The notes below the pieces were generated by a model that was not told the origin of the DNA, made no database searches, and saw only the letters and a program-made list of their open reading frames with translations. The translations under genes and the position numbers were made by a program. Of a stretch of 64,000 nucleotides of DNA, positions 1 to 64,000 are shown piece after piece. Position 1 is the first letter of the stretch. Each line of letters begins with the position of its first letter. Source of the stretch: Massilia sp. Root418 (GTDB lineage: Bacteria; Pseudomonadota; Gammaproteobacteria; Burkholderiales; Burkholderiaceae_D); assembly GCF_001425265.1 (NCBI RefSeq), contig NZ_LMEC01000026.1, forward strand, positions 124,001 through 188,000. The letters are read 5' to 3'.

Positions 1-152
1 AGCAAAGGCTGTTCGCAGCGGCCGTCCTGGTTGGTGGTGTCTGCCTTTAACAACACTTTCTCGCCGCCGTCCACGCGGTACAGCTTGACCTGTACGCCTG
101 CGCCAGGCTTGCCCTGCGTGATGTCCAAAACGTGTGTACTCAGCTTGCCCAT
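1..152 (-). CDS. uraH: 5-hydroxyisourate hydrolase, N-terminal part (cut by window edge)
   Basis: The reverse strand from the ATG at 152 reads MGKLSTHVLDITQGKPGAGV and continues into a transthyretin-like sequence that runs off the left edge after about 50 residues. The LSTHVLD start is the N-terminal signature of the transthyretin-related hydroxyisourate hydrolases, whose first His is a catalytic residue. The family hydrolyses 5-hydroxyisourate to OHCU, the step between PuuD (5431-6732) and UraD (8136-9977). The gene is divergent from the porin at 306, so other purine genes probably lie to its left outside the window. Confidence 0.9.
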   Translation of the reverse strand, partial: MGKLSTHVLDITQGKPGAGVQVKLYRVDGGEKVLLKADTTNQDGRCEQPL

Positions 153-180
153 AGTGTCTCGCTTTCTTTATAGGGTTAAA

Positions 181-194
181 ACAGGAACTCCTGT
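181..194. promoter_or_regulatory. 14-bp palindrome in the uraH/porin intergenic region
   Basis: ACAGGAACTCCTGT is a perfect 6-2-6 palindrome 29 bp upstream of uraH and 112 bp upstream of the divergent porin. It is a candidate operator for a regulator of the purine locus. No protein can be assigned from sequence alone. Confidence 0.3.
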
Positions 195-305
195 ATGAAA
201 ATCATATACGGCACAGTACTGGCAGATATACGCGGGCGTGGATAACAACCATGACCCCGGCGGACATAATCGGGCCTCCATTACAATAAAAGAGGGAGAC
301 GCAAT

Positions 306-1127
306 ATGAACGCATTTCGAGTAGGCGCCGCCGGCGCAGTGGCCGTCCTGGCCTTCGCCACGGGCATGCAGCAAGCCAGCGCCGCCGACTGGAGCGACAC
401 GTCGATCGGCTACCGCTATGGCACCCGCTTCGCCGAACCGTACAACACCAAGGACCTGGAAAAGCACATCCTGAACGTGACCCACGCCAGCGGCTACAAG
501 TACGGCAGCAATTACTTCAACGTGGACTTCCTGAACTCGGATGGCGACGACGCCAACGCGCAGGAAGCCTATGTGCTGTACCGCCACACGCTGGACCTGG
601 GCAAGGTGAGCGGCAAGAACTTCCAGTACGGCCCGGTGCGCGGCCTGGGCCTGACCGCCGGCTTTGACTGGAACACCAAGAACGACCACAGCTACGACTC
701 CAAGAAGCACATGGTCGTCGCCGGTCCGACGCTGATGCTGGACGTGCCGGGCTTCCTGAACGTGAGCTTGCTGGCGGTCTGGGAAAGCAACCACCCGCTG
801 GGCGTGAAAAGCCGCTACAGCTACGACACGCACGCCATGGTGAACGCATCGTGGGGTATCCCGCTGGGCAAATCGGGCTTCTCGTTCGAGGGCTACACCA
901 ACTGGATCGGCCACAAGGGCAAGAACGAGTTCGGCGGTCCCACCGCGCCGGAAATCAACTTCGACGCGCAAGTGATGTATGACCTGAGCGGCGCCGCCGG
1001 CCTGAAGCCGAACACGCTGCGCGTGGGCCTGGAGTACCAATACTGGCGCAACAAGTTCGGCACCCCGCACAGCGTGCCGGGCGCCACGGCGAAGACCCCG
1101 ATGATCCGCGCCGAGTATCACTTCTGA
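306..1127 (+). CDS. Tsx-like outer-membrane channel protein
   Basis: The protein has 273 residues. An N-terminal signal peptide ends around residue 27 (ASA before ADW). The rest alternates polar and hydrophobic residues as expected for beta strands, and the C-terminus ends in Tyr-His-Phe, the usual terminal aromatic of outer-membrane barrels. Features such as GYRYG near the start and paired aromatic strands resemble the nucleoside-specific Tsx channel family. A GGGAG ribosome site lies shortly before the ATG. Its position beside uraH suggests it admits purines or nucleosides through the outer membrane, which is an inference from context. It could be another small barrel porin. Confidence 0.7.
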   Translation: MNAFRVGAAGAVAVLAFATGMQQASAADWSDTSIGYRYGTRFAEPYNTKDLEKHILNVTHASGYKYGSNYFNVDFLNSDGDDANAQEAYVLYRHTLDLGKVSGKNFQYGPVRGLGLTAGFDWNTKNDHSYDSKKHMVVAGPTLMLDVPGFLNVSLLAVWESNHPLGVKSRYSYDTHAMVNASWGIPLGKSGFSFEGYTNWIGHKGKNEFGGPTAPEINFDAQVMYDLSGAAGLKPNTLRVGLEYQYWRNKFGTPHSVPGATAKTPMIRAEYHF

Positions 1128-1145
1128 CCTTGTCCGCAACAATCC

Positions 1146-1168
1146 AGCCGGCCCTGCGGGGCCGGCTT
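1146..1168 (+). terminator. Hairpin after the Tsx-like gene
   Basis: AGCCGGCCC and GGGCCGGCT form a perfect 9-bp stem with a 4-base loop just after the porin stop codon. Only a short T run follows, so termination may be weak. Confidence 0.5.
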
Positions 1169-1247
1169 GGCCAACGGCACCGCCAGGGCTGGACTACCTC
1201 CGCACGCTTGGTTATATTGCTCTTACCGAAAGTCACCGAGAGCCGCC

Positions 1248-1853
1248 ATGCCCACCCTGGACCCGCGCATAGACGCCTATATCGCCAAATCCCCTGAATT
1301 CGCGCAGCCCATCCTGGAGCATTTGCGCGCCATCGTGCATGCGGCTTGCCCGGATGTGGATGAGACCATGAAGTGGAGCTTCCCGCATTTCCAGTACAAC
1401 GGCATGTTGTGCAGCATGGCGTCGTTCAAGGGGCACTGCACTTTCGGCTTCTGGAAGGCCGAGCTGCTGATCGCGGCGGCGGACACGAAGACAAAGGAGG
1501 CCATGGGGCAGTTCGGCCGGATCACGTCCATCAAGGACCTGCCGCCGAAAAAGACGCTGGAGTCCTACATCAGGAAGGCGATGAAGCTGAACGACGAGGG
1601 CGTAAAGGCCCCGGCGCGCGCCAGGCCTGCCGTGCCGCGCGAGCTGGCGGTGCCGGACTATCTGACAGCAGCGCTGGCGCAGCGCCAGCCTGCGCTCGAC
1701 CATTTCAACGCCTTCACCACCAGCAAGAAGCGCGACTACGTGGAGTGGATGGAGGAAGCCAAGACCGAAGCGACACGCCTGCGCCGCCTGGAACAGGCGG
1801 TAGAATGGATCGCCGAAGGCAAGTCCCGCAACTGGAAATACGAGAAATGCTGA
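1248..1853 (+). CDS. DUF1801/YdeI (OmdA)-type protein
   Basis: The 201-residue protein starts at the ATG at 1248. Residues 1 to about 115 form a DUF1801-like domain (MPTLDPRIDAYI, then an ETMKWSFPHF segment). The C-terminal part, with a PDYLTAAL segment and a Lys/Arg-rich helical end, matches the YdeI/OmdA family of bacteriocin-protection proteins. An upstream in-frame extension to 1167 exists but overlaps the preceding hairpin, so it was not used. The stop codon overlaps the start region of the acetyltransferase gene that follows, suggesting co-translation. The biochemical role of this family is not settled. Confidence 0.8.
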   Translation: MPTLDPRIDAYIAKSPEFAQPILEHLRAIVHAACPDVDETMKWSFPHFQYNGMLCSMASFKGHCTFGFWKAELLIAAADTKTKEAMGQFGRITSIKDLPPKKTLESYIRKAMKLNDEGVKAPARARPAVPRELAVPDYLTAALAQRQPALDHFNAFTTSKKRDYVEWMEEAKTEATRLRRLEQAVEWIAEGKSRNWKYEKC

Positions 1854-2410
1854 CTGATATCCGACGCGCCTTGTACGGCGCCGCCGTGGCCGAAGCGCTG
1901 GCCGATGATCCTTTTTACGTGACGGTCTGCGTTGCCGGCGGCGTGAAACAGCTGCTGCCGCGCTACGTTGAGCTGGCGCTGATCGAGGGCGAGCAGGCCG
2001 GCCGCGTCGACCTGGCGGACGAAGAAGGCAGCGGCGCCGCCATCTGGAGCGTGCCTGGCGACGCGGCGCGCAAAGCGGACGCCTACGCTGCGCGCGAGCG
2101 GGAGCTGGCCGTGCTGCTGGGAGAACAGGGCTACGCCAACTTCCAGGCCATCGTCGCCAATATGGAAGCCAACCTGGCGCCGCACGGCCTGTCGTCCGCC
2201 TGGTATCTGTCGATTGCCGGCATCCGGCCGGATGCGCAAAGCGGTGGCCTGGGCTCGCGCTTGCTCTCGCACGGTCTCGCAGCAGCCGACCGCGCGGGCG
2301 CCGTCAGCTTCCTTGAAACGTTTAACGGGCGCAGCCTGCCCTTCTACCGGGGCCAGGGCTACGAGGTGGCAGCGAAGTACCACGAGCCGGTCACCGGCGC
2401 GGATTACTAG
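1847..2410 (+). CDS. GNAT-family N-acetyltransferase
   Basis: The 187-residue protein starts at an ATG overlapping the end of the previous gene. The segment SIAGIRPDAQSGGLGSRLL is motif A of GNAT acetyltransferases, with the Q-x-x-G-x-G acetyl-CoA pyrophosphate loop. A downstream SLPFYRGQGYEV segment matches motif B. The substrate cannot be predicted. The overlap with the DUF1801/YdeI gene implies a two-gene unit. Confidence 0.8.
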   Translation: MLTDIRRALYGAAVAEALADDPFYVTVCVAGGVKQLLPRYVELALIEGEQAGRVDLADEEGSGAAIWSVPGDAARKADAYAARERELAVLLGEQGYANFQAIVANMEANLAPHGLSSAWYLSIAGIRPDAQSGGLGSRLLSHGLAAADRAGAVSFLETFNGRSLPFYRGQGYEVAAKYHEPVTGADY

Positions 2411-2462
2411 CTCATGACGCGGCCGCCGCGCGCCTGAACCGGAAGCACCGGGGCCGCCCGCG

Positions 2463-3062
2463 TCAGGGCGCTGGGCAATCCGCCGGAATGAGGCGTTTGC
2501 GGCCTTCCGCCTCGTACTCTTCGATACTCTGCAGGCCCACGGCCCGCCGCCGGCGGTTGACCTGGTCCCGGCTGTCAACCGGCAGTATGGCGAGCGTGCA
2601 CCGGTCGGGCATGGTGAACTGTGTGCCGTACTCTTGCAGCCTGCCTTCCGCTACAGCGATGCGGTCGGCCAGATAGGCCAGGTCGCGCGGCGCAGCTGCG
2701 CCTTTCTTGACCGCCGCTTCCAGCAAGTCCTTCGCAGTTTTCTGAAATGCCGGGTCTTTGTCCGCATGCTGCGCAAGCAGCCAGGCGTGATGGCTGGCCT
2801 GCTCTCCCTGCGGCCAGCCGCACGCCGCCAGTATCTCCTTTAACGCAGCGGTGTTGGCGCGGTCGATCCGGCCCCAGCGCTGGTTGGAGGCTTCCTGCCG
2901 GTCGCGCGTGGCGCTCGCATCAGCGGACAGCTTCTGGTGTTCTATGCGTACGCGCTGGTCCTCGCTCGCCATCTCGTTCAGGCGTTCGTCCAGCGCGTTG
3001 CAGTTTATCTGCGCGAATGCGGGGGCTTGGCAGAGCAGGAGAATAGCGGCGGCGAGTCGCAT
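2463..3062 (-). CDS. Secreted DUF6624-type protein
   Basis: The 199-residue protein starts at the ATG at 3062; a TTG nine bases upstream is also possible. A signal peptide (MRLAAAILLLCQAPAFA) precedes a region resembling DUF6624: GWP, an AWLLAQHADKDPAFQ segment, AYLADRIAV and a YGTQF motif in the family order. It is likely exported to the periplasm. The family has no established function. It is convergent with the acetyltransferase gene. Confidence 0.65.
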   Translation of the reverse strand: MRLAAAILLLCQAPAFAQINCNALDERLNEMASEDQRVRIEHQKLSADASATRDRQEASNQRWGRIDRANTAALKEILAACGWPQGEQASHHAWLLAQHADKDPAFQKTAKDLLEAAVKKGAAAPRDLAYLADRIAVAEGRLQEYGTQFTMPDRCTLAILPVDSRDQVNRRRRAVGLQSIEEYEAEGRKRLIPADCPAP

Positions 3063-3208
3063 GGAGAGCAATCGGCGTTAAAGGAAAACCAATATTGCCA
3101 CAACCTCGCTTGTCAGTCTGCTCTTACACGGAGGCAGGGGGTGCGCCGATGGGGCACTGCGGTGCGCGTTTGCATAATGTGGCCTGCTTCAGTTTCCAAG
3201 GTTTATGC

Positions 3209-3706
3209 ATGAAAATCATCGATCAACGCTTTATCTCCGGTCAAAACCGTTACTCCAACCGCCCTTGCCTGCTCAGCATACTTGAACTGGACGACGCTGC
3301 CGCCTCTCCGGCCGACGTGCGCTCGACCGCTGCGAAGCTGAAGGGCGTGCTGGGAAATTTGCCGCGCCTGGAGCGGCTGATCAATGTCATAGGGCCGGTG
3401 GATGCCGATGCGGCACCCGCCGGACATTTTCAGTTGGCGCGCCTGATCCAGGCGGTGACGCTGGAATTGCAGCGCCTCGCGGGCAGCGAGGTGACGGTGG
3501 GCTTTGTCGGCGCGCTGCCGCGCATGCCGGGTCGGTATCGCCTGGTGCTGCCGTACAGGATGGAGAGGATCGCAGCGGCCGCCGTGAAGGCGGCGCTGGA
3601 GGTGGTGAATGCGGTGCGGGCCGGACGTATCGTCGACCTGGCCGCAGTCATGGCGCAGCTGCGGGCTGCGGGGGAACGGCGGGTTACGGCCAGGGCTGCG
3701 CCCTGA
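3209..3706 (+). CDS. Orphan domain resembling the N-terminus of cyanophycin synthetase
   Basis: The ATG at 3209 opens a 165-residue protein; an in-frame extension to 3095 looks non-conserved. It follows the pattern of the CphA N-terminal domain: MKII near the start, a xGxNRYS segment where CphA has GPNYWS, a central LARLIQAVTLELQRLAG like the CphA IVEHVALELQ helix, then a Tyr-rich strand and AAVKAALEVVNAV. The ATP-grasp and Mur-ligase domains of CphA are absent, so it cannot be a complete synthetase. The last codons and stop lie inside a dispersed palindromic repeat (3678-3722). It may be a domain remnant or an independent small protein. Confidence 0.6.
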   Translation: MKIIDQRFISGQNRYSNRPCLLSILELDDAAASPADVRSTAAKLKGVLGNLPRLERLINVIGPVDADAAPAGHFQLARLIQAVTLELQRLAGSEVTVGFVGALPRMPGRYRLVLPYRMERIAAAAVKAALEVVNAVRAGRIVDLAAVMAQLRAAGERRVTARAAP

Positions 3707-3722
3707 CCTAACCCGCCCTACG
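3678..3722. repeat. Dispersed GGCGGGTTA palindrome, copy A
   Basis: GGCGGGTTACG and TAACCCGCCCTACGG form an inverted pair. Similar elements occur at 7965-8000, 18051-18083 and 18120-18149. This copy carries the 3' end and stop codon of the CphA-N-like gene. It resembles a REP-type mobile palindrome family. Confidence 0.7.
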
Positions 3723-3727
3723 GTATT

Positions 3728-3771
3728 GCCGTTTTACCGTTTTACCGTTTTACCGTATTGCCGTATTGCGG
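3728..3771. repeat. Short tandem repeats of CCGTTTTA and CCGTATTG type
   Basis: Three copies of the 8-base unit CCGTTTTA are followed by two CCGTATTG-like units. The tract ends within two bases of the lyase stop codon and fills the gap between the two convergent genes. Confidence 0.75.
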
Positions 3772-3772
3772 C

Positions 3773-5413
3773 TTAGACGAACTCGCCGATCTTGCTGACC
3801 ACGGCGCCGCGCACCGAACCGCTGGTGACGAAGGAGTGGGCGACCTGGATGTCATTGTGGAACCAGCGGTCGCCGTCCAGGCACGCCGGGATCTGCTTGC
3901 GGATCTCGTCGTACGCGGCTTGCGTGCCTTCGCCCAGCTTGAAGCCCGGCAGCAGGTCTTCCGTCATGGTCAGCGCTTGCGCGGCCAGCAGCATTTCCAC
4001 GCCGATGATGTACTGGGTGTTCTGCACCACCGTCGCGGCCTTGCGCGCGCACCACGTCGAATTGGAGATGTGGTCTTCGCTGTTGCCCTTGGACGGGATA
4101 CTGTCCACGCTGCCCGGCATGCTCAGGGTGCGGTTTTCCATCACCAGTGAACTCAGCGAGCATTGCACCACCGGGTAGCCGGTGTTCACGCCGCGGATGC
4201 CGCTCATCAGGTTGCGCGGCAAGCCCCACGACAGGGTCGGATCGATCAGGCGCGCCACGCGGCGCTCGCAGATCGAGCCCAGGTCCGTGATGGCCATGGC
4301 CAGCAGGTCCATGGCCTGCGCCAGGTACTGCCCGTGGAAATTACCGCCCGAGATGATCTCGAAACCGCCGCCGTCCTTGCCGAAGATGAGCGGGTTGTCG
4401 GTGGCCGAGTTGATCTCGTTCCGCACGATGGTGTCGATGTAGTCCAGCGCGTCGAACACCGGGCCGTACACTTGCGGCGTGCAGCGCAGCGAGTACACGT
4501 CCTGGATGCGGGCCGTGTATGGGATGTCGGTGCGGCGCAGCTCGTCCGGGAACTGCACGGCGCGCGCTTCGTGCGTGGTGCGGGTGGATCCCTTGAGCAG
4601 CTTGCGCACCACCTTGGCGGTCTTGATCTGGCCCGGGTGCGGGCGCGCCAGTTGGATGCGCGGGTCGAACGCGGCCATTTCGGCGCGCATCGCTTCCAGC
4701 GTCAGGCCGAGCGCCAGGCAGGCGTCGGTCAGCAGGTTGCGCGCGTCGTCCGTGGCAAGCACGGCCACGGCCAGCGAGGCGGTGCAGCCATTGATCAGGG
4801 CCGATGCATCCTTGGCTTTCAGGTCGAATTTCACCGGGCCGATTTCAGCCTTGGTGATGGCCTCTGGCGCCGGCATGCGTTTGCCGTCGTACATCACCTC
4901 CGCTTCGTCGAAGCCGGCGATGGCCGCCGCCAGGTAGGCCAGCGGCGCCAGGTCGCCGGACGCGCCGACGGAGCCCTTCTGCGGCATGATCGGATGGATG
5001 CCGGCGTTGATGAAGGCCAGCAGCCGGTCCACCACTTCCACGCGCGGCGCCGAGTAGTTGGAGGCAAAGGCGTTCGCGCGCAGCAGCATGGTGGCGCGGC
5101 TCACCTCTTCCGAGAACGGTTCGCCGATGCCGCCGCTGTGCGCCATGATCAGCTGCGTCTGGAACAGTTCAATGTGTTCGACCTTGATGCGGGTGTCCTT
5201 CAGCAGGCCCACGCCGGTGTTAAAGCTGTACATCATCGGCGCTTCATCGTGCATCCAGGTGGATTCGATGTAGTCGCGGCTTTCCTTGAGCGCAGCGCGC
5301 GACGATGCGGCCAGTTCCACTTTGGCATGCGGCGCGCGCGCCACGGCGATCACCTGTTCCGCAGTAAGGTTGAAGCCGTCGATAGTAACGGTAGTTTCGG
5401 TAGTCATAGTCAT
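3773..5413 (-). CDS. HAL/PAL/TAL-family aromatic amino acid ammonia-lyase, HAL-like
   Basis: The 546-residue protein belongs to the MIO-dependent lyases. The Ala-Ser-Gly triad that cyclises to the MIO electrophile is in SVGASGDLAPLAYL. Other family motifs are YSFNTGVG, QDVYSLRCTPQVYG and SGGNFHG. The substrate-selectivity position reads Ala-His (LIMAHSGGIG), close to the Ser-His of histidine ammonia-lyases and unlike the Phe-Leu of PAL, so histidine is the likeliest substrate. YSFNTGVG and GNFHGQY depart from canonical HutH (YGxNTGFG, GNFHAEP). It starts 17 bases after puuD with an AAGGA ribosome site, so it is probably co-transcribed with a urate-degradation gene. No hut genes adjoin it. Confidence 0.85.
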   Translation of the reverse strand: MTMTTETTVTIDGFNLTAEQVIAVARAPHAKVELAASSRAALKESRDYIESTWMHDEAPMMYSFNTGVGLLKDTRIKVEHIELFQTQLIMAHSGGIGEPFSEEVSRATMLLRANAFASNYSAPRVEVVDRLLAFINAGIHPIMPQKGSVGASGDLAPLAYLAAAIAGFDEAEVMYDGKRMPAPEAITKAEIGPVKFDLKAKDASALINGCTASLAVAVLATDDARNLLTDACLALGLTLEAMRAEMAAFDPRIQLARPHPGQIKTAKVVRKLLKGSTRTTHEARAVQFPDELRRTDIPYTARIQDVYSLRCTPQVYGPVFDALDYIDTIVRNEINSATDNPLIFGKDGGGFEIISGGNFHGQYLAQAMDLLAMAITDLGSICERRVARLIDPTLSWGLPRNLMSGIRGVNTGYPVVQCSLSSLVMENRTLSMPGSVDSIPSKGNSEDHISNSTWCARKAATVVQNTQYIIGVEMLLAAQALTMTEDLLPGFKLGEGTQAAYDEIRKQIPACLDGDRWFHNDIQVAHSFVTSGSVRGAVVSKIGEFV

Positions 5414-5430
5414 TCCTTCATGGGTGCGGG

Positions 5431-6732
5431 TCAGTTCGCGCCGGACTCGAACCAGGTGCCGATCATCTGGCGCTCGGAGTCGGTCATTTGCGTCATGTTC
5501 GCCAGCGGCATGTCCTTGTTCTGCACGGCGCGCTGGTAGATCTTGGCTGCGTGCTGCTTGGTCTGCTCAGGCGTATCGAGCATCACGCCGCCAGGGGCCG
5601 ATGCGAAACCGGCCTGGGTAGGCTGGGCCGAGTGGCACGACGCACAGCGCGCGGTCACCACTTGCTGCACGGCGCCGATGTCATGGCCGGAGCGCGCGAT
5701 GTCGGCTGCGGTAGGCGCGGCGGCGGCATCGCCGTGGCCGTGGCCGTCCGCTGCCGCTACCGGCTGCGCTGCAACTGCCTTGCGCGGTGCAGGAGCGATC
5801 GCAATCGCCACAGCCACCAGCAGGATCACGCCGGCAACCGGGAAGCCCAGCGAGACGCGGCCGGCATGGCGCAGGTTGAAGAAGTGGCGGATCAGCACAC
5901 CGGCAGCCATGATGGCGCCCAGGATCAGCCAGCTGTAGGCGTGGCTGTAGGTCATGGCGTAGTGGTTGCTGATCATGATCAGCAGCACAGGCAGCGTGAA
6001 GTAGTTGTTGTGCACCGAGCGCACCTTGGCGCGCTTGCCGTAGATCGGGTCGGGCGACTGGCCCTTCTCCATCGCTTCCACCAGCTTGCGCTGGCCGGGG
6101 ATGATCACGAACAGCACGTTACCCACCATCATGGTGCCGATCATGGCGCCGACGTGGATGTAGGCGGCGCGGCCGCTCAGCGTGTGGGTCAGCACATAGG
6201 CCGCGGCGACGATCAGCACGAACAGCACGGAGCCCAGGACGGCAGGCTTCTCGCCCAGCGGCGACTTGCACAGCAGGTCGTAGACGATCCAGCCGCCGGC
6301 CAGCGTGCCCAGGCCCACGGCCACGGCTTGCAGGGACGACAGGTCGGCCACGTTTTTGTCGATCATCATCGCCGAGGCGTTGAAGTAGTAGACGATGAAC
6401 AGCATCGCGAAGCCGCTCAGCCAGGTCGCATACGCTTCCCATTTGAACCAGTGCAGGTCGGACGGCAGTTCCGCCGGCGCCACCAGGTATTTTTGCGGGT
6501 TGTAGAAACCGCCGCCGTGCACGGCCCACAGTTCACCCGAGACGCCGGCCTTGGCCAGCGGGCTGCCGGGCTTGGGCGGCCGGATCGAGTTGTCCAGCCA
6601 GACGAAGTAAAACGAAGCGCCAATCCACGCTATGCCGGTGATCAAATGCAGCCAGCGTACCAGGAGATTGAGCCACTCCACCCCATACGATCCGAATAAA
6701 GCTTCCATGAATTTTCCAATTAGTCTGTTCAT
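5431..6732 (-). CDS. puuD: Membrane urate hydroxylase with C-terminal cytochrome c domain
   Basis: The 433-residue protein has a long multi-helix membrane part (residues 1 to about 315) beginning with the WLNLLVRWLHLITGIAWIGA segment typical of PuuD. A linker rich in Ala and His follows, then a c-type cytochrome domain with a CASCH haem motif and a downstream Met ligand region. PuuD oxidises urate to 5-hydroxyisourate in the inner membrane and passes electrons to the respiratory chain instead of making peroxide. It heads an operon with the HAL-like lyase and is divergent from a LysR gene. Another Met at residue 9 could also serve as start. Confidence 0.93.
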   Translation of the reverse strand: MNRLIGKFMEALFGSYGVEWLNLLVRWLHLITGIAWIGASFYFVWLDNSIRPPKPGSPLAKAGVSGELWAVHGGGFYNPQKYLVAPAELPSDLHWFKWEAYATWLSGFAMLFIVYYFNASAMMIDKNVADLSSLQAVAVGLGTLAGGWIVYDLLCKSPLGEKPAVLGSVLFVLIVAAAYVLTHTLSGRAAYIHVGAMIGTMMVGNVLFVIIPGQRKLVEAMEKGQSPDPIYGKRAKVRSVHNNYFTLPVLLIMISNHYAMTYSHAYSWLILGAIMAAGVLIRHFFNLRHAGRVSLGFPVAGVILLVAVAIAIAPAPRKAVAAQPVAAADGHGHGDAAAAPTAADIARSGHDIGAVQQVVTARCASCHSAQPTQAGFASAPGGVMLDTPEQTKQHAAKIYQRAVQNKDMPLANMTQMTDSERQMIGTWFESGAN

Positions 6733-6778
6733 CTGCCTCTGGCGGGCACTTCAGATGAGCGAGGTTGTCACCTCCGGA

Positions 6779-6826
6779 ACGATCGTTATCCTGCCGCCGC
6801 TACGATCGTGATGGCCTGTGGCCATC
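6779..6826. promoter_or_regulatory. Inverted repeats in the puuD upstream region
   Basis: Two copies of the palindrome ACGATCGT lie at 6779-6786 and 6802-6809, 23 bp apart (about two helical turns). They are followed by a GATGGCC-TGT-GGCCATC hairpin at 6810-6826. They sit 47 to 94 bp upstream of puuD. They could be operator sites or leader RNA structure. Confidence 0.4.
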
Positions 6827-6916
6827 AACCTGCCCCCGGCCATGGAAAGTGTCTCCTCTCTCGCCGGGATGGTGGAACGATAGCGGGCTTGCGGGCGCGA
6901 ATCCTGCGCCTGCACA

Positions 6917-6982
6917 TATAACTTGCATACGATTCGCGTTATAGCTGTTACAGGCCCGGATGTGCGACTCTGTTATGCATAA
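6917..6982. promoter_or_regulatory. Candidate LysR binding sites upstream of the LysR gene
   Basis: TATAAC at 6917-6922 and GTTATA at 6938-6943 form a 6-15-6 inverted repeat, and TTATGCATAA at 6973-6982 is a perfect 10-bp palindrome. The AT-rich segment lies between divergent puuD and lysR genes, where LysR regulators usually bind. Assignment to this regulator is inferred. Confidence 0.4.
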
Positions 6983-7011
6983 GTTTAAATATCCAACCTT
7001 GGGAGACCGTT

Positions 7012-7947
7012 ATGTCACGCTTGCCAGAACACCTGGACATCCACCTGATCCGCATCCTTTACCTGCTGCTGTGCGAGAAAAACGTCTCGCGCGTGGCACT
7101 GAAACTGAACCAGCCGCAGCCCTCCATCTCCGCCTCGCTGCGCAAACTGCGCGAGCTGACGGGCGATCCGCTGCTGGTGCGCGGCGGGCGCGGCATGGTG
7201 CCGACGCAGCACGGCGAGAGCCTGCTGAAGCCGGCCAAGCGCATCCTGGACGAAACCGAAAGCCTGTTCAGCCCCAAGACGGCCTTTGTGCCGCAGGAGG
7301 AGGCGCGCACTTTCCACATCGCCGCGCCGGACTATATGAACACGCAGTTCTTCACCGAGGTGATCGCGCGCGTGCGGCGCGAGTCGCCCAAGAGCCGCCT
7401 GGTGATCCATGCGCTGGGGCCGGACGCCGACTACGTGCGCCTGCTGTCGGATGGCGAACTGGATCTGGTGGTGGCCAACTGGGACGAACCGCCGCACCAT
7501 CTGCACATCTCCAAGCTGTTCGACGATCCCATTGTGTGCCTGATGCGCGCCAACAGCGCCTATGCGCGCCGCACGCCGAAGGACGGCATGACCATCGAGG
7601 ACTACCTGACCTTGCCCCACGCGGCGCCGGCGCTGATCCTGCCCGGCTACCACGGCAACATCGATGCCTTCCTGGAGCAGCAGAACATGGAGCGCAACAT
7701 CGTGGTGGAGTCGGCGCATTTCCGCATGCTGCCCTACATCGTGGCGCAGACCGACCTGGTGCTGACGGCGGGCCAGCAGTTCGCCAGTTTTTACGAGAAC
7801 ACGCTGGGCCTCAAGTCGTACAAGGTACCGGTGAAGTTCCCGCCGCTGCGCTTCTACCAGCTGTGGCACGAGCGCGCGCACCACGCCACCGAGCACAAAT
7901 GGCTGCGCGCCCAGATCAGCACGGCCGCGCGCCTGCTGGCGAAGTAG
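7012..7947 (+). CDS. LysR-family transcriptional regulator (purine locus)
   Basis: The 311-residue protein has an N-terminal winged helix-turn-helix (residues about 8-66; KLNQPQPSISASLRKLREL is the recognition region) and a periplasmic-binding-like effector domain. It starts with a GGGAG ribosome site. It is divergent from puuD and upstream of the uraD-allC, permease and xdh genes, so it is the best candidate for controlling this cluster with a purine intermediate as effector. That role is inferred from position only. Confidence 0.87.
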   Translation: MSRLPEHLDIHLIRILYLLLCEKNVSRVALKLNQPQPSISASLRKLRELTGDPLLVRGGRGMVPTQHGESLLKPAKRILDETESLFSPKTAFVPQEEARTFHIAAPDYMNTQFFTEVIARVRRESPKSRLVIHALGPDADYVRLLSDGELDLVVANWDEPPHHLHISKLFDDPIVCLMRANSAYARRTPKDGMTIEDYLTLPHAAPALILPGYHGNIDAFLEQQNMERNIVVESAHFRMLPYIVAQTDLVLTAGQQFASFYENTLGLKSYKVPVKFPPLRFYQLWHERAHHATEHKWLRAQISTAARLLAK

Positions 7948-7964
7948 GGACGAACCGCTGCGGG

Positions 7965-8000
7965 CCGTAGGGCGGGTTAGCGCGCAGCGCGTAACCCGCC
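7965..8000. repeat. Dispersed GGCGGGTTA palindrome, copy B
   Basis: CCGTAGGGCGGGTTAG followed by CGCGCAGCGCG and TAACCCGCC forms a stem-loop between lysR and uraD-allC. It matches the elements at 3678, 18051 and 18120. Confidence 0.75.
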
Positions 8001-8135
8001 AGGTTCCGCCGCACAGCATAGGCGTTATCGGCAGCGCGATATAAGTCCCGGCATCCGGACCTCTATTATCAAATCGCCACCTCCCAGATCACCCAACATG
8101 GAGCGGGCCGCCCCCGACAGCGGCCCGAATGCACA

Positions 8136-9977
8136 ATGACGACTCTGAAGCAACTGAACACCTGCGACGTGCTGGATTTCAGCGCAACGCTGCACGGCCT
8201 GTACGAACATTCGCCGTGGATCCCGCAGCGCGCCGCCGCGCAGCGCCCGTTCCGCACGGTGGACGCACTCAAGCTGGCCTTGCAGAAGGTGGTGGCCGAG
8301 GCCACGCGCGACGAGCAGCTGGGCCTGATCCGTGCCCACCCGGAACTGGCAGGCAAGGCTGCGGTGACGGGCGAACTGACGCCCGAGTCCACCGGCGAGC
8401 AGTCCAAGGCCGGCCTGCACCTGTGCAGCCCGGAAGAATTCGCGGCGCTGCAGGAACTGAACGCCGCCTATAACGACAAGTTCACCTTCCCCTTCATCAT
8501 TGCCGTGAAGGGCCCGGACGGCCAGGGACTCACGCGCCAGGCCATCATTGCCGCCTTCCGCCGCCGCCTGCGCAACCAGGTGGAAGACGAAACCCGCGAA
8601 GCGCTGCGCCAGATCAACCGCATCGCCGAAATGCGCCTGAACGCGCTGCTGCAGCTGGAACCGGCCATGGGCCAATCCATCATGGCCTGGGCAGAGCAGC
8701 TCGGCGCGCTGAGCGAGGACACGCAGGGCCTGACCTGCACCTACATGACGCAAACCCACCGCAGCACGGCGGTGCAGATCGCGCAATGGATGCGCGAAGC
8801 GGGCATGCACGCGCACATCGACGCCGTGGGCAACGTGGTGGGACGCTACCTCTCCACCGACCCGCAAGCGCGCACCCTGCTCACCGGCTCGCACTACGAC
8901 ACGGTGCGCAACGGCGGCAAGTACGACGGCCGCCAGGGCATCCTCACCGCCATCGCCGTGGTCAAGCAGCTGCACGAACGCGGCGAAACGCTGCCCTTCC
9001 ACTTTGAAGTGATCGCTTTCTCGGAAGAGGAAGGCGTGCGCTTCAAAAGCACCTTCCTGGGCAGCAGCGCGGTGATCGGCCAGTTCGACCCTGCCCTGCT
9101 GAACCTGCGCGACCGCGACGGCGTGCTGCTGCGCGACGTGCTGGCCGAAGCGGGACAGGACGTCAACACCATCGCCGCCATCGCGCGCGACCCGGCCGAC
9201 CTGCTCGGATATGTGGAGGTGCATATAGAACAGGGGCCGGTGCTGCTTGACCGTGGGCTGCCGGTGGGCGTGGTGACGTCCATCGCGGGCAGCAGCCGCT
9301 TCCTGGTGGAGCTGAAGGGCGTGGCCAGCCACGCCGGCACCACGCCCATGGGCATGCGCAAGGACGCCGCCGCAGCCGCCGCCGAGATCGTGCTGTACGT
9401 GGAAGAGCGCTGCGGCGCGCATCAGCCGGGCGCGCAGGAATCGGCCCTGGTGGGCACGGTGGGCCAGCTGCAGGTGCCGGGCGGCTCCACCAATGTAATT
9501 CCCGGCGCGTGCACCTTTTCGCTCGACATCCGCGCCGCCAACGACGCCGCGCGCGACGCGGCGGTGGCCGACATCCTGGCGCGCATCGAAAAAGTGTGTC
9601 AACGACGCCACATTGATGTCAATGTTGAACGTACCGTTTCAGCCAGCTCGGCGCCCTGCGCGCCCTGGCTCATGCAGCAGATTGCAGCCGCCGCCGAACG
9701 GGCCGGCGTGCCCGCATTCCAGCTCGCGTCCGGCGCCGGCCACGACGCCATGCTGATGGCCCGCATTACCGATGTGGCCATGCTCTTCACCCGCTGCGGC
9801 AATGGCGGCATCTCCCACAACCCGCTGGAGACGATGACCGCCGACGACGCCGACGTGGCCGCCCGCATCCTGCTCGACTTCCTGCGCCACTTCAAGGCCA
9901 GGCCCAGGGCGGCAGCCCGGAGCAATGCGGACTATACCGAAAAACAGATAACCCATATTCCCCAGCAAATAAGCTGA
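8136..9977 (+). CDS. Fused OHCU decarboxylase / allantoate amidohydrolase
   Basis: The 613-residue protein combines two enzymes. Residues 1 to about 170 are UraD-like: the AHPEL motif with catalytic His68, the STGEQ motif (Glu88, Gln89) and FPFIIAVKG. UraD turns OHCU into S-allantoin. Residues about 200-595 are an M20-type allantoate amidohydrolase (AllC-like), with metal-ligand motifs GSHYDT (His253, Asp255), YDGRQG and SEEEGVRF. AllC hydrolyses allantoate with release of ammonia. The two steps are not consecutive, because allantoinase acts between them. The permease gene follows after 123 bases, so they may share transcripts. Confidence 0.92.
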   Translation: MTTLKQLNTCDVLDFSATLHGLYEHSPWIPQRAAAQRPFRTVDALKLALQKVVAEATRDEQLGLIRAHPELAGKAAVTGELTPESTGEQSKAGLHLCSPEEFAALQELNAAYNDKFTFPFIIAVKGPDGQGLTRQAIIAAFRRRLRNQVEDETREALRQINRIAEMRLNALLQLEPAMGQSIMAWAEQLGALSEDTQGLTCTYMTQTHRSTAVQIAQWMREAGMHAHIDAVGNVVGRYLSTDPQARTLLTGSHYDTVRNGGKYDGRQGILTAIAVVKQLHERGETLPFHFEVIAFSEEEGVRFKSTFLGSSAVIGQFDPALLNLRDRDGVLLRDVLAEAGQDVNTIAAIARDPADLLGYVEVHIEQGPVLLDRGLPVGVVTSIAGSSRFLVELKGVASHAGTTPMGMRKDAAAAAAEIVLYVEERCGAHQPGAQESALVGTVGQLQVPGGSTNVIPGACTFSLDIRAANDAARDAAVADILARIEKVCQRRHIDVNVERTVSASSAPCAPWLMQQIAAAAERAGVPAFQLASGAGHDAMLMARITDVAMLFTRCGNGGISHNPLETMTADDADVAARILLDFLRHFKARPRAAARSNADYTEKQITHIPQQIS

Positions 9978-10031
9978 CAAGGAGCGTATAGACGACGATA
10001 CAAGAAAGCAGCGCAAAAACCAGAGCGCGGG

Positions 10032-10073
10032 ACGTCATATTTTTCCACTCGCAAGAAGTGGAATTTCGGACGT
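10032..10073 (+). ncRNA. Candidate structured 5' leader of the purine permease
   Basis: A 7-bp hairpin (TTCCACT at 10043-10049 with AGTGGAA at 10057-10063) is nested inside an outer ACGTC/GACGT pairing (10032-10036 with 10069-10073), leaving a 6 by 5 internal loop. The structure ends 27 bases before the permease ATG. This P1/internal-loop/P2 layout ahead of a purine transporter could be a small riboswitch, for instance of the NMT1 (xanthine/urate) class, but I cannot confirm the consensus by eye. Confidence 0.35.
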
Positions 10074-10100
10074 ATAAAAACTAAACACGAGACAAACATC

Positions 10101-11402
10101 ATGAACTTCCTGGATAACTATTTCAAGCTCAGTGAGAACGGCAGCAACGTTCGCACCGAGGTGCTGGCCGGCCTCACCACCTTCCTGACGATGGCGTACA
10201 TCATCTTCGTCAACCCCTCCATCCTCGGCGACGCCGGCATGCCCAAGGACGCGGTCTTTGTGGCCACCTGCGTGGCCGCGGCGATCGGCACCCTGATCAT
10301 GGGCCTGTACGCCAACTTCCCTATCGGCCTGGCGCCCGGCATGGGCCTGAACGCCTACTTTGCCTACGGCGTCGTGAAAGGCATGGGCTTCCCGTGGGAG
10401 GCGGCGCTGGGCGCGGTGTTCATCTCCGGCTGCTGCTTCCTGGTGGTGAGCCTGCTGCGCGTGCGCGAGAAGATCATGAACGCCATCCCCGCTTCGCTGC
10501 GCACCGCGATTCCGGCCGGCGTGGGCTTGTTCCTGGCGCTGATCTCGCTGAAGAATTCGGGCATCGTCGTCTCCAGCCCTGCCACCTTCGTCACCATGGG
10601 CAACCTGCACGAGCCTGCGCCCATCCTGGCCATCATCGGCTTCCTCGTCATCGTCGCGCTGGACCGCCTGAAAGTGACCGGCGCCCTGCTGATCGGCATC
10701 ATGACCGTGACGGTGCTGAGCTTCTTCTTCGCCGGCAACCACTTCAACGGCGTGGTGTCCATGCCGCCGTCGATCGAACCGACCGTCTTCAAGCTCGACA
10801 TCATCGGCGCCATCTCGCACGGCCTGCTGAACGTGGTGCTGGTGTTCTTCCTGGTTGAACTGTTCGACGCCACCGGCACCCTGATGGGCGTGGCGCAGCG
10901 CGCCGGCCTGATGAAGGACGGCAAACTGCCGCCGACCATGAACAAGGCCCTGCTGGCCGACTCAGGCGCCATCATCGCCGGCTCCGTGATGGGCACCTCC
11001 AGCACCACCGCCTTCATCGAAAGCGCCGCCGGCGTGCAGGCAGGGGGCCGCACCGGCCTCACCGCCGTCACCGTGGCCGTGCTGTTCCTGCTTGCGCTGT
11101 TCATCGCGCCGCTGGCCGGCGTGGTGCCGGCATACGCCACCGCCCCCGCCCTGTTCTTCGTGGCCTGCCTGATGCTGCGCGAACTGGCCGAAATCAACTG
11201 GAGCGAAACCACGGAAAGCATTCCCGCCGTGATCACCGCGCTGGTGATGCCATTCACCTATTCGATCGCCAACGGCCTGGCGCTGGGCTTCATCAGCTAC
11301 GCCGCGCTGAAACTGCTGACCGGTAAGCACAAGGAAGTCAGCGGCATGATCTGGGGCATCGCCGGCGTGTTCCTGTTCAAGACTATTTATATCGCTGGTT
11401 GA
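10101..11402 (+). CDS. NCS2/AzgA-type purine permease
   Basis: The 433-residue protein is hydrophobic throughout, with about 12-14 membrane segments. It begins with the family pattern NVRTEVLAGLTTFLTMAYII and contains GLAPGMGLNAYFAY and GTSSTTAFIESAAGV. These mark the AzgA-like branch of the NCS2 family, which imports guanine, hypoxanthine, adenine or xanthine with protons. Its place between uraD-allC and xdhAB suggests hypoxanthine/xanthine or urate as substrate. It lies 11 bases before xdhA and is probably in the same transcript. Confidence 0.87.
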   Translation: MNFLDNYFKLSENGSNVRTEVLAGLTTFLTMAYIIFVNPSILGDAGMPKDAVFVATCVAAAIGTLIMGLYANFPIGLAPGMGLNAYFAYGVVKGMGFPWEAALGAVFISGCCFLVVSLLRVREKIMNAIPASLRTAIPAGVGLFLALISLKNSGIVVSSPATFVTMGNLHEPAPILAIIGFLVIVALDRLKVTGALLIGIMTVTVLSFFFAGNHFNGVVSMPPSIEPTVFKLDIIGAISHGLLNVVLVFFLVELFDATGTLMGVAQRAGLMKDGKLPPTMNKALLADSGAIIAGSVMGTSSTTAFIESAAGVQAGGRTGLTAVTVAVLFLLALFIAPLAGVVPAYATAPALFFVACLMLRELAEINWSETTESIPAVITALVMPFTYSIANGLALGFISYAALKLLTGKHKEVSGMIWGIAGVFLFKTIYIAG

Positions 11403-11413
11403 AGGAGTAGTTC

Positions 11414-12901
11414 ATGTCTCACCCGATTCGTTTTTACTACCAGGGGCGCGTGCAGGAAGTTGCGTCCGCATCCCCCACCCGCACGCTGCTTCAGCATCTG
11501 CGCGAAGACCAGCACTGCACCGGAACCAAGGAAGGCTGCGCCGAAGGCGACTGCGGCGCCTGCACCGTCGTCATCGGCTCGCTGGTGAACGGTGAACTGG
11601 AAATGCGCAACGTGAACTCGTGCATCCAGTTCCTGCCTACGCTGGACGGCAAGGCCGTGTTCTCGGTGGAGGACCTGAAACAGAAGGACGGCAGCCTGCA
11701 CCCGGTGCAGGAAGCGCTGGTCGAATGCCACGGTTCGCAATGCGGCTTCTGCACCCCCGGCTTCGCCATGTCCTTGTGGAGCTTGTACCTGAAGCAGGAA
11801 ACGCAGCCGGAGCCCCTGTGCCGTAAGCAAATCGACGAGACCCTGTCCGGTAACCTGTGCCGCTGCACGGGTTACCGCCCCATTATCGACGCGGCGCACC
11901 GCATGGGCGAACTGCCGCCGGTGCGCTTCGACCGGGAGGCCCTGGTAGCCGCCCTGCAAGACCTGCAACGAAACACCATGTTCAGCTACACCCACGACGG
12001 CCAGACCTTCCATGCGCCGCGCACCCTGGCCGAATTGGCCGAGCTGCGCGCCGCCAAGCCCACCGCCACCATCCTGGCCGGTTCCACCGACGTGGGCCTG
12101 TGGGTGACCAAGCAGATGCGCAACCTGGGCGACGTGATCTACGTGCGCCAGGTACAGGAGCTGCATCAGATGGGCATGGTGGACGGCATGCTGGAAATCG
12201 GCGCCGCCGTGTCGCTGGACGATGCCTACCGCTCGGTGGGCGACCTGTACAAGAACGCGTCGCTGCACGAACTGTGGCAGCGCTTCGCCTCGCAGCCCAT
12301 CCGCAGCACCGGCACCCTGGGCGGCAGCGTCGCCAACGGCTCGCCCATCGGCGACTCCGCCCCATGGATGATCGTGCTGGGCGCCGAGATCGTGCTGAAC
12401 GGCTCGCAGGGCCGCCGCAGCATGCTGCTGCAGGACTTCTACCTGGACTACATGAAGAAGAACTGGCAGCCGGGCGAATTCGTGGAGGCGGTGCGCATTC
12501 CGCTGCCGAAAGCGAACCAGCAGTTCCGCACCTACAAGCTGGCCAAGCGCTACGACCAGGACATTTCCGCCGTCGCCGCCGCCTACTGCATCACGCTGGA
12601 AGACGGCATTGTGCGCAACGCGCACATCGCCTACGGCGGCATGGCCGCCACCTCCAGGCGCGCCCCGCTGGCCGAAGCGGCCATCGAGGGCAAGCCATGG
12701 AATGAAGCGACGCTGAAGGCCGGCATGGCCGCTCTGGCGCAGGACTACACCCCGCTGACCGACATGCGCGCCACCGCCAGCTACCGCATGAAAACCGCGC
12801 AGAACCTGCTGCGCCGCTTCTGGCTGGAGTCGCGCCCGGACGGCGCGCTGCCGGTCACTTCGATCAACGCGTTTGCATTCAAGGAAAAGGACGCAGCATG
12901 A
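11414..12901 (+). CDS. xdhA: Xanthine dehydrogenase small subunit (2Fe-2S and FAD)
   Basis: The 495-residue subunit has two N-terminal 2Fe-2S domains, shown by the cysteines in GCAEGDCGAC, CHGSQCGFCTPG and NLCRCTGYRPI. A CO-dehydrogenase-flavoprotein FAD domain follows (TILAGSTDVGLW; GTLGGSVANGSPIGD). It passes electrons from the molybdenum centre of XdhB to NAD+ as hypoxanthine and xanthine are oxidised to urate. Its stop overlaps the start of xdhB by 4 bases. Confidence 0.95.
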   Translation: MSHPIRFYYQGRVQEVASASPTRTLLQHLREDQHCTGTKEGCAEGDCGACTVVIGSLVNGELEMRNVNSCIQFLPTLDGKAVFSVEDLKQKDGSLHPVQEALVECHGSQCGFCTPGFAMSLWSLYLKQETQPEPLCRKQIDETLSGNLCRCTGYRPIIDAAHRMGELPPVRFDREALVAALQDLQRNTMFSYTHDGQTFHAPRTLAELAELRAAKPTATILAGSTDVGLWVTKQMRNLGDVIYVRQVQELHQMGMVDGMLEIGAAVSLDDAYRSVGDLYKNASLHELWQRFASQPIRSTGTLGGSVANGSPIGDSAPWMIVLGAEIVLNGSQGRRSMLLQDFYLDYMKKNWQPGEFVEAVRIPLPKANQQFRTYKLAKRYDQDISAVAAAYCITLEDGIVRNAHIAYGGMAATSRRAPLAEAAIEGKPWNEATLKAGMAALAQDYTPLTDMRATASYRMKTAQNLLRRFWLESRPDGALPVTSINAFAFKEKDAA

Positions 12902-15252
12902 ACAGTAAATCCGAAGCGTTCATGACCATCGGCGCGGCCCAGGGCTGGGCCGAAGTGGGCCAGAACCACCCGCATGAATCGGCCATCCTGCACGTGCTGG
13001 GCGAAGCCACCTACACCGACGACATCCCAGAAGCGCAAGGCACCCTGCATGCCGCGCTGGGCCTGTCGCCGAAAGCGCACGCGCGCATCCTGTCCATCAA
13101 CCTGGAGCCGGTGAAAGCCATGCCGGGCGTGGTGGCCGTTTATACCTACAAAGACATCCCCGGCACCAATGACTGCGGCCCGATTATCCACGACGATCCG
13201 ATCCTGGCAGAGGAAAAGGTTGAATACGTGGGCCAGCCCATCTTTATCGTTGTGGCGCAAACCCACGACCAGGCGCGCCATGCCGCGCGCAAGGCCGACA
13301 TCCAGTACGAAGAGCTGCCAGCCATCCTGACGCCGGAAGCGGCACGCGACGCGGAATCGTTCGTGGTGCCGCCGATGCGCCTCACGCGCGGCGACGCCAA
13401 GGCGGCCTTCGAGCGCTCCAAGCACATCCTGAAAGGCACCCTGCACGTGGGCGGCCAGGAGCAGTTCTACCTGGAAGGCCAGATCTCCTACGCGCTGCCG
13501 AAGGAAGCGGGCGGCATGCACGTCTACTGCTCCACCCAGCACCCGACCGAGATGCAGCACGTGGTGGCGCATGCGCTGCACGTCGCTTCGCACGCGGTGG
13601 TGATCGAATGCCGCCGCATGGGCGGCGCCTTCGGCGGCAAGGAATCGCAATCCGCGCTGTGGGCCGCCTGCGCGGCAGTGTGTGCCAACGCGCTAAAGCG
13701 CCCGGTCAAGCTGCGCGCCGACCGCGACGACGACATGATGGTGACCGGCAAGCGCCACTGCTTCTACTATGAGTACGAGATGGGCTACGACGACAATGGC
13801 CGGATCACCGCCGCCAAGGTGGAGATGGTGACGCGCGCCGGCTTCTCGGCCGACCTGTCCGCGCCGGTCGCCACCCGCGCCATCTGCCACTTCGACAATA
13901 CCTATTACCTGAGCGACTGCGACATCCGCGCCATGGCGGGCAAGACCAACACGCAGTCGAACACCGCCTTCCGCGGCTTCGGCGGCCCGCAGGGCGCCAT
14001 CGCCATCGAATACATCGTCGATGAAATCGCGCGCAACCTGGGCAAGGATGCGCTGGACATCCGCAAGATCAACTTCTACGGCCGCAACGACGAGGAAGGC
14101 CGCAACTATACCCAGTACGGCCAGAAGGTGGTCGACAACGTGATCCACGAGCTGGTGGACCAGCTGGAGAACGACAGCGCATACCGGGCCCGCCGCGAGG
14201 CCATCCGCGAATTCAACGCCGGCAGCCCGGTGCTGAAAAAAGGCCTGGCGCTCACGCCGGTGAAATTCGGCATCGCCTTCAACGTCACTCACTTCAACCA
14301 GGCCGGCGCGCTGGTGCACATCTACACCGACGGCTCGGTGCTGGTGAACCACGGCGGCACCGAAATGGGCCAGGGCATCAACACCAAGGTATGCCAGGTG
14401 GTGGCGCACGAACTGGGCATTCCACTGGCACGCGTGCGCGCCAGCGCCACCGACACCAGCAAGGTCGCCAACACTTCGGCCACGGCCGCCTCCACCGGCG
14501 CAGACTTGAACGGCAAGGCCGCGCAGGACGCCGCCGCCACGCTGAACCGCCGGCTGCGCGAGTTCGCCGCCAAGACCTATGCCTGCGAGCCTGCCGCCGT
14601 GACATTCGCCAACGGCATGGTCTACGCCGGCGGGGCCATGGTCAGCTTCCCGGACCTGGTGCAGAAGGCTTACCTGGCCCGCGTGCAGCTGTGGTCCGAC
14701 GGCTTCTACGCCACGCCGGGCCTGAGCTGGGACCGCGAGAGCATGACCGGCAATCCGTTCGGCTACTACGCCTACGGCGCGTCGGTATCCGAAGTGGTGG
14801 TCGATACGCTGACCGGCGAATGGAAGCTCCTGAAGGTCAACGCCCTGTACGACGCGGGCAATTCGCTGAACCCGGCCATCGACGTGGGCCAGGTGGAAGG
14901 CGCCTTCATCCAGGGCATGGGCTGGCTCACGACGGAAGAACTGTGGTGGAACAAGGCCGGCAAGCTGATGACGCACGCGCCGTCGACCTACAAGATCCCT
15001 GGCGTGTCCGACTGCCCGGAAGACTTCGACGTACAGCTGTTCAAGAACCGCAACGCCTTCGACAGCATCCACCGTTCCAAAGCCGTAGGCGAGCCGCCGC
15101 TGCTGCTGCCGTTCTCGGTGTTCCTGGCGATCCGCGACGCGGTGGCATCGGTGGGCGACTACCGCATCAACCCGCCGCTGCGCGCCCCGGCCACCAGCGA
15201 AGCGATCCTCGACGCGGTGGAAGCCGTGCGCGAGCAGGCCAAAGCGGCCTGA
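12898..15252 (+). CDS. xdhB: Xanthine dehydrogenase molybdopterin-binding subunit
   Basis: The 784-residue subunit carries the molybdenum-cofactor domains. Recognisable motifs are GGQEQFYLEGQ, RMGGAFGGKESQ, NTAFRGFGGPQG and a C-terminal KAVGEPPLLL with the catalytic Glu-containing GEPP. It oxidises hypoxanthine and xanthine to urate together with XdhA. The ATGA overlap with xdhA implies coupled translation. The usual third gene, xdhC, which inserts the sulfurated cofactor, does not follow; a strong terminator closes the unit instead. Confidence 0.95.
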   Translation: MNSKSEAFMTIGAAQGWAEVGQNHPHESAILHVLGEATYTDDIPEAQGTLHAALGLSPKAHARILSINLEPVKAMPGVVAVYTYKDIPGTNDCGPIIHDDPILAEEKVEYVGQPIFIVVAQTHDQARHAARKADIQYEELPAILTPEAARDAESFVVPPMRLTRGDAKAAFERSKHILKGTLHVGGQEQFYLEGQISYALPKEAGGMHVYCSTQHPTEMQHVVAHALHVASHAVVIECRRMGGAFGGKESQSALWAACAAVCANALKRPVKLRADRDDDMMVTGKRHCFYYEYEMGYDDNGRITAAKVEMVTRAGFSADLSAPVATRAICHFDNTYYLSDCDIRAMAGKTNTQSNTAFRGFGGPQGAIAIEYIVDEIARNLGKDALDIRKINFYGRNDEEGRNYTQYGQKVVDNVIHELVDQLENDSAYRARREAIREFNAGSPVLKKGLALTPVKFGIAFNVTHFNQAGALVHIYTDGSVLVNHGGTEMGQGINTKVCQVVAHELGIPLARVRASATDTSKVANTSATAASTGADLNGKAAQDAAATLNRRLREFAAKTYACEPAAVTFANGMVYAGGAMVSFPDLVQKAYLARVQLWSDGFYATPGLSWDRESMTGNPFGYYAYGASVSEVVVDTLTGEWKLLKVNALYDAGNSLNPAIDVGQVEGAFIQGMGWLTTEELWWNKAGKLMTHAPSTYKIPGVSDCPEDFDVQLFKNRNAFDSIHRSKAVGEPPLLLPFSVFLAIRDAVASVGDYRINPPLRAPATSEAILDAVEAVREQAKAA

Positions 15253-15276
15253 GAGCGTCACCGCCCAAACTGAAAG

Positions 15277-15309
15277 AGCCGCTGCGTCACTGCGCAGCGG
15301 CTTTTTTTT
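15277..15309 (+). terminator. Rho-independent terminator after xdhB
   Basis: AGCCGCTGCG and CGCAGCGGCT form a 10-bp stem followed by a run of eight T. It ends the permease-xdhAB transcript and abuts the start of the next gene. Confidence 0.9.
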
Positions 15310-15322
15310 GCCGGATCAGCCC

Positions 15323-16090
15323 ATGAAGAACGTCCTCTACCTCGCCCTGCTCCTGCTGCAAACGGCTCCCGCCTTCGGCGCCGGCGCGCCGCTGCGCGTG
15401 TGCAGCCTGAGTCTTGCGCCGCAAACCATGCAAGGCGCAGACGGCGCGCCCACCGGCTATGCGGTGGAGATTCTCCAGCACGTGGCCCGCGAACTGCGAT
15501 GGAACATCCGCATCGACTACCTGCCCTGGGCCCGCGTGGTGTCGGAAATCCGCGCCAAGCGCTGCGACATGGCGATGACAGTGCTGCACTTCAAGGACTA
15601 CGCGGAATTCATGCTCTTCCCCCGGCAGTCCATCCTCGACCAGAAAAACGTGCTGGTGGTACGGCGCGGCAGCAGGATCAGGTATGGCGGCGACCTGGAA
15701 CAGTTCATGCGGCGGCATTCCATCGGCTTATATGTCGACAAGCGCGTCAACGATGAATTCGAGCGCCTGCGCGCGGCCGCATGGGCGGTGGTCGACACGG
15801 CGCCCAGCGCCGTGCTCAATGCGAAGAAGCTGCTGTTCCACCGCTTCGACGCGCTCATCGAAAACGACCTCAGCGCCATCTATGAGATGCGCAAGCTGGG
15901 GCGTCTGGCGGACATCGAAATCCTGTCGCCGCCGCTCAGCGTGGCGCCCGCCTACATCGTCTTCTCACAGGCGGCGGAGTCGAAAGCCAGGGCCAGGGCG
16001 TACGACGAGGCGCTGGCCAGCTTCAAGAGAACCGCCAGGTTCAGGGCACTGACCAACCGCTATCTGCCCGATGCCAGCATCGCCGACTGA
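15323..16090 (+). CDS. Periplasmic solute-binding protein, SBP_bac_3-like
   Basis: The ATG at 15323 (a TTG at 15308 lies inside the terminator T run and was rejected) opens a 255-residue protein with a signal peptide (MKNVLYLALLLLQTAPAFG). The mature part follows the family-3 extracellular solute-binding fold: PTGYAVEILQHVARELRWN, LPWARVVSEIRAKRCDMAM and a C-terminal helix ending in a YLPD segment. No ABC permease is adjacent, so it may be a stand-alone sensor or binding protein. The 3' end overlaps the convergent merR gene by 31 bases. Confidence 0.75.
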   Translation: MKNVLYLALLLLQTAPAFGAGAPLRVCSLSLAPQTMQGADGAPTGYAVEILQHVARELRWNIRIDYLPWARVVSEIRAKRCDMAMTVLHFKDYAEFMLFPRQSILDQKNVLVVRRGSRIRYGGDLEQFMRRHSIGLYVDKRVNDEFERLRAAAWAVVDTAPSAVLNAKKLLFHRFDALIENDLSAIYEMRKLGRLADIEILSPPLSVAPAYIVFSQAAESKARARAYDEALASFKRTARFRALTNRYLPDASIAD

Positions 16091-16485
16091 CCCGGCGCGA
16101 GCGGCAGCGCCAGTTCGGCTTCCAAGGTGGCGTAGATCGCTATTTTCTGGTGCAGATAGGCCAGCGTTTCCTGCATCGCCTTTACTTCCGCCTCGACGGC
16201 GGCCGTGTGCTGGACCAGCATCGCTTTGCGTTCTGCCACGCTGGCCGGCAGGTCGCCCTGCTCCCGCAATTGCGCGTATCGCTGCATCTCTTCGATGGAC
16301 ATGCCGGTGGCGCGCAACCGCAACAGGAATGCGATCCAGTTGAGGTCATCCGCCCGGTAGAGCCGGTGGCCGTTGCTACGGCGCGGAATCGGCTTGATCA
16401 GGCCGATCCGCTCGTAGTAGCGCAGCGTGTGGACACTCAGCCCACACGCCTCGGCCGTCTGTTGTATGGTGAGTGCAGCAGTCAT
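16060..16485 (-). CDS. MerR-family transcriptional regulator
   Basis: The 141-residue protein has the MerR N-terminal winged helix with TIQQTAEACGLSVHTLRYYE and IGLIKPIPR, then a coiled-coil dimerisation helix (residues about 75-125). There are no clustered cysteines, so it is not a classical metal sensor. It lies 13 bases downstream of yceH on the same strand and may be co-transcribed with it. The target is unknown. Confidence 0.87.
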   Translation of the reverse strand: MTAALTIQQTAEACGLSVHTLRYYERIGLIKPIPRRSNGHRLYRADDLNWIAFLLRLRATGMSIEEMQRYAQLREQGDLPASVAERKAMLVQHTAAVEAEVKAMQETLAYLHQKIAIYATLEAELALPLAPGQSAMLASGR

Positions 16486-16498
16486 GTGGCCCGGCGGC

Positions 16499-17176
16499 TT
16501 ATTCGAACTGTTTCCTGAACTGCTCGAACTGGGCGGCCAGGTCGCTGAAGTCCTGGCGCAGCTGGGCGACTTCGGCTTCCAGCTGGGCCAAGCGGCTGCC
16601 CTGCGCCGGCGTGCTGGTGCTGCCGCCGTAGCTGGCGGCGGTTTCTTCGCGGGCCAATGCTTCTTCGCCTTGCAGCAGGTGGCCGTAGCGCGGCTCCTTG
16701 GTGCCGGGTGCCAGCGGCAGCTTGGCCGCCAGCGGCGGGTATTTGTCGATCAGGAATTGCAGTGCCTGTTCGACGTCCGCCACGGATTTAAAGTCGTGCA
16801 GGCGCCCGGTGCGGGTGCGGATTTCGCCGGCGGTCTGCAGGCCGCGCAGCATCAGCACGGTCAGCACAGCCACCTTGTCCTGCTCCAGCGACCATTTGAT
16901 GCGCATGCGGTGCTCGTACTTGGTGACGCGCGCGCCGGCCTGCGTGATGCCGTTCACGAACTTGCGCTGCATGAGCCGCTGCAGCACGTCGGCCACGGTT
17001 TCCTCCGAGATCGACATCACCGGATCGCGGCTGGACAGCTGGTTGCAGCCGTTGGTGATGGCGTTCAGCGACATCGGGTAGTTGTCCGGCGTGAGGGCTT
17101 CTTTTTCGGCCAGGACGGCGAGCACGCGGGTTTCAAACGGGTCCAGCAGGTTGGCGTTGTCCGCTTCGTTAGTCAT
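16499..17176 (-). CDS. UPF0502/DUF480 protein, YceH-like
   Basis: The ATG at 17176 has an AAGGA ribosome site; a TTG 21 bases upstream was not used. The 225-residue protein shows the YceH pattern: LDPFETRVLAVLAEKEALTPDNYPMSLN near the start (two winged-helix domains), then MLRGLQTAGEIRTRTGRLHDF, and a C-terminal coiled coil (residues about 185-225). Function of the family is uncertain; the winged helices suggest nucleic acid binding. Confidence 0.85.
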   Translation of the reverse strand: MTNEADNANLLDPFETRVLAVLAEKEALTPDNYPMSLNAITNGCNQLSSRDPVMSISEETVADVLQRLMQRKFVNGITQAGARVTKYEHRMRIKWSLEQDKVAVLTVLMLRGLQTAGEIRTRTGRLHDFKSVADVEQALQFLIDKYPPLAAKLPLAPGTKEPRYGHLLQGEEALAREETAASYGGSTSTPAQGSRLAQLEAEVAQLRQDFSDLAAQFEQFRKQFE

Positions 17177-17231
17177 GCGTATTCCTTCATTCGACAAGTT
17201 GCTTATCTGAATTTACCACGAATCGGCCGGC

Positions 17232-17975
17232 TTACTCGACCAGCTTGTTCAGCTGCTCGGAATTGAATTTGTCGCACTCGGGAATGGACGGACAATCCAG
17301 CCCCGCCGCCTTCATGATGGCGGCCATGCGCTCGATCTGCTGCTCCTGCGCCGCAGCCTGGTCGATCAGCGCACGCATGGCCTTGATGAGCGGGTCGTCA
17401 CCGTTGGCGGTGATGCCGTAGGCTGAGAACATCTTGGCCGACGGGCTCACGCTGACGGTCTGCTTGTCGATGATGTGGGCCGGATTGCCGACCGCCGTGG
17501 CGCCCGCAGGCACGGGCTTGAGCAGTACCGCGTTGGAGCCCACCTTGGCGTATTCGCCCACGGTGAACCCGCCCAGCACCTTGGCGCCCGCGCCGACAAT
17601 GACGCCGCGCTCCAGCGTGGGGTGGCGCTTGCTGCCGGTGTGCAGCGAGGTGCCGCCCAGGGTGACGCCCTGGTAGATGGTGCAGTCGTCGCCTACCTCG
17701 GCGGTTTCGCCGATCACCACGCCGAAGCCGTGGTCGATGAACACACGGCGGCCGATGCGGGCGCCGGGGTGGATTTCGATGCCGGTGAGGATGCGCGCCA
17801 GGTAGGCGATGAAGCGGCCCAGCCATTTCAGGCCGTGCGTCCAGCACCAGTGCGCCCAGCGGTGCAGCACGATGGCCTGCAAGCCCGGATAACAGGTCAG
17901 CACCTCCCAACCGTTGCGGGCGGCGGGGTCGCGTTCGATGATGCTGTTGATGTCTTGGCGCAGGTTGCGGAACAT
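17232..17975 (-). CDS. cysE: Serine O-acetyltransferase
   Basis: The 247-residue enzyme has a short N-terminal helical region and a left-handed beta-helix of hexapeptide repeats. Motifs IHPGARIGRRVFIDHGFGVV and IYQGVTLGGTS, then RHPTLERGVIVGAGAKVLG, are typical of CysE. It acetylates serine with acetyl-CoA in the first step of cysteine synthesis. The C-terminal tail (residues about 180-247) is longer than in short CysE forms and contains Cys231. It is followed by yceH on the same strand. Confidence 0.93.
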   Translation of the reverse strand: MFRNLRQDINSIIERDPAARNGWEVLTCYPGLQAIVLHRWAHWCWTHGLKWLGRFIAYLARILTGIEIHPGARIGRRVFIDHGFGVVIGETAEVGDDCTIYQGVTLGGTSLHTGSKRHPTLERGVIVGAGAKVLGGFTVGEYAKVGSNAVLLKPVPAGATAVGNPAHIIDKQTVSVSPSAKMFSAYGITANGDDPLIKAMRALIDQAAAQEQQIERMAAIMKAAGLDCPSIPECDKFNSEQLNKLVE

Positions 17976-18050
17976 GGCGGCACAGAAATTAGACCGATTT
18001 ACGCATGGTAGCGTATCCGGTACGGGGTTGCTTGGGGCGGTGGCGGAGCC

Positions 18051-18083
18051 GGCGGGTTACGGCTTTGCCTAACCCGCCCTACG
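18051..18083. repeat. Dispersed GGCGGGTTA palindrome, copy C
   Basis: GGCGGGTTACGG, a short TTTGC loop, and CCTAACCCGCCCTACGG form a near-perfect stem-loop between cysE and rlmB. It is in the opposite orientation to copy D, 36 bases away. Confidence 0.8.
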
Positions 18084-18119
18084 GTTTGACCCGGGTTTGC
18101 GTGGTATTGCGTGAATTGC

Positions 18120-18149
18120 GTAGGGCGGGTTAGCGAAGCGTAACCCGCC
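18120..18149. repeat. Dispersed GGCGGGTTA palindrome, copy D
   Basis: GTAGGGCGGGTTAGCG, AAG and CGTAACCCGCC form the shortest version of the element. Copies C and D face each other, an arrangement common for REP pairs. Confidence 0.8.
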
Positions 18150-18167
18150 GTCGCGGGCAGGCTGGAA

Positions 18168-18914
18168 TCAGCCTTCTTTGACGAGGCGCTGGCGGCGCGC
18201 CTCGTACAGACAGACGCCGGAGGCGACCGAGACGTTCAGGCTCTCGACGGTGCCGAACATGGGGATGCTGACCAGCATGTCGCAGGTCTCGCGGGTCAGG
18301 CGGCGCATGCCCTCGCCTTCCGAACCCATCACCAGTGCGGTGGGACCGGTGAAGTCGGACTGGTACAGGTTCTTCTCGCCGTCGTCGGAGGTGCCGATCA
18401 GCCAGATGTCGCGGTCTTTCAGGTCACGCAGGGTGCGCGCCAGGTTGGTCACGGTGATGTAAGGCACGTTCTCGGCCGCGCCGGATGCCACTTTGGCGGC
18501 GGTGGCGTTCAGCCCGACCGCGCGGTCCTTCGGCACGATCACCGCGTGCGCGCCGGCGCCGTCGGCCACGCGCAGGCAGGCGCCCAGGTTGTGCGGGTCG
18601 GTAATGCCGTCCAGCACCAGCAGCAGCGGCGGGCCTTCGATGGCGTCCAGCAGCTCGTCCAGGTTGCGCGCCAGCGAAATCTGCTGCGCGAAGGCGATCA
18701 CGCCCTGGTGGCGATGGGTGCCGACGATCTTGTCGAGGCGGACGGAATCCACAGGCATCACGCGCACGCCGAGCGACTTGGCGTTGGCCACTAGGTCGGT
18801 CATGCGGCGGTCGTTGCGGCCCACGTCGACGAAGATTTCCTCTACCGAGGAAGCTTCGTGGCGCAGGCGCGAGGTGACGGCGTGGAAGCCGAAAATCATT
18901 TTGTTCTTGGACAT
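18168..18914 (-). CDS. rlmB: 23S rRNA (guanosine-2251-2'-O)-methyltransferase
   Basis: The 248-residue SpoU-family enzyme has an N-terminal substrate-binding domain and the three SpoU motifs: [34 protein letters not shown] and the C-terminal [18 protein letters not shown]. These form the knotted S-adenosylmethionine site. It methylates G2251 in the P-loop of 23S rRNA. It follows rnr on the same strand after 52 bases, the conserved rnr-rlmB order. Confidence 0.95.
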
Positions 18915-18966
18915 GCTTATCTTCAGGTGAATCCGCCCGGGCCGGAGCCAGGGCGGAGGTTAATGC

Positions 18967-21522
18967 TTAGCGCTTCTTCTTGCTCTTGCTGGCAGGCTTG
19001 GCTGCCGGTGCTGCGGATTTGCTGCGCTTGGGCTTGGCTGCGGACTGGCCGGCGGATTTGCCCTGGCTGCCCTTCGACTTCGCTGCCGCCGGGGTGCGCG
19101 ATTGCACGCTGGGGCCAGGCTTGACGTTGCTGCGGGTGTCCGCCTTTGTGGGCTGCTTGCGGTTGCGGCCGGAGGCCGGCTCGTCGCCGGAGCCCGAACC
19201 GGGGCGCACGCCTGCCGCATCCTGCTCGGCTTGCGCCAGGCGCAGGTCGATCTTGCGGGTTTCCAGGTCCACGCGCACTACCTGCACGTTGACCTTGTCG
19301 GTCAGCTGGTAACGCTTGCCGGTGCGTTCGCCGCGCAGTTCATGGCGCGCTTCGTCGAACTGGAAGTAGTCCGCGCCGAGGTCGGTGATGTGCACCAGGC
19401 CTTCGACAAACAGTTCCTGCAGCTGCACGAAGATGCCGAAGGTGGTCACGCCGGTGATCATGCCGGTGAATTCCTCGCCCAGCTTGTCCTGCATGAAGTA
19501 GCACTTCAGCCAGGATTCCACGTCGCGCGAGGCTTCGTCGGCGCGGCGCTCGTTGGCCGAGCAGTGCACGCCCAGGGCGTCCCACACGGTCAGGTCGGCG
19601 GCGGCTTTCGGCGCCTTGCCCTCGGCCTTGTCCTTGGCCTGCTGGCGGCGGGTGGCGTTCGACACGGCCGTGTTCAGCACGCTGGTGTCGGCCACTTTCG
19701 GCTCGTACTTCTTGCCCAGCAGGATGGCCTTGATGGCGCGGTGGGTCAGCAAGTCCGGATAGCGGCGGATCGGGCTGGTGAAGTGGGCATAGGCCTCATA
19801 CGCCAGGCCGAAGTGGCCGATGTTGTCCGGGCTGTAAACCGCCTGCTGCATGGAGCGCAGCAGCATGGTTTGCAGCAGCGATGCGTCCGGACGCTCCTTG
19901 ATCTTGCGCATCAGCTCGGCGTAATCGCCGGCGGCGGGCGCGTCGCCGCCGCCCAGGCTCAGGCCCACCTGCTTGAGGAAGTCGCGCACCTGCTTGAGCT
20001 TTTCCTTGGTCGGACCGGCGTGGATGCGGTAGGTGCCCGGGTGCTTGTGGCGCAGCAGCAGGTCGGCCGCGCAGACGTTGGCGGCCAGCATGCACTCTTC
20101 GATCAGCTTGTGCGCGTCGTTGCGGGTGCGCGGGATGATCTTTTCGATCTTGCCGGCGGCGTTGCAGACGATGTAGGTTTCGGTGGTCTCGAAGTCGATC
20201 GCGCCGCGCTCGTTGCGGGCTTTCACCAGCGCGTGGTACACGTCGTACAGGTTCTGCAGGTGCGGCACGATGCCTGGACGGCGCGCCGCTTCCGGCCCCT
20301 TAGTGTTGGCCAGGATGGCGGCCACTTCGTTGTAGGTCATGCGCGCGGCCGAGTGGATCACGGCCGGGTAGAACTGGTAAGCCTTGATCTCGCCCTTGGC
20401 GGTGATGACGGCGTCGCACACCAGCGTCAGGCGGTCGACCGCCGGGTTCAGCGAGCACAGCCCGTTGGACAGCTTCTCCGGCAGCATGGGAATCACGCGG
20501 CGCGGGAAGTAGACCGAGGTGCTGCGCTCCAGCGCGTCGGCGTCCAGCGCGTCGTTCGGCTTGACGTAATGGCTCACGTCGGCAATCGCGACGATCAGGC
20601 GGAAGGCGTTGGTGCGGCCGATCTTCACCGGTTCGCAGTACACCGCATCGTCGAAGTCGCGCGCGTCTTCGCCGTCGATGGTCACCATGGGCACGTCGCG
20701 CAAGTCCACGCGGTCGGCCAGGTCGGCTTCGCGCACGTGGTCGGGCAGCTTGTTGGCCTGCTTCAGCGCCGCGTCCGAGAAGATGTGCGGCACGCCAAAT
20801 TTGCGCACCGCGATTTCGATTTCCATGCCGGGATCGTCCAGCGCGCCCAGCACTTCGGTAATGCGGCCGGCCGGCTGCTTGAAGCGGCCCGGCTGTTCGG
20901 TCAGCTCGATGGAGACGATCTGGTCCGGCTTGGCTTTGCCCACCGGGCCTTCGACTATGATGTCCTGCGCGATGCGCTTGTCTTCCGGCGCCACCAGCCA
21001 GACGCCGTTTTCCTTCAGCAGGCGGCCGATGATGTGGGTGTTGGCGCGCTGCACCACTTCGACAATGGTGCCTTCCGGACGGCCGCGCCGGTCCAGGCCG
21101 ACCACCTTGGCCAGCACTTTGTCGCCGTGCAGCACCTTGGCCATCTCGCGCTCGGACAGGAACAGGTCTTCGCCCGGCTCATCCGGGATCACGAAACCGA
21201 AGCCGTCGCGGTGGCTTTGCACCCGCCCGGCCACGAAGCCGGAGTGGTCCGCCAGGGCGAAGAAGCCGTTATGGTCGGAAACGATCTGGCCGTCGCGCTC
21301 CATGGCGTTCAGACGGCGCGTCAATACGGCGTGGGACTCGGCTTTGACATTGAGCGACAGCGCGAGTGCGCGCAGATCGAGCGGCGCCTTGGCGCTGCGG
21401 AAGATGCCGAGAATTTCCTCACGGCTAGGAATGATGTGGGTAGATTGGTTCAAAAGTATTTCTATGGTTTTATTATTGATGGAGAAAAAATCGTGTACCG
21501 CCCTGACCAGCCACGTTGACAT
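18967..21522 (-). CDS. rnr: Ribonuclease R
   Basis: The protein has up to 851 residues: an N-terminal winged helix (PSREEILGIF), cold-shock domains, the RNB catalytic domain with DGEDARDFDDAVYC aspartates and the HFTSPIRRYPDLL motif, an S1 domain, and a Lys/Ala/Ser-rich basic tail of about 90 residues. It is a processive 3'-to-5' exoribonuclease for structured RNA. The start is uncertain: the ATG at 21522 gives 31 residues before PSREE, whereas a TTG at 21453 gives 8. Neither has a clear ribosome site, and the extra segment contains a CGCCCTG/CAGGGCG inverted repeat that looks non-coding. Confidence 0.93.
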   Translation of the reverse strand: MSTWLVRAVHDFFSINNKTIEILLNQSTHIIPSREEILGIFRSAKAPLDLRALALSLNVKAESHAVLTRRLNAMERDGQIVSDHNGFFALADHSGFVAGRVQSHRDGFGFVIPDEPGEDLFLSEREMAKVLHGDKVLAKVVGLDRRGRPEGTIVEVVQRANTHIIGRLLKENGVWLVAPEDKRIAQDIIVEGPVGKAKPDQIVSIELTEQPGRFKQPAGRITEVLGALDDPGMEIEIAVRKFGVPHIFSDAALKQANKLPDHVREADLADRVDLRDVPMVTIDGEDARDFDDAVYCEPVKIGRTNAFRLIVAIADVSHYVKPNDALDADALERSTSVYFPRRVIPMLPEKLSNGLCSLNPAVDRLTLVCDAVITAKGEIKAYQFYPAVIHSAARMTYNEVAAILANTKGPEAARRPGIVPHLQNLYDVYHALVKARNERGAIDFETTETYIVCNAAGKIEKIIPRTRNDAHKLIEECMLAANVCAADLLLRHKHPGTYRIHAGPTKEKLKQVRDFLKQVGLSLGGGDAPAAGDYAELMRKIKERPDASLLQTMLLRSMQQAVYSPDNIGHFGLAYEAYAHFTSPIRRYPDLLTHRAIKAILLGKKYEPKVADTSVLNTAVSNATRRQQAKDKAEGKAPKAAADLTVWDALGVHCSANERRADEASRDVESWLKCYFMQDKLGEEFTGMITGVTTFGIFVQLQELFVEGLVHITDLGADYFQFDEARHELRGERTGKRYQLTDKVNVQVVRVDLETRKIDLRLAQAEQDAAGVRPGSGSGDEPASGRNRKQPTKADTRSNVKPGPSVQSRTPAAAKSKGSQGKSAGQSAAKPKRSKSAAPAAKPASKSKKKR

Positions 21523-21631
21523 GGAACAGGGCGTAGTGTACCGGAGGTCGCGCTATTTGCCTAACGCGAAGGCTTAGCCGTGTGCCCGGAGTGCGTCCGG
21601 AACGTGCCTGAAAAAAGTTGCCCCAGGCTAT

Positions 21632-21659
21632 TTGACTTCTCAAAAGAATCCTCTATAAT
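21632..21659 (+). promoter_or_regulatory. Sigma-70 promoter upstream of tRNA-Leu copy 1
   Basis: TTGACT at 21632-21637 and TATAAT at 21654-21659 are separated by 16 bases. A second TATAAT-like box at 21754-21759 lies nearer the tRNA but has no good -35 partner. Confidence 0.75.
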
Positions 21660-21769
21660 TCTGGTCTTCCGCAGCGGCAACGCTGAGGAAACGGCGAGTT
21701 GATGTGCAGTATGGAACGGAAACGTTCATCTGGCGCGAAACTCTCCAAGTCGTTATAATAGCAGAAGTT

Positions 21770-21854
21770 GCCCACGTGGCGGAATTGGTAGACGCGCATG
21801 GTTCAGGTCCATGTGCCGCAAGGTGTGGGGGTTCGAGTCCCTCCGTGGGCACCA
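21770..21854 (+). tRNA. tRNA-Leu (anticodon CAG), copy 1
   Basis: The 85-base gene has a GCCCACG/CGTGGGC acceptor stem, a TTCAGGT anticodon loop with CAG, a long variable arm, the GGTTCGAGTCC T-arm and an encoded CCA end. Four identical copies follow at 23171, 23418, 23543 and 25316. Confidence 0.97.
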
Positions 21855-21865
21855 CAGAATTCCGC

Positions 21866-21893
21866 AAAAAAGCCTCCTTCGGGAGGCTTTTTT
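21866..21893 (+). terminator. Terminator after tRNA-Leu copy 1
   Basis: AGCCTCC-TTCG-GGAGGCT is flanked by A and T runs. The same element follows copies 2 and 5. Confidence 0.9.
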
Positions 21894-22022
21894 CATTTCC
21901 GGCCACTGTCGGACTTGCTGACACCCGGCCGGCGCCAGCAGACCAAGCCGCCTGCAAGTGCCTGATTCCATTGCGCCGCACGGTTCTTGCATCAGTCAGG
22001 GCATTCCACTCAGGAGTGCGCC

Positions 22023-23114
22023 ATGAACATCCTTTCCGCCACCGCCGTCCTTGCCGCCCTGCTTGCCGTTGCGCCCGCGCAGGCTGCGCCCATCTTCCAG
22101 TTCCAGTTCACGCCCGGCACCACCCTGCAGGCCCAGCAAGGATTCATTGCGGCGGGCGCGCGCTGGTCCGCGCTGCTGACCGACGACATCACCGTCAACC
22201 TCACCGTCGGCTTCGGCGCACTGGGCGGCGGCATACTCGGCCAGGCCGCCAGCACGCAGGACTTCCATTCCTACGCCGACTTCCGCAGCGCCCTCACGGC
22301 CGACCGCAGTTCGGCGCTGGACAACACGGCCGTGGCGCATCTGCCCGGCACCAGTTTCGGCCTGCTGATCAACCGCACCGCCAACAACCCGCACGGCGCG
22401 GCCAGCGCCACGCCCTATCTCGACAACAACGCCAGCAACAACAACCGCACCGTCTACATCACCAACGCCGAAGCAAAAGCGCTCGGCATGGCGGTGGTGG
22501 ACGACACCCTGCCCGGCTGCATCGGCAACTGCGACGGTTTCATCCAGTTCAACAGCAATCTCGCCTTCGACTTCGACAGCAGCAACGGCATCGGCGCCAC
22601 GCAATACGATTTCGTCGGCATGGCAGCACACGAAATCGGCCACACCCTCGGTTTCATCAGCGGCGTGGACGTCCTGGACTACAACGCGCCGCCCAACAAC
22701 GGCCCCTTCAACGACGACGAATTCACCTACGTGTCCGGGCTGGACATGTTCCGCTACTCGGCGCTGAGCAGCGCCAGCGGTGTGCTCGACTGGACTGCCG
22801 ACGCCCGCGAAAAATACTTCTCGGTGGACGGCGGCGCCACGCTGGAAGCGGAATTCTCCACCGGCAGCACCTTCGGCGACGGCCGCCAGGCCAGCCACTG
22901 GAAGGACTTGATGATGCTGGGCCTGATGGACCCCACCGCGGCGCAAGGCGAACTGCTGCTCATCACCAATAACGACCTGCGTGCCATGGACAGCATCGGC
23001 TACAACCTGGCGCCGATACCGGAGCCGTCGCAGGCCGCCATGGTGGGCGCCGGCTTGCTGATGGCGCTGGCCTGGGCGGGCCGCAAGAAATATTTTCACG
23101 GAAACATCAATTGA
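22023..23114 (+). CDS. Secreted NF038122-like metalloprotease with PEP-CTERM anchor
   Basis: The ATG at 22023 opens a 363-residue protein. Residues 1-22 are a signal peptide ending in AQA. The zinc-protease motif is AAHEIGHTLGF, with HExxH and a third ligand position downstream. The C-terminus is a PEP-CTERM sorting signal: IPEPSQAAMVG, a hydrophobic segment, then a GRKK basic tail. It should be exported and processed by an exosortase, which is not encoded here. The gene sits between tRNA-Leu copies 1 and 2, and its TGA stop lies next to the -35 region of the copy 2 promoter. It resembles the Oxalobacteraceae NF038122 family. Confidence 0.8.
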   Translation: MNILSATAVLAALLAVAPAQAAPIFQFQFTPGTTLQAQQGFIAAGARWSALLTDDITVNLTVGFGALGGGILGQAASTQDFHSYADFRSALTADRSSALDNTAVAHLPGTSFGLLINRTANNPHGAASATPYLDNNASNNNRTVYITNAEAKALGMAVVDDTLPGCIGNCDGFIQFNSNLAFDFDSSNGIGATQYDFVGMAAHEIGHTLGFISGVDVLDYNAPPNNGPFNDDEFTYVSGLDMFRYSALSSASGVLDWTADAREKYFSVDGGATLEAEFSTGSTFGDGRQASHWKDLMMLGLMDPTAAQGELLLITNNDLRAMDSIGYNLAPIPEPSQAAMVGAGLLMALAWAGRKKYFHGNIN

Positions 23115-23117
23115 CGC

Positions 23118-23146
23118 TTGACCAAGGCCGCCGCGGCCTTTAAGAT
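23118..23146 (+). promoter_or_regulatory. Promoter of tRNA-Leu copy 2
   Basis: TTGACC at 23118-23123 and TAAGAT at 23141-23146 are 17 bases apart. The -35 region starts four bases after the metalloprotease stop codon. Confidence 0.6.
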
Positions 23147-23170
23147 TCGGGCCTCTGTTGCAGAACAACT

Positions 23171-23255
23171 GCCCACGTGGCGGAATTGGTAGACGCGCAT
23201 GGTTCAGGTCCATGTGCCGCAAGGTGTGGGGGTTCGAGTCCCTCCGTGGGCACCA
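23171..23255 (+). tRNA. tRNA-Leu (CAG), copy 2
   Basis: The sequence is identical to copy 1 over all 85 bases. It is preceded by GCCTCTGTTGCAGAACA, also found before copies 3 and, with one extra T, 5. Confidence 0.97.
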
Positions 23256-23266
23256 CAGAATTCCGC

Positions 23267-23293
23267 AGAAAAGCCTCCTTCGGGAGGCTTTTT
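23267..23293 (+). terminator. Terminator after tRNA-Leu copy 2
   Basis: AGCCTCC-TTCG-GGAGGCT is followed by a T run. It is nearly identical to the element after copies 1 and 5. Confidence 0.9.
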
Positions 23294-23342
23294 GCATTTG
23301 CGCCCGCCCCAGCTGTCCTGCTGAGAAATCTTGCTTTCGCTC

Positions 23343-23371
23343 TTGACGGCATGGCTGCCAGCCCTTACTAT
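23343..23371 (+). promoter_or_regulatory. Promoter of tRNA-Leu copies 3 and 4
   Basis: TTGACG at 23343-23348 and TACTAT at 23366-23371 are separated by 17 bases. A GC-rich discriminator (GCGTGCC) follows, as in stringently controlled tRNA promoters. Confidence 0.75.
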
Positions 23372-23417
23372 GCGTGCCTCTGTTGCAGAACACCGCAGCA
23401 AAGACAAAGAAGACAGA

Positions 23418-23502
23418 GCCCACGTGGCGGAATTGGTAGACGCGCATGGTTCAGGTCCATGTGCCGCAAGGTGTGGGGGTTCGAGTCCCTCCGTGGGCAC
23501 CA
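23418..23502 (+). tRNA. tRNA-Leu (CAG), copy 3
   Basis: It is identical to copy 1. No terminator separates it from copy 4, 40 bases downstream, so the two are probably one transcript. Confidence 0.97.
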
Positions 23503-23542
23503 CAGTTCTGTTTTCGATGTTGAGTTTTTCAGCAGTACCATT

Positions 23543-23627
23543 GCCCACGTGGCGGAATTGGTAGACGCGCATGGTTCAGGTCCATGTGCCGCAAGGTGTG
23601 GGGGTTCGAGTCCCTCCGTGGGCACCA
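23543..23627 (+). tRNA. tRNA-Leu (CAG), copy 4
   Basis: It is identical to copy 1, lies 40 bases after copy 3 and is followed by a different terminator from the other copies. Confidence 0.97.
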
Positions 23628-23642
23628 AGAATTCCGCAAAGA

Positions 23643-23677
23643 ACGCCGCAAACCATCACCGGTTTGCGGCGTTTTTT
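23643..23677 (+). terminator. Terminator after tRNA-Leu copy 4
   Basis: AACGCCGCAAACC and GGTTTGCGGCGTT form a long stem followed by a run of six T. Confidence 0.92.
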
Positions 23678-23736
23678 CATTGACGCGCCCAAATCGACGG
23701 CATAGCATGCTTATTCTTTTATTAATAAGGATACCC

Positions 23737-25263
23737 ATGCCGCTGCCTGCCCTGCGCGCCTGCTGCGCTGCCCTGCTGCTATCCCTGCTCGCCTCCGGTG
23801 CCGGCGCCACGGAAAGAACCGCCGCCGAATGGCAGGCTGCCGCGAGGGCGGACCTGGATGCGGTCCACAAGCTCATCCTCACCGCACACCCCGGCAGCAT
23901 CGACGACCTCAATCCCGGCTTCAAGGCATGGGCCGAGCAAGGCTACCGCGAAGCGCTGCAGCTGGTGCCGCGCGTAAACAGCTACGATTCCATGATGTCG
24001 GCCGTGCGCTATTACGTCACCGGCTTCCGCGACGGCCACCTGCTTTATTCGGACAATGCGCGCCGCGGCTATCCCATGCTGGTGAACGGCTGGCGGCTGC
24101 ACAAGCAGGGCGGCGACTACGTGGTCGACGCGCACCTGAAGGACTGGCCGGCACCGCTGCCGCCGATAGGCGCGAAGCTGCTGCAGTGCGACGGCCGCAC
24201 GCCGGATGCCATCCTGGCCAGCGACGTGGCGCCCTTCCTGGACCGGCGCAGCAACAGCAAGATGGCCGAATACCTGCCCGGCGCGCTGACCCTGCCCGCC
24301 CTGCCTGACCTGCAGCTCAAGCGCTGCCAGTTCCGCAGCGCGGACGGCGCGGTGATGGACATGCCTATTACTTACCAAGGCGTGGCCACGCAGCGCTTTT
24401 TCCGCGAATGGAGTAAAAGCCCACAACAGGGACAGCAACCTCAGCGCCGCAGCAACAAGTTCAGCTTCCAGGACGGCGTGCTCTGGGTAAGCGCAGCCAG
24501 CTTCAATACACTGCCGTCCAAGCCGCAGATCGCGGAATTCGACACCATGCTGGCCGAACTCGGCAAGCTGGAAGGCGTGCGCCTGATGGTGTTCGACGTG
24601 CGCGGCAACGGCGGCGGCAGCAGCGCCATCGGCGACAAGATCTTCACGGCCGCGACCGGCGGGCTGGACTACGACAAGCAGGATCTCGACAAGCTGCCGC
24701 GCACCTACGCGCAGTGGCGCGTGTCCGACGTGCTGCTGGAGAATACCGGCAAGTTCGCCAGGAGCTTCGCCGAACGCTACGGCGCGGACAGCGAGCAGGC
24801 GCGCCAGTCCGCCGCCTTCGCCCAGCAGGTGCAGCAAGCAAAGGCCAGAGGCGAGACCTGGGTGGAACAGCCCGCCGGCCGCCTGGTCACGCGCGCCGAC
24901 ATTGCCCGGCGCGGCGGCAAGCTGCGGCGCTACAGCGGCCCGGTGGCGCTGCTGACCGACGCGTCCTGCGCCAGCGCCTGCCTGGACTTCGCCGACCAGG
25001 TACTCAGCGTGCCCGGCGCCGTCCACCTGGGCCGCACTACCGGCGCCGACACGCTGTACATCGATACCGGCCGCGCCACGCTCCCGAGCGGCAACGTGCT
25101 GGTGCTGCCGCAAAAGGTCTGGCGCAACCGCCTGCGCGGCAGCGACGAGGCGCTGGTGCCAAGCGTGGTGCTGAAGGCGGACATGGACGATGACGCGGCC
25201 GTGCGCGCGGAAACGCTGGCGGCGCTGTCCGCATTGCAGCCGCGCCAGCAAGCGGCCCCTTGA
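23737..25263 (+). CDS. Secreted S41-family (C-terminal processing type) peptidase
   Basis: The ATG at 23737 has an AAGG ribosome site; the ATG at 23707 lacks one. The 508-residue protein has a signal peptide (residues 1 to about 22). The catalytic part includes LMVFDVRGNGGGSS and the LTDASCASACLDFADQ segment, where S41 peptidases carry the nucleophilic Ser, followed by LGRTTGADTLY. A PDZ domain is not obvious. The final TGA lies inside the TTGACG -35 box of tRNA-Leu copy 5. The target is unknown. Confidence 0.75.
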   Translation: MPLPALRACCAALLLSLLASGAGATERTAAEWQAAARADLDAVHKLILTAHPGSIDDLNPGFKAWAEQGYREALQLVPRVNSYDSMMSAVRYYVTGFRDGHLLYSDNARRGYPMLVNGWRLHKQGGDYVVDAHLKDWPAPLPPIGAKLLQCDGRTPDAILASDVAPFLDRRSNSKMAEYLPGALTLPALPDLQLKRCQFRSADGAVMDMPITYQGVATQRFFREWSKSPQQGQQPQRRSNKFSFQDGVLWVSAASFNTLPSKPQIAEFDTMLAELGKLEGVRLMVFDVRGNGGGSSAIGDKIFTAATGGLDYDKQDLDKLPRTYAQWRVSDVLLENTGKFARSFAERYGADSEQARQSAAFAQQVQQAKARGETWVEQPAGRLVTRADIARRGGKLRRYSGPVALLTDASCASACLDFADQVLSVPGAVHLGRTTGADTLYIDTGRATLPSGNVLVLPQKVWRNRLRGSDEALVPSVVLKADMDDDAAVRAETLAALSALQPRQQAAP

Positions 25264-25288
25264 CGGCTGCTCAGCCATACCTTACTAT
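25260..25288 (+). promoter_or_regulatory. Promoter of tRNA-Leu copy 5
   Basis: TTGACG at 25260-25265 and TACTAT at 25283-25288 are 17 bases apart, matching the copy 3 promoter and its GCGTGCC discriminator. The -35 box includes the stop codon of the S41 peptidase gene. Confidence 0.75.
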
Positions 25289-25315
25289 GCGTGCCTTCTG
25301 TTGCAGAACAACGGT

Positions 25316-25400
25316 GCCCACGTGGCGGAATTGGTAGACGCGCATGGTTCAGGTCCATGTGCCGCAAGGTGTGGGGGTTCGAGTCCCTCCGTGGGCACCA
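25316..25400 (+). tRNA. tRNA-Leu (CAG), copy 5
   Basis: It is identical to the other four copies over 85 bases including CCA. Confidence 0.97.
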
Positions 25401-25412
25401 CAGAATTCCGCG

Positions 25413-25440
25413 AAAAAGCCTCCTTCGGGAGGCTTTTTTC
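25413..25440 (+). terminator. Terminator after tRNA-Leu copy 5
   Basis: AAAAAGCCTCC-TTCG-GGAGGCTTTTTT is symmetrical and can work in both directions. It touches the stop codon of the convergent lysR gene. Confidence 0.9.
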
Positions 25441-26329
25441 ATTGCCCGAAGCGTTCGCTCATAAAGTCCACGAAGCTGCGCAGCTTCGGCGAGCGGTAGC
25501 GGTCCTGCAGGTAGACCAGGTTCATCGGACGGCTGGGCAAGGCATGCCGGGGGAACAGCCGCACCAGGCGCCCCGCGCGCACATCCTCTTCCAGCAGGAT
25601 CGAAGGCTGCAGCACGATGCCCATGCCGTGCAGCGCCGCCACCCGCAAAGCCTGCCCGTTGTTGACCTTGACCCGGCCGCCCACCGGCACGCACAGCTCG
25701 CCGTGCTCGCCGCCCTCCCCCGTGAGACGCCAATGGGCCAGCGCGGCCGTGGAAAACGCCAGGCACTCGTGCCCGCTCAGTTCCTCGGGACTGGCAGGCG
25801 TGCCGCGCCGTGCCAGATAAGCAGGCGAGGCGCAGATCATCAGCTGGTATGGCGCGAGCGGCCGTGCGACCAGTGCCGAATCCGGCAGCTGGCCGATGCG
25901 GAAGGCCACGTCGCAGCCCTCGTCCACCAGGTCCACCACGCTGTCGCTCAGCATCAAGTCCACATCCACCTGCGGATAGCGCTCCAGGTATTCCGACAAG
26001 GCCGGCATCAACGCTTCGGCGCCAAAAGTGACGGGCGCTGTGACGCGCAGCTTGCCGGCGGGCGCCAGCTGCAGGTTCTGCGCCTGCGCGTCGGTCTCCG
26101 CCACCAGCCGCAAGATCTCCTTGCAGCGCTGGTAATAGTCCTCGCCAAAGGCGGTCAGGACCTGGCGGCGCGTGGTGCGGTTCAGCAGGCGCATGCCGAA
26201 GCGCTGCTCCAGCAGCCGCAGATGATTGCCCGCCATGGTGGCCGAAATGCCGCCGGCCGTTGCGGCAGCGCTCAGGCTGCCCTTTTCCACCGCCAGCACG
26301 TAGATCTTCATGCTCTCCAGCAGGTCCAT
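25439..26329 (-). CDS. LysR-family transcriptional regulator
   Basis: The 296-residue protein has a LysR helix-turn-helix (SLSAAATAGGISATMAGNHL) and an effector domain with a VDEGCDVAFRIG segment typical of the CrgA/DsdC-like branch. It is divergent from the MDR-type dehydrogenase gene at 26428 and probably regulates it, a frequent arrangement. The 3' end reaches the tRNA-Leu terminator. Confidence 0.87.
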   Translation of the reverse strand: MDLLESMKIYVLAVEKGSLSAAATAGGISATMAGNHLRLLEQRFGMRLLNRTTRRQVLTAFGEDYYQRCKEILRLVAETDAQAQNLQLAPAGKLRVTAPVTFGAEALMPALSEYLERYPQVDVDLMLSDSVVDLVDEGCDVAFRIGQLPDSALVARPLAPYQLMICASPAYLARRGTPASPEELSGHECLAFSTAALAHWRLTGEGGEHGELCVPVGGRVKVNNGQALRVAALHGMGIVLQPSILLEEDVRAGRLVRLFPRHALPSRPMNLVYLQDRYRSPKLRSFVDFMSERFGQ

Positions 26330-26427
26330 TCCAAAGCTCCGGTTGAGAATGCATCAATAAATACGCAGTTTATCTCAGCGGAATGCTGAATCACACTGTA
26401 GCCTTTCCCGACCCGAGAAGGACACTC

Positions 26428-27432
26428 ATGAAAGCCATCCAACTGACCGCGCCCGCCCTCACCGCCTTCCGCCAGGCGGAGCTGCCCGAACCCGTGCCGG
26501 GCGAGGGCGAGGTACTGCTGCGCATGCGCGCCGCCACCCTGAATTACCTGGATGTGGCCATTGCCACCGGGGCCTTCCCGGCGCCGGCCTTCCCGCTGGT
26601 GCCGGTGGCCGACGGCGCCGGCGAAATTGCCGCGCTGGGAGGCGGCGTGAGCGGCTGGCGCGTGGGCGAGCGCGTGGTGCCGCACTTCATGCCGAACTGG
26701 CAGGGCGGCGCCATCACGCCGCACAATGTGGCGGCCATGCGCGGCCTGACCTTGCCGGGGTCGCTGGCCGAATACGTGGCGGTGCCGGCCAGCAGCCTGG
26801 TGGCGCTGCCGGCGCACCTGGATTTCGCCCAGGGCGCGGCGCTGCCGATTGCCGCCACCACGGCATGGAACGCGGTGCGCTCGGCGCATGTGCGGCCCGG
26901 CTCGGTGGTGCTGCTGCTGGGGACGGGCGGCGTGAGCCTGTTCGCGCTGCAATTCGCCAAGGCATCGGGCGCCACGGTGATCCTAGCGTCGTCGTCGGAC
27001 GCCAAGCTGGAGCGGGCGCGGCAGGCGGGCGCAGACCACCTGGTCAACTACCGCGCCACGCCGGCCTGGGACGAGGAAGTGCGCAAGCTGACCGGCGGGC
27101 GCGGCGCCGACCTGGTGGTGGAAACCGCCGGCGCGGCCACCTTCGCGCGCTCGCTGAACGCGGCGGCCATGGGCGGCACCGTGTTCACGGTGGGTTTTGT
27201 GGCGGGCACGGCCGCATCGATCGACCTGCTGCCCATCATCGTCAAGGCCTTGCGCGTGGTGGGCAACAACACCGGCTCGGTGGCCGACCTGGCCGATGCC
27301 GCGCGCGCCATCGCCGCGCACAAGATCGTGCCGCTGATTGACCGCGTGTACGACATCGGCGAGACCGGCGCGGCCTACGCCGACCTGGCTGCGGGCGGGC
27401 GCCACTTCGGCAAGCTGGCCATCGCCCACTGA
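26428..27432 (+). CDS. Zinc-independent MDR-family NAD(P)-dependent oxidoreductase
   Basis: The ATG at 26428 (MKAIQLTAPALTAF) gives 334 residues; the in-frame extension upstream was not used. It has a GroES-like N-terminal domain and a Rossmann domain with the nucleotide-binding sequence VLLLGTGGVSLFALQFAKA. The catalytic zinc cysteine of classical alcohol dehydrogenases is not evident, and the protein resembles quinone-oxidoreductase-like NAD(P)-dependent alcohol dehydrogenases. It is convergent with the qorB-like gene, 13 bases away. Confidence 0.82.
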   Translation: MKAIQLTAPALTAFRQAELPEPVPGEGEVLLRMRAATLNYLDVAIATGAFPAPAFPLVPVADGAGEIAALGGGVSGWRVGERVVPHFMPNWQGGAITPHNVAAMRGLTLPGSLAEYVAVPASSLVALPAHLDFAQGAALPIAATTAWNAVRSAHVRPGSVVLLLGTGGVSLFALQFAKASGATVILASSSDAKLERARQAGADHLVNYRATPAWDEEVRKLTGGRGADLVVETAGAATFARSLNAAAMGGTVFTVGFVAGTAASIDLLPIIVKALRVVGNNTGSVADLADAARAIAAHKIVPLIDRVYDIGETGAAYADLAAGGRHFGKLAIAH

Positions 27433-27445
27433 GCCAGGCCTGCCC

Positions 27446-28297
27446 TTACTTCGTCAGCGCGGCGCGCACGGCGTCGGACAGGGGCGTGGTGGGCCGGCCG
27501 ATCAGGCGCGACAGCGTGCCGCTGTTGTCTTCCAGCGCGCCCCTGGCGGCGCACGCATCCGATTCGGACAGCAGCGAGGCCAGCCACTCGGGCAGGCCCG
27601 CGCCCAGCAGGACGGCCCTGTATTCCGCTTCCGGCAAATCCTTGTACGGCACCTCCTTGCCGGCCTGGCGCGACAGTTCTGCCGCCAGGTCCGGCAGGGA
27701 AAAGCCATGGTCGCCCGCCAGCTCGTACAGCGGCTCGGGCGCTGCGCTGTTCAGCACGGCCACCGCCGCAGCGGCGTAGTCGGCACGCGTGGCGCCGGAA
27801 ATGCGGCCGCCCTGCGCACTGCCCAGCAGCACGCCGTGGGCCAGCGCGCCGCCCAGGCCGGCGGTGTAATTCTCGTAGTACCAGCCATTGCGCAGCACGC
27901 TGTAGCGCAGACCCGAGGCGCGCAGCAGTTCTTCGGTGGCACGGTGTTCGCCGGCCAGCGCCAGCGGCGAGCTGTCCGCGTGCAGCACGCTGGTGTAGGC
28001 CAGCAGGCCCACGCCGGCGCGTTTGGCCGCGTCGATCACGTTGCGGTGCTGCGGCAGGCGCTGCCCAATCTCGCTCGAAGAAATCAGCAACACCTTGTCC
28101 GCGCCGGCAAAGGCGGCGTCCAGCGTGGCCGGCTCGTTGTAGTCGGCCTTGCGCACCTGCACGCCGAGCGCGGCCAGGCTGGCGGCCTTGGCCGGGTCGC
28201 GCACGGCGGCCACGATGGCGGCCGGCGGCGTGTTTTTCAGCAGTTCCGCAATAATCAGTCGGCCCAGCTGGCCGTTGGCGCCCGTGATGACGATCAT
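27446..28297 (-). CDS. NmrA-like SDR / NAD(P)H:quinone oxidoreductase, QorB-type
   Basis: The ATG at 28297 has a GAAAGGAAA ribosome site; the longer upstream frame would overlap hxlR. The 283-residue protein starts with the Rossmann motif MIVITGANGQLGRLI and has LRNGWYYENYTAGL in place of a classical SDR Tyr-x-x-x-Lys, as in QorB/NmrA-like proteins. QorB reduces quinones with NADPH. It is divergent from an HxlR regulator, the normal partner for such genes. Confidence 0.88.
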   Translation of the reverse strand: MIVITGANGQLGRLIIAELLKNTPPAAIVAAVRDPAKAASLAALGVQVRKADYNEPATLDAAFAGADKVLLISSSEIGQRLPQHRNVIDAAKRAGVGLLAYTSVLHADSSPLALAGEHRATEELLRASGLRYSVLRNGWYYENYTAGLGGALAHGVLLGSAQGGRISGATRADYAAAAVAVLNSAAPEPLYELAGDHGFSLPDLAAELSRQAGKEVPYKDLPEAEYRAVLLGAGLPEWLASLLSESDACAARGALEDNSGTLSRLIGRPTTPLSDAVRAALTK

Positions 28298-28344
28298 GGT
28301 GTTTCCTTTCAATTCGCGGTTGGAGTAATTCATCTTAGCGCTTA

Positions 28345-28382
28345 TACTTACTATTTGTAAGTACGCACATTTTAGTAAGTAC
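28345..28382. promoter_or_regulatory. HxlR-type operator between qorB-like gene and hxlR
   Basis: TACTTAC-TATTT-GTAAGTA (28345-28363) is a perfect 7-5-7 inverted repeat. A third half-site, AGTAAGTAC, lies at 28374-28382. HxlR-family repressors of quinone-responsive genes bind such GTAC-type inverted repeats in the shared intergenic region. Confidence 0.7.
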
Positions 28383-28397
28383 CCCTGGAGGCCGACG

Positions 28398-28817
28398 ATG
28401 TCCCAAGCAAAAACCCTGCGCGGCGCACTGGCCGCCCGCAATGAAGCACGGCGCGGCGAGCTGATGGTGGCCGCCTGCCCCTCGCGCGCCGTACTCAGCC
28501 ACGTCACCAGCCGCTGGGGCACACTGGTGCTGGTGGTCCTGCTGGACGGCATGCACCGCTTCAGCGAACTGCGGCGCGAAGTGGGCGGCGTGAGCGAAAA
28601 GATGCTGGCGCAAACGCTAGATGCGCTGGTGGGCGACGGCTTCGTGCAGCGCTATGCCCACCCGGTGATCCCGCCGCGCGTCGAGTACAGCCTCACGCCG
28701 ATGGGCCGCGAAGTGGCCGAGCGGCTGGCATCGCTGGTCGACTGGATCGAAGAGAACTATCCCCGCATCGCGGCGGCGCGCGCGGCCACGGGCAGCGACG
28801 CGGCCGAAGCAGCCTGA
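28398..28817 (+). CDS. HxlR-family transcriptional regulator
   Basis: The 139-residue winged-helix protein has CPSRAVLSHVTSRWGTLVL near residue 29, with the single conserved Cys of QorR/HypR-type HxlR sensors, then FSELRREVGGVSEKMLAQTL as the recognition helix. The Cys suggests redox or electrophile sensing. It is divergent from the qorB-like gene and should control it, probably through the inverted repeat at 28345. Confidence 0.88.
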   Translation: MSQAKTLRGALAARNEARRGELMVAACPSRAVLSHVTSRWGTLVLVVLLDGMHRFSELRREVGGVSEKMLAQTLDALVGDGFVQRYAHPVIPPRVEYSLTPMGREVAERLASLVDWIEENYPRIAAARAATGSDAAEAA

Positions 28818-28920
28818 AGCGCCTTGCAATTTGACAGCAGCATTTGCTTACCAATTGCCGCGCCATGGCGGGGCATCCTGTACTACACTTGGCGCAGAAA
28901 CCCGCACCACGGACCGGGCA

Positions 28921-30804
28921 ATGACGTCGAGACCGCCTATCAAATTGCAAACTATCCTGATCGTTACCGGCGCCAGCTTTGACCTGGCGGCGCTGGAGGG
29001 CGCGCTGGCTACTTCCGGGCTTAGCCTGCTCGCGGTCAGCCGCGCCGACAGCGCGCTCAATGCAGTGCGCGCCGGCGGGGTGGCCATGGTGCTGCTCGAC
29101 GCAGCCCAGGCCGGCAGCTCCAGCTACGAACTGTGCAGCTATCTGCAGGCGGCCAGCGCCGCGCCGGCCCTGCCCATCATCCTGCTGACGCCGGCAGGGG
29201 GCAGCGACCCGGCCGAACGCCACGAAGAAGAACTGCGCGCGCTGGCCGCCGGCGCCAGCGCCTGCCTGCGCCTGCCGTTCAGCACCGGCGCCGTGCTGGA
29301 GCAGATCCTGGCCCACCTCCCCGCGCCGCGCACGGCAGACGAACTGCACGCCAGCATCGCGCAACTGCGCCAGCTGCGCCTGGCGGACGTTGCCAGCCAC
29401 CAGCATGCCGAAGCGCTGCGCGAAGGCCAGAACCAGCTGCTGGAACTGGTGGCGCGCGGCGCCCCGCTGCAGACCACGCTGGACAAGCTGATGCTGCTGA
29501 TCGAAGCGCAGTCGCCCGGCGTGCTGTGCTCCACCCTGCTGCTGGACCCGGACGGGCGCACCGTGCGCTCCGGCTCCGGCCCCAGCCTGCCGCAGGCCTA
29601 TATGGACGCCATTGACGGCCTGCCGATCGGCCCGGTGGCCGGCTCCTGCGGCACGGCCATGTACCGCAAGGAAGCGGTGATCGTGAGCGATATCCAGGCC
29701 GATCCGCTATGGGCGCCTTACCGCGAGATCGCCGCCCGCTACGGGCTGCGGGCCTGCTGGTCCGTGCCCGTTCTGCTCGACAGCGACACCGTGCTTGGCA
29801 CCTTTGCCATGTATTACCGCGAAGTGCGCAGCCCGAGCGCGGGCGACATGCGGCTGATCGGCGTGGCCACCCACCTGGCCGGCATCGCCATCGCCCGCAC
29901 CCGGCATGAGGACGAGCTGCGGCGCCACCGCACGCAGCTTGAAGCGCTGGTGGCGGACCGCACGGCGGAGCTGCGCAAGGCCAAGGAGCGCGCGGAGCAG
30001 GTCAACGACGAGCTGGCGACGGCGCTGGACAACCTGAGCATGACGCAGGACGAACTGGTGCGGCGCGAAAAGCTGGCGGCGCTGGGCGCGCTGGTGGCCG
30101 GCGTGGCGCATGAACTGAACACGCCCATCGGCAACAGCCTGATGGCGGCCGGGACCATGGCAGACCGCACCCAGGCGCTGCGGACTGCCATCGCCGCTGG
30201 CGCCGAACAGGCCGAGCTCGACGCCTATCTGGACCAGGCCGCGCAGGCGGACGACATCGTGGTGCGCAACCTCAAGCGCGCGGCAGCCCTGCTGCACAGC
30301 TTCCGCGCCATCGCGGTCGATCACGACAATAGCCAGCGCAGCCGCTTCAAGCTCGCGCAACTGGTGGCCAGCCTGGTGCCGGCCCTGCAGGCGGGCGCCA
30401 AGCAGACGGCGGTCGAGGTGGAACTGGGCATCCCCGGACACCTGGAACTGGACAGCTATCCGGGCCAGCTGAGCCAGGTGCTGCAAGCCCTGTTTGAAAA
30501 CAGCGTGGCGCACGGTTTCGACGGGCGCGGCCGGGGCAATGTGCGCATCAGCGCCAGCCTGAACGGCAAGGGCGAAGTGGCGCTGGTCTACGCCGACGAC
30601 GGCAAGGGCATTGCGCCCGAACACCTGGGCCGCGTGTATGACCCGTTCTTCACCACGCGGCGCGGCACCGGGGGCTCCGGGCTGGGCCTGTATATCGCCC
30701 ATAACATCATCAGCAGCGTGCTGGGCGGGCGCATCAAGCTGGCCAGCGAACCCGGCCAGGGCGCCGCCTTCACCCTGCTGCTGCCGTCTGCGGCGCCACT
30801 GTAG
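28921..30804 (+). CDS. Sensor histidine kinase with degenerate receiver and GAF domain
   Basis: The ATG at 28921 gives 627 residues. Residues about 10-125 look like a receiver domain, but the acidic pair is missing (IVTGASFD) and the usual Lys is replaced (LRLPFS), so it is probably not phosphorylated normally. A GAF domain (about 175-325) is followed by a coiled coil, a HisKA motif with His397 (GVAHELNTP) and an ATPase domain with FENSVAHGF, DDGKGI and GSGLGLYI. It appears cytoplasmic. No partner response regulator is adjacent. Confidence 0.83.
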   Translation: MTSRPPIKLQTILIVTGASFDLAALEGALATSGLSLLAVSRADSALNAVRAGGVAMVLLDAAQAGSSSYELCSYLQAASAAPALPIILLTPAGGSDPAERHEEELRALAAGASACLRLPFSTGAVLEQILAHLPAPRTADELHASIAQLRQLRLADVASHQHAEALREGQNQLLELVARGAPLQTTLDKLMLLIEAQSPGVLCSTLLLDPDGRTVRSGSGPSLPQAYMDAIDGLPIGPVAGSCGTAMYRKEAVIVSDIQADPLWAPYREIAARYGLRACWSVPVLLDSDTVLGTFAMYYREVRSPSAGDMRLIGVATHLAGIAIARTRHEDELRRHRTQLEALVADRTAELRKAKERAEQVNDELATALDNLSMTQDELVRREKLAALGALVAGVAHELNTPIGNSLMAAGTMADRTQALRTAIAAGAEQAELDAYLDQAAQADDIVVRNLKRAAALLHSFRAIAVDHDNSQRSRFKLAQLVASLVPALQAGAKQTAVEVELGIPGHLELDSYPGQLSQVLQALFENSVAHGFDGRGRGNVRISASLNGKGEVALVYADDGKGIAPEHLGRVYDPFFTTRRGTGGSGLGLYIAHNIISSVLGGRIKLASEPGQGAAFTLLLPSAAPL

Positions 30805-30811
30805 CTACACC

Positions 30812-31006
30812 ATGAACAAACTGGCCGTATCCCTCCTGCTATTCTGCAGCACCGCGCTGAACGCCGCGCCCGCCCCGTTCTACTGGTGGGTGAGCAAGGT
30901 GGACGGCTCGCGCGTGTGCGCGCAAGGCCCGCTGGGCGCCGGCTGGGAACGGGTGGAACGCCCGTACAAAGATAGCCGTTGCGAAAAATTAGCATTTGCC
31001 AAATAA
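30812..31006 (+). CDS. Small secreted protein, 64 residues
   Basis: The gene begins 7 bases after the kinase stop codon. A signal peptide of about 18 residues (MNKLAVSLLLFCSTALNA) precedes a 46-residue mature peptide with WWVSKVDGSRVC and a C-terminal CEKLAFAK, so two cysteines that could form a disulfide. I do not recognise the family. Its position suggests co-expression with the kinase. Confidence 0.6.
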   Translation: MNKLAVSLLLFCSTALNAAPAPFYWWVSKVDGSRVCAQGPLGAGWERVERPYKDSRCEKLAFAK

Positions 31007-31075
31007 TGGGCCATAACAATACGCCCGATGCAGGCCGGTAAGTAGTAGTTCTATTCCAATAACCGAGGAGAACGA

Positions 31076-31615
31076 ATGTTTACGAGTCCAGAGCAGTTCG
31101 CAGCCACCACCAAGGCGCTGTTTGAGTTCCAGCTAGAAACCTTCAACACGCTGACCACCAAGGCGGTGCAAGGCGTGGAACAGGTGGTGGCGCTGAATAT
31201 GGCCACCGCCAGGACCAGCGTGGAAGAGCAACTGGCAGCCGGCAAGGAAATCAGCGTGGCGCGCGACCCGAAAGCCGTGCTGGCCGTGGCTGCCGCCAAG
31301 GTGCAGCCCGGCATTGCCAACGCCGCCGCCTACAACGAGCAGCTGGGCGGCATCATCGCCGAGATCCGCCAGGAGTTCACCCGCGCCGCCGACGCCCACC
31401 TGACCGAGGCGAAAAGCACGCTGAGCGCACTGATCTGCGACGTGACCAAGAACGTGCGCCCGGGGTCCGAGAACGCGGTGCAAATCGTCAAGCAAGCCAT
31501 CGACAACGCGTTCGCCGGCTATGAGCAGGTCACCAACGCGACCCGCCAGGCCGTGGCCAACGTGGAGGCGCAGATCGCCAAGGCTGCCGCCACGGTCACC
31601 CCGCAAGAGAAGTAA
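31076..31615 (+). CDS. phaP: Phasin family protein
   Basis: The 179-residue protein follows the PhaP pattern: FTSPEQFAATTKALFEFQLETFN at the start, then long amphipathic helices rich in Ala, Gln and Val, with no signal peptide. Phasins coat polyhydroxyalkanoate granules. A strong GAGGAG ribosome site precedes the ATG. No other PHA gene lies in the window. Paralogues are common in this group of bacteria. Confidence 0.9.
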   Translation: MFTSPEQFAATTKALFEFQLETFNTLTTKAVQGVEQVVALNMATARTSVEEQLAAGKEISVARDPKAVLAVAAAKVQPGIANAAAYNEQLGGIIAEIRQEFTRAADAHLTEAKSTLSALICDVTKNVRPGSENAVQIVKQAIDNAFAGYEQVTNATRQAVANVEAQIAKAAATVTPQEK

Positions 31616-31679
31616 GCCGGGCGCAGCCCAACGGGCCGGCCAGCGCCGCCGGTTGCTCCCGGCCCGGTAACGCGTTACA

Positions 31680-31695
31680 CTGTATGAACATACAG
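31680..31695 (+). promoter_or_regulatory. LexA-type SOS box upstream of the VRR-NUC gene
   Basis: CTGT-ATGAACAT-ACAG fits the CTGT-N8-ACAG consensus exactly, within the longer palindrome ACTGTATG-AA-CATACAGT (31679-31696). It ends 16 bases before the ATG of the nuclease gene, where bound LexA would block transcription. It is the only such box I noticed in the window. Confidence 0.8.
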
Positions 31696-31711
31696 TCCGC
31701 AGCGCGTTGCA

Positions 31712-33355
31712 ATGATCAGAGTTCTGGAAAACGAGTTTTATTACCTGGATAACTTTCACCAGGTATTGCAGTGGATCGGCGAGCGCTACGACGACCTGCT
31801 CACTGCCGAGGAACGCGCCTTTCTATCCCAATTCCCCACCCTGCCCCGCCCGTCGCGGGCGCTGTTCGTGCGCATGGTCATGCGCAAGGGCCTGCTGTTC
31901 CGCGCCAGCAAGCTGGTGTACGCGGAAATCGGCTGCGCCCACGAGGCCGCGCGGCCGCTGGCCGAGCTGGGCTGGATAGACGCCGACCCGGTGCTGACCC
32001 TGGACGAGCTGTTCGCGCTGCTGCAAAAGCCGGAAATCGTGCGCGTGTTCCAGCTTGCCGGGCATGAAAAAAGCGCCCGCAAGCCCGAGCAGCTGGCGGC
32101 GCTGCGCGAGCGCCACGACGGGGCGCACCGCTTTTCTGCCTGGTGCGGCGTCGCCTTCGACCACGTCTACCAGGTGCTCGCCCAGGAACTGTGCGACCGC
32201 CTGCGCCTTATCTTCTTCGGCAACTATCACCAGGACTGGTCCGAGTTCGTGCTGTCCGACCTGGGCGTGTACAAGTACGAGAAGGTGGAGTTCTCGCCCT
32301 CCGCGCGCGGCTTCCGCAGCCGGCGCGACATCGACGACTACCTGGCGCTGCACCAGTGCCGCGAACGTTTCGCGGAGGGCGAAGCGCCGCAGGAGGTGCT
32401 GCGCAGCCTCCCGCCCGCCATCACCGGCAACGAATGGCTCAACAGCCGTCGCGACAAGTTGCTGTTCCAGATGGCGCAGCACCTGGAAAAGCAGCAGGAC
32501 TGGGACGGCGCGCACGCCATGTACGCCGACTGCGCCTATCCGGGGGCGCGGGCGCGCGCCATCCGCGTGCTGGAAAAGAGCGAGCGCTGCGGCGCCGCCC
32601 ATGCGCTGCTGCTGCAAGCCATGGCGCAGCCCGAGAGCGAACACGAGCGCCAGCAATTGCTGCGCATGCTGCCGCGCCTGAAGCGCAAGCTGGGCCACCC
32701 CAAGCCGCCGGCCGCGCAGCCCGCGCCGGTGGTGCGGCTGGAGCTGACGCTGCCGATGCCGGCCGGGGACTGGTGGGTGGAAGGCGTGGTGCGCGACCAC
32801 CTGACGCGCGCGGACGCGCCGGTCTATTACGTGGAGAACGCGCTGATCAACTCCCTGTTCGGGCTGCTGTGCTGGGACGCCATCTTCACCAGCATACCGG
32901 GCGCCTTCTTCCACCCCTTCCACCACGGCCCGGCGGACCTGCACAGCGCCGACTTCCAGCGCCGCCGCGCGCCGCAGTTTGCCGCCTGCCTGGGCCAGCT
33001 GGAAGACGGCAGCTACCTGGACACCATCCGCCGCAACCTCGCCGCCAAGGAAGGCATCCAGTCGCCGTTCGTGTTCTGGGGCGCGCTCGACGCGGACCTG
33101 GTGGAACTGGCGCTGGCCTGCATCCCGGCGGCGCACCTGCGCAAATGGTTCGAGCGCATCCTGCTGGACATCAAGGCCAACCGCAGCGGCTTTCCGGACC
33201 TGATCCAGTTCTGGCCCGCCGAGCGGCGCTACCACATGATCGAGGTAAAAGGCCCGGGCGACCGGCTGCAGGACAACCAGCTGCGCTGGATCAGCTACTG
33301 CGCCGAGCACCAGATGCCGATCACGGTGTGCTACCTGCAATGGGCGGATGCATGA
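31712..33355 (+). CDS. FAN1-like VRR-NUC structure-specific nuclease
   Basis: The 547-residue protein has an N-terminal DNA-binding/SAP-like region, a central helical TPR-like part and a C-terminal VRR-NUC domain. The catalytic pattern is Pro495-Asp496 in SGFPDL and Glu511-x-Lys513 in IEVKGPGDRLQDNQ. Length and layout match bacterial FAN1, which cuts 5' flap structures and can unhook interstrand cross-links. It starts 16 bases after a LexA-type box and overlaps the helicase gene by 4 bases, so both should be SOS-induced and translated together. Confidence 0.88.
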   Translation: MIRVLENEFYYLDNFHQVLQWIGERYDDLLTAEERAFLSQFPTLPRPSRALFVRMVMRKGLLFRASKLVYAEIGCAHEAARPLAELGWIDADPVLTLDELFALLQKPEIVRVFQLAGHEKSARKPEQLAALRERHDGAHRFSAWCGVAFDHVYQVLAQELCDRLRLIFFGNYHQDWSEFVLSDLGVYKYEKVEFSPSARGFRSRRDIDDYLALHQCRERFAEGEAPQEVLRSLPPAITGNEWLNSRRDKLLFQMAQHLEKQQDWDGAHAMYADCAYPGARARAIRVLEKSERCGAAHALLLQAMAQPESEHERQQLLRMLPRLKRKLGHPKPPAAQPAPVVRLELTLPMPAGDWWVEGVVRDHLTRADAPVYYVENALINSLFGLLCWDAIFTSIPGAFFHPFHHGPADLHSADFQRRRAPQFAACLGQLEDGSYLDTIRRNLAAKEGIQSPFVFWGALDADLVELALACIPAAHLRKWFERILLDIKANRSGFPDLIQFWPAERRYHMIEVKGPGDRLQDNQLRWISYCAEHQMPITVCYLQWADA

Positions 33356-35658
33356 GCACCGGCGATACCGCCTACACCGTTGCCGTGCGCGCGCTGTGCG
33401 AGTTCACAGCCAGGTCGGGCGACCTCGATCTGCGCTTCACGCCCACGCCCACCGCGCAGGAAGGCATTGCAGGCCACGCGCTGGTGGCGTCACGGCGCGG
33501 CGACAGCTACGAGAAGGAAGTGAGCCTGTCCGGCACTTTCGGACCGCTGCTGGTGCGCGGCCGCGCCGACGGCTACGATCCGCAGCAGAACCAGCTGGAG
33601 GAAATCAAGACCTTCCGGGGCGACCTGGCGCGCATGCCCGGCAACCACCGCCAGCTGCACTGGGCGCAGCTGAAGGTCTACGGCCACCTGCTGTGCCTTG
33701 CGCGCGGCCTGGCGTCCGTGCGCCTGGCGCTGGTGTATTTCGATGTCGGCAGCCAGAAGGAGACCTTGATCACGGAGCAGGCGGAGGCCGCCGAGCTGCG
33801 CGTTTTCTTCAAATTGCATTGCAGCCGTTTCCTGGCGTGGGCGGAGCAGGAGATCGCGCACCGCGCGCGGCGCGACACCGAACTCAAAGCCATGCGTTTT
33901 CCGCACGCGGACTTCCGGCCCGGCCAGCGCCAGCTGGCGGAAGCCATGTACAAGGCCAGCACGCGCGCCTGTTCGCTGCTGGCGCAGGCGCCCACCGGCA
34001 TCGGCAAGACCGTCGGCAGCCTGTTCCCCCTGCTGAAGGCCAGCGCGGAGCACAAGCTGGACAAGGTGTTCTTCCTGGCCGCGAAAACCTCCGGCCGGCG
34101 CATGGCGCTGGACGCGGTGGAGACCATCCGCGCGGCGTCGCCGCTATTGCCGCTGCGCGCGCTGGAGCTGGTGGCACGCAATACCGCGTGCGAGCATCCC
34201 GACAAAGCCTGCCACGGCGAATCCTGCCCGCTGGCGCAAGGATTCTACGACCGCCTGCCCACCGCGCGCAGCGCCGCGCTCGCCGCCTGCGGCCCTGCTG
34301 CGTCCGCGCAGGTGCTCGACAAGACCGCAGTGCGCGGCATCGCGCTGGCGCACCAGGTCTGCCCCTACTACCTGGGCACCGAGCTGGCGCGCTGGGCCGA
34401 CGTGGTGGTGGGCGACTATAACTACTACTTCGACAGCAGCGCCATGCTCTACAGCCTGACGCTGCAGAACGACTGGAAAGTCAGCGTACTGGCGGACGAG
34501 GCGCACAACATGGTGTCCCGCGCGCGCAAGATGTACTCGGCCGAGCTGGAACACGCCGGCCTGCGCATGCTGCGCAAGACCGCGCCCGAGGCGCTGAAAA
34601 AGCCGCTCGACCGCGTGCACCGCCAGTGGTCCGCCCTGGAAAAGGAACAGGACGGCGAATACCAGGTCTACCCGGACCTGCCGGACAAGTTCATGAACGC
34701 ACTGCAGACCGCCGTCACCGCCATCGGCGAACATTACGCGGAGCACCCGGCCTTCGTGGACGAAGAGCTGCAGCGATTCTATTTCGACGCCATGGGTTTC
34801 GCGCGCCTGGCCGAGAGCTACGGCCAGCACTCGCTGTTCGACATCACCGTCAGCGGCGCGGGCATGCGCATCAACTCCGTGCTCTGCCTGCGCAACATCG
34901 TGCCGGCCCCTTTCCTCAAGCCGCGCTTCGAGGCCGCGCATTCGACGGCGCTGTTCTCGGCCACGCTCAGCCCGTGGAACTACTACTGCGACACGCTGGG
35001 CATGCCGGACAACACCGCCTGGATAGACGTCGAGTCCCCGTTCATCGCCGAGCAGTTGTCGGTGCGCGTGGCGGGCCACATCTCGACCCGCTACCAGCAC
35101 CGCGACCGTTCGCTGGCGCCGATCGCGGAACTGATGGGCGGCCAGTATGCCCGCCAGCCGGGCAACTACCTGGCCTTCTTCAGCAGTTTCGACTATATGG
35201 AAAAGGCGGCGGCGCTGTTCGCCGAACAGCACCCGGGCGTGCCGGTGTGGCTGCAGACGCGGCGCATGGACGAAGCGGGCCGCGAGCAGTTCCTGGCCCG
35301 CTTCAGCGCCGCCAGCAGCGGCATCGGCTTCGCCGTGCTGGGCGGGTCGTTCGGCGAAGGCATCGACCTGCCCGGCGCGCGCCTGATCGGCGCCTTTATC
35401 GCCACCCTGGGCCTGCCGCAGCTCAATCCCGTGAACGAGCAGATCCGCCAGCGCATGGACGCCATCTTCGGCTCGGGCTACGACTACACCTACACCTATC
35501 CCGGCATGCAGAAGATCGTGCAGGCGGCCGGCCGCGTGATCCGCACCGAGACCGACCGGGGCACGGTCTACCTGATCGACGACCGCTACGCGCGGCCGGA
35601 AATCCAGGCACTGCTGCCCTCGTGGTGGAGCATCAGCAGCGCGCCGCCCAGGCCGTGA
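33352..35658 (+). CDS. PD-(D/E)XK nuclease fused to Rad3/XPD-type iron-sulfur helicase
   Basis: The 768-residue protein starts at the ATG overlapping the VRR-NUC stop. Residues 1 to about 170 form a RecB/Cas4-like nuclease with Asp73 (GRADGY), Glu84-x-Lys86 (EEIKTF) and Gln106 (WAQLKVY). The helicase follows: Walker A APTGIGKT (213-220), four cysteines at 280, 287, 292 and 337 positioned for a 4Fe-4S cluster as in XPD/DinG, and a DEAH box at 382-385. The C-terminal motifs include GSFGEGIDLPG and QAAGRVIRT. It should unwind 5'-to-3' and cut DNA, working with the FAN1-like partner. Confidence 0.88.
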   Translation: MSTGDTAYTVAVRALCEFTARSGDLDLRFTPTPTAQEGIAGHALVASRRGDSYEKEVSLSGTFGPLLVRGRADGYDPQQNQLEEIKTFRGDLARMPGNHRQLHWAQLKVYGHLLCLARGLASVRLALVYFDVGSQKETLITEQAEAAELRVFFKLHCSRFLAWAEQEIAHRARRDTELKAMRFPHADFRPGQRQLAEAMYKASTRACSLLAQAPTGIGKTVGSLFPLLKASAEHKLDKVFFLAAKTSGRRMALDAVETIRAASPLLPLRALELVARNTACEHPDKACHGESCPLAQGFYDRLPTARSAALAACGPAASAQVLDKTAVRGIALAHQVCPYYLGTELARWADVVVGDYNYYFDSSAMLYSLTLQNDWKVSVLADEAHNMVSRARKMYSAELEHAGLRMLRKTAPEALKKPLDRVHRQWSALEKEQDGEYQVYPDLPDKFMNALQTAVTAIGEHYAEHPAFVDEELQRFYFDAMGFARLAESYGQHSLFDITVSGAGMRINSVLCLRNIVPAPFLKPRFEAAHSTALFSATLSPWNYYCDTLGMPDNTAWIDVESPFIAEQLSVRVAGHISTRYQHRDRSLAPIAELMGGQYARQPGNYLAFFSSFDYMEKAAALFAEQHPGVPVWLQTRRMDEAGREQFLARFSAASSGIGFAVLGGSFGEGIDLPGARLIGAFIATLGLPQLNPVNEQIRQRMDAIFGSGYDYTYTYPGMQKIVQAAGRVIRTETDRGTVYLIDDRYARPEIQALLPSWWSISSAPPRP

Positions 35659-36274
35659 GTTCGCGGGCGCGCTTGCGCACCGTGATGACGGCGCTGCCGC
35701 CACGGTCGCTCTCGTAGGTGAGCTGGTAGAACTGGTCGGGCGTGACGTCGATCGCGGTCAGCTCGAACTTGTGCGCGCGCTGCGCAGCGCAGCGGGTATT
35801 GCCTGCAAATAGCAGGCGCGCGCCTTGCAGCAGCGTGCCTTGCTGCTCCAGCAGCGTGACGATGTCGCGGTCTCCAAGCGGCTGCTTCAGGTGGACACGC
35901 TGCGGCGACACGCCGCAGTCCGATGAGCGGTCCAGCCACACGTATTGCCGCTGCCGGCCGGTCCCGCTCCAGCGCTGCGCCGTGGCGTCGTACGCGTAGC
36001 CGTCGCCCTGCGCCAGGCACAAGCGCCACGCCGCGCGCTGCGGCGCGCGTTCGACCCAGGCCGTCACGCGCCAGTCCGCGCCGCCCTCTGCGCGCTGCAC
36101 TTCGTATCTGGCCTTTGGCACGGCGCGGCCGCCATGCTGGCTGAACCAGCTTTCAAAGGATTTGATTTCAGCCTCGCTGGGTGGACGCGTTTGCGCCATG
36201 CCATGGGAAGCCTGGGCCATGGCCAGTACGGCCGCCAGTGCCGGCGCCTGCAGGATGCGGATCAGCTTGTTCAT
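35633..36274 (-). CDS. Secreted protein of unknown function
   Basis: The ATG at 36274 overlaps the lytR-like gene by 4 bases, which fixes this start. The 213-residue product has a signal peptide ending near AMAQASHGMAQ (residue 28). The mature part has several Trp and paired Cys residues. I do not recognise the family. It is the last gene of a five-gene envelope operon and overlaps the convergent helicase gene by 26 bases. Confidence 0.7.
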   Translation of the reverse strand: MNKLIRILQAPALAAVLAMAQASHGMAQTRPPSEAEIKSFESWFSQHGGRAVPKARYEVQRAEGGADWRVTAWVERAPQRAAWRLCLAQGDGYAYDATAQRWSGTGRQRQYVWLDRSSDCGVSPQRVHLKQPLGDRDIVTLLEQQGTLLQGARLLFAGNTRCAAQRAHKFELTAIDVTPDQFYQLTYESDRGGSAVITVRKRARELTAWAARC

Positions 36275-37023
36275 TGGATCACGCTGCGCAGTTTCTGATA
36301 GCCGCTGCGGCTGATCGGCAGTTTGGCGCCATCCTTCAGCACAGCCACGTGGCTGTCCTTGCCGGCCTGCTCGATGCGGCTCATGCACTCGATATTGAGC
36401 AGATAGGACCGGTGTATTCGCAGGAACTTGTCCGCTTCCAGCTGGCTCTCCAGGTCGGACAGGCGCTGGTTCTTCAGGTAGGAGCGGCCCTCGGTGCGGA
36501 TCTGCACATAGTCGTCCTGCGCCTCAATATAGTCGATCTTTTCGGCGGCGATCACATGCACCTTGGCGCCGTCGCGTATCAGCACGCGGCCCAGCGGCCC
36601 CTTGCGCGCCGCCGCCTCCCGCACCACCTCGGCCACGCCCTGCTGGACTGGCGGCGGCGCGCCGCCGTCCCTGGCCAGGCTGGCGCGCACATGCGCCAGC
36701 GCCTGGTCGAAGCGCTGCTGGCTGAACGGCTTGAGCAGGTAATCCAGCGCATGGTACTCAAACGCCTTGACGGCATACTGGTCGAACGCGGTGGCGAACA
36801 TGAAGCGGCATTTTCCAGCTGCCAGCTCGGCCACTTCGAAGCCGTCCAGCTTGGGCATCTGGATGTCCAGTATCGCCAGGTCCGGCGCCAGTTCGGTGAT
36901 GGCTTTCACCGCCTCGAAGCCGTTGACGCATTCGGCCACCAGTTCCACGTCCGCATGCGCCGCCAGGTACTCGCGCACCACGCCGCGCGCCAGGGCCTCA
37001 TCGTCCACAATAATGATACGCAT
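36271..37023 (-). CDS. LytTR-family response regulator
   Basis: The 250-residue regulator has a receiver domain (residues 1 to about 120) with the IIIVDDE acidic pair, the phosphoacceptor Asp in LAILDIQMPKLDG and the LLKPF Lys. A C-terminal LytTR DNA-binding domain follows (EKIDYIEAQDDYVQIRT; FLRIHRSYLLNI). It pairs with the LytS-type kinase immediately upstream, 3 bases away. Confidence 0.92.
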   Translation of the reverse strand: MRIIIVDDEALARGVVREYLAAHADVELVAECVNGFEAVKAITELAPDLAILDIQMPKLDGFEVAELAAGKCRFMFATAFDQYAVKAFEYHALDYLLKPFSQQRFDQALAHVRASLARDGGAPPPVQQGVAEVVREAAARKGPLGRVLIRDGAKVHVIAAEKIDYIEAQDDYVQIRTEGRSYLKNQRLSDLESQLEADKFLRIHRSYLLNIECMSRIEQAGKDSHVAVLKDGAKLPISRSGYQKLRSVIQ

Positions 37024-37026
37024 CGT

Positions 37027-38103
37027 CTACTCTTCCTTCGTTTCTGCCGGCATGGTGACCGTCACCTTGAATACCGCGCCAGCGCGCGCCCAGTACACGC
37101 CGGCCTCGTGCCCGTAGGCGCAGGCCAGGCGCTGGCGCACATTGGCCAGGCCGATGCCGTTGCCTTCGTTTCCCGCCGCGCCAGGCGCTTCCTCGTCCAC
37201 CGCATTCTCCACCCCGATGTGCAACAGCGAACCGGCGCGCCTGGCCGACACCCTGATCCAGCCGCCCCCGGACAACTGCGCAATCCCGTGCTTGATGGCG
37301 TTTTCCACCAGCGGCTGTATGATCATCGGCGGCACCAGGCAGGCGCCGGCCTCTTCCTGCATGTTCTCCTCCAGTGCCAGCCGGTCCCCGAAGCGCACCT
37401 TCTCAATGGTGAGGAAATGGCGTACCAGCGCCATCTCCTGCCGCAGGGCCACCATCTTGTGCGCCTCCATGCTCAGGCTCTGGCGGAAAAATCCCGCCAG
37501 CTGCAAGGTCATTTCGCGCGCCGCTTTCGGATTCTGCGAGGTGAGCGCACTGATGGAATTCAGGCTGTTGAACAGGAAGTGCGGGTCGATCTGGGTGCGC
37601 AGCATGCGCAGTTCGGCGTCCTGCGCCATCAGGCGCGACTCCAGCGCACGGTGTTCTGCTCCGCGTGCCCGGTCAAACTCCGTCACCAGGTAATTGATCG
37701 CCGCCAGCAGGCCGTACAGCAGCACCCCCAGGCCCGTGAACAGAATCGCCAGCTGGGGCTTGAAGGCGATGCCGGCCCACGGCACGCCGGGCAGCAGGCA
37801 GGCCTCGTTCCAGCCGCGCACCACCACGCTCCACAGCAGCGTGGACACGACGGCGGCGCCGCCCAGCGCCGGCAGCACACTGGCCGCACCGCGCTCGGCC
37901 AGCGGATAGGCGCGGCACAGGTAGTAAGCGGAGAAGCCGGCGCTCACGGCATACAGCAACATCACAGGCACGGCAAAGATCATCGCGTTGAGCCAGGGGG
38001 CATCCTCCACCGCCACCGTCACGCCGCCCAGCGCCGTGCCCAGGAACAGCCAGGCGAGCAGGTACAGCGCGATGCCGCGGCGGCTGGAGATCAGGCCTTG
38101 CAT
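37027..38103 (-). CDS. LytS/YehU-type sensor histidine kinase
   Basis: The 358-residue membrane protein has about four hydrophobic segments in the first 150 residues, then a His_kinase domain with the phosphoacceptor in QIDPHFLFNSLNSI. The ATPase has PLVENAIKHGI and NGIGLANVRQRL. It lacks a large external sensor, so it probably senses membrane state or ligands within the bilayer, perhaps with the LiaF-like partner proteins encoded just upstream. It phosphorylates the adjacent LytTR regulator. Confidence 0.92.
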   Translation of the reverse strand: MQGLISSRRGIALYLLAWLFLGTALGGVTVAVEDAPWLNAMIFAVPVMLLYAVSAGFSAYYLCRAYPLAERGAASVLPALGGAAVVSTLLWSVVVRGWNEACLLPGVPWAGIAFKPQLAILFTGLGVLLYGLLAAINYLVTEFDRARGAEHRALESRLMAQDAELRMLRTQIDPHFLFNSLNSISALTSQNPKAAREMTLQLAGFFRQSLSMEAHKMVALRQEMALVRHFLTIEKVRFGDRLALEENMQEEAGACLVPPMIIQPLVENAIKHGIAQLSGGGWIRVSARRAGSLLHIGVENAVDEEAPGAAGNEGNGIGLANVRQRLACAYGHEAGVYWARAGAVFKVTVTMPAETKEE

Positions 38104-38118
38104 TGTCTCGGCGGGCCT

Positions 38119-38853
38119 TTAATTGCGCACTTCCACGCCGCCCATGATGGCGCAGCCCCGGACGATCAGGCGCTTGCCGGCGTCACTGGCCGGTACGGTC
38201 TTTCCGCTGAAGCCGCCCAGCAGCGGTATGCCCTGCAGGCTGACGGTCCAGTCCTCCGGCACCTTGATCTCGATGCCGCCGCACATGGCGAACACGTTCA
38301 GCACCGCCTCGCCCTGCATGGAAGCGTGGCGCAGGTCCAGCTGGCAGCCGCCCATGATGGCGGTCACCTCGCCGCCGCGAAAGTCGCTGGTGCTGATGCG
38401 GCGCTCCATGCCGCCGAGGATGGCGGTGGCGCTGATGATGCTGTCGTCGTCCAGCGGCCGGGCTTCGCCGGCAGCCTTGTCCAGCTGGCCGTCCTTGTCG
38501 AACAGGCGGGCCGGCTTGCGGCCGTGATTGGACTTAAAGATGACCAACAGGCCCAGCCCAATCAGCACCAGCGGCCCCAGTGTGCGCCAGCTGATGATCA
38601 GCAGGCCGGTGCTCTTCAATACCAGCGCCGCGCCGAAAGCGATCAGCAAGCCGCCGATGGCCTTGCCGCCGTTGTCGCCGCTTTGCGCAAGTTTGAGCGC
38701 GCCGGCCAGCATCAGCAGCACCGGCCAGAACTGCAGCGTGTAGTCGAAATCGAGGATGCCGAAATTTGCAAGCAGGAACAGGCAACCCAGGGCAATCACC
38801 GCCAGCCCGATCAGGACCTGGCCCACGCCGTGCTGCGGGCGCTTATTTTCCAT
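38119..38853 (-). CDS. LiaF/DUF5668-type membrane protein
   Basis: The 244-residue protein has four short hydrophobic segments (VGQVLIGLAVIALGCLFLLA first, the DUF5668 pattern) and a C-terminal beta-rich domain like LiaF with repeated IMGG/GGME motifs (AILGGMERR, AIMGGCQ, CGGIEIKVPEDW, AIMGGVEVRN). LiaF-type proteins modulate cell-envelope stress kinases. It overlaps the previous gene by 11 bases and precedes the kinase gene by 15. Confidence 0.85.
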   Translation of the reverse strand: MENKRPQHGVGQVLIGLAVIALGCLFLLANFGILDFDYTLQFWPVLLMLAGALKLAQSGDNGGKAIGGLLIAFGAALVLKSTGLLIISWRTLGPLVLIGLGLLVIFKSNHGRKPARLFDKDGQLDKAAGEARPLDDDSIISATAILGGMERRISTSDFRGGEVTAIMGGCQLDLRHASMQGEAVLNVFAMCGGIEIKVPEDWTVSLQGIPLLGGFSGKTVPASDAGKRLIVRGCAIMGGVEVRN

Positions 38854-39217
38854 CGTAGTGCTCCTTGTTCGTCGCGAAGTAGTTATGCAGCACCGGCTTG
38901 AGCACCAGGGTCGTGCCCCACAGGATCAACAGCAGCGGCCAGCTGTTGCCGAAGGTCAGTCCCCACAGATGCTGGAAGGTGCAATAGAACCAGGCGCCGA
39001 AGAACATCTGCGACAGCCCGTCCAGCACCAGCCTGGTATTCGTGGGCGGCACCAGGTTGCTGATGCCAGCCACCACCATCAGCAGCGGCCAGTAGCGCCA
39101 GAGGGCGCCCCAATGCAGTGCACCGCTGCGGTCCAGCAGGAAGGCCACGCCGACGCCGGTGAGGATAATGCCCCAGGTTAGATGTTTGCGCCAGTGCTGC
39201 CCGTTCTCGTCGATCAT
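38843..39217 (-). CDS. DUF5668-type small membrane protein
   Basis: The ATG at 39217 gives 124 residues; a longer frame lacks hydrophobic or conserved character. Four hydrophobic segments (LTWGIILTGVGVAFLLDRSG; WRYWPLLMVVAGISNLV) resemble the N-terminal half of the neighbouring LiaF-like protein. It is the first gene of the operon that includes the LytS/LytTR pair. Confidence 0.75.
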   Translation of the reverse strand: MIDENGQHWRKHLTWGIILTGVGVAFLLDRSGALHWGALWRYWPLLMVVAGISNLVPPTNTRLVLDGLSQMFFGAWFYCTFQHLWGLTFGNSWPLLLILWGTTLVLKPVLHNYFATNKEHYDGK

Positions 39218-39440
39218 TGCCGCCTCCGTGTTGTGATGTGACGCAACGATACGGGGGAAGCAGCGATGGCGATAGTGCAATTCGGCGAACGGCAGCCGGG
39301 CGCCGGTGAATGACGCCGTTTTCAGCGAATGGCGGTGCGGGGGCGGAGAGTGCAGGCAAAAAAAAAGGGCCCGGACCTTGCGGTGCGAACCCTGTGCGGT
39401 GCTGCGGCAGCTTGCGCGACGCTGTCGGCAAGCACGCTAT

Positions 39441-39602
39441 TCAGACGCGGTCGCCGGTGCTCATTTTCTGGTCATACATCATCAGGCCCCAGCCTAGCTG
39501 GCGGCGGATTTCCTCCGGGGTTGGAGGAGGTTTGACTTCTTGCGAACGGCGTTCGAGATACTCGCGGACCACGTACTTCGATGGATGGTTTGCCTGCGTC
39601 AT
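39441..39602 (-). CDS. Small hypothetical protein, 53 residues
   Basis: The ATG at 39602 has a GGAGG ribosome site 5 bases away. The product starts MTQANHPSKYVVREYLERR and continues PPPTPEEIRRQLGWGLM; it is soluble and charged. The strong ribosome site and the PTPEEIRRQLGW helix suggest a real gene. No family is recognised. Confidence 0.55.
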   Translation of the reverse strand: MTQANHPSKYVVREYLERRSQEVKPPPTPEEIRRQLGWGLMMYDQKMSTGDRV

Positions 39603-39888
39603 GATGGCCTCCGTATGTCTGTCTGCAATTCGGTCCGGCGCTGCCGTAACCGGCTCACTACTTTGGAATTGGTGCCGGTACTCGAGGCGGCCGGCTAACC
39701 TGCGGAGGAGCTTTTGCGCTGCGCTTTTTTCGCGGCGCCCTGCATCAATCACGCAAGTTCATATTATTCCCGCCGCGGGCAAGGCACCGTACGTTGACGC
39801 ACACTTTGCGCGCCGATTCATTGAGGCAGGTCAAATCCCTGTAGGACTAAGCGCTGTAAGGGCTAGTGCGAATTCTTACATCGCATTT

Positions 39889-40770
39889 TTACAGCTTATT
39901 TTGCAGGAATTCGAGGAAGCAGCCGATACGCTGCGAGAGCTGGGTATTGCGGTAATAGACCGCGTGGATCTGCTGCCGGAAACCGGTGGCATGCGTCTCC
40001 AGCAGCTTGACCAGGCGGCCGCTTGCAATGTCGGCACGCGTCATAAAATCGGCCAGGCAGACAATGCCCTGGCCTGCCAGCGCAAGCTGGCGCAAGGTTT
40101 CGCCACTGGATGCAGCCAACGCCGGCGTGACCTGCAGGCTGTTGCCGGCGGCGTGGCGCAGCGGCCAGACGTTCCCCGCTTCATACTGCGCAAAGCCGAG
40201 CAGCTCATGCTGTGCCAGATCTTCGGGCGCCGCCGGCGTGCCGCGGCGCACCAGGTAGTCCGGGCTGGCCAGCACATGCAGGGGGCTGGCGCTGAGTGCG
40301 CGTGCGTGCAGCGTGGAATCGCTCAGCGCGCCGATGCGGATGGCGATGTCGGTGCGGTGCTCGATCAGGTCGGCGATCTGGTCGTTGCTGGTAAGTTCGA
40401 GGCGGATGTCCGGGTACAGGGCACGGAACTCGGCCACGTGCGGGACCACGCAATGGAGCATGAAGGGCGAGGCGGCATCCACGCATAAGCGCCCGGCAGG
40501 CTTCTGGCGCCGCATGCGGATGGTTTCCTCGGCCTCCTCCATGGCGGACAGGATGGCGCGCGCCTGCTCCAGGAACAGCTGGCCCTCTTCCGTCAGTTCC
40601 ATGCGGCGCGTGGTACGGGTGAGCAAGGTGGTCGCCAGCTTCTCTTCCAGGCGGGACAGCGCGCGGCTCACGCCCGACGTGGTCTGGCCCAGGTGTACCG
40701 ACGCCGCGCTGAGCGTGCCGCTGTCGACCACCGCCACAAAAATCCGCAGGTCGTCCGAGTTGATATCCAT
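39889..40770 (-). CDS. LysR-family transcriptional regulator
   Basis: The 293-residue protein has a LysR helix-turn-helix (LSAASVHLGQTTSGVSRALSR) and an effector domain with DIAIRIGALSDS, as in the CrgA-like branch. It is divergent from the asparaginase gene (157 bases between starts) and may control it. That link is inferred from orientation. Confidence 0.87.
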   Translation of the reverse strand: MDINSDDLRIFVAVVDSGTLSAASVHLGQTTSGVSRALSRLEEKLATTLLTRTTRRMELTEEGQLFLEQARAILSAMEEAEETIRMRRQKPAGRLCVDAASPFMLHCVVPHVAEFRALYPDIRLELTSNDQIADLIEHRTDIAIRIGALSDSTLHARALSASPLHVLASPDYLVRRGTPAAPEDLAQHELLGFAQYEAGNVWPLRHAAGNSLQVTPALAASSGETLRQLALAGQGIVCLADFMTRADIASGRLVKLLETHATGFRQQIHAVYYRNTQLSQRIGCFLEFLQNKL

Positions 40771-40927
40771 GCCGGATTATAGACTGCGCAGTTCGGCAAA
40801 CGTGCGCCGCCCTGCCGCCGGGGCTGTGTTGCCAGTTGCAGCCCGCCCACGGAAATCCTGAAAAACTGACAACTGGCAGCGAGATTTGTTACCATCGCCG
40901 CTCGTCAGCCTTAACAGGGAGAGAGAA

Positions 40928-42019
40928 ATGCTGCAACAAAAGACGGCCCAATTCATGGCCGCTGTATTGGGTATGTTCATTATCGCCACGGCCCAGGTCC
41001 ACGCCCAGGATGCCGCCAAAGCCCCCAAGCTTGCCAATGTGACCATTCTTGCCACCGGCGGCACCATTGCCGGCAGCGGCGCCTCGTCGACCACCACGGT
41101 CGGCTACACCGCCGCCACAGTTGGCGTGCAGCAACTGATCAAGGCCGTGCCCGAGCTGAGCAAGGTGGCCAATGTCAACGGCGAGCAGGTGTTCCAGATC
41201 GCCAGCGAGAGCATGACCAATGACCACTGGCTGACCCTGGCCAAGCGCGTGAATACGCTGCTGGCGCAAAACACGGTGGACGGCATCGTCATCACTCACG
41301 GCACCGACACCCTCGAAGAAACCGCCTACTTCCTGAATCTGGTCGTCAAGAGCCGCAAGCCGGTGGTGCTGGTCGGCGCGATGCGCCCATCGACCGCGCT
41401 GTCCGCGGACGGCCCGATCAACCTGTACAACGCCGTGCTGCTGGCAGCCGATCCGTCAGCTGCAGGCAAAGGCGTGCTGGTGGCCATGGGCGACCAGATC
41501 CACGGCGCGCGCGACGTGAGCAAGACCAACACCTCCACGCCGGATGCATTCAAGACCACCGAACTGGGCATGCTGGGCTACATCCAGGGCGGCAAGCCCT
41601 TCTTCTACCGGGTATCGACCCGCAAGCACACGGCCGACGCCGAGTTCGACGTCAGCAACCTGACCTCCCTGCCGCAAGTGGACATCGTGTACGGCTATGC
41701 CAATATGAACACCGTGGCGCTGGACGCCTTCGTTGCCGCAGGCGCCAAGGGCATCATCCACGCCGGCACCGGCGACGGCAGCGTTGCCGCCAAAGTCAAA
41801 CCGGGCCTGATCGCTGCGCGCAAGGGCGGCACCATCATCGTACGCGCCAGCCGCGTGGGCCAGGGCATCCTGGCGCGCAACGGCGAAGCCAATGACGACG
41901 AGCTGGACTTCGTTGTATCGGACACGCTGAGCCCGCAGAAAGCGCGTATCCTGCTGATGCTGGCGCTGACCAAGACCAATAACACCAAAGAACTGCAGCG
42001 CATGTTCTACAATTACTAA
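40928..42019 (+). CDS. ansB: Type II (periplasmic) L-asparaginase
   Basis: The 363-residue protein has a signal peptide of about 26 residues (ending VHAQ). The two catalytic signatures are ILATGGTIAG, with the nucleophile Thr, and GIVITHGTDTLEETAYFL, with the second Thr-Lys-Asp system; ALSADGPINLYNAV follows. It hydrolyses asparagine, often also glutamine, in the periplasm. A GGGAGAG ribosome site precedes the ATG. Confidence 0.93.
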   Translation: MLQQKTAQFMAAVLGMFIIATAQVHAQDAAKAPKLANVTILATGGTIAGSGASSTTTVGYTAATVGVQQLIKAVPELSKVANVNGEQVFQIASESMTNDHWLTLAKRVNTLLAQNTVDGIVITHGTDTLEETAYFLNLVVKSRKPVVLVGAMRPSTALSADGPINLYNAVLLAADPSAAGKGVLVAMGDQIHGARDVSKTNTSTPDAFKTTELGMLGYIQGGKPFFYRVSTRKHTADAEFDVSNLTSLPQVDIVYGYANMNTVALDAFVAAGAKGIIHAGTGDGSVAAKVKPGLIAARKGGTIIVRASRVGQGILARNGEANDDELDFVVSDTLSPQKARILLMLALTKTNNTKELQRMFYNY

Positions 42020-42040
42020 GGCAAGCCGCTTTCAAGACAC

Positions 42041-42067
42041 AAGGCCTTCCTTGCGGGAGGCCTTTTT
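42041..42067 (+). terminator. Terminator after ansB
   Basis: AAGGCCT and AGGCCTT flank a 10-base loop and are followed by a T run. It ends 5 bases before the next ATG. Confidence 0.75.
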
Positions 42068-42071
42068 ATTT

Positions 42072-42806
42072 ATGAACCGCATATTCTTTTTCCTTATCGG
42101 CGTACTGGCTCCCCTGTCCTGCGTGGCGGACGAGATTATTTTCGGCGTATCCACCGGCAGCGCCATGCCCATGACGGTGTTCAAGGACAGCACCCTGACA
42201 AGCGGCTTGCTTAAGGACTTTGGCGATGCCCTCGCGCGCGAATTGCAAGCCACGCCGCGCTATATCACCTTTCCCCGCAAACGGGTGGAATCGGCATTAA
42301 TCAGTAAACAGGTGGATTTGATTTGCGACCTGCGCCCGGAATGGCTGGACCGCAAAGACTGGGCGTGGACCGAGACCGTGTTCACCAATAATCAGACCGT
42401 CGCGAGCCGCAAAGATACGCCACCACTGCCGCACCTGAAAGCGCTGGCTTACCAGCGGGTAGGAACATTGCTGGGATACCGCTACGTGGAAATGGAGGCC
42501 GCGCTGGAAAAGACTTTCCTGCGCGATGACGCGCTAAGCGACGACATTAATCTGAACAAGCTGCTCACGCGGCGCTTTGATTATATGCTGACCAATTCGC
42601 TGTATTTCGATTACCAGCGCAAAATCCATGCGGACCGGCTGCAATTGAATCCGGTTTCCTACAAGATTACTTCCTTCGACACCTACTGCGCCTTGCCTCA
42701 ACAAGGAAAATGGCCGGCGGCCAAGGTCAACCGCGCCATCCAGGCTTTGAAGAGCCGGGGCGAGATACAAACGATGCTGTCTCACTACCGTCCCGCCGGC
42801 ACCTAA
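42072..42806 (+). CDS. Periplasmic solute-binding-like protein (SBP_bac_3)
   Basis: The ATG at 42072 gives 244 residues with a signal peptide (MNRIFFFLIGVLAPLSCVA). The order of motifs (SGLLKDFGDALARELQ, KRVESALISKQVDLICDL, YRYVEMEAALEK) fits the family-3 solute-binding fold and resembles the protein at 15323. There is no transporter nearby. Codon use looks less GC-rich than the neighbours. Confidence 0.72.
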   Translation: MNRIFFFLIGVLAPLSCVADEIIFGVSTGSAMPMTVFKDSTLTSGLLKDFGDALARELQATPRYITFPRKRVESALISKQVDLICDLRPEWLDRKDWAWTETVFTNNQTVASRKDTPPLPHLKALAYQRVGTLLGYRYVEMEAALEKTFLRDDALSDDINLNKLLTRRFDYMLTNSLYFDYQRKIHADRLQLNPVSYKITSFDTYCALPQQGKWPAAKVNRAIQALKSRGEIQTMLSHYRPAGT

Positions 42807-42941
42807 GGCCCCGCGCAGGGCCACGGCACCTATGCACGTCCCGACCATGCCAGATGTTAGCTTAATCACACCAGATCCGGGCATGGCCCGCGCGCGCGCA
42901 TCCTCGCAAGCAACAGGGCAGGCATCATGGGCGCGCATTCC

Positions 42942-42969
42942 TTGACACCGGCAGTCCGGGTGATACCAT
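42942..42969 (+). promoter_or_regulatory. Promoter upstream of the histidine-rich membrane protein
   Basis: TTGACA at 42942-42947 and TACCAT at 42964-42969 are separated by 16 bases, 27 bases before the ATG at 42996. Confidence 0.65.
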
Positions 42970-42995
42970 GAAGCAACAACATTCCGAGTACCGCC

Positions 42996-44117
42996 ATGCA
43001 AACCCAGACCCAAACGAATTTCCAGGCGCCAGCACAGCATCGCGCGCTTTTCACGCCGTGGACGGATGTTTTATTGCTGGGCGGCGGCTCCGTCATCGCA
43101 CTGCTGATCTTTAAAATCCTGCATCTTAATGCCGACCTCGTGGCGCAATTGGCTATTGCAATGCTGGTTGTCGCCAATTTCGTCAACCATCCGCATTTCG
43201 CCTATTCCTACCAGTTGTTTTATGGATCGTGGAAAGACGTGAAAGACGGCGCAATGCCGGCGGATCTCACGCGCCGCTGGTGGCTGGCCGGTTTTATTTT
43301 CCCGGCGGTATTGGCTATCGGATTAATTGCCGGCGCTGCACTATGGCTGCAGGGGCATCCATTAATGTTGGGTATAGGGCTGAATCTCATGGGATTGCTG
43401 GTCGGCTGGCACTATGTGAAACAAGGCTTCGGCATGGCCATGATGGATGCGGCATTCAAGAAGCGCTATTGGCCAGCTGCCACTCGGAAAGCCCTGCTGA
43501 TGAACGCCTATGCGTGCTGGGTCGCCGCCTGGGCATTGGGAAACAGCACGCAAGTGGCACGCAATTTATGGGGCGTGCTGGGCATTCCGATGAATGTCCC
43601 CGGCGTCATCGTGCTGGCGGCCTGCACGATTGCAGCAGGCACCACAGCGTGGTGCGGACTGGAGATATACCGCGCGATAAAACAATGGCACGCGCAGCAA
43701 TTGAACTGGAAACTGCTGCCGTTTGCCGGATTAACCGCCTACCTGGTAACGCTGTATGTCTGGATGGGATTGATCAGCCTGGACGCGGCATTCGTGCTGA
43801 CCATTCCTTTTTTCCATTCCCTGCAATATCTGACGGTGATCGGCCGCTATAAAACCAACGAAGCGAAAGCGCGTGGCTGGAGCAAGGGGCAGGTCGCCGG
43901 TTTCGTGCTGACCGGCTGCGTGCTCGGCGCCATCGGCTTCTGGCTATTGCCCGGCGTACTGGACTATGCGCGCACCGGCACAATGCCTGAAATCGGCGGG
44001 CCGGCGCTGGCCATCGCCTGCTGCTGGATCTTCATCAATGTACACCACTACCTGATCGACAATGTGCTGTGGCGCCAGGGCAACCCGAACGTGAAACAGC
44101 ACCTGTTTGATGCCTGA
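42996..44117 (+). CDS. Multi-pass membrane protein with conserved-looking His motifs
   Basis: The 373-residue protein has about 9 hydrophobic segments. Histidines cluster at or near membrane edges: NHPHFAYSY, GWHYVKQGFG, PFFHSLQY and NVHHYLIDNVLW. This spacing recalls membrane enzymes with metal-binding His boxes such as desaturases, hydroxylases and Brp/Blh-like dioxygenases, but I cannot assign it to one. It has its own sigma-70-like promoter and lower GC than flanking genes, which hints at acquisition. No operon partners are visible. Confidence 0.8.
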   Translation: MQTQTQTNFQAPAQHRALFTPWTDVLLLGGGSVIALLIFKILHLNADLVAQLAIAMLVVANFVNHPHFAYSYQLFYGSWKDVKDGAMPADLTRRWWLAGFIFPAVLAIGLIAGAALWLQGHPLMLGIGLNLMGLLVGWHYVKQGFGMAMMDAAFKKRYWPAATRKALLMNAYACWVAAWALGNSTQVARNLWGVLGIPMNVPGVIVLAACTIAAGTTAWCGLEIYRAIKQWHAQQLNWKLLPFAGLTAYLVTLYVWMGLISLDAAFVLTIPFFHSLQYLTVIGRYKTNEAKARGWSKGQVAGFVLTGCVLGAIGFWLLPGVLDYARTGTMPEIGGPALAIACCWIFINVHHYLIDNVLWRQGNPNVKQHLFDA

Positions 44118-44173
44118 ATAACCGCGCTTGTAGATTCCACGCCACGCTGCACGGTGGCGGAAGCGTGCGCTCG

Positions 44174-44212
44174 TCATCATCAACGTAAAATATTGAGTCC
44201 ACGTTTTGATGA
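44174..44212 (+). promoter_or_regulatory. Imperfect inverted repeat upstream of the orphan kinase
   Basis: TCATCATCAACGT and ACGTTTTGATGA are near-complementary arms around an AT-rich centre. They end 11 bases before the kinase ATG, so the element could be an operator or a translation-control hairpin. Confidence 0.35.
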
Positions 44213-44223
44213 CCGAGTAACAG

Positions 44224-45126
44224 ATGAGTGACACGAGCAAGCGGAACTGGCGCAAGCTGCCTCAGCCGGTCCGTCGCCCCCCCCTGCTTTCAGCATCCGT
44301 GCTCCGCGCAGCCGCCATGCGCCGGGCGGAAGGCTCGCAGCTGGCCCGCTCCCGGCGCAACAACGACGCGCTGGGCCGCCGGGCAACCGACCAGGCAAGC
44401 TCCTACCAGCAGCTGCGCGATCTCTCTGCCGCACTGCAAACCATACGCGAAGAAGAGCGCACCCGCTTGGCGCGCGAGTTGCATGATGACCTGGGGCAAG
44501 TTCTGGCTACGCTGAGGATAGAGTTCAACCAGCTGCAGCAGCTCGACCTTGCCATGACGCGGGCGGAACGGCAACTGCAAAGCATGGATGAGCTGCTGAT
44601 GCAGGCGGTCAGCTCGCTGCGCCGCATCGCCACCGAACTGCGCCCATCGGCACTCGAAGAAGGCGGGCTCTACTTTGCGCTGCAAAACTTGCGCAATGAG
44701 TGGGTACGGCGGCACGGCATCTCGCGCACGCTCGACGCGCAAGAGGACGAGCTGGTTCTGGAAGACCGCTACAGCACCGCGGTATTCCGCATTGTGCAGG
44801 AATCCCTGACCAATATCGTCCGCCACGCCAACGCCACCCGGGTCTGGATTTCCGCGCGCAGGCGCGGCGACACGCTGCGCCTGAACATCGAGGACAACGG
44901 CAGCGGCATCGCGCCGGCGGACCTGGCCAAGCCGGGTTCCTTCGGGCTGCTCGGCATGCGCGAACGCGTGTGGGCACTGAACGGCAACATTGGCATCGGC
45001 AAGCTGGCGGACAGCTGGGGTGGCCACGGCACCCATATTGCGATCGAGCTGCCGCTGCCGCCTGCCGATCAGCCCCCCATAGACCATGTGCAGACGGAAA
45101 CAGGTGCCCGCCCCCAAGCCGGATGA
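44224..45126 (+). CDS. Cytoplasmic NarX/DegS-type histidine kinase (HisKA_3)
   Basis: The 300-residue protein lacks membrane segments. It has a HisKA_3 dimerisation domain with His87 in EEERTRLARELHDDLGQVLAT and a HATPase domain with QESLTNIVRHANAT, DNGSGI and GLLGMRERV. The first 60 residues are Arg-rich with no sensor domain. Such kinases normally pair with a NarL/FixJ regulator, but none is adjacent; its partner must be encoded elsewhere. Confidence 0.88.
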   Translation: MSDTSKRNWRKLPQPVRRPPLLSASVLRAAAMRRAEGSQLARSRRNNDALGRRATDQASSYQQLRDLSAALQTIREEERTRLARELHDDLGQVLATLRIEFNQLQQLDLAMTRAERQLQSMDELLMQAVSSLRRIATELRPSALEEGGLYFALQNLRNEWVRRHGISRTLDAQEDELVLEDRYSTAVFRIVQESLTNIVRHANATRVWISARRRGDTLRLNIEDNGSGIAPADLAKPGSFGLLGMRERVWALNGNIGIGKLADSWGGHGTHIAIELPLPPADQPPIDHVQTETGARPQAG

Positions 45127-45147
45127 GCCTGATCGATTGCGTTGGTT

Positions 45148-45224
<77 letters not shown>

Positions 45225-45263
45225 TCAGGGTGATATCTTGCCGGCAGAGAAGCTCTGCGGAAA

Positions 45264-45294
45264 TGAAAAACGGGCTGTCTTTCGACAGCCCGTC
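45264..45294 (-). terminator. Terminator between tRNA-Pro and tRNA-Arg
   Basis: CGGGCTGTC and GACAGCCCG form a 9-bp stem with a 4-base loop, followed on the reverse strand by a T run. It ends the tRNA-Pro transcript, so tRNA-Arg probably has its own promoter. Confidence 0.85.
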
Positions 45295-45305
45295 TTAGAA
45301 GTTCT

Positions 45306-45382
45306 TGGTCGGAGTACAAGGATTCGAACCTTGGACCCCCTGGTCCCAAACCAGGTGCGCTACCGGGCTGCGCTACACTCCG
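45306..45382 (-). tRNA. tRNA-Pro (anticodon TGG)
   Basis: The reverse strand reads CGGAGTGTAGCGCAGCCCGG with anticodon loop TTTGGGA, a CAAGGTTCGAATCCTTG T-arm, acceptor CGGAGTG/TACTCCG and an encoded CCA. Confidence 0.96.
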
Positions 45383-45474
45383 ATGAACGTATTATAGCCT
45401 CTGGCCCCATGGAGCGTCAATGGAACGGCGGAAAAGTTTCGCCTGATTAATAATTAAGCAGGCTCAACTTTCGC

Positions 45475-46824
45475 TCAGGCTGCCAGCTTGGCGTCCACCT
45501 TGTCCGCGATGCGGCGCGCGCAGTTTTCAGCGGCGGCGGCGTCGCGTGCTTCCACCATCACGCGGATCAGCGGCTCGGTGCCCGAAGCGCGGATCAGCAC
45601 GCGGCCGCTGTCGCCCAGCTCGCGCTCGACGGCTTCCTTCTCGGCCACCATGGCGGGATTCTTTTGCCAGTCGAAACCGGGCGCAACGCGCACGTTGATC
45701 AGCGTTTGCGGGAACAGCACCAGCTCGGCCGCGCACTGCTCCAGCGACTTGCCGCTGCGCTTCAACGCGGACAGCACTTGCAGCGCGGACACGATGCCGT
45801 CGCCCGTGGTGTGCTTGTCCAGTGCCAGCAGGTGGCCAGAGCCCTCGCCGCCCAGCAGCCAGCCACGCTCCTGCATCACTTCCAGCACGTAGCGGTCACC
45901 CACCTTGGCGCGCGCGAACGGGATGCTCTTTTCCTTGAAGGCCACTTCCAGCGCCATATTCGTCATCAGGGTGCCCACGGCGCCGTCCACCTTGCCGGTG
46001 GCGCAGCGGTCCATCACCATCACGTACAGCAGCTCGTCGCCGTTGTACAGGCGGCCCTTGGCGTCGCACATGATGAGGCGGTCGGCATCGCCATCCAGCG
46101 CAATGCCGAGGTCGGCGCCGTGCTCGACCACCGCGGCGGCCATGGCCGCCGGCGACGTGGCGCCGTAGCCGTCGTTGATGTTGTAGCCGGACGGCTTGTT
46201 GCCGATGGCGATCACTTCCGCGCCCAGTTCGTGGAACACGTGCGGCGCGATGTTGTAGGCGGCGCCGTGGGCGCAGTCCACCACCACTTTCAGGCCGCGC
46301 AAGTCCAGCGCGTTGGGGAATGTGCTCTTGCAGAATTCGATGTAGCGGCCCTGCGCGTCGTCCAGGCGCTTGGCGCGGCCCAGCTTGTCCGGCGCCACGC
46401 ATTCCATCGGCAGGTCCAGCTGCGCTTCAATGTCCAGCTCAACCGCGTCGGGCAGCTTGGCACCCTGGTCGGAAAAGAACTTGATGCCGTTGTCCTGGTA
46501 GGGATTGTGCGAGGCGGAAATCACCACGCCGGCCTGCAGGCGCAGCGCGCGCGTCAGGTAGGCGATGGCGGGGGTCGGCATCGGGCCGGCCAGCATCACG
46601 TCCACGCCGGCCGCCGCGAAGCCCGCTTCCAGCGCCGCCTCCAGCATATAGCCGGAGATACGGGTGTCTTTGCCGATCAGCACGGTCGAACGCGCCGAGC
46701 CGCTCATGTTCTTGACCAGCACCTTGCCTGCGGCGTAGCCCAGGCGCATGACGAAGTCCGGTGTGATCGGCGAGACGCCCACCAGGCCGCGTACGCCGTC
46801 GGTTCCAAAATATTTACGTGCCAT
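45475..46824 (-). CDS. glmM: Phosphoglucosamine mutase
   Basis: The ATG at 46824 gives 449 residues, the normal GlmM length. Motifs are [11 protein letters not shown] at the start, the active-site phosphoserine loop [17 protein letters not shown], the metal site DGDADRLI and the sugar-binding GEGSGH. It interconverts glucosamine-6- and -1-phosphate for UDP-GlcNAc and cell-wall synthesis. It follows folP after 17 bases in the conserved ftsH-folP-glmM operon. Confidence 0.97.
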
Positions 46825-46841
46825 GTCAGTTCTCTTTATCG

Positions 46842-47675
46842 TTAGTTTGCCGCTTGCCATACTTTCAGCGCATCGACGGTCTCTGCCACGTCGTGCACCC
46901 TGACTATCTGCGCGCCATGCGCCACTGCCGCCAGCGCGCCGCCGATGCTGCCTGCCATGCGCTGCTCGACAGGCTTGCCGGTCACCGCCCCTATCATGGA
47001 CTTGCGCGACACGCCAGCCAGCAGCGGCACGCCAAGCTCTTCCACCATCCGGCGGCCAGCCTTGATCAAAGCATAATTATGCTCGACAGTCTTACCAAAG
47101 CCAAACCCCGGATCGATCCAGATTCGACGCCGCTCAATCCCGGCGGCCGTCAACGCGTCAATTCGGGCGCGCAGGAAGTCTGCCACCTCGCGCACCACGT
47201 CGGTGTATTCGGGCGCTTGCTGCATGGTAGCCGGGTCGCCGCGCATGTGCATAATACACAACGCGCAGTCGCTGTCGCGCACGGCTGAGATGGCGCCGGG
47301 CGCCCGGAAGGCGTTGATGTCGTTGATCATGTCCACGCCGGCCAGCACGGCTTCGCGCATGACGGCCGGCTTGTAAGTGTCCACCGAGATGGCCTTGCCG
47401 CAGTCGCGCAGCGCGTACACCACCGGCATTACGCGGCGCAGTTCGTCCTCCAGCGGGACCGCCGGGGCGCCCGGGCGGGTCGACTCGCCGCCGATGTCGA
47501 TGATGTCCACGCCCTGCTCTATCATTTCCTCGGCATGCGCAATGGCGAACTCCAGCGAGGCGTGCTGGCCGCCGTCGGAGAAGGAATCCGGGGTAACGTT
47601 GAGGATGCCCATCACAAGGGCCCCCGCCGGGTGCAGCGGGAGGTTGAAACGGCCAAACGGTATGGTCTGTCGCAT
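46842..47675 (-). CDS. folP: Dihydropteroate synthase
   Basis: The ATG at 47675 gives 277 residues. Signatures are [27 protein letters not shown] and the C-terminal [13 protein letters not shown] segments that bind the pterin and phosphate. It joins the pterin pyrophosphate to p-aminobenzoate in folate synthesis and is the sulfonamide target. It lies between ftsH and glmM. An in-frame extension to 47780 was not used. Confidence 0.96.
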
Positions 47676-47755
47676 AAAACGGGTAAAGGGTCTGAGACGG
47701 TAAAAAGGGGCATCGTGCCGCCGTGCGGTGCGATCCGGGCCCCGCGGTAAAAAGC

Positions 47756-47785
47756 AAAAAGGGCGAGGATTGCTCCTCACCCTTT
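47756..47785 (-). terminator. Hairpin after ftsH
   Basis: On the reverse strand GGGTGAGGA and TCCTCGCCC flank a short loop and are followed by TTTTTGCTTTTT. It may partly end ftsH transcription before folP. Confidence 0.65.
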
Positions 47786-47803
47786 CTGTCCGGCGCGCGG
47801 CAG

Positions 47804-49687
47804 TTAGGCCGGTGCCGTGGCGCTGTTCGGCGTGGCGCCAGGGCCGTCGCCGCTAGGCTGCTTGCGCAGCGTGACGCCGGCTTTGGGCGGACGCGGCTCG
47901 ATGCCGGCCATGATGTCGTTGATCTGGTCGGCGTCGATGGTTTCCCATTCCAGCAGCGACTTCGTCATCACTTCCACCTTGTCGCGGTTCTCTTCCAGCA
48001 GCTTGCGGGCCAGCGCGTATTGCGTGTCCAGGATGTTGCGGATTTCCGAATCCACCTTCTGCTGCGTGGCTTCCGAGATGGTCTTGTTGGTGCCGCCCAT
48101 GAAGCCTTCGTTCTGGCTGTCCTCGTACACCATGACGCCCAGCGCGTCGGACATGCCGAAGCGCGTCACCATCGAGCGGGCCAGCTTGGTGGCGCGCGAG
48201 AAGTCGTTCGAGGCGCCGGTGGACATCTGGCCGACGAAGATTTCCTCGGCGATACGGCCGCCGAACAGGATGGAAATCTCTTCCAGCATCTTGTCCTTGT
48301 AGCCGGAGATGTTGTCGTGTTCAGGCAGCTGCCAGGTCAGGCCCAGGGCCCAGCCGCGCGGCATGATGGTCACTTTGTGCACCGGATCGGCTTTCGGCAG
48401 CAGCTTGGCAACCACCGCGTGGCCGCTCTCGTGGTACGCCGTGTTGCGGCGCTCTTCCTCGCGGATGATCATGGACTTGCGCTCGGGCCCCATGAAGATC
48501 TTGTCTTTCGCGTCCTCGAAGTCCTGCATGTCGACCAAGCGCTTGTTGCGGCGCGCCGCGAACAGGGCTGCTTCGTTGACCAGGTTGGCCAGGTCGGCAC
48601 CCGAGAAACCGGGGGTGCCGCGTGCCAGGATGTCGGCCTTGACGTCGGTCCCGATAGGCACTTTGCGCATGTGCACGTTCAGGATCTGTTCGCGGCCGCG
48701 GATGTCCGGCAGGCCAACCGACACCTGGCGGTCGAAACGGCCTGGACGCAGCAGCGCCTTGTCCAGCACGTCGGCACGGTTGGTGGCGGCCACGACGATC
48801 ACGCCGGAGCTTGCTTCAAAGCCGTCCATTTCCACCAGCAGCTGGTTCAGCGTCTGTTCGCGCTCGTCGTTGCCGCCGCCCATGCCGGCGCCGCGGTGGC
48901 GGCCGACAGCGTCGATCTCGTCGATGAAGATGATGCAAGGCGAATGCTTCTTGGCATTCTCGAACATGTCGCGCACGCGGGACGCGCCCACGCCGACGAA
49001 CATTTCAACGAAGTCCGAACCGGAGATCGAGAAGAACGGCACCTTGGCTTCGCCCGCGATGGCGCGCGCCAGCAGGGTTTTACCGGTACCCGGAGGGCCT
49101 ACCATGAGCACGCCGCGCGGAATGCGGCCGCCCAGTTTCTGGAATTTGGTCGGGTCTTTCAGGAAGTCGACGATCTCGGTCACTTCCTCTTTGGCTTCGT
49201 CGCAGCCGGCCACGTCGCCGAAGGTGACGGTGTTGTTGGTCTCGTCCAGCATACGCGCCTTCGACTTGCCGAAGGAGAACGCGCCGCCCTTGCCGCCGCC
49301 CTGCATCTGGCGCATGAAGAAGATCCACACGCCGATCAGCAGCAGCATCGGGAACCACGACACGAACACCTGCTGCAGGAACGACGGCTCCTCGGGCGGT
49401 TTCACGTCGAAGCGGACGTTGTTGTCACGCAGGTCGCCGATCAGGCCACGGTCCAGGTAGGTGGAGGTGGTGCGGACCTTGCTGCCGTCGTCCTTGGTGG
49501 CGGTGATCGTATTGCCTTCAATTACCACATCCTTGATGTGCCGGGCTTTGACTTCATCCAGCAAATCGGAATAAGCGATCGTCTTCGAACCAGCGGCCGT
49601 GCCATGATTCTCGAATTGCTTAAACAGCATGAATAATAGCAGGGCAACGACGACCCAAATGGCTGATTTGGAAAACATGTTATTCAC
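47804..49687 (-). CDS. ftsH: ATP-dependent zinc metalloprotease FtsH
   Basis: The 627-residue protein has two membrane segments around a periplasmic loop, an AAA domain (Walker [17 protein letters not shown], Walker [12 protein letters not shown], second region of homology [18 protein letters not shown]) and a zinc protease domain with HESGHAVV. It degrades membrane proteins, LpxC and sigma-32. The start is a GTG at 49687 with an AAGGAG ribosome site at good distance; the ATG at 49678 lies too far from it. Confidence 0.97.
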
Positions 49688-49873
49688 GAAAACTCCTTGG
49701 ATGCGGGGCGCATCTTTGACCGATAGCGAAATCCGATTTTACTCGCAATAGCGCCAACCGTGCCATAAACCTGCCCTGTACGGTGCACAAATCCGGCGTG
49801 CACCTGCCGCGAGGAGACGCAAATCCGCTCCTCACCGCAAGATTTGCGGCCGCGGCGGCAAATATCAAGGCCT

Positions 49874-50542
49874 TTACACTATGGGATTGGACTTATTTTC
49901 CACCGGATTCTTCAAGCCCCGCCCCAGCAGGAAGATTTCGGACGATTTGTCGCGGCTGGCCTTGGGTTTTTTCTGCGTGACCGTCTTGAACTCGGCGCGG
50001 AACTTCTCGTAAATGCCGTTGAAACCCATGTCTTTAAAGCATTTCACGAGCAGCGCGCCGCCTGGCTTGAGGTGCAATTGCGAAAATTCGATGGCCAAAT
50101 CGATCAGATCTTCCATGCGCGCGGCGTCGGCCGAGGCAATACCGGATAGATTCGGCGCCATATCGGACAGCACCAGGTCGCATTTGCGCCCCTGCAACAC
50201 TTCACCGAGCTGGTCCAGCACTTCAATCTCGCGGAAATCGCCTTGTATGAAATGCACGTCCGCGATCGGCTCCATGGGCAGCATGTCGAGGCCGATCATG
50301 GTGCCGTTGATGCCCCCGCCCTCCTTGCCGGCCAGCTTGCGCCGCACGTACTGGCCCCAGCTGCCGGGCGTGCAGCCCAGGTCGACGATCACCTGCCCTG
50401 GTTTGACCAGGTGTTCGTCTTCGTCGATCTCCTTGAGCTTGTAAGCGGCCCGCGCGCGGTAGCCATCTTTCTGCGCCGCTTTCACGTAAGGATCGTTAAT
50501 ATGGTCGTGTAACCAGTTTTTGTTTAATTTCTTCTTCTTCAT
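49874..50542 (-). CDS. rlmE: 23S rRNA (uridine-2552-2'-O)-methyltransferase
   Basis: The 222-residue enzyme has a Lys-rich start ([10 protein letters not shown]), [13 protein letters not shown], the S-adenosylmethionine motif [13 protein letters not shown] and [10 protein letters not shown], all typical of RrmJ/FtsJ. It methylates U2552 of 23S rRNA late in 50S assembly. It precedes ftsH on the same strand and is divergent from yhbY, a conserved arrangement. Confidence 0.96.
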
Positions 50543-50585
50543 TCGCGTAGAATACTGCCTTTAGAGAACCACCGAAAATAATATT

Positions 50586-51053
50586 ATGATCAAACTCACC
50601 CCCGTTGAACGCGCTGCCCTGCGCGCCGAGGCCCACGGCCTGAAACCTGTCGTCATGATAGGCGAAGCGGGCTTGACGCCTGCCGTCATCAAGGAAATCG
50701 AACTGGGCCTCGACGCCCACGGCCTGATCAAGGTGCGCGTGTTCGGCGACGACCGCGAAGCCCGCGCCGGCATGTACGACACCATCTGCGAGCAGCTGGA
50801 CGCGGCGCCGGTGCAGCACATCGGCAAACTGCTGGTCCTGTACCGCCCGAAGAAGGAAGTGGAAAAGGAACGCAGCGCCAAGGCCGGCAAAGGCATGCGC
50901 ATGGTCACCATCGTGAAACCGAGCGCCAGCGGCACCAAAAAGCCGTCGGTCAACAAGGTTCTGCTGAAGGGAAATGAGCGTGTGACCGAGGGTGGCACCA
51001 TCAAGCGTGCCAAGGTGCGCCAGAAGAGCACCAAAAAGTCGTCGCTGGCTTAA
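50586..51053 (+). CDS. yhbY: YhbY-type CRM-domain RNA-binding protein
   Basis: The 155-residue protein has a CRM domain in residues 1 to about 95 (LTPVERAALRAEAHGLKPVVMIGEAGLTP begins it, with the GxxG-type loop). Residues about 100-155 form a strongly basic Lys/Arg tail absent from the 97-residue E. coli YhbY. The family associates with pre-50S ribosomal subunits. It is divergent from rlmE, 43 bases apart. Confidence 0.92.
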   Translation: MIKLTPVERAALRAEAHGLKPVVMIGEAGLTPAVIKEIELGLDAHGLIKVRVFGDDREARAGMYDTICEQLDAAPVQHIGKLLVLYRPKKEVEKERSAKAGKGMRMVTIVKPSASGTKKPSVNKVLLKGNERVTEGGTIKRAKVRQKSTKKSSLA

Positions 51054-51058
51054 ACCGA

Positions 51059-51082
51059 ACCGGGGGACTACCCCGGTTTTTT
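51059..51082 (+). terminator. Terminator after yhbY
   Basis: AACCGGGG-GACTA-CCCCGGTT is followed by a run of T. It also touches the stop of the convergent DUF4149 gene. Confidence 0.9.
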
Positions 51083-51549
51083 TATGTCTGCTTCAACACC
51101 AGCCAGCCTGCCAGCAGGCTCTGGATCAGGTAAATGCCGCTCGACACGCCGTGCAGCATGCCAAACCGGCTTTTCATGGCCGACTCCATTACGCCCGACG
51201 GCCCCGCCGCCGCGCGCAGTTCGGCCATCATCGGCTGCAGGCCGAAATGGCTGACCACGGTACACATCACCATCAGCACGATAATCGCCAGCACCGTGCG
51301 GCGGCGTTTGCCGTCCCAGCCCGGCGTGGCGCGCCACAGCAGCAGCAGCATGGCCAGGCCGCAGCCCAGCGACAGCAAGGCCATGCTGTGGAACATGCTG
51401 CCGGCGATGCTGCCGGCCAGCACGCGGTCGCTCAAGGTGGCAAACAGCGTGGGCGCCACCAGGTAGCCGACCGCCCACAGGCTGCCGGCCCACAGCGCCG
51501 CCACCAGCAGGCGCAGCCTGGGCAGGAAGCCCGCCATCGGCGCGCCCAT
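51082..51549 (-). CDS. DUF4149 membrane protein
   Basis: The 155-residue protein has four hydrophobic helices, starting LRLLVAALWAGSLWAVGYLVAPTLF, and matches the DUF4149 (formerly YhhN-like/TMEM205-type) layout. Function unknown. Its start overlaps the greA stop (TGATG), so it is translationally coupled to greA. Confidence 0.87.
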   Translation of the reverse strand: MGAPMAGFLPRLRLLVAALWAGSLWAVGYLVAPTLFATLSDRVLAGSIAGSMFHSMALLSLGCGLAMLLLLWRATPGWDGKRRRTVLAIIVLMVMCTVVSHFGLQPMMAELRAAAGPSGVMESAMKSRFGMLHGVSSGIYLIQSLLAGWLVLKQT

Positions 51550-52025
51550 CAGATGTAGCGCACTTCCAGGATTTCGTATTCGCGCGGGCCGGACGGCGCC
51601 TGCACTTCCACCACGTCGCCGGCCGACTTGCCGATCAGCGCGCGGGCGATCGGCGAGGTCACCGACACTTTGCTCAGTTTCAGGTCGGCTTCGTCCAGGC
51701 CGACGATCTGGTAAGTCACTTTCTGGCCCGACTCCAGGTCTTCCAGGTCCACCGTGGAGGCGAACACCACGCGGCCTTCCGCGTCCAGCTGGGTCGGATC
51801 GATGATTTGCGCTGCGCTCAGCTTGCCTTCCAGTTCCGCGATGCGGCCTTCCACGAAGGCCTGGCGCTCCTTGGCGGCATCATACTCGGCGTTTTCGGAC
51901 AGGTCGCCGTGCGAACGCGCTTCGGCAATCGCGTCGATCACGATGCGGCGCTCCTTGGTCTTCAACTGGTGCAACTCCTCCTTCAGGAGTTCGGCGCCGA
52001 ATTTGGTCAATGGAACTGAAGTCAT
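51549..52025 (-). CDS. greA: Transcription elongation factor GreA
   Basis: The 158-residue protein has the N-terminal coiled coil with [35 protein letters not shown], including the acidic Asp-Leu-Ser-Glu-Asn-Ala-Glu-Tyr tip motif, and a C-terminal FKBP-like domain ([14 protein letters not shown]). It stimulates RNA cleavage by stalled RNA polymerase. It lies downstream of carB as in many proteobacteria. Confidence 0.97.
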
Positions 52026-52050
52026 ATTTGTCTCTCTAGGTTACGAAAAG

Positions 52051-52087
52051 CACAGAGCCCGCGCCATGCTTCGGCGCGGGCTCTGTG
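52051..52087 (-). terminator. Strong hairpin between carB and greA
   Basis: CACAGAGCCCGCGCC and GGCGCGGGCTCTGTG form a perfect 15-bp stem with a 7-base loop, followed on the reverse strand by CTTTT. It should end the carAB transcript and lies 25 bases upstream of the greA start. Confidence 0.85.
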
Positions 52088-52121
52088 TCAGCGGTTTGAA
52101 ATGCTTACCGCTTAAAGGAGC

Positions 52122-55352
<3,231 letters not shown>

Positions 55353-55356
55353 CTTA

Positions 55357-56517
55357 TTATTTCTCCACCGCTGCCATCATCGAGATGAAGCGGTCAAACA
55401 GGTAGGCGACGTCGGTGGGACCAGGCGAAGCTTCAGGGTGGCCCTGGAAGCAGAAGGCCGGGGTATCGGTGCGGGCGAAGCCCTGCAGCGAACCGTCGAA
55501 CAGCGATTTGTGGGTGACGCGGCAGGTGGCAGGCAGCGTGTCCGCATCGACCGCGAAGCCGTGGTTCTGCGAGGTGATCAGCACTTGCTTGCTGTCCAGG
55601 TCCTGCACCGGGTGGTTGGCACCATGGTGGCCGAACTTCATCTTCAGCGTCTTGGCGCCGGAAGCCAGCGCCATGATCTGGTGGCCCAGGCAGATGCCGA
55701 ACACCGGCAGCTTTTTCGCCATGAAGACCTTGGTGGCGGCGATCGCGTAGTCGCACGGCTCAGGGTCGCCGGGACCGTTGGACAGGAACACACCGTCCGG
55801 ATTCATGGCCAGCACTTCTTCCGCGCTGGTCTGGGCCGGCACCACGGTCACTTTGCAGCCGCGCGAGGTCAGCATGCGCAGGATGTTGCGCTTGACGCCG
55901 AAGTCGTAGGCCACCACGTGGAACTTAGGGTCGGTGAGCTTGGCGTAGCCTTCGCCCAGGGTCCATTCGGCTTCGGTCCACTCGTAGGCGGCCTTCACCG
56001 ACACCACCTTGGCCAGGTCCATGCCGGACAGGCCGGGGAAGGAGCGCGCCAGTTCCAGCGCCTGCTCGACCGACGGTTCCTTGCCTTGCGTGCCGGTCAG
56101 GATGGCGCCGCCCTGCGCACCTTTTTCGCGCAGGATGCGGGTCAGCTTGCGCGTGTCGATGCCGGCGATGGCGACGATATTCTCGGCCTTCAGGTAATCG
56201 GACAGGGATTGGGTGGAGCGGAAATTCGAGGCCAGCAACGGCAGGTCACGGATGATGAGGCCGGCGGCGTGGACTTTGGTGGATTCGACGTCTTCAGGAT
56301 TGACGCCGTAGTTGCCGATGTGCGGATACGTCAGGGTGACGATCTGGCGGCAGTAACTGGGGTCGGTCAGGATTTCCTGGTAACCGGTCATGGAAGTATT
56401 GAAAACTACTTCGCCTGTCGTGTGGCCGACGGCACCGATGGAAAAACCTTTGAAAATAGTTCCGTCAGCAAGAGCCAGGATGGCTGGGACGGCGGGGCCA
56501 GAAAAAAATGGCGGCAA
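55357..56517 (-). CDS. carA: Carbamoyl-phosphate synthase small subunit
   Basis: The 386-residue subunit has the N-terminal CPSase domain ([31 protein letters not shown]) and a class I glutamine amidotransferase with the nucleophile Cys in [13 protein letters not shown] and His-Pro-Glu in [11 protein letters not shown]. It supplies ammonia to CarB. No ATG is available near the conserved start; a TTG at 56517 has an AGGAG ribosome site 6 bases upstream, while the TTG at 56523 touches it, so the former is chosen. Confidence 0.96.
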
Positions 56518-56764
56518 GGGCAACTCCTGATAAAGTTACCGTAGCTGCGCCACGTCAGACGACCAACAGAATCCCTGGCTGTGCGCCGGGGTTGCAAGTC
56601 AGATTGATGATGGATGAGTGGTAGTCGCTACGGTAGATGTGAGATTGGCTAAACCTTTGAATTATAACCCAAAGATCGCCGATCGGCAATGCCACCCGGC
56701 GCTTCCGGGGCCACTATTTGCGCCGGATTAAAACGCCGCGCCGCCGCGCGGCTAGACTGGGCCG

Positions 56765-57940
56765 ATGCCCATCATCCCCCTGCCCTTGCCGCCCGAGACC
56801 TACGATGCGCCCTGGAAAGGCGCGCTGGCCGCCTATTTCAGCGACTTCATGGCTTTTTATTTCCCGGACATGGCCACGGCCGTCGACTGGTCCCGCCCGC
56901 CGGTATTTCTGGACAAGGAGCTGCCCCAGGTGGCGCGCGACGCCGCGCTTGGCACGCGCCTGGCCGACCATCTGGTGCAGATTTATACACGGGACGGCGG
57001 CAGGCAATGGATGCTGATCCATATCGAAGTGCAGGCCCAGCATGACGCCAGCCTGCCAGAGCGTATGTATGTCTATCAATACCGCATCTACGACCGCTTC
57101 CGGCATCCGGTGGCCTGCCTGGTGGTGCTGGCGGACCGAGGCCGCAACTGGCGGCCCTCCAGTTTCAGCTACCGCTGGCATGGCTGCGGCGCGCGGATGG
57201 ACTTCCGCTGCGTCAAGCTGCGGGACTATGCCCGCCGGCTGGAGCGGCTGCAAACGCAGGACAATCCCTTCGCCCTGCTGACAGCGGCCCACCTGCTTAC
57301 CCAGCAGACCCGCGGCCAGCCGCAGCAGCGCCACGCGGCCAAATGGAAGCTCGCACGCTTGCTGTTTGCGCGTGACTGGGAGCGGCAGCGTGTCATAAAC
57401 TTATTCCACGTCATAGACTGGATCATGCGCCTGCCGCGAGAGCTGGAAGATCAGTTGTGGCAGGACATCATCGACCTGGAAGGGAGGAAAGCCATGGATA
57501 CTTATGTTCCGCGCGGCGCGCGCGTAGCGATGATGCGCGAACTGAACGAAGCGCGCGAAAAGGCGCAAAGAGAAGGCTGGCTGGAGGGGCAGCAGAAAGG
57601 CTGGGAGGAAGGCCAGGCACAAGGCCGGCAGCAAGGTCTGTTCGACGGCCTGCTGGAAGGCCGCCAGGAGGGCCTCAAGGAGGGCCGGCGAGAAGGCCGG
57701 CAAGAGGGCCGGCAAGAGGGCCGGCAAGAGGGCCGGCAAGAGGGCCGGCAGGAAGGCTTGGCCGACGGGCTCAGACTGGGCCAGGCAGCCTTGCTCATCA
57801 GGCTGCTGGCAAAGCGCTTCGGCCCGCTGCCGCCCGACGCCGAGGCGCAGATCGCCGCTGCGGAGTTGAGCCAGCTGCAAGCCTGGGCCGAGGCGGCGCT
57901 GGAAGCGCGCACGCTGGACGAGGTACTGCCGCGCCACTAA
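56765..57940 (+). CDS. Rpn/transposase-like PD-(D/E)XK nuclease with repeat tract
   Basis: The 391-residue protein belongs to the Rpn (recombination-promoting nuclease) type. The nuclease core has Asp68 (RLADHLVQI) and Glu88-x-Gln90 (LIHIEVQAQ), the Asp and ExQ pattern of the family. Residues about 257-330 are a charged coiled region rich in EGRQ and EGWxEG repeats. The C-terminus (ALLIRLLAKRFGPLPP...) is a DUF4351-type helical domain. Related Rpn proteins are toxic nucleases with anti-phage activity in E. coli. A strong internal start at 57494 could make a separate C-terminal product. Confidence 0.83.
   Translation: MPIIPLPLPPETYDAPWKGALAAYFSDFMAFYFPDMATAVDWSRPPVFLDKELPQVARDAALGTRLADHLVQIYTRDGGRQWMLIHIEVQAQHDASLPERMYVYQYRIYDRFRHPVACLVVLADRGRNWRPSSFSYRWHGCGARMDFRCVKLRDYARRLERLQTQDNPFALLTAAHLLTQQTRGQPQQRHAAKWKLARLLFARDWERQRVINLFHVIDWIMRLPRELEDQLWQDIIDLEGRKAMDTYVPRGARVAMMRELNEAREKAQREGWLEGQQKGWEEGQAQGRQQGLFDGLLEGRQEGLKEGRREGRQEGRQEGRQEGRQEGRQEGLADGLRLGQAALLIRLLAKRFGPLPPDAEAQIAAAELSQLQAWAEAALEARTLDEVLPRH
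57494..57940 (+). CDS. Possible intragenic short form of the Rpn-like protein (148 residues)
   Basis: The ATG at 57494 is in frame with the nuclease gene and has a GGGAGGA ribosome site at 57482-57488, better than that of the full gene. The product would contain the repeat region and DUF4351-type end but not the nuclease core. Short C-terminal forms of this kind (RpnS) are known to neutralise their full-length nuclease in E. coli. Expression here is inferred from the start signal alone. Confidence 0.5.
   Translation: MDTYVPRGARVAMMRELNEAREKAQREGWLEGQQKGWEEGQAQGRQQGLFDGLLEGRQEGLKEGRREGRQEGRQEGRQEGRQEGRQEGLADGLRLGQAALLIRLLAKRFGPLPPDAEAQIAAAELSQLQAWAEAALEARTLDEVLPRH
57668..57751 (+). repeat. 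In-frame 12-bp tandem repeat, seven units
   Basis: The unit is GAGGGCCGGCAA, encoding Glu-Gly-Arg-Gln. Three copies are exact (57704-57739), the others differ by one to a few bases. Multiples of 12 keep the frame, so length variants would change only the linker between nuclease and C-terminal domain. Confidence 0.92.
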
Positions 57941-58018
57941 GCGCCGGCACCACGGCCGCCATAGCTGCGGCAGCCGTCAACGCAGCCCTCGCCTGTCGGC
58001 CCAGGCCGCCGCTTGCTG

Positions 58019-58423
58019 TTAGCCCAGCGCCGCGATGCCGACCTTGGCCACTTGCGCATCTTCGTTCGACTTCACGCCCGACACGCCCACGGCGCCCACC
58101 ACGTGGCCGTCCACGATCACCGGCACGCCGCCTTCCAGCATGCCTTCCATTTCCGGCGCGCTCAGGAACGACACGCGGCCGTTGTTGATCATCTCTTCGT
58201 ACACGCGCGACTCGCGGCGGCCCAGTGCTGCCACGCGCGCCTTTTTCGGGGCGATGTGCGACGAGATCGGCGCCGCGCCGTCCAGGCGCTGGAACCACAG
58301 CGCGTGGCCGCCGTCGTCCACGATGGAAATCGATACCGCCCACTTGTTGGCCACCGCCTCGGCTTCGGCCGCGGCGGCGATCTTCTTCACGTCTTCAAGG
58401 GTCAGTACTGGTTTGGTTTGCAT
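58019..58423 (-). CDS. GlcG/HbpS-family protein
   Basis: The 134-residue protein follows the GlcG/HbpS fold: LEDVKKIAAAAEAEA, ISIVDDGGHALWFQRLDGA, GGVPVIVDGHVVGAVGVSG and a final AALG. Members include haem-binding and cobalamin-related proteins; its role here is unknown. No signal peptide is seen, so it should be cytoplasmic. It is convergent with the Rpn-like gene. Confidence 0.85.
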   Translation of the reverse strand: MQTKPVLTLEDVKKIAAAAEAEAVANKWAVSISIVDDGGHALWFQRLDGAAPISSHIAPKKARVAALGRRESRVYEEMINNGRVSFLSAPEMEGMLEGGVPVIVDGHVVGAVGVSGVKSNEDAQVAKVGIAALG

Positions 58424-58459
58424 GGAACTTCCTGATTAAGAGTATTTAAAAAAACAAGC

Positions 58460-59431
58460 TTACTGCTCGCGCATGGCTTTCAGTTTTTGCTTCAGCTGCG
58501 CCATGATGGCGTTGGTGGCGCGCTCCCCGGCCTGGATGGCCTTGTTGCGGTTGCCAAAATCATTGCCCGCCATGCGTCCCAGCGGGGGCTGGATCACGAT
58601 GTCGGCATCCTTCAGTTCGTACTGGTTGATGCGCTGGCCCATGATGCTGAAGGTCTGCAGTATCACTTCCAGCGAGCTGATGGCAGCCTGGGAGTCGGTC
58701 TGGGTGGAGATGTTGACGGCAATGATGAAGTCCGCGCCCATTTCGCGCGCAAAACGCACCGGCACCGGCGCCACCAGGCCGCCGTCGACATATGTATGGC
58801 TGCCTATCACCACCGGCTGGAACACACCCGGCACGGACGAACTGGCACGCACCGCCATGCCCGTGTTGCCGCGCTGGAATAGCATGGGCTGGCCGTTTTT
58901 CAGGTCGGCCGCCACCGCGCCGAAGGGGATCTTGAGTTTTTCCATGGGGCGGTTGTGCACCGCCTTGTTGACGTAGGCTTGCAGCGCCTCGCCCTTGAGC
59001 ACGCCGGACGACTTGCCGAACAGCGGCATGGCCCAGTCCGAAATGGCAGCCTCATCCATTTCATAGGCCATCTTCTGCAGCGTTGCGCCGGAATTGCCCG
59101 CCGCGTACAGGGCGCCGACCACGCTGCCGGCGCTGGTGCCCACCACCACATCCGGATAGATGCCTTGCGCTTCCAGCGCCTTGATGACGCCGATATGGGC
59201 AAAGCCGCGCGCGGCCCCGCCGCCCAGGGCCAGTCCGATCTTGATCTTGCGCGGCGCCGCAGGGACCGCGGCGGCCGGCGGCGGCGCGAGCGGGTTGACC
59301 GGCACGACGGCCGGCGCCACCACGGTGGCGGCCGGCGTGGCGGGCACCACGGGGGGCGCCACGGGAGTGGAAGCGCATCCGGCCAGCGCAGCGGCAGCCA
59401 GGACGGCAGCGAATAAGCGTTTCAGAGACAT
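58460..59431 (-). CDS. Patatin-like phospholipase lipoprotein
   Basis: The ATG at 59431 gives 323 residues with a lipoprotein signal (LAAAALAGC, Cys about 19) and a Pro/Ala/Val-rich linker to residue about 60. The patatin domain has the oxyanion loop GGGAARGFAHIG, the nucleophile Ser in GTSAGS and the DGG Asp dyad in YVDGGLVAPVP. It resembles RssA-type patatins and would act on lipids at the inner or outer membrane face. It follows phoR on the same strand but is separated by a repeat. Confidence 0.9.
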   Translation of the reverse strand: MSLKRLFAAVLAAAALAGCASTPVAPPVVPATPAATVVAPAVVPVNPLAPPPAAAVPAAPRKIKIGLALGGGAARGFAHIGVIKALEAQGIYPDVVVGTSAGSVVGALYAAGNSGATLQKMAYEMDEAAISDWAMPLFGKSSGVLKGEALQAYVNKAVHNRPMEKLKIPFGAVAADLKNGQPMLFQRGNTGMAVRASSSVPGVFQPVVIGSHTYVDGGLVAPVPVRFAREMGADFIIAVNISTQTDSQAAISSLEVILQTFSIMGQRINQYELKDADIVIQPPLGRMAGNDFGNRNKAIQAGERATNAIMAQLKQKLKAMREQ

Positions 59432-59525
59432 GAATTTACTATCTGCACAGTTAAAGCGGGCAGATTGTAACGCAAGCCGGGGCACCACCCCAAAATAGCC
59501 GCCAGATCGCGCCGTCCAGCCGGGC

Positions 59526-59557
59526 TTCAGGCCGGGATTCAGGCCGGGATTCAGGCC
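59526..59557. repeat. 12-bp tandem repeat at the end of phoR
   Basis: Two exact units of TTCAGGCCGGGA (59526-59537, 59538-59549) and a partial third lie between the patatin gene and phoR and include the phoR stop codon. Confidence 0.75.
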
Positions 59558-60828
59558 TTGGGCAGGCACACCGTAAAGCTGCTGCCCTTGCCCGCTTCGG
59601 ACTTGATCGACAGATTGCCCCCGTGCCGCAGCAGCACGTGTTTGACGATGGCCAGGCCCAGGCCGGTGCCCTGGGTCTCGCGCGAGCGGCTCTTGTCGAC
59701 GCGGTAGAAACGCTCGGTCAGCCGCGAGATATGTTCCGGACTGATGCCGATGCCGGTGTCTTCCACCACGAACTTGGCCCCTTTCTCGCTATCGATCCAG
59801 CTCAGGCGGATCGCGCCGCCGGCCGGCGTGTAGCGCACCGCGTTCGAGGCCAGGTTGCCGAAAGCGCTGTGCAGCTCCTCGTAATTGCCCTGCACCGCCA
59901 CGTCCTCCATCTCCAGCGTGATCTCGTGCTTGCCGGCCGACAAGGCGCGCGCGTCGCGCAGCACCTGCTCCAGCAAGGTGCGCGTATCGATCTTCTCAGG
60001 CCGCATCGGGTGATCGACCGATTCCAGCCGCGACAGGGTCAGCATGTCCTCGATCAGGTGCTGCATGCGGTGGCCCTGCTCCGTCATCAGCTTCAGGTGG
60101 GCCATGCGGGTGGCGGGATCCAGGTCCTCGGAGGCGGCAATCTCAAGGAAACCGACTATTACCGTCAGCGGCGTGCGCAGTTCGTGCGAAGCGTTGGCGA
60201 TGAAGTCGCGTCGCATCATCTCGGTGCGCTCGGTTTCCGTCACGTCGTGCGTCACCAGGATCTGGCGCCGGTTCTCGAACGGAATGATGTGCACGATCAG
60301 CTTGCGCTCGCGGAACGTGAGGGTCAGCGGCTGGTCGTAGCGGCCCAGGATGATGTAGTCCATGAATTCCGGGCTGCGGATCAGGTTGGTCACCCGCATG
60401 CCCTTGTCGCGCTCATTGCGCAGGCCCAGGTGGGCCTCGGCGGCCGGGTTGCACCACTCCAGGAACAGCACATCGTCCATGATGACCACGCCGTCCGGCA
60501 GCAAATGCATGGCCTGGCGGAAGCGCGCCAGCCACTCGGTCAGTTCCGCCTGGTTTTTCTCATCGTCGCGGCGCAGCCGGTACAGGCGCGAGAAAATGCC
60601 GGTCCAGGCGCCCCAGCCGTCCGGCAGCTTGGCGCTTTGCGGATCGTCCAGCCAATCGCTCAGCTGGTACAGATAGTTCAGCTGGGCGAACACCATCACC
60701 GACATCGTGATGAAGGCCACGCCCAGCGCCGTCATGGCGCCGAACAGCCACCACAACATGCCGACGCCCGCCAGGATCAAGCCCATGCGCAGCGCCGCCG
60801 GCACCCAGAACACCAGTTTTGGATTCAT
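59551..60828 (-). CDS. phoR: Phosphate regulon sensor kinase PhoR
   Basis: The 425-residue protein has two N-terminal membrane segments, a PhoR-specific linker (residues about 60-95), a PAS domain, HisKA with the phosphoacceptor His in FIANASHELRTPLTVIVGFLE, and an ATPase domain (NLASNAVRYTP; GLGLAIVKHVL). It phosphorylates PhoB under phosphate limitation. It follows phoB by 4 bases. Confidence 0.95.
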   Translation of the reverse strand: MNPKLVFWVPAALRMGLILAGVGMLWWLFGAMTALGVAFITMSVMVFAQLNYLYQLSDWLDDPQSAKLPDGWGAWTGIFSRLYRLRRDDEKNQAELTEWLARFRQAMHLLPDGVVIMDDVLFLEWCNPAAEAHLGLRNERDKGMRVTNLIRSPEFMDYIILGRYDQPLTLTFRERKLIVHIIPFENRRQILVTHDVTETERTEMMRRDFIANASHELRTPLTVIVGFLEIAASEDLDPATRMAHLKLMTEQGHRMQHLIEDMLTLSRLESVDHPMRPEKIDTRTLLEQVLRDARALSAGKHEITLEMEDVAVQGNYEELHSAFGNLASNAVRYTPAGGAIRLSWIDSEKGAKFVVEDTGIGISPEHISRLTERFYRVDKSRSRETQGTGLGLAIVKHVLLRHGGNLSIKSEAGKGSSFTVCLPKA

Positions 60829-60832
60829 TGTC

Positions 60833-61522
60833 TTATTTTTCGGACAGCATGTAACCGACGCTGCGCACCGTCTTGATCAGGTGTTCGGCTTCCTTGAGCG
60901 CCTTGCGCAGGCGCAGCACGTGCACGTCCACCGTGCGCTCCTCGATCACCACGTGGTCGCCCCACACCTTGTCAAGCAGCTGGCTGCGCGAAAACACCCG
61001 CTCCGGATGCGCCATGAAGAACTTCAGCAGCTTGTACTCGGCGTGGCCGATGTCGATCTTCTGCTCGTTCATCAGCACCGTGCAGGACACCGGGTCCAGC
61101 GTCACGCCGCCCACGTTCATGGCGGCCTGCGCGTGTTCCGGGCTCTTGCGGCGCAACAGCGCCTTGGCGCGCGCCAGCAGCTCGCGCGGCGAGAACGGCT
61201 TGGTGATGTAATCGTCGGCGCCGCTGTTCAGGCCGGCCAGCTTGTCCTCTTCCATGCTCTTTGCGGTGAGCATGATGATGGGGATGTCCTGGAACTGCCG
61301 GTCCGAGCGGATGCGCGACAGCAGGCGCAAGCCGGTCTGGTCGGGCAGCATCCAGTCCAGCAGCAACAGCTGCGGCGTGCGCTTGGTGATGAAGTCCCAG
61401 GCGTCGCCCACGGTCGAGACGGCGCACACATTCCAGCCTGCGTCGCGCAGCGAAAACGTCACCAGTTCGACGATCGCAGGCTCGTCCTCCACTATCAGTA
61501 CAGTCGTTTTATCAGATGCCAT
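60833..61522 (-). CDS. phoB: Phosphate regulon response regulator PhoB
   Basis: The 229-residue OmpR-type regulator has a receiver domain (VLIVEDEPAIVELV; the acceptor Asp in LLLDWMLPD) and a C-terminal winged helix (SRSQLLDKVWGDHVVIEERTVDVHVLRLRKAL). It activates pst and other phosphate genes. It sits between phoU and phoR. Confidence 0.96.
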   Translation of the reverse strand: MASDKTTVLIVEDEPAIVELVTFSLRDAGWNVCAVSTVGDAWDFITKRTPQLLLLDWMLPDQTGLRLLSRIRSDRQFQDIPIIMLTAKSMEEDKLAGLNSGADDYITKPFSPRELLARAKALLRRKSPEHAQAAMNVGGVTLDPVSCTVLMNEQKIDIGHAEYKLLKFFMAHPERVFSRSQLLDKVWGDHVVIEERTVDVHVLRLRKALKEAEHLIKTVRSVGYMLSEK

Positions 61523-61536
61523 GGTACCGCTTTACA

Positions 61537-62241
61537 TTATTCTGGAAGATCGTCCGGCAGGGGCACGGTCTTGGTATGGCGGATGTCCTTGCCTTCCACC
61601 ACGTAAATCACGTACTCGGCGATGTTTTTCGCGTGGTCGCCGATGCGCTCGATCGCTTTGGCCACCCACAGGGTGTCCAGCGCGGCGGAGATTGTACGCG
61701 GATCTTCCATCATGAAGGTGATCAGGTTGCGCATGATGGAGCGGAACTCGTGGTCGATCACGGCATCCTGGGCAATCAGCTGCAGCGCCTGCTTGCCGTC
61801 GTTGCGGGCAAAGGCGTCCAGCGCGTCGTGCAGCATGTCGCTGGTGGCGTTGGCGATGCTGCGCACCATTTCGTAGTGGCTCACGGTGACGGCGCCGCGG
61901 CTGTGCAGGCTTTTCGCAGTGCGCGCAATCTTGGTGGCCTCGTCGCCGATGCGCTCCAGGTCGGTGATCACCTTGATGGTGGCCATCACGGTGCGCAAGT
62001 CGTTGGCGGTCGGCTGGCGGCGCACGATCAGGTGGCTGCAGGCGTCGTCCAGCGACACTTCCAGCTGGTTTACGGTGTCGTCTTCGCGCATCACGCGCTC
62101 GGCGCGTTCCAAATTGCCGATGCGGAAGCAGGTCATGGCGTCGAGGAATTGGGTCTCGACAATGCCGCCCATCAGCAGCACCTTGGAGCGGATCGCTTCC
62201 AGTTCTTCGTCGTACTTCTTGGATGAATGTTCGCCCATCAT
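61537..62241 (-). CDS. phoU: Phosphate transport regulator PhoU
   Basis: The 234-residue all-helical protein has two repeats of the PhoU three-helix bundle with metal-binding motifs (DLERIGDEATKIAR and AIERIGDHAKNIAEYV). It links the PstSCAB transporter to PhoR, keeping the regulon off when phosphate is ample. It lies downstream of pstB by 27 bases. Confidence 0.96.
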   Translation of the reverse strand: MMGEHSSKKYDEELEAIRSKVLLMGGIVETQFLDAMTCFRIGNLERAERVMREDDTVNQLEVSLDDACSHLIVRRQPTANDLRTVMATIKVITDLERIGDEATKIARTAKSLHSRGAVTVSHYEMVRSIANATSDMLHDALDAFARNDGKQALQLIAQDAVIDHEFRSIMRNLITFMMEDPRTISAALDTLWVAKAIERIGDHAKNIAEYVIYVVEGKDIRHTKTVPLPDDLPE

Positions 62242-62268
62242 GGTTGGTGCTCTCCCGTGCTCTTGTTA

Positions 62269-63060
62269 TTAGCCGAAACGGCCGGTGATGTAGTCCTGCG
62301 TTTCCTTGCGGGCAGGGTTCATGAAGATCTGGTCGGTTTCGCCGAATTCCACCAGCTCGCCCAGGTACATATACGCGGTGTAGTCGGAGCAGCGTGCCGC
62401 CTGCTGCATGTTGTGGGTAACGATGGCGATGGTGTAATCCTGCTTCAGCTCGCTGATCAGCTCTTCCACCTTGGAGGTCGAGATCGGGTCCAGCGCCGAC
62501 GTCGGCTCGTCGAGCAGCAGCACGTCGGGCTTGACCGCCACGCCGCGCGCGATGCACAGGCGCTGCTGCTGGCCGCCGGACAGCGACAGGCCGCTCTTGG
62601 TCAGCTTGTCCTTCACCTCGCCCCACAGCGCGGCCTTCTTCAGCGCCCATTCCACGCGCTCGTCCATCTCGCCTTTCGACAGGTCTTCATACAGGCGCAC
62701 GCCGAACGCAATGTTGTCGTAGATCGACATCGGGAACGGGGTCGGCTTCTGGAACACCATGCCCACCTTGGCGCGCAGCATATTCACGTCCTGGCCCGGC
62801 TCAAGGATATTGCGGCCGCGGTACATGATGGAACCTTCGGCGCGCTGGCCCGGATACAGGTCGTACATGCGGTTCAGGGTGCGCAGCAGGGTCGACTTGC
62901 CGCAGCCGGAAGGACCGATGAAGGCCGTCACCTGCTTCTCGTGCACGTCCAGGTTGACGTTGTGCAGGCTCTGCGTTTTACCGTAAAAGAAGTTCAGGCC
63001 CGAGATTTCGATGGTCTTGCGCTTGGCTGCTTTGGTTTCGTTGCTCATTTGCGTATTCAT
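62269..63060 (-). CDS. pstB: Phosphate ABC transporter ATP-binding protein PstB
   Basis: The 263-residue ATPase has Walker [18 protein letters not shown], the ABC signature [14 protein letters not shown] and Walker [13 protein letters not shown]. It drives high-affinity phosphate import with PstA and PstC. It is 16 bases after pstA. Confidence 0.97.
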
Positions 63061-63076
63061 CTATAGGTATGTTTGA

Positions 63077-63940
63077 TTAGTTCGGGGCTTTTTGGCTGAA
63101 CACGGTGCGCGACAGGATGTTCAGGCCCAGCACGCTGAACGTCACCAGCAGTGCCCCGCCCCAGGCCAGCGAGCGCCAGTTGTCGTACGGGCTCATGGCG
63201 AACTGGTAAATCACCACCGGCAGATTGGCCACCGGCGCATTCATGTCGGCGCTGAAGAACTGGTTGTTCAGCGCGGTAAACAACAGCGGCGCGGTTTCGC
63301 CGGAGATGCGGGCCACGGCCAGCAGCACGCCGGTCACCACCCCGGCCTTGACGGCGCGCAGGCGCACCATCATGGCCACTTTCCAGCGCGGCGCGCCCAG
63401 GGCGAAGGCCGCTTCCAGCAGGCTGTTGGGCACCAGCTTGAGCATATTGTCGGTGGTGCGCACCACCACCGGCACGGCGATCAGCGACAGCGCGATGGAA
63501 CCGGCGTAGCCCGAGAAATGCTTCACGTTGGCCACGTACAGCGCGTAGACGAACAGGCCGATCACGATGGACGGTGCCGACAGCATGATGTCGGTGACGA
63601 AGCGGGTCACCTGCGCCATCTTGTTTTCTTCGCCGTATTCGGCCAGGTAGATGCCGGCCAGGATGCCGATCGGGGTCGACACCAGCGTGGCCACGCCCAC
63701 CATCATCAGGCTGCCGACGATGGCGTTCAGCAAGCCGCCGCCTTCGCTGCCGGGGGCCGGCGTATTGGCGGTGAACATGGTGTAGTGCAGTGCGGAGAAG
63801 CCGTTGATCAGCAGCGTGGCCAGGATCCACAGCAGCACGATCAGGCCGACCGACATGGCCATCACCGACAGCGCGATGCCGACACGGTGCACCAGCAGGC
63901 GCTTGCGGTAGACCGCATTCATGGGGGTAGCTTGCGACAT
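63077..63940 (-). CDS. pstA: Phosphate ABC transporter permease PstA
   Basis: The 287-residue protein has six predicted membrane helices and the permease EAA-type loop (LLEAAFALGAPRWK). It forms the channel with PstC. Its start overlaps the pstC stop by one base (TAATG). Confidence 0.96.
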   Translation of the reverse strand: MSQATPMNAVYRKRLLVHRVGIALSVMAMSVGLIVLLWILATLLINGFSALHYTMFTANTPAPGSEGGGLLNAIVGSLMMVGVATLVSTPIGILAGIYLAEYGEENKMAQVTRFVTDIMLSAPSIVIGLFVYALYVANVKHFSGYAGSIALSLIAVPVVVRTTDNMLKLVPNSLLEAAFALGAPRWKVAMMVRLRAVKAGVVTGVLLAVARISGETAPLLFTALNNQFFSADMNAPVANLPVVIYQFAMSPYDNWRSLAWGGALLVTFSVLGLNILSRTVFSQKAPN

Positions 63941-64000
63941 TATTTCACGCCTTCCTTGCGGGACATGCCGGCCAGCATCAGCTTGGCGGCGGACAGGACA
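63940..64000 (-). CDS. pstC: Phosphate ABC transporter permease PstC, C-terminal end (cut by window edge)
   Basis: Only the last 19 full codons are visible, ending AAKLMLAGMSRKEGVK and a TAA that overlaps the pstA ATG. Identity rests on position in the pst operon; the visible residues alone are too few. Confidence 0.8.
   Translation of the reverse strand, partial: VLSAAKLMLAGMSRKEGVK

Follow-up and report, generated by a model that had tools for sequence, protein, structure and literature searches.

The window (the whole 64-kb stretch of DNA that was analysed) contains two overlapping genes that follow a candidate LexA-type box (Table 1). The first of them encodes a bacterial FAN1. Pfam searches with the 547-residue protein recovered FAN1_HTH (2.6e-39), FANC_SAP (3.8e-18) and VRR_NUC (7.5e-35), all above the gathering score and united in one chain, the arrangement used to recognize the bacterial FAN1 proteins (the KIAA1018 clade of VRR-NUC). 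Its catalytic PD-(D/E)XK residues are intact: E375 (which lies upstream of the VRR-NUC domain), D496 and K513 are invariant in 15/15 sequences, and E511 is kept in at least 90%. The FAN1 of Pseudomonas aeruginosa (PA1865; structures 4r89 and 5y7g) matches the protein from end to end (E ~5e-199), with D496, E511 and K513 corresponding, by the alignment offset, to its D507, E522 and K524, and the nuclease of human FAN1 (4ri8 and others) is likewise homologous.

The second gene encodes a 768-residue helicase that carries a nuclease domain of its own. Pfam identified Helicase_C_2 (1.1e-39) and DEAD_2 (1.5e-10) and returned no match for the N-terminal nuclease domain, which is predicted to adopt a Cas4/MGME1/EXO5-type fold. 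Across an alignment of 28 helicases, the window's included, with identities down to 27%, residues D73, E84-x-K86, Q106, H42, E56 and Y110 are identical in all 28, and 26 of them, including the protein studied here, have the full set of cysteines 280, 287, 292 and 337. Judged by its sequence, an N-terminal PD-(D/E)XK domain with the H, E, D, E and K residues (H42, E56, D73, E84 and K86) joined to an XPD/DinG core with a CCCC Fe-S motif, the protein has the architecture that was named EndoDinG in 2025. The solved DinG of Finegoldia magna (9kqh; a literature search found no paper describing this structure) also matches the helicase, at ~30% identity. The initial annotation had described a perfect CTGT-N8-ACAG palindrome 16 bases before a VRR-NUC (FAN1-like) gene, a 4-base overlap with the next gene, and, in the latter, a RecB/Cas4-like nuclease (Asp73, Glu84-x-Lys86, Gln106) fused to an XPD-like helicase with four Fe-S-type cysteines; all of these features are confirmed, and its picture of two nuclease active sites and one helicase is supported, the two sites being separate and the helicase of the Fe-S type.

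Table 1. Features of the FAN1-helicase locus (positions in the window)
Feature	Position	Strand	Basis or detail
LexA-type box CTGTATGAACATACAG (candidate)	31680-31695	.	Pattern scan and comparative conservation; 16 bases before the FAN1 ATG (31712)
FAN1 gene, 547 aa (FAN1_HTH, SAP, VRR-NUC)	31712-33355	+	ORF, Pfam and structure match
FAN1_HTH domain, residues 9-90	31736-31981	+	Pfam
FAN1 SAP domain, residues 94-144	31991-32143	+	Pfam
VRR-NUC nuclease domain, residues 432-542	33005-33337	+	Pfam; P495-D496 and E511-V512-K513 inside
ATGA overlap	33352-33355	+	ORF coordinates; helicase ATG 33352-33354, FAN1 TGA 33353-33355
EndoDinG-type nuclease-helicase gene, 768 aa	33352-35658	+	ORF, Pfam and structure matches
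N-terminal PD-(D/E)XK nuclease domain, ~residues 1-178	33352-33885	+	H42, E56, D73, E84, K86, Q106, Y110; predicted fold
Second CTGT-N8-ACAG	33394-33409	.	Inside the helicase gene, where the conserved A-L-C-E-F-T-A is encoded
XPD/DinG-type helicase core, ~residues 188-759	33913-35628	+	Walker A K219; DEAH 382-385
Four-cysteine Fe-S-type motif (C280, C287, C292, C337)	34189-34362	+	Alignment

A palindrome of this kind could be a chance occurrence or the site of another repressor, and the bare pattern within the window is not beyond chance by itself: CTGT-N8-ACAG occurs twice against 0.59 copies expected, and 11 of 100 shuffled sequences held at least two. We judged the second copy, which has a GC-rich core and falls in a conserved coding stretch, to be such a chance match rather than a regulatory site. 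The first copy is more than chance because of its 7-bp arms, its position, the excess of the pattern in the genome and its conservation. The host genome has 39 CTGT-N8-ACAG sites as opposed to 11 for the reversed pattern; two boxes of the same type as that of FAN1 lie directly upstream of lexA, and others precede genes for a DnaE-type polymerase, a Y-family polymerase, an SRAP protein and RuvC. FAN1 thus has the LexA-type box of its own species near its start codon (a scan of positions 31500-36100 found no sigma-70 consensus promoter).

Comparison with other genomes points in the same direction. A perfect box precedes 46 of the 64 FAN1 genes of the family that have enough upstream sequence, in 11 of 18 genera (0.11 expected; one match with the reversed control), and in 45 of these 46 loci 12-111 bases separate its end from the estimated start. 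Loci with the helicase only (20 fetched, 19 from the family and one from the order, with G017 and G074 left out of the 21 such family genomes; 18 testable) have a perfect box in a single case. With the form CTGT-N8-(A/C)CAG the comparison is 50/64 against 1/18 (Fisher p 2e-8, uncorrected for kinship). This form is absent within 266 bp of FAN1 in the other 14 family loci; in five of these a perfect box lies farther out, 332-484 bases upstream, and in the other nine ~1 kb of upstream sequence holds none. It was also found in 10/10 loci of Pseudomonas, Herbaspirillum and Pollutimonas with enough upstream sequence (this named set overlaps the family set, since L134 and L135 are apparently the family loci L096 and L094) and, in the wider phylum, before FAN1 in 19 of the 33 close loci, the remaining 14 lacking it. 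Before these genes the letters of the spacer vary, while the AT-rich core and the flanking A and T are kept. Taken together with the resemblance to the lexA boxes and with the second motif described below, this makes a chance palindrome or another repressor's site very unlikely. The search for pair and box in related genomes thus did not bear out the refuting outcome named in the initial annotation, a box not conserved before orthologues: most loci of the family retain it, although some lack it. The LexA-type control claimed at the outset is supported, as far as sequence comparison goes, by both the host genome and its relatives.

In another class, FAN1 is preceded by a different motif, which is common to lexA and FAN1. 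GAAC-N7-GAAC lies 33-136 bases upstream of FAN1 in 5/5 loci, nowhere else in those loci, and precedes lexA in 4/4 of the genomes concerned. Because this motif is not enriched genome-wide (forward and reverse matches in G401 add up to 143, those of the control to 181), the claim for the second class rests on its position: at the density seen in G401, ~0.005 copies would be expected per 300 bp. The five loci are not independent: a single genus supplies four, including two copies from the same genome, and the fifth belongs to another genus and family. With that proviso, the distant FAN1 genes of this class appear to carry the LexA-type motif of their own lineage. One locus of the class, L186, also has a CTGT-N8-ACAG at -196, which was counted among the box matches and is probably due to chance.

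The FAN1 and EndoDinG families are both already known, and control of FAN1 by LexA is, as far as our searches show, new: neither such control nor a FAN1-EndoDinG pair was found among the literature matches listed, which does not prove their absence. The main text of the EndoDinG review (PMC11981726) does not contain the words FAN1 or VRR, and its section 3.7 attributes to EndoDinG an endonuclease rather than an exonuclease activity, as unpublished data. For P. aeruginosa, whose LexA regulon is given as ~15 genes (PMC13114513, a review with no occurrence of PA1865 in its main text), passages of PMC12796719 describe PA1865 (FAN1) and PA1866 as induced by UV-C without a known LexA-like regulator, in contrast to the LexA control proposed here. 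The same passages report that PA1865 is also induced by ciprofloxacin and is repressed by hydrogen peroxide, a response that plain LexA control would not predict. Strain PA7 (in which, rather than in PAO1, box and pair were observed) has a perfect box before FAN1 and a helicase of the same kind after it, and it is possible that the FAN1 box in Pseudomonas is the cause of the unexplained UV induction of PA1865/PA1866.

The two genes are closely associated. Among 145 genomes of the family, FAN1 is found in 66 and the helicase in 87; all 66 FAN1 genomes also have the helicase, and in 65 of them the genes are adjacent, the estimated offset ranging from -19 to +68 bp (in the 66th the locus is interrupted by contig ends). 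Pseudomonas, Herbaspirillum and Pollutimonas show the adjacent pair in 11/11 loci, and in the wider phylum 31 of the 33 close loci keep the same order with abutting ends (L167 and L174 have no such helicase within the stretch seen). Iyer et al. 2006 reportedly may already describe a Rad3-type neighbour. Passages of PMC9635880 note that most VRR-Nuc subfamilies, FAN1 included, adjoin genes of DNA metabolism and, citing that work, that helicases are found downstream of the T1p21 subfamily.

A shared switch does not necessarily imply a shared task. SOS control could be real while the proteins act in separate pathways, the helicase as a general damage helicase (like DinG/YoaA) and FAN1 as a crosslink or flap nuclease. 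Of the 87 family genomes with the helicase, 21 have no FAN1, 17 of the 18 testable helicase-only loci have no box, and the presence of FAN1 changes at least eight times on the helicase tree. Within the stretches covered, none of the 18 distant FAN1 loci has a helicase of this kind, although some of these loci are boxed; the loss of FAN1 at locus L115, where box and helicase were kept, fits as well. However, FAN1 was not found without the helicase in the family (0 of 66 genomes), and the abutting order persists across the family, Pseudomonas and most of the close wider-phylum loci. We therefore consider separate pathways a serious possibility that falls somewhat short of an even chance.

A role against invading DNA, which the initial annotation had also proposed, found little support. 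The helicase does match the PADLOC model typeIV_DinG (PDLC01439, E 3.4e-121, residues 182-759). FAN1 matches none of the PADLOC models, ten neighbouring ORFs gave one marginal match (a response regulator, E 2.8e-4), and csf2 (TIGR03115, a single marker for which no control genome scored above the cut-off) was not found in the host genome. We set aside the type IV CRISPR or defence reading, which appears very improbable.

From the gene order, the overlap, the intact active-site residues, the predicted folds and the conserved box, all of which are observed, we consider a two-gene SOS operon, whose damage-induced products process crosslinks or blocked forks together, to be the best explanation and a probable one. 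What we infer beyond this is that LexA binds the box and that the genes are co-translated, together with the substrate, the sequence of steps and any interaction of the proteins. Upon DNA damage, activated RecA would lead to cleavage of LexA and free the box, and FAN1 and the nuclease-helicase would be co-produced through the ATGA overlap. Helicases of this family are 5'-3' translocases on single strands. Where both strands are blocked, for example by an interstrand crosslink or at a stalled fork, the enzyme could open the neighbouring duplex. FAN1 would then cut the resulting 5' flap stepwise and unhook the lesion, and the Cas4-like domain of the helicase might trim the freed 5' end. The proposed role in crosslink repair draws on published work on the solved homologue, since titles and passages report 5'-flap cleavage and crosslink unhooking by the P. 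aeruginosa protein.

An analogy with human Fanconi-type repair suggests itself, human FANCJ (9ej9) being a weak match to the helicase (6.9e-07) and, like it, a member of the Fe-S XPD family. Fanconi-type crosslink repair includes human FAN1 and FANCJ/XPD. Unlike those proteins, the helicase studied here has its own nuclease domain and is putatively controlled by LexA. More tentatively, and as a proposal that we regard as doubtful though possible, the operon may be a bacterial two-gene counterpart of the FAN1 and FANCJ/XPD-type branch, LexA-induced and working as a unit where forks are crosslinked or blocked, with SOS control of FAN1 having become established on separate occasions, and under different LexA motifs, in two or more classes of proteobacteria. 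If these ideas are correct, FAN1 would be a widespread SOS gene, EndoDinG would be linked genetically to a partner, and there would be a simple explanation for why UV induces PA1865/PA1866; the operon would also offer a two-gene system for studying cooperation between a FAN1 nuclease and an XPD-family helicase at crosslinks. A different pair of P. aeruginosa, PA1044-PA1045 (dinG), is given in passages of PMC12796719 as a LexA target that includes a DinG-named helicase, and is distinct from PA1865-PA1866.

The FAN1 gene and the EndoDinG-type nuclease-helicase gene behind it (the helicase) most likely form a damage-induced pair, preceded by a LexA-type CTGT-N8-ACAG palindrome (the box). The coordinates of these elements agree with the initial annotation, which had placed the palindrome 16 bases 5' of the FAN1 gene and described a 4-base overlap between the genes. 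A phasin gene precedes the pair, the opposite strand beyond it carries an ORF without a Pfam match and a LytTR-type response regulator, and the nearest named protein relatives belong to Pseudoduganella, Massilia and Duganella. The FAN1 protein contains FAN1 HTH, SAP and VRR-NUC domains (Pfam) and aligns with the solved P. aeruginosa FAN1 (PaFAN1, PA1865) across 540 residues. Aligning 15 sequences, with identities as low as 25%, showed no variation at E375, D496 or K513 and conservation of E511 in at least 90%; D496, E511 and K513 correspond to PaFAN1 D507, E522 and K524, residues named in excerpts of PMC9635880.

Features of the window (G000:C26:124001-188000; genome size 7.27 Mb) and of other loci
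Feature	Location	Strand	Remark
Box, CTGTATGAACATACAG	31680-31695		16 bases 5' of FAN1 ATG
FAN1 gene	31712-33355		547 aa
Helicase gene	33352-35658		768 aa; starts within FAN1's final codons, ATGA common to both
LytTR response regulator	36271-37023		
tRNA-Leu(CAG), five genes	21770-25400	+	
Box at integrase-family gene, L004	C1:401685-401700		own genome
Conserved small ORF, L087	4626-4850	-	
Conserved small ORF, L091	632-853	+	
Conserved small ORF, L106	571-789	+	
Conserved small ORF, L085	647-955	+	
Helicase frame, L168	2659-3021	+	adjoins FAN1

Within the host's family, 66 of 145 genomes carry FAN1 and 87 carry the helicase (E below 1e-100), the former all contained in the latter. In 65 of the FAN1 genomes the two genes abut, with offsets estimated at -19 to +68 bp; in the remaining one, G060, each reaches a contig end. 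Counted as loci rather than independent events, a perfect box occurs no more than 266 bp 5' of FAN1 at 46 of the 64 family loci whose available sequence sufficed (11 of 18 genera), an association conserved in the majority but not universal. The looser form, CTGT-N8-(A/C)CAG, is found at 50 of the 64 (12 genera); shuffled expectations were 0.11 and 0.27, respectively, and the reversed-pattern control gave 1. In 45 of the 46 perfect-box loci the box ends 12-111 bases from the estimated FAN1 start. Among helicase-only loci (20 fetched, one from outside the family), 1 of 18 testable has a box. No nearby box precedes the other fourteen family FAN1 loci, of which five carry a perfect one farther off, at 332-484 bases upstream, and the remaining nine lack any over about 1 kb. 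Four of those five belong to a single genus and have a conserved 73-103-aa ORF between box and FAN1. This ORF, which gave no Pfam match in three scanned copies and no NCBIfam match in two, possibly encodes an unnamed SOS-controlled small protein (SOS, the LexA-controlled DNA-damage response).

In the host genome, where one LexA was found, CTGT-N8-ACAG occurs at 39 sites versus 11 for the reversed pattern, and two of the 39 sit immediately 5' of lexA. Ten proteins behind part of these sites were scanned: LexA, a DnaE-type polymerase, a Y-family polymerase, SRAP and RuvC were recognised, as were a radical SAM protein, a gyrase-B-type protein and a phage integrase, and two lacked a Pfam match. 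At L004 it is a phage-integrase-family gene that has a box at its start, so a mobile element may be under SOS control.

Outside the family set, FAN1 and the helicase are adjacent in all 11 named loci (Pseudomonas, 7; Herbaspirillum, 3; Pollutimonas, 1), with the looser box in 10 of 10 having enough upstream sequence, four of them perfect. A wider phylum sample (398 genomes, FAN1 in 56) added 33 close loci; FAN1 is followed by the helicase in 31 of them, and the box is present in 19 and absent from 14. It occurs in 4 of 18 more distant loci, six of which, from genus g268, lack it, and in 2 of 7 testable class-level loci. Seven FAN1 loci (L153, L157, L162, L164, L165, L168 and L169) share ATGGAT-N2-ATGA(A/C)CAGT near the start, which resembles the P. 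aeruginosa PA7 box with an altered left half and may be a degenerate LexA site that extends over the start codon. The L168 helicase frame ends after 121 codons, yet matching sequence goes on, pointing to a broken gene or a sequencing error.

A different motif, GAAC-N7-GAAC, the LexA motif of Alphaproteobacteria, lies 33-136 bases 5' of FAN1 in five distant loci. These have 26-28% identity and come from four genomes that belong to another class of the phylum; they are not independent, as four are from one genus. These loci hold no further copy, and the stretch seen around them contains no helicase. The motif also precedes lexA in all four genomes; the generic pattern shows no genome-wide enrichment.

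SOS/LexA control of the operon is well supported by such comparisons, which uphold that part of the damage-inducible machine proposed in the initial annotation; the helicase, however, is kept without FAN1 in 21 of 87 family genomes. As no family FAN1 genome lacks the helicase, FAN1 accompanies the helicase within the family, whereas the helicase does not require FAN1. Mapped onto a 100-helicase tree, FAN1 presence requires at least eight changes, two of them forced by well-supported branches. At L115 (G059, Herbaspirillum clade) FAN1 has been cleanly lost upstream of the helicase, a natural deletion scar retaining the box, a 19-codon remnant with a FAN1-like beginning and the ATGA junction. 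At a crosslink or a blocked fork, the helicase would open the DNA and FAN1 would cut the resulting flap; we infer both this substrate and the partnership.

In P. aeruginosa PA7, TATCTGTATGCATGAACAGTAC lies 5' of FAN1 and the helicase 3' of it, an order by which PA1866 would be the helicase. Excerpts of PMC12796719 place PA1865 and PA1866 among 18 UV-C-induced genes without known LexA-like repressor control, and report that ciprofloxacin also induces PA1865 and that hydrogen peroxide represses it. Weighing against LexA control in this species, excerpts of PMC13114513 put the regulon at about 15 genes, and PA1865 goes unmentioned in its main text. Our overall confidence is slightly lower in view of the repression by hydrogen peroxide and of the two close loci that lack the helicase. 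No description of SOS control of the operon, in the various genera or in a second class, was found among the papers listed in the literature searches; both protein families are known.

Elsewhere in the window, the LytTR regulator matches PADLOC model PDC-M60B marginally (E 2.8e-4, residues 2-61), probably through no more than the common receiver domain. The five tRNA-Leu(CAG) genes, spread over 3.6 kb and interspersed with protein ORFs, suggest repeated duplication.
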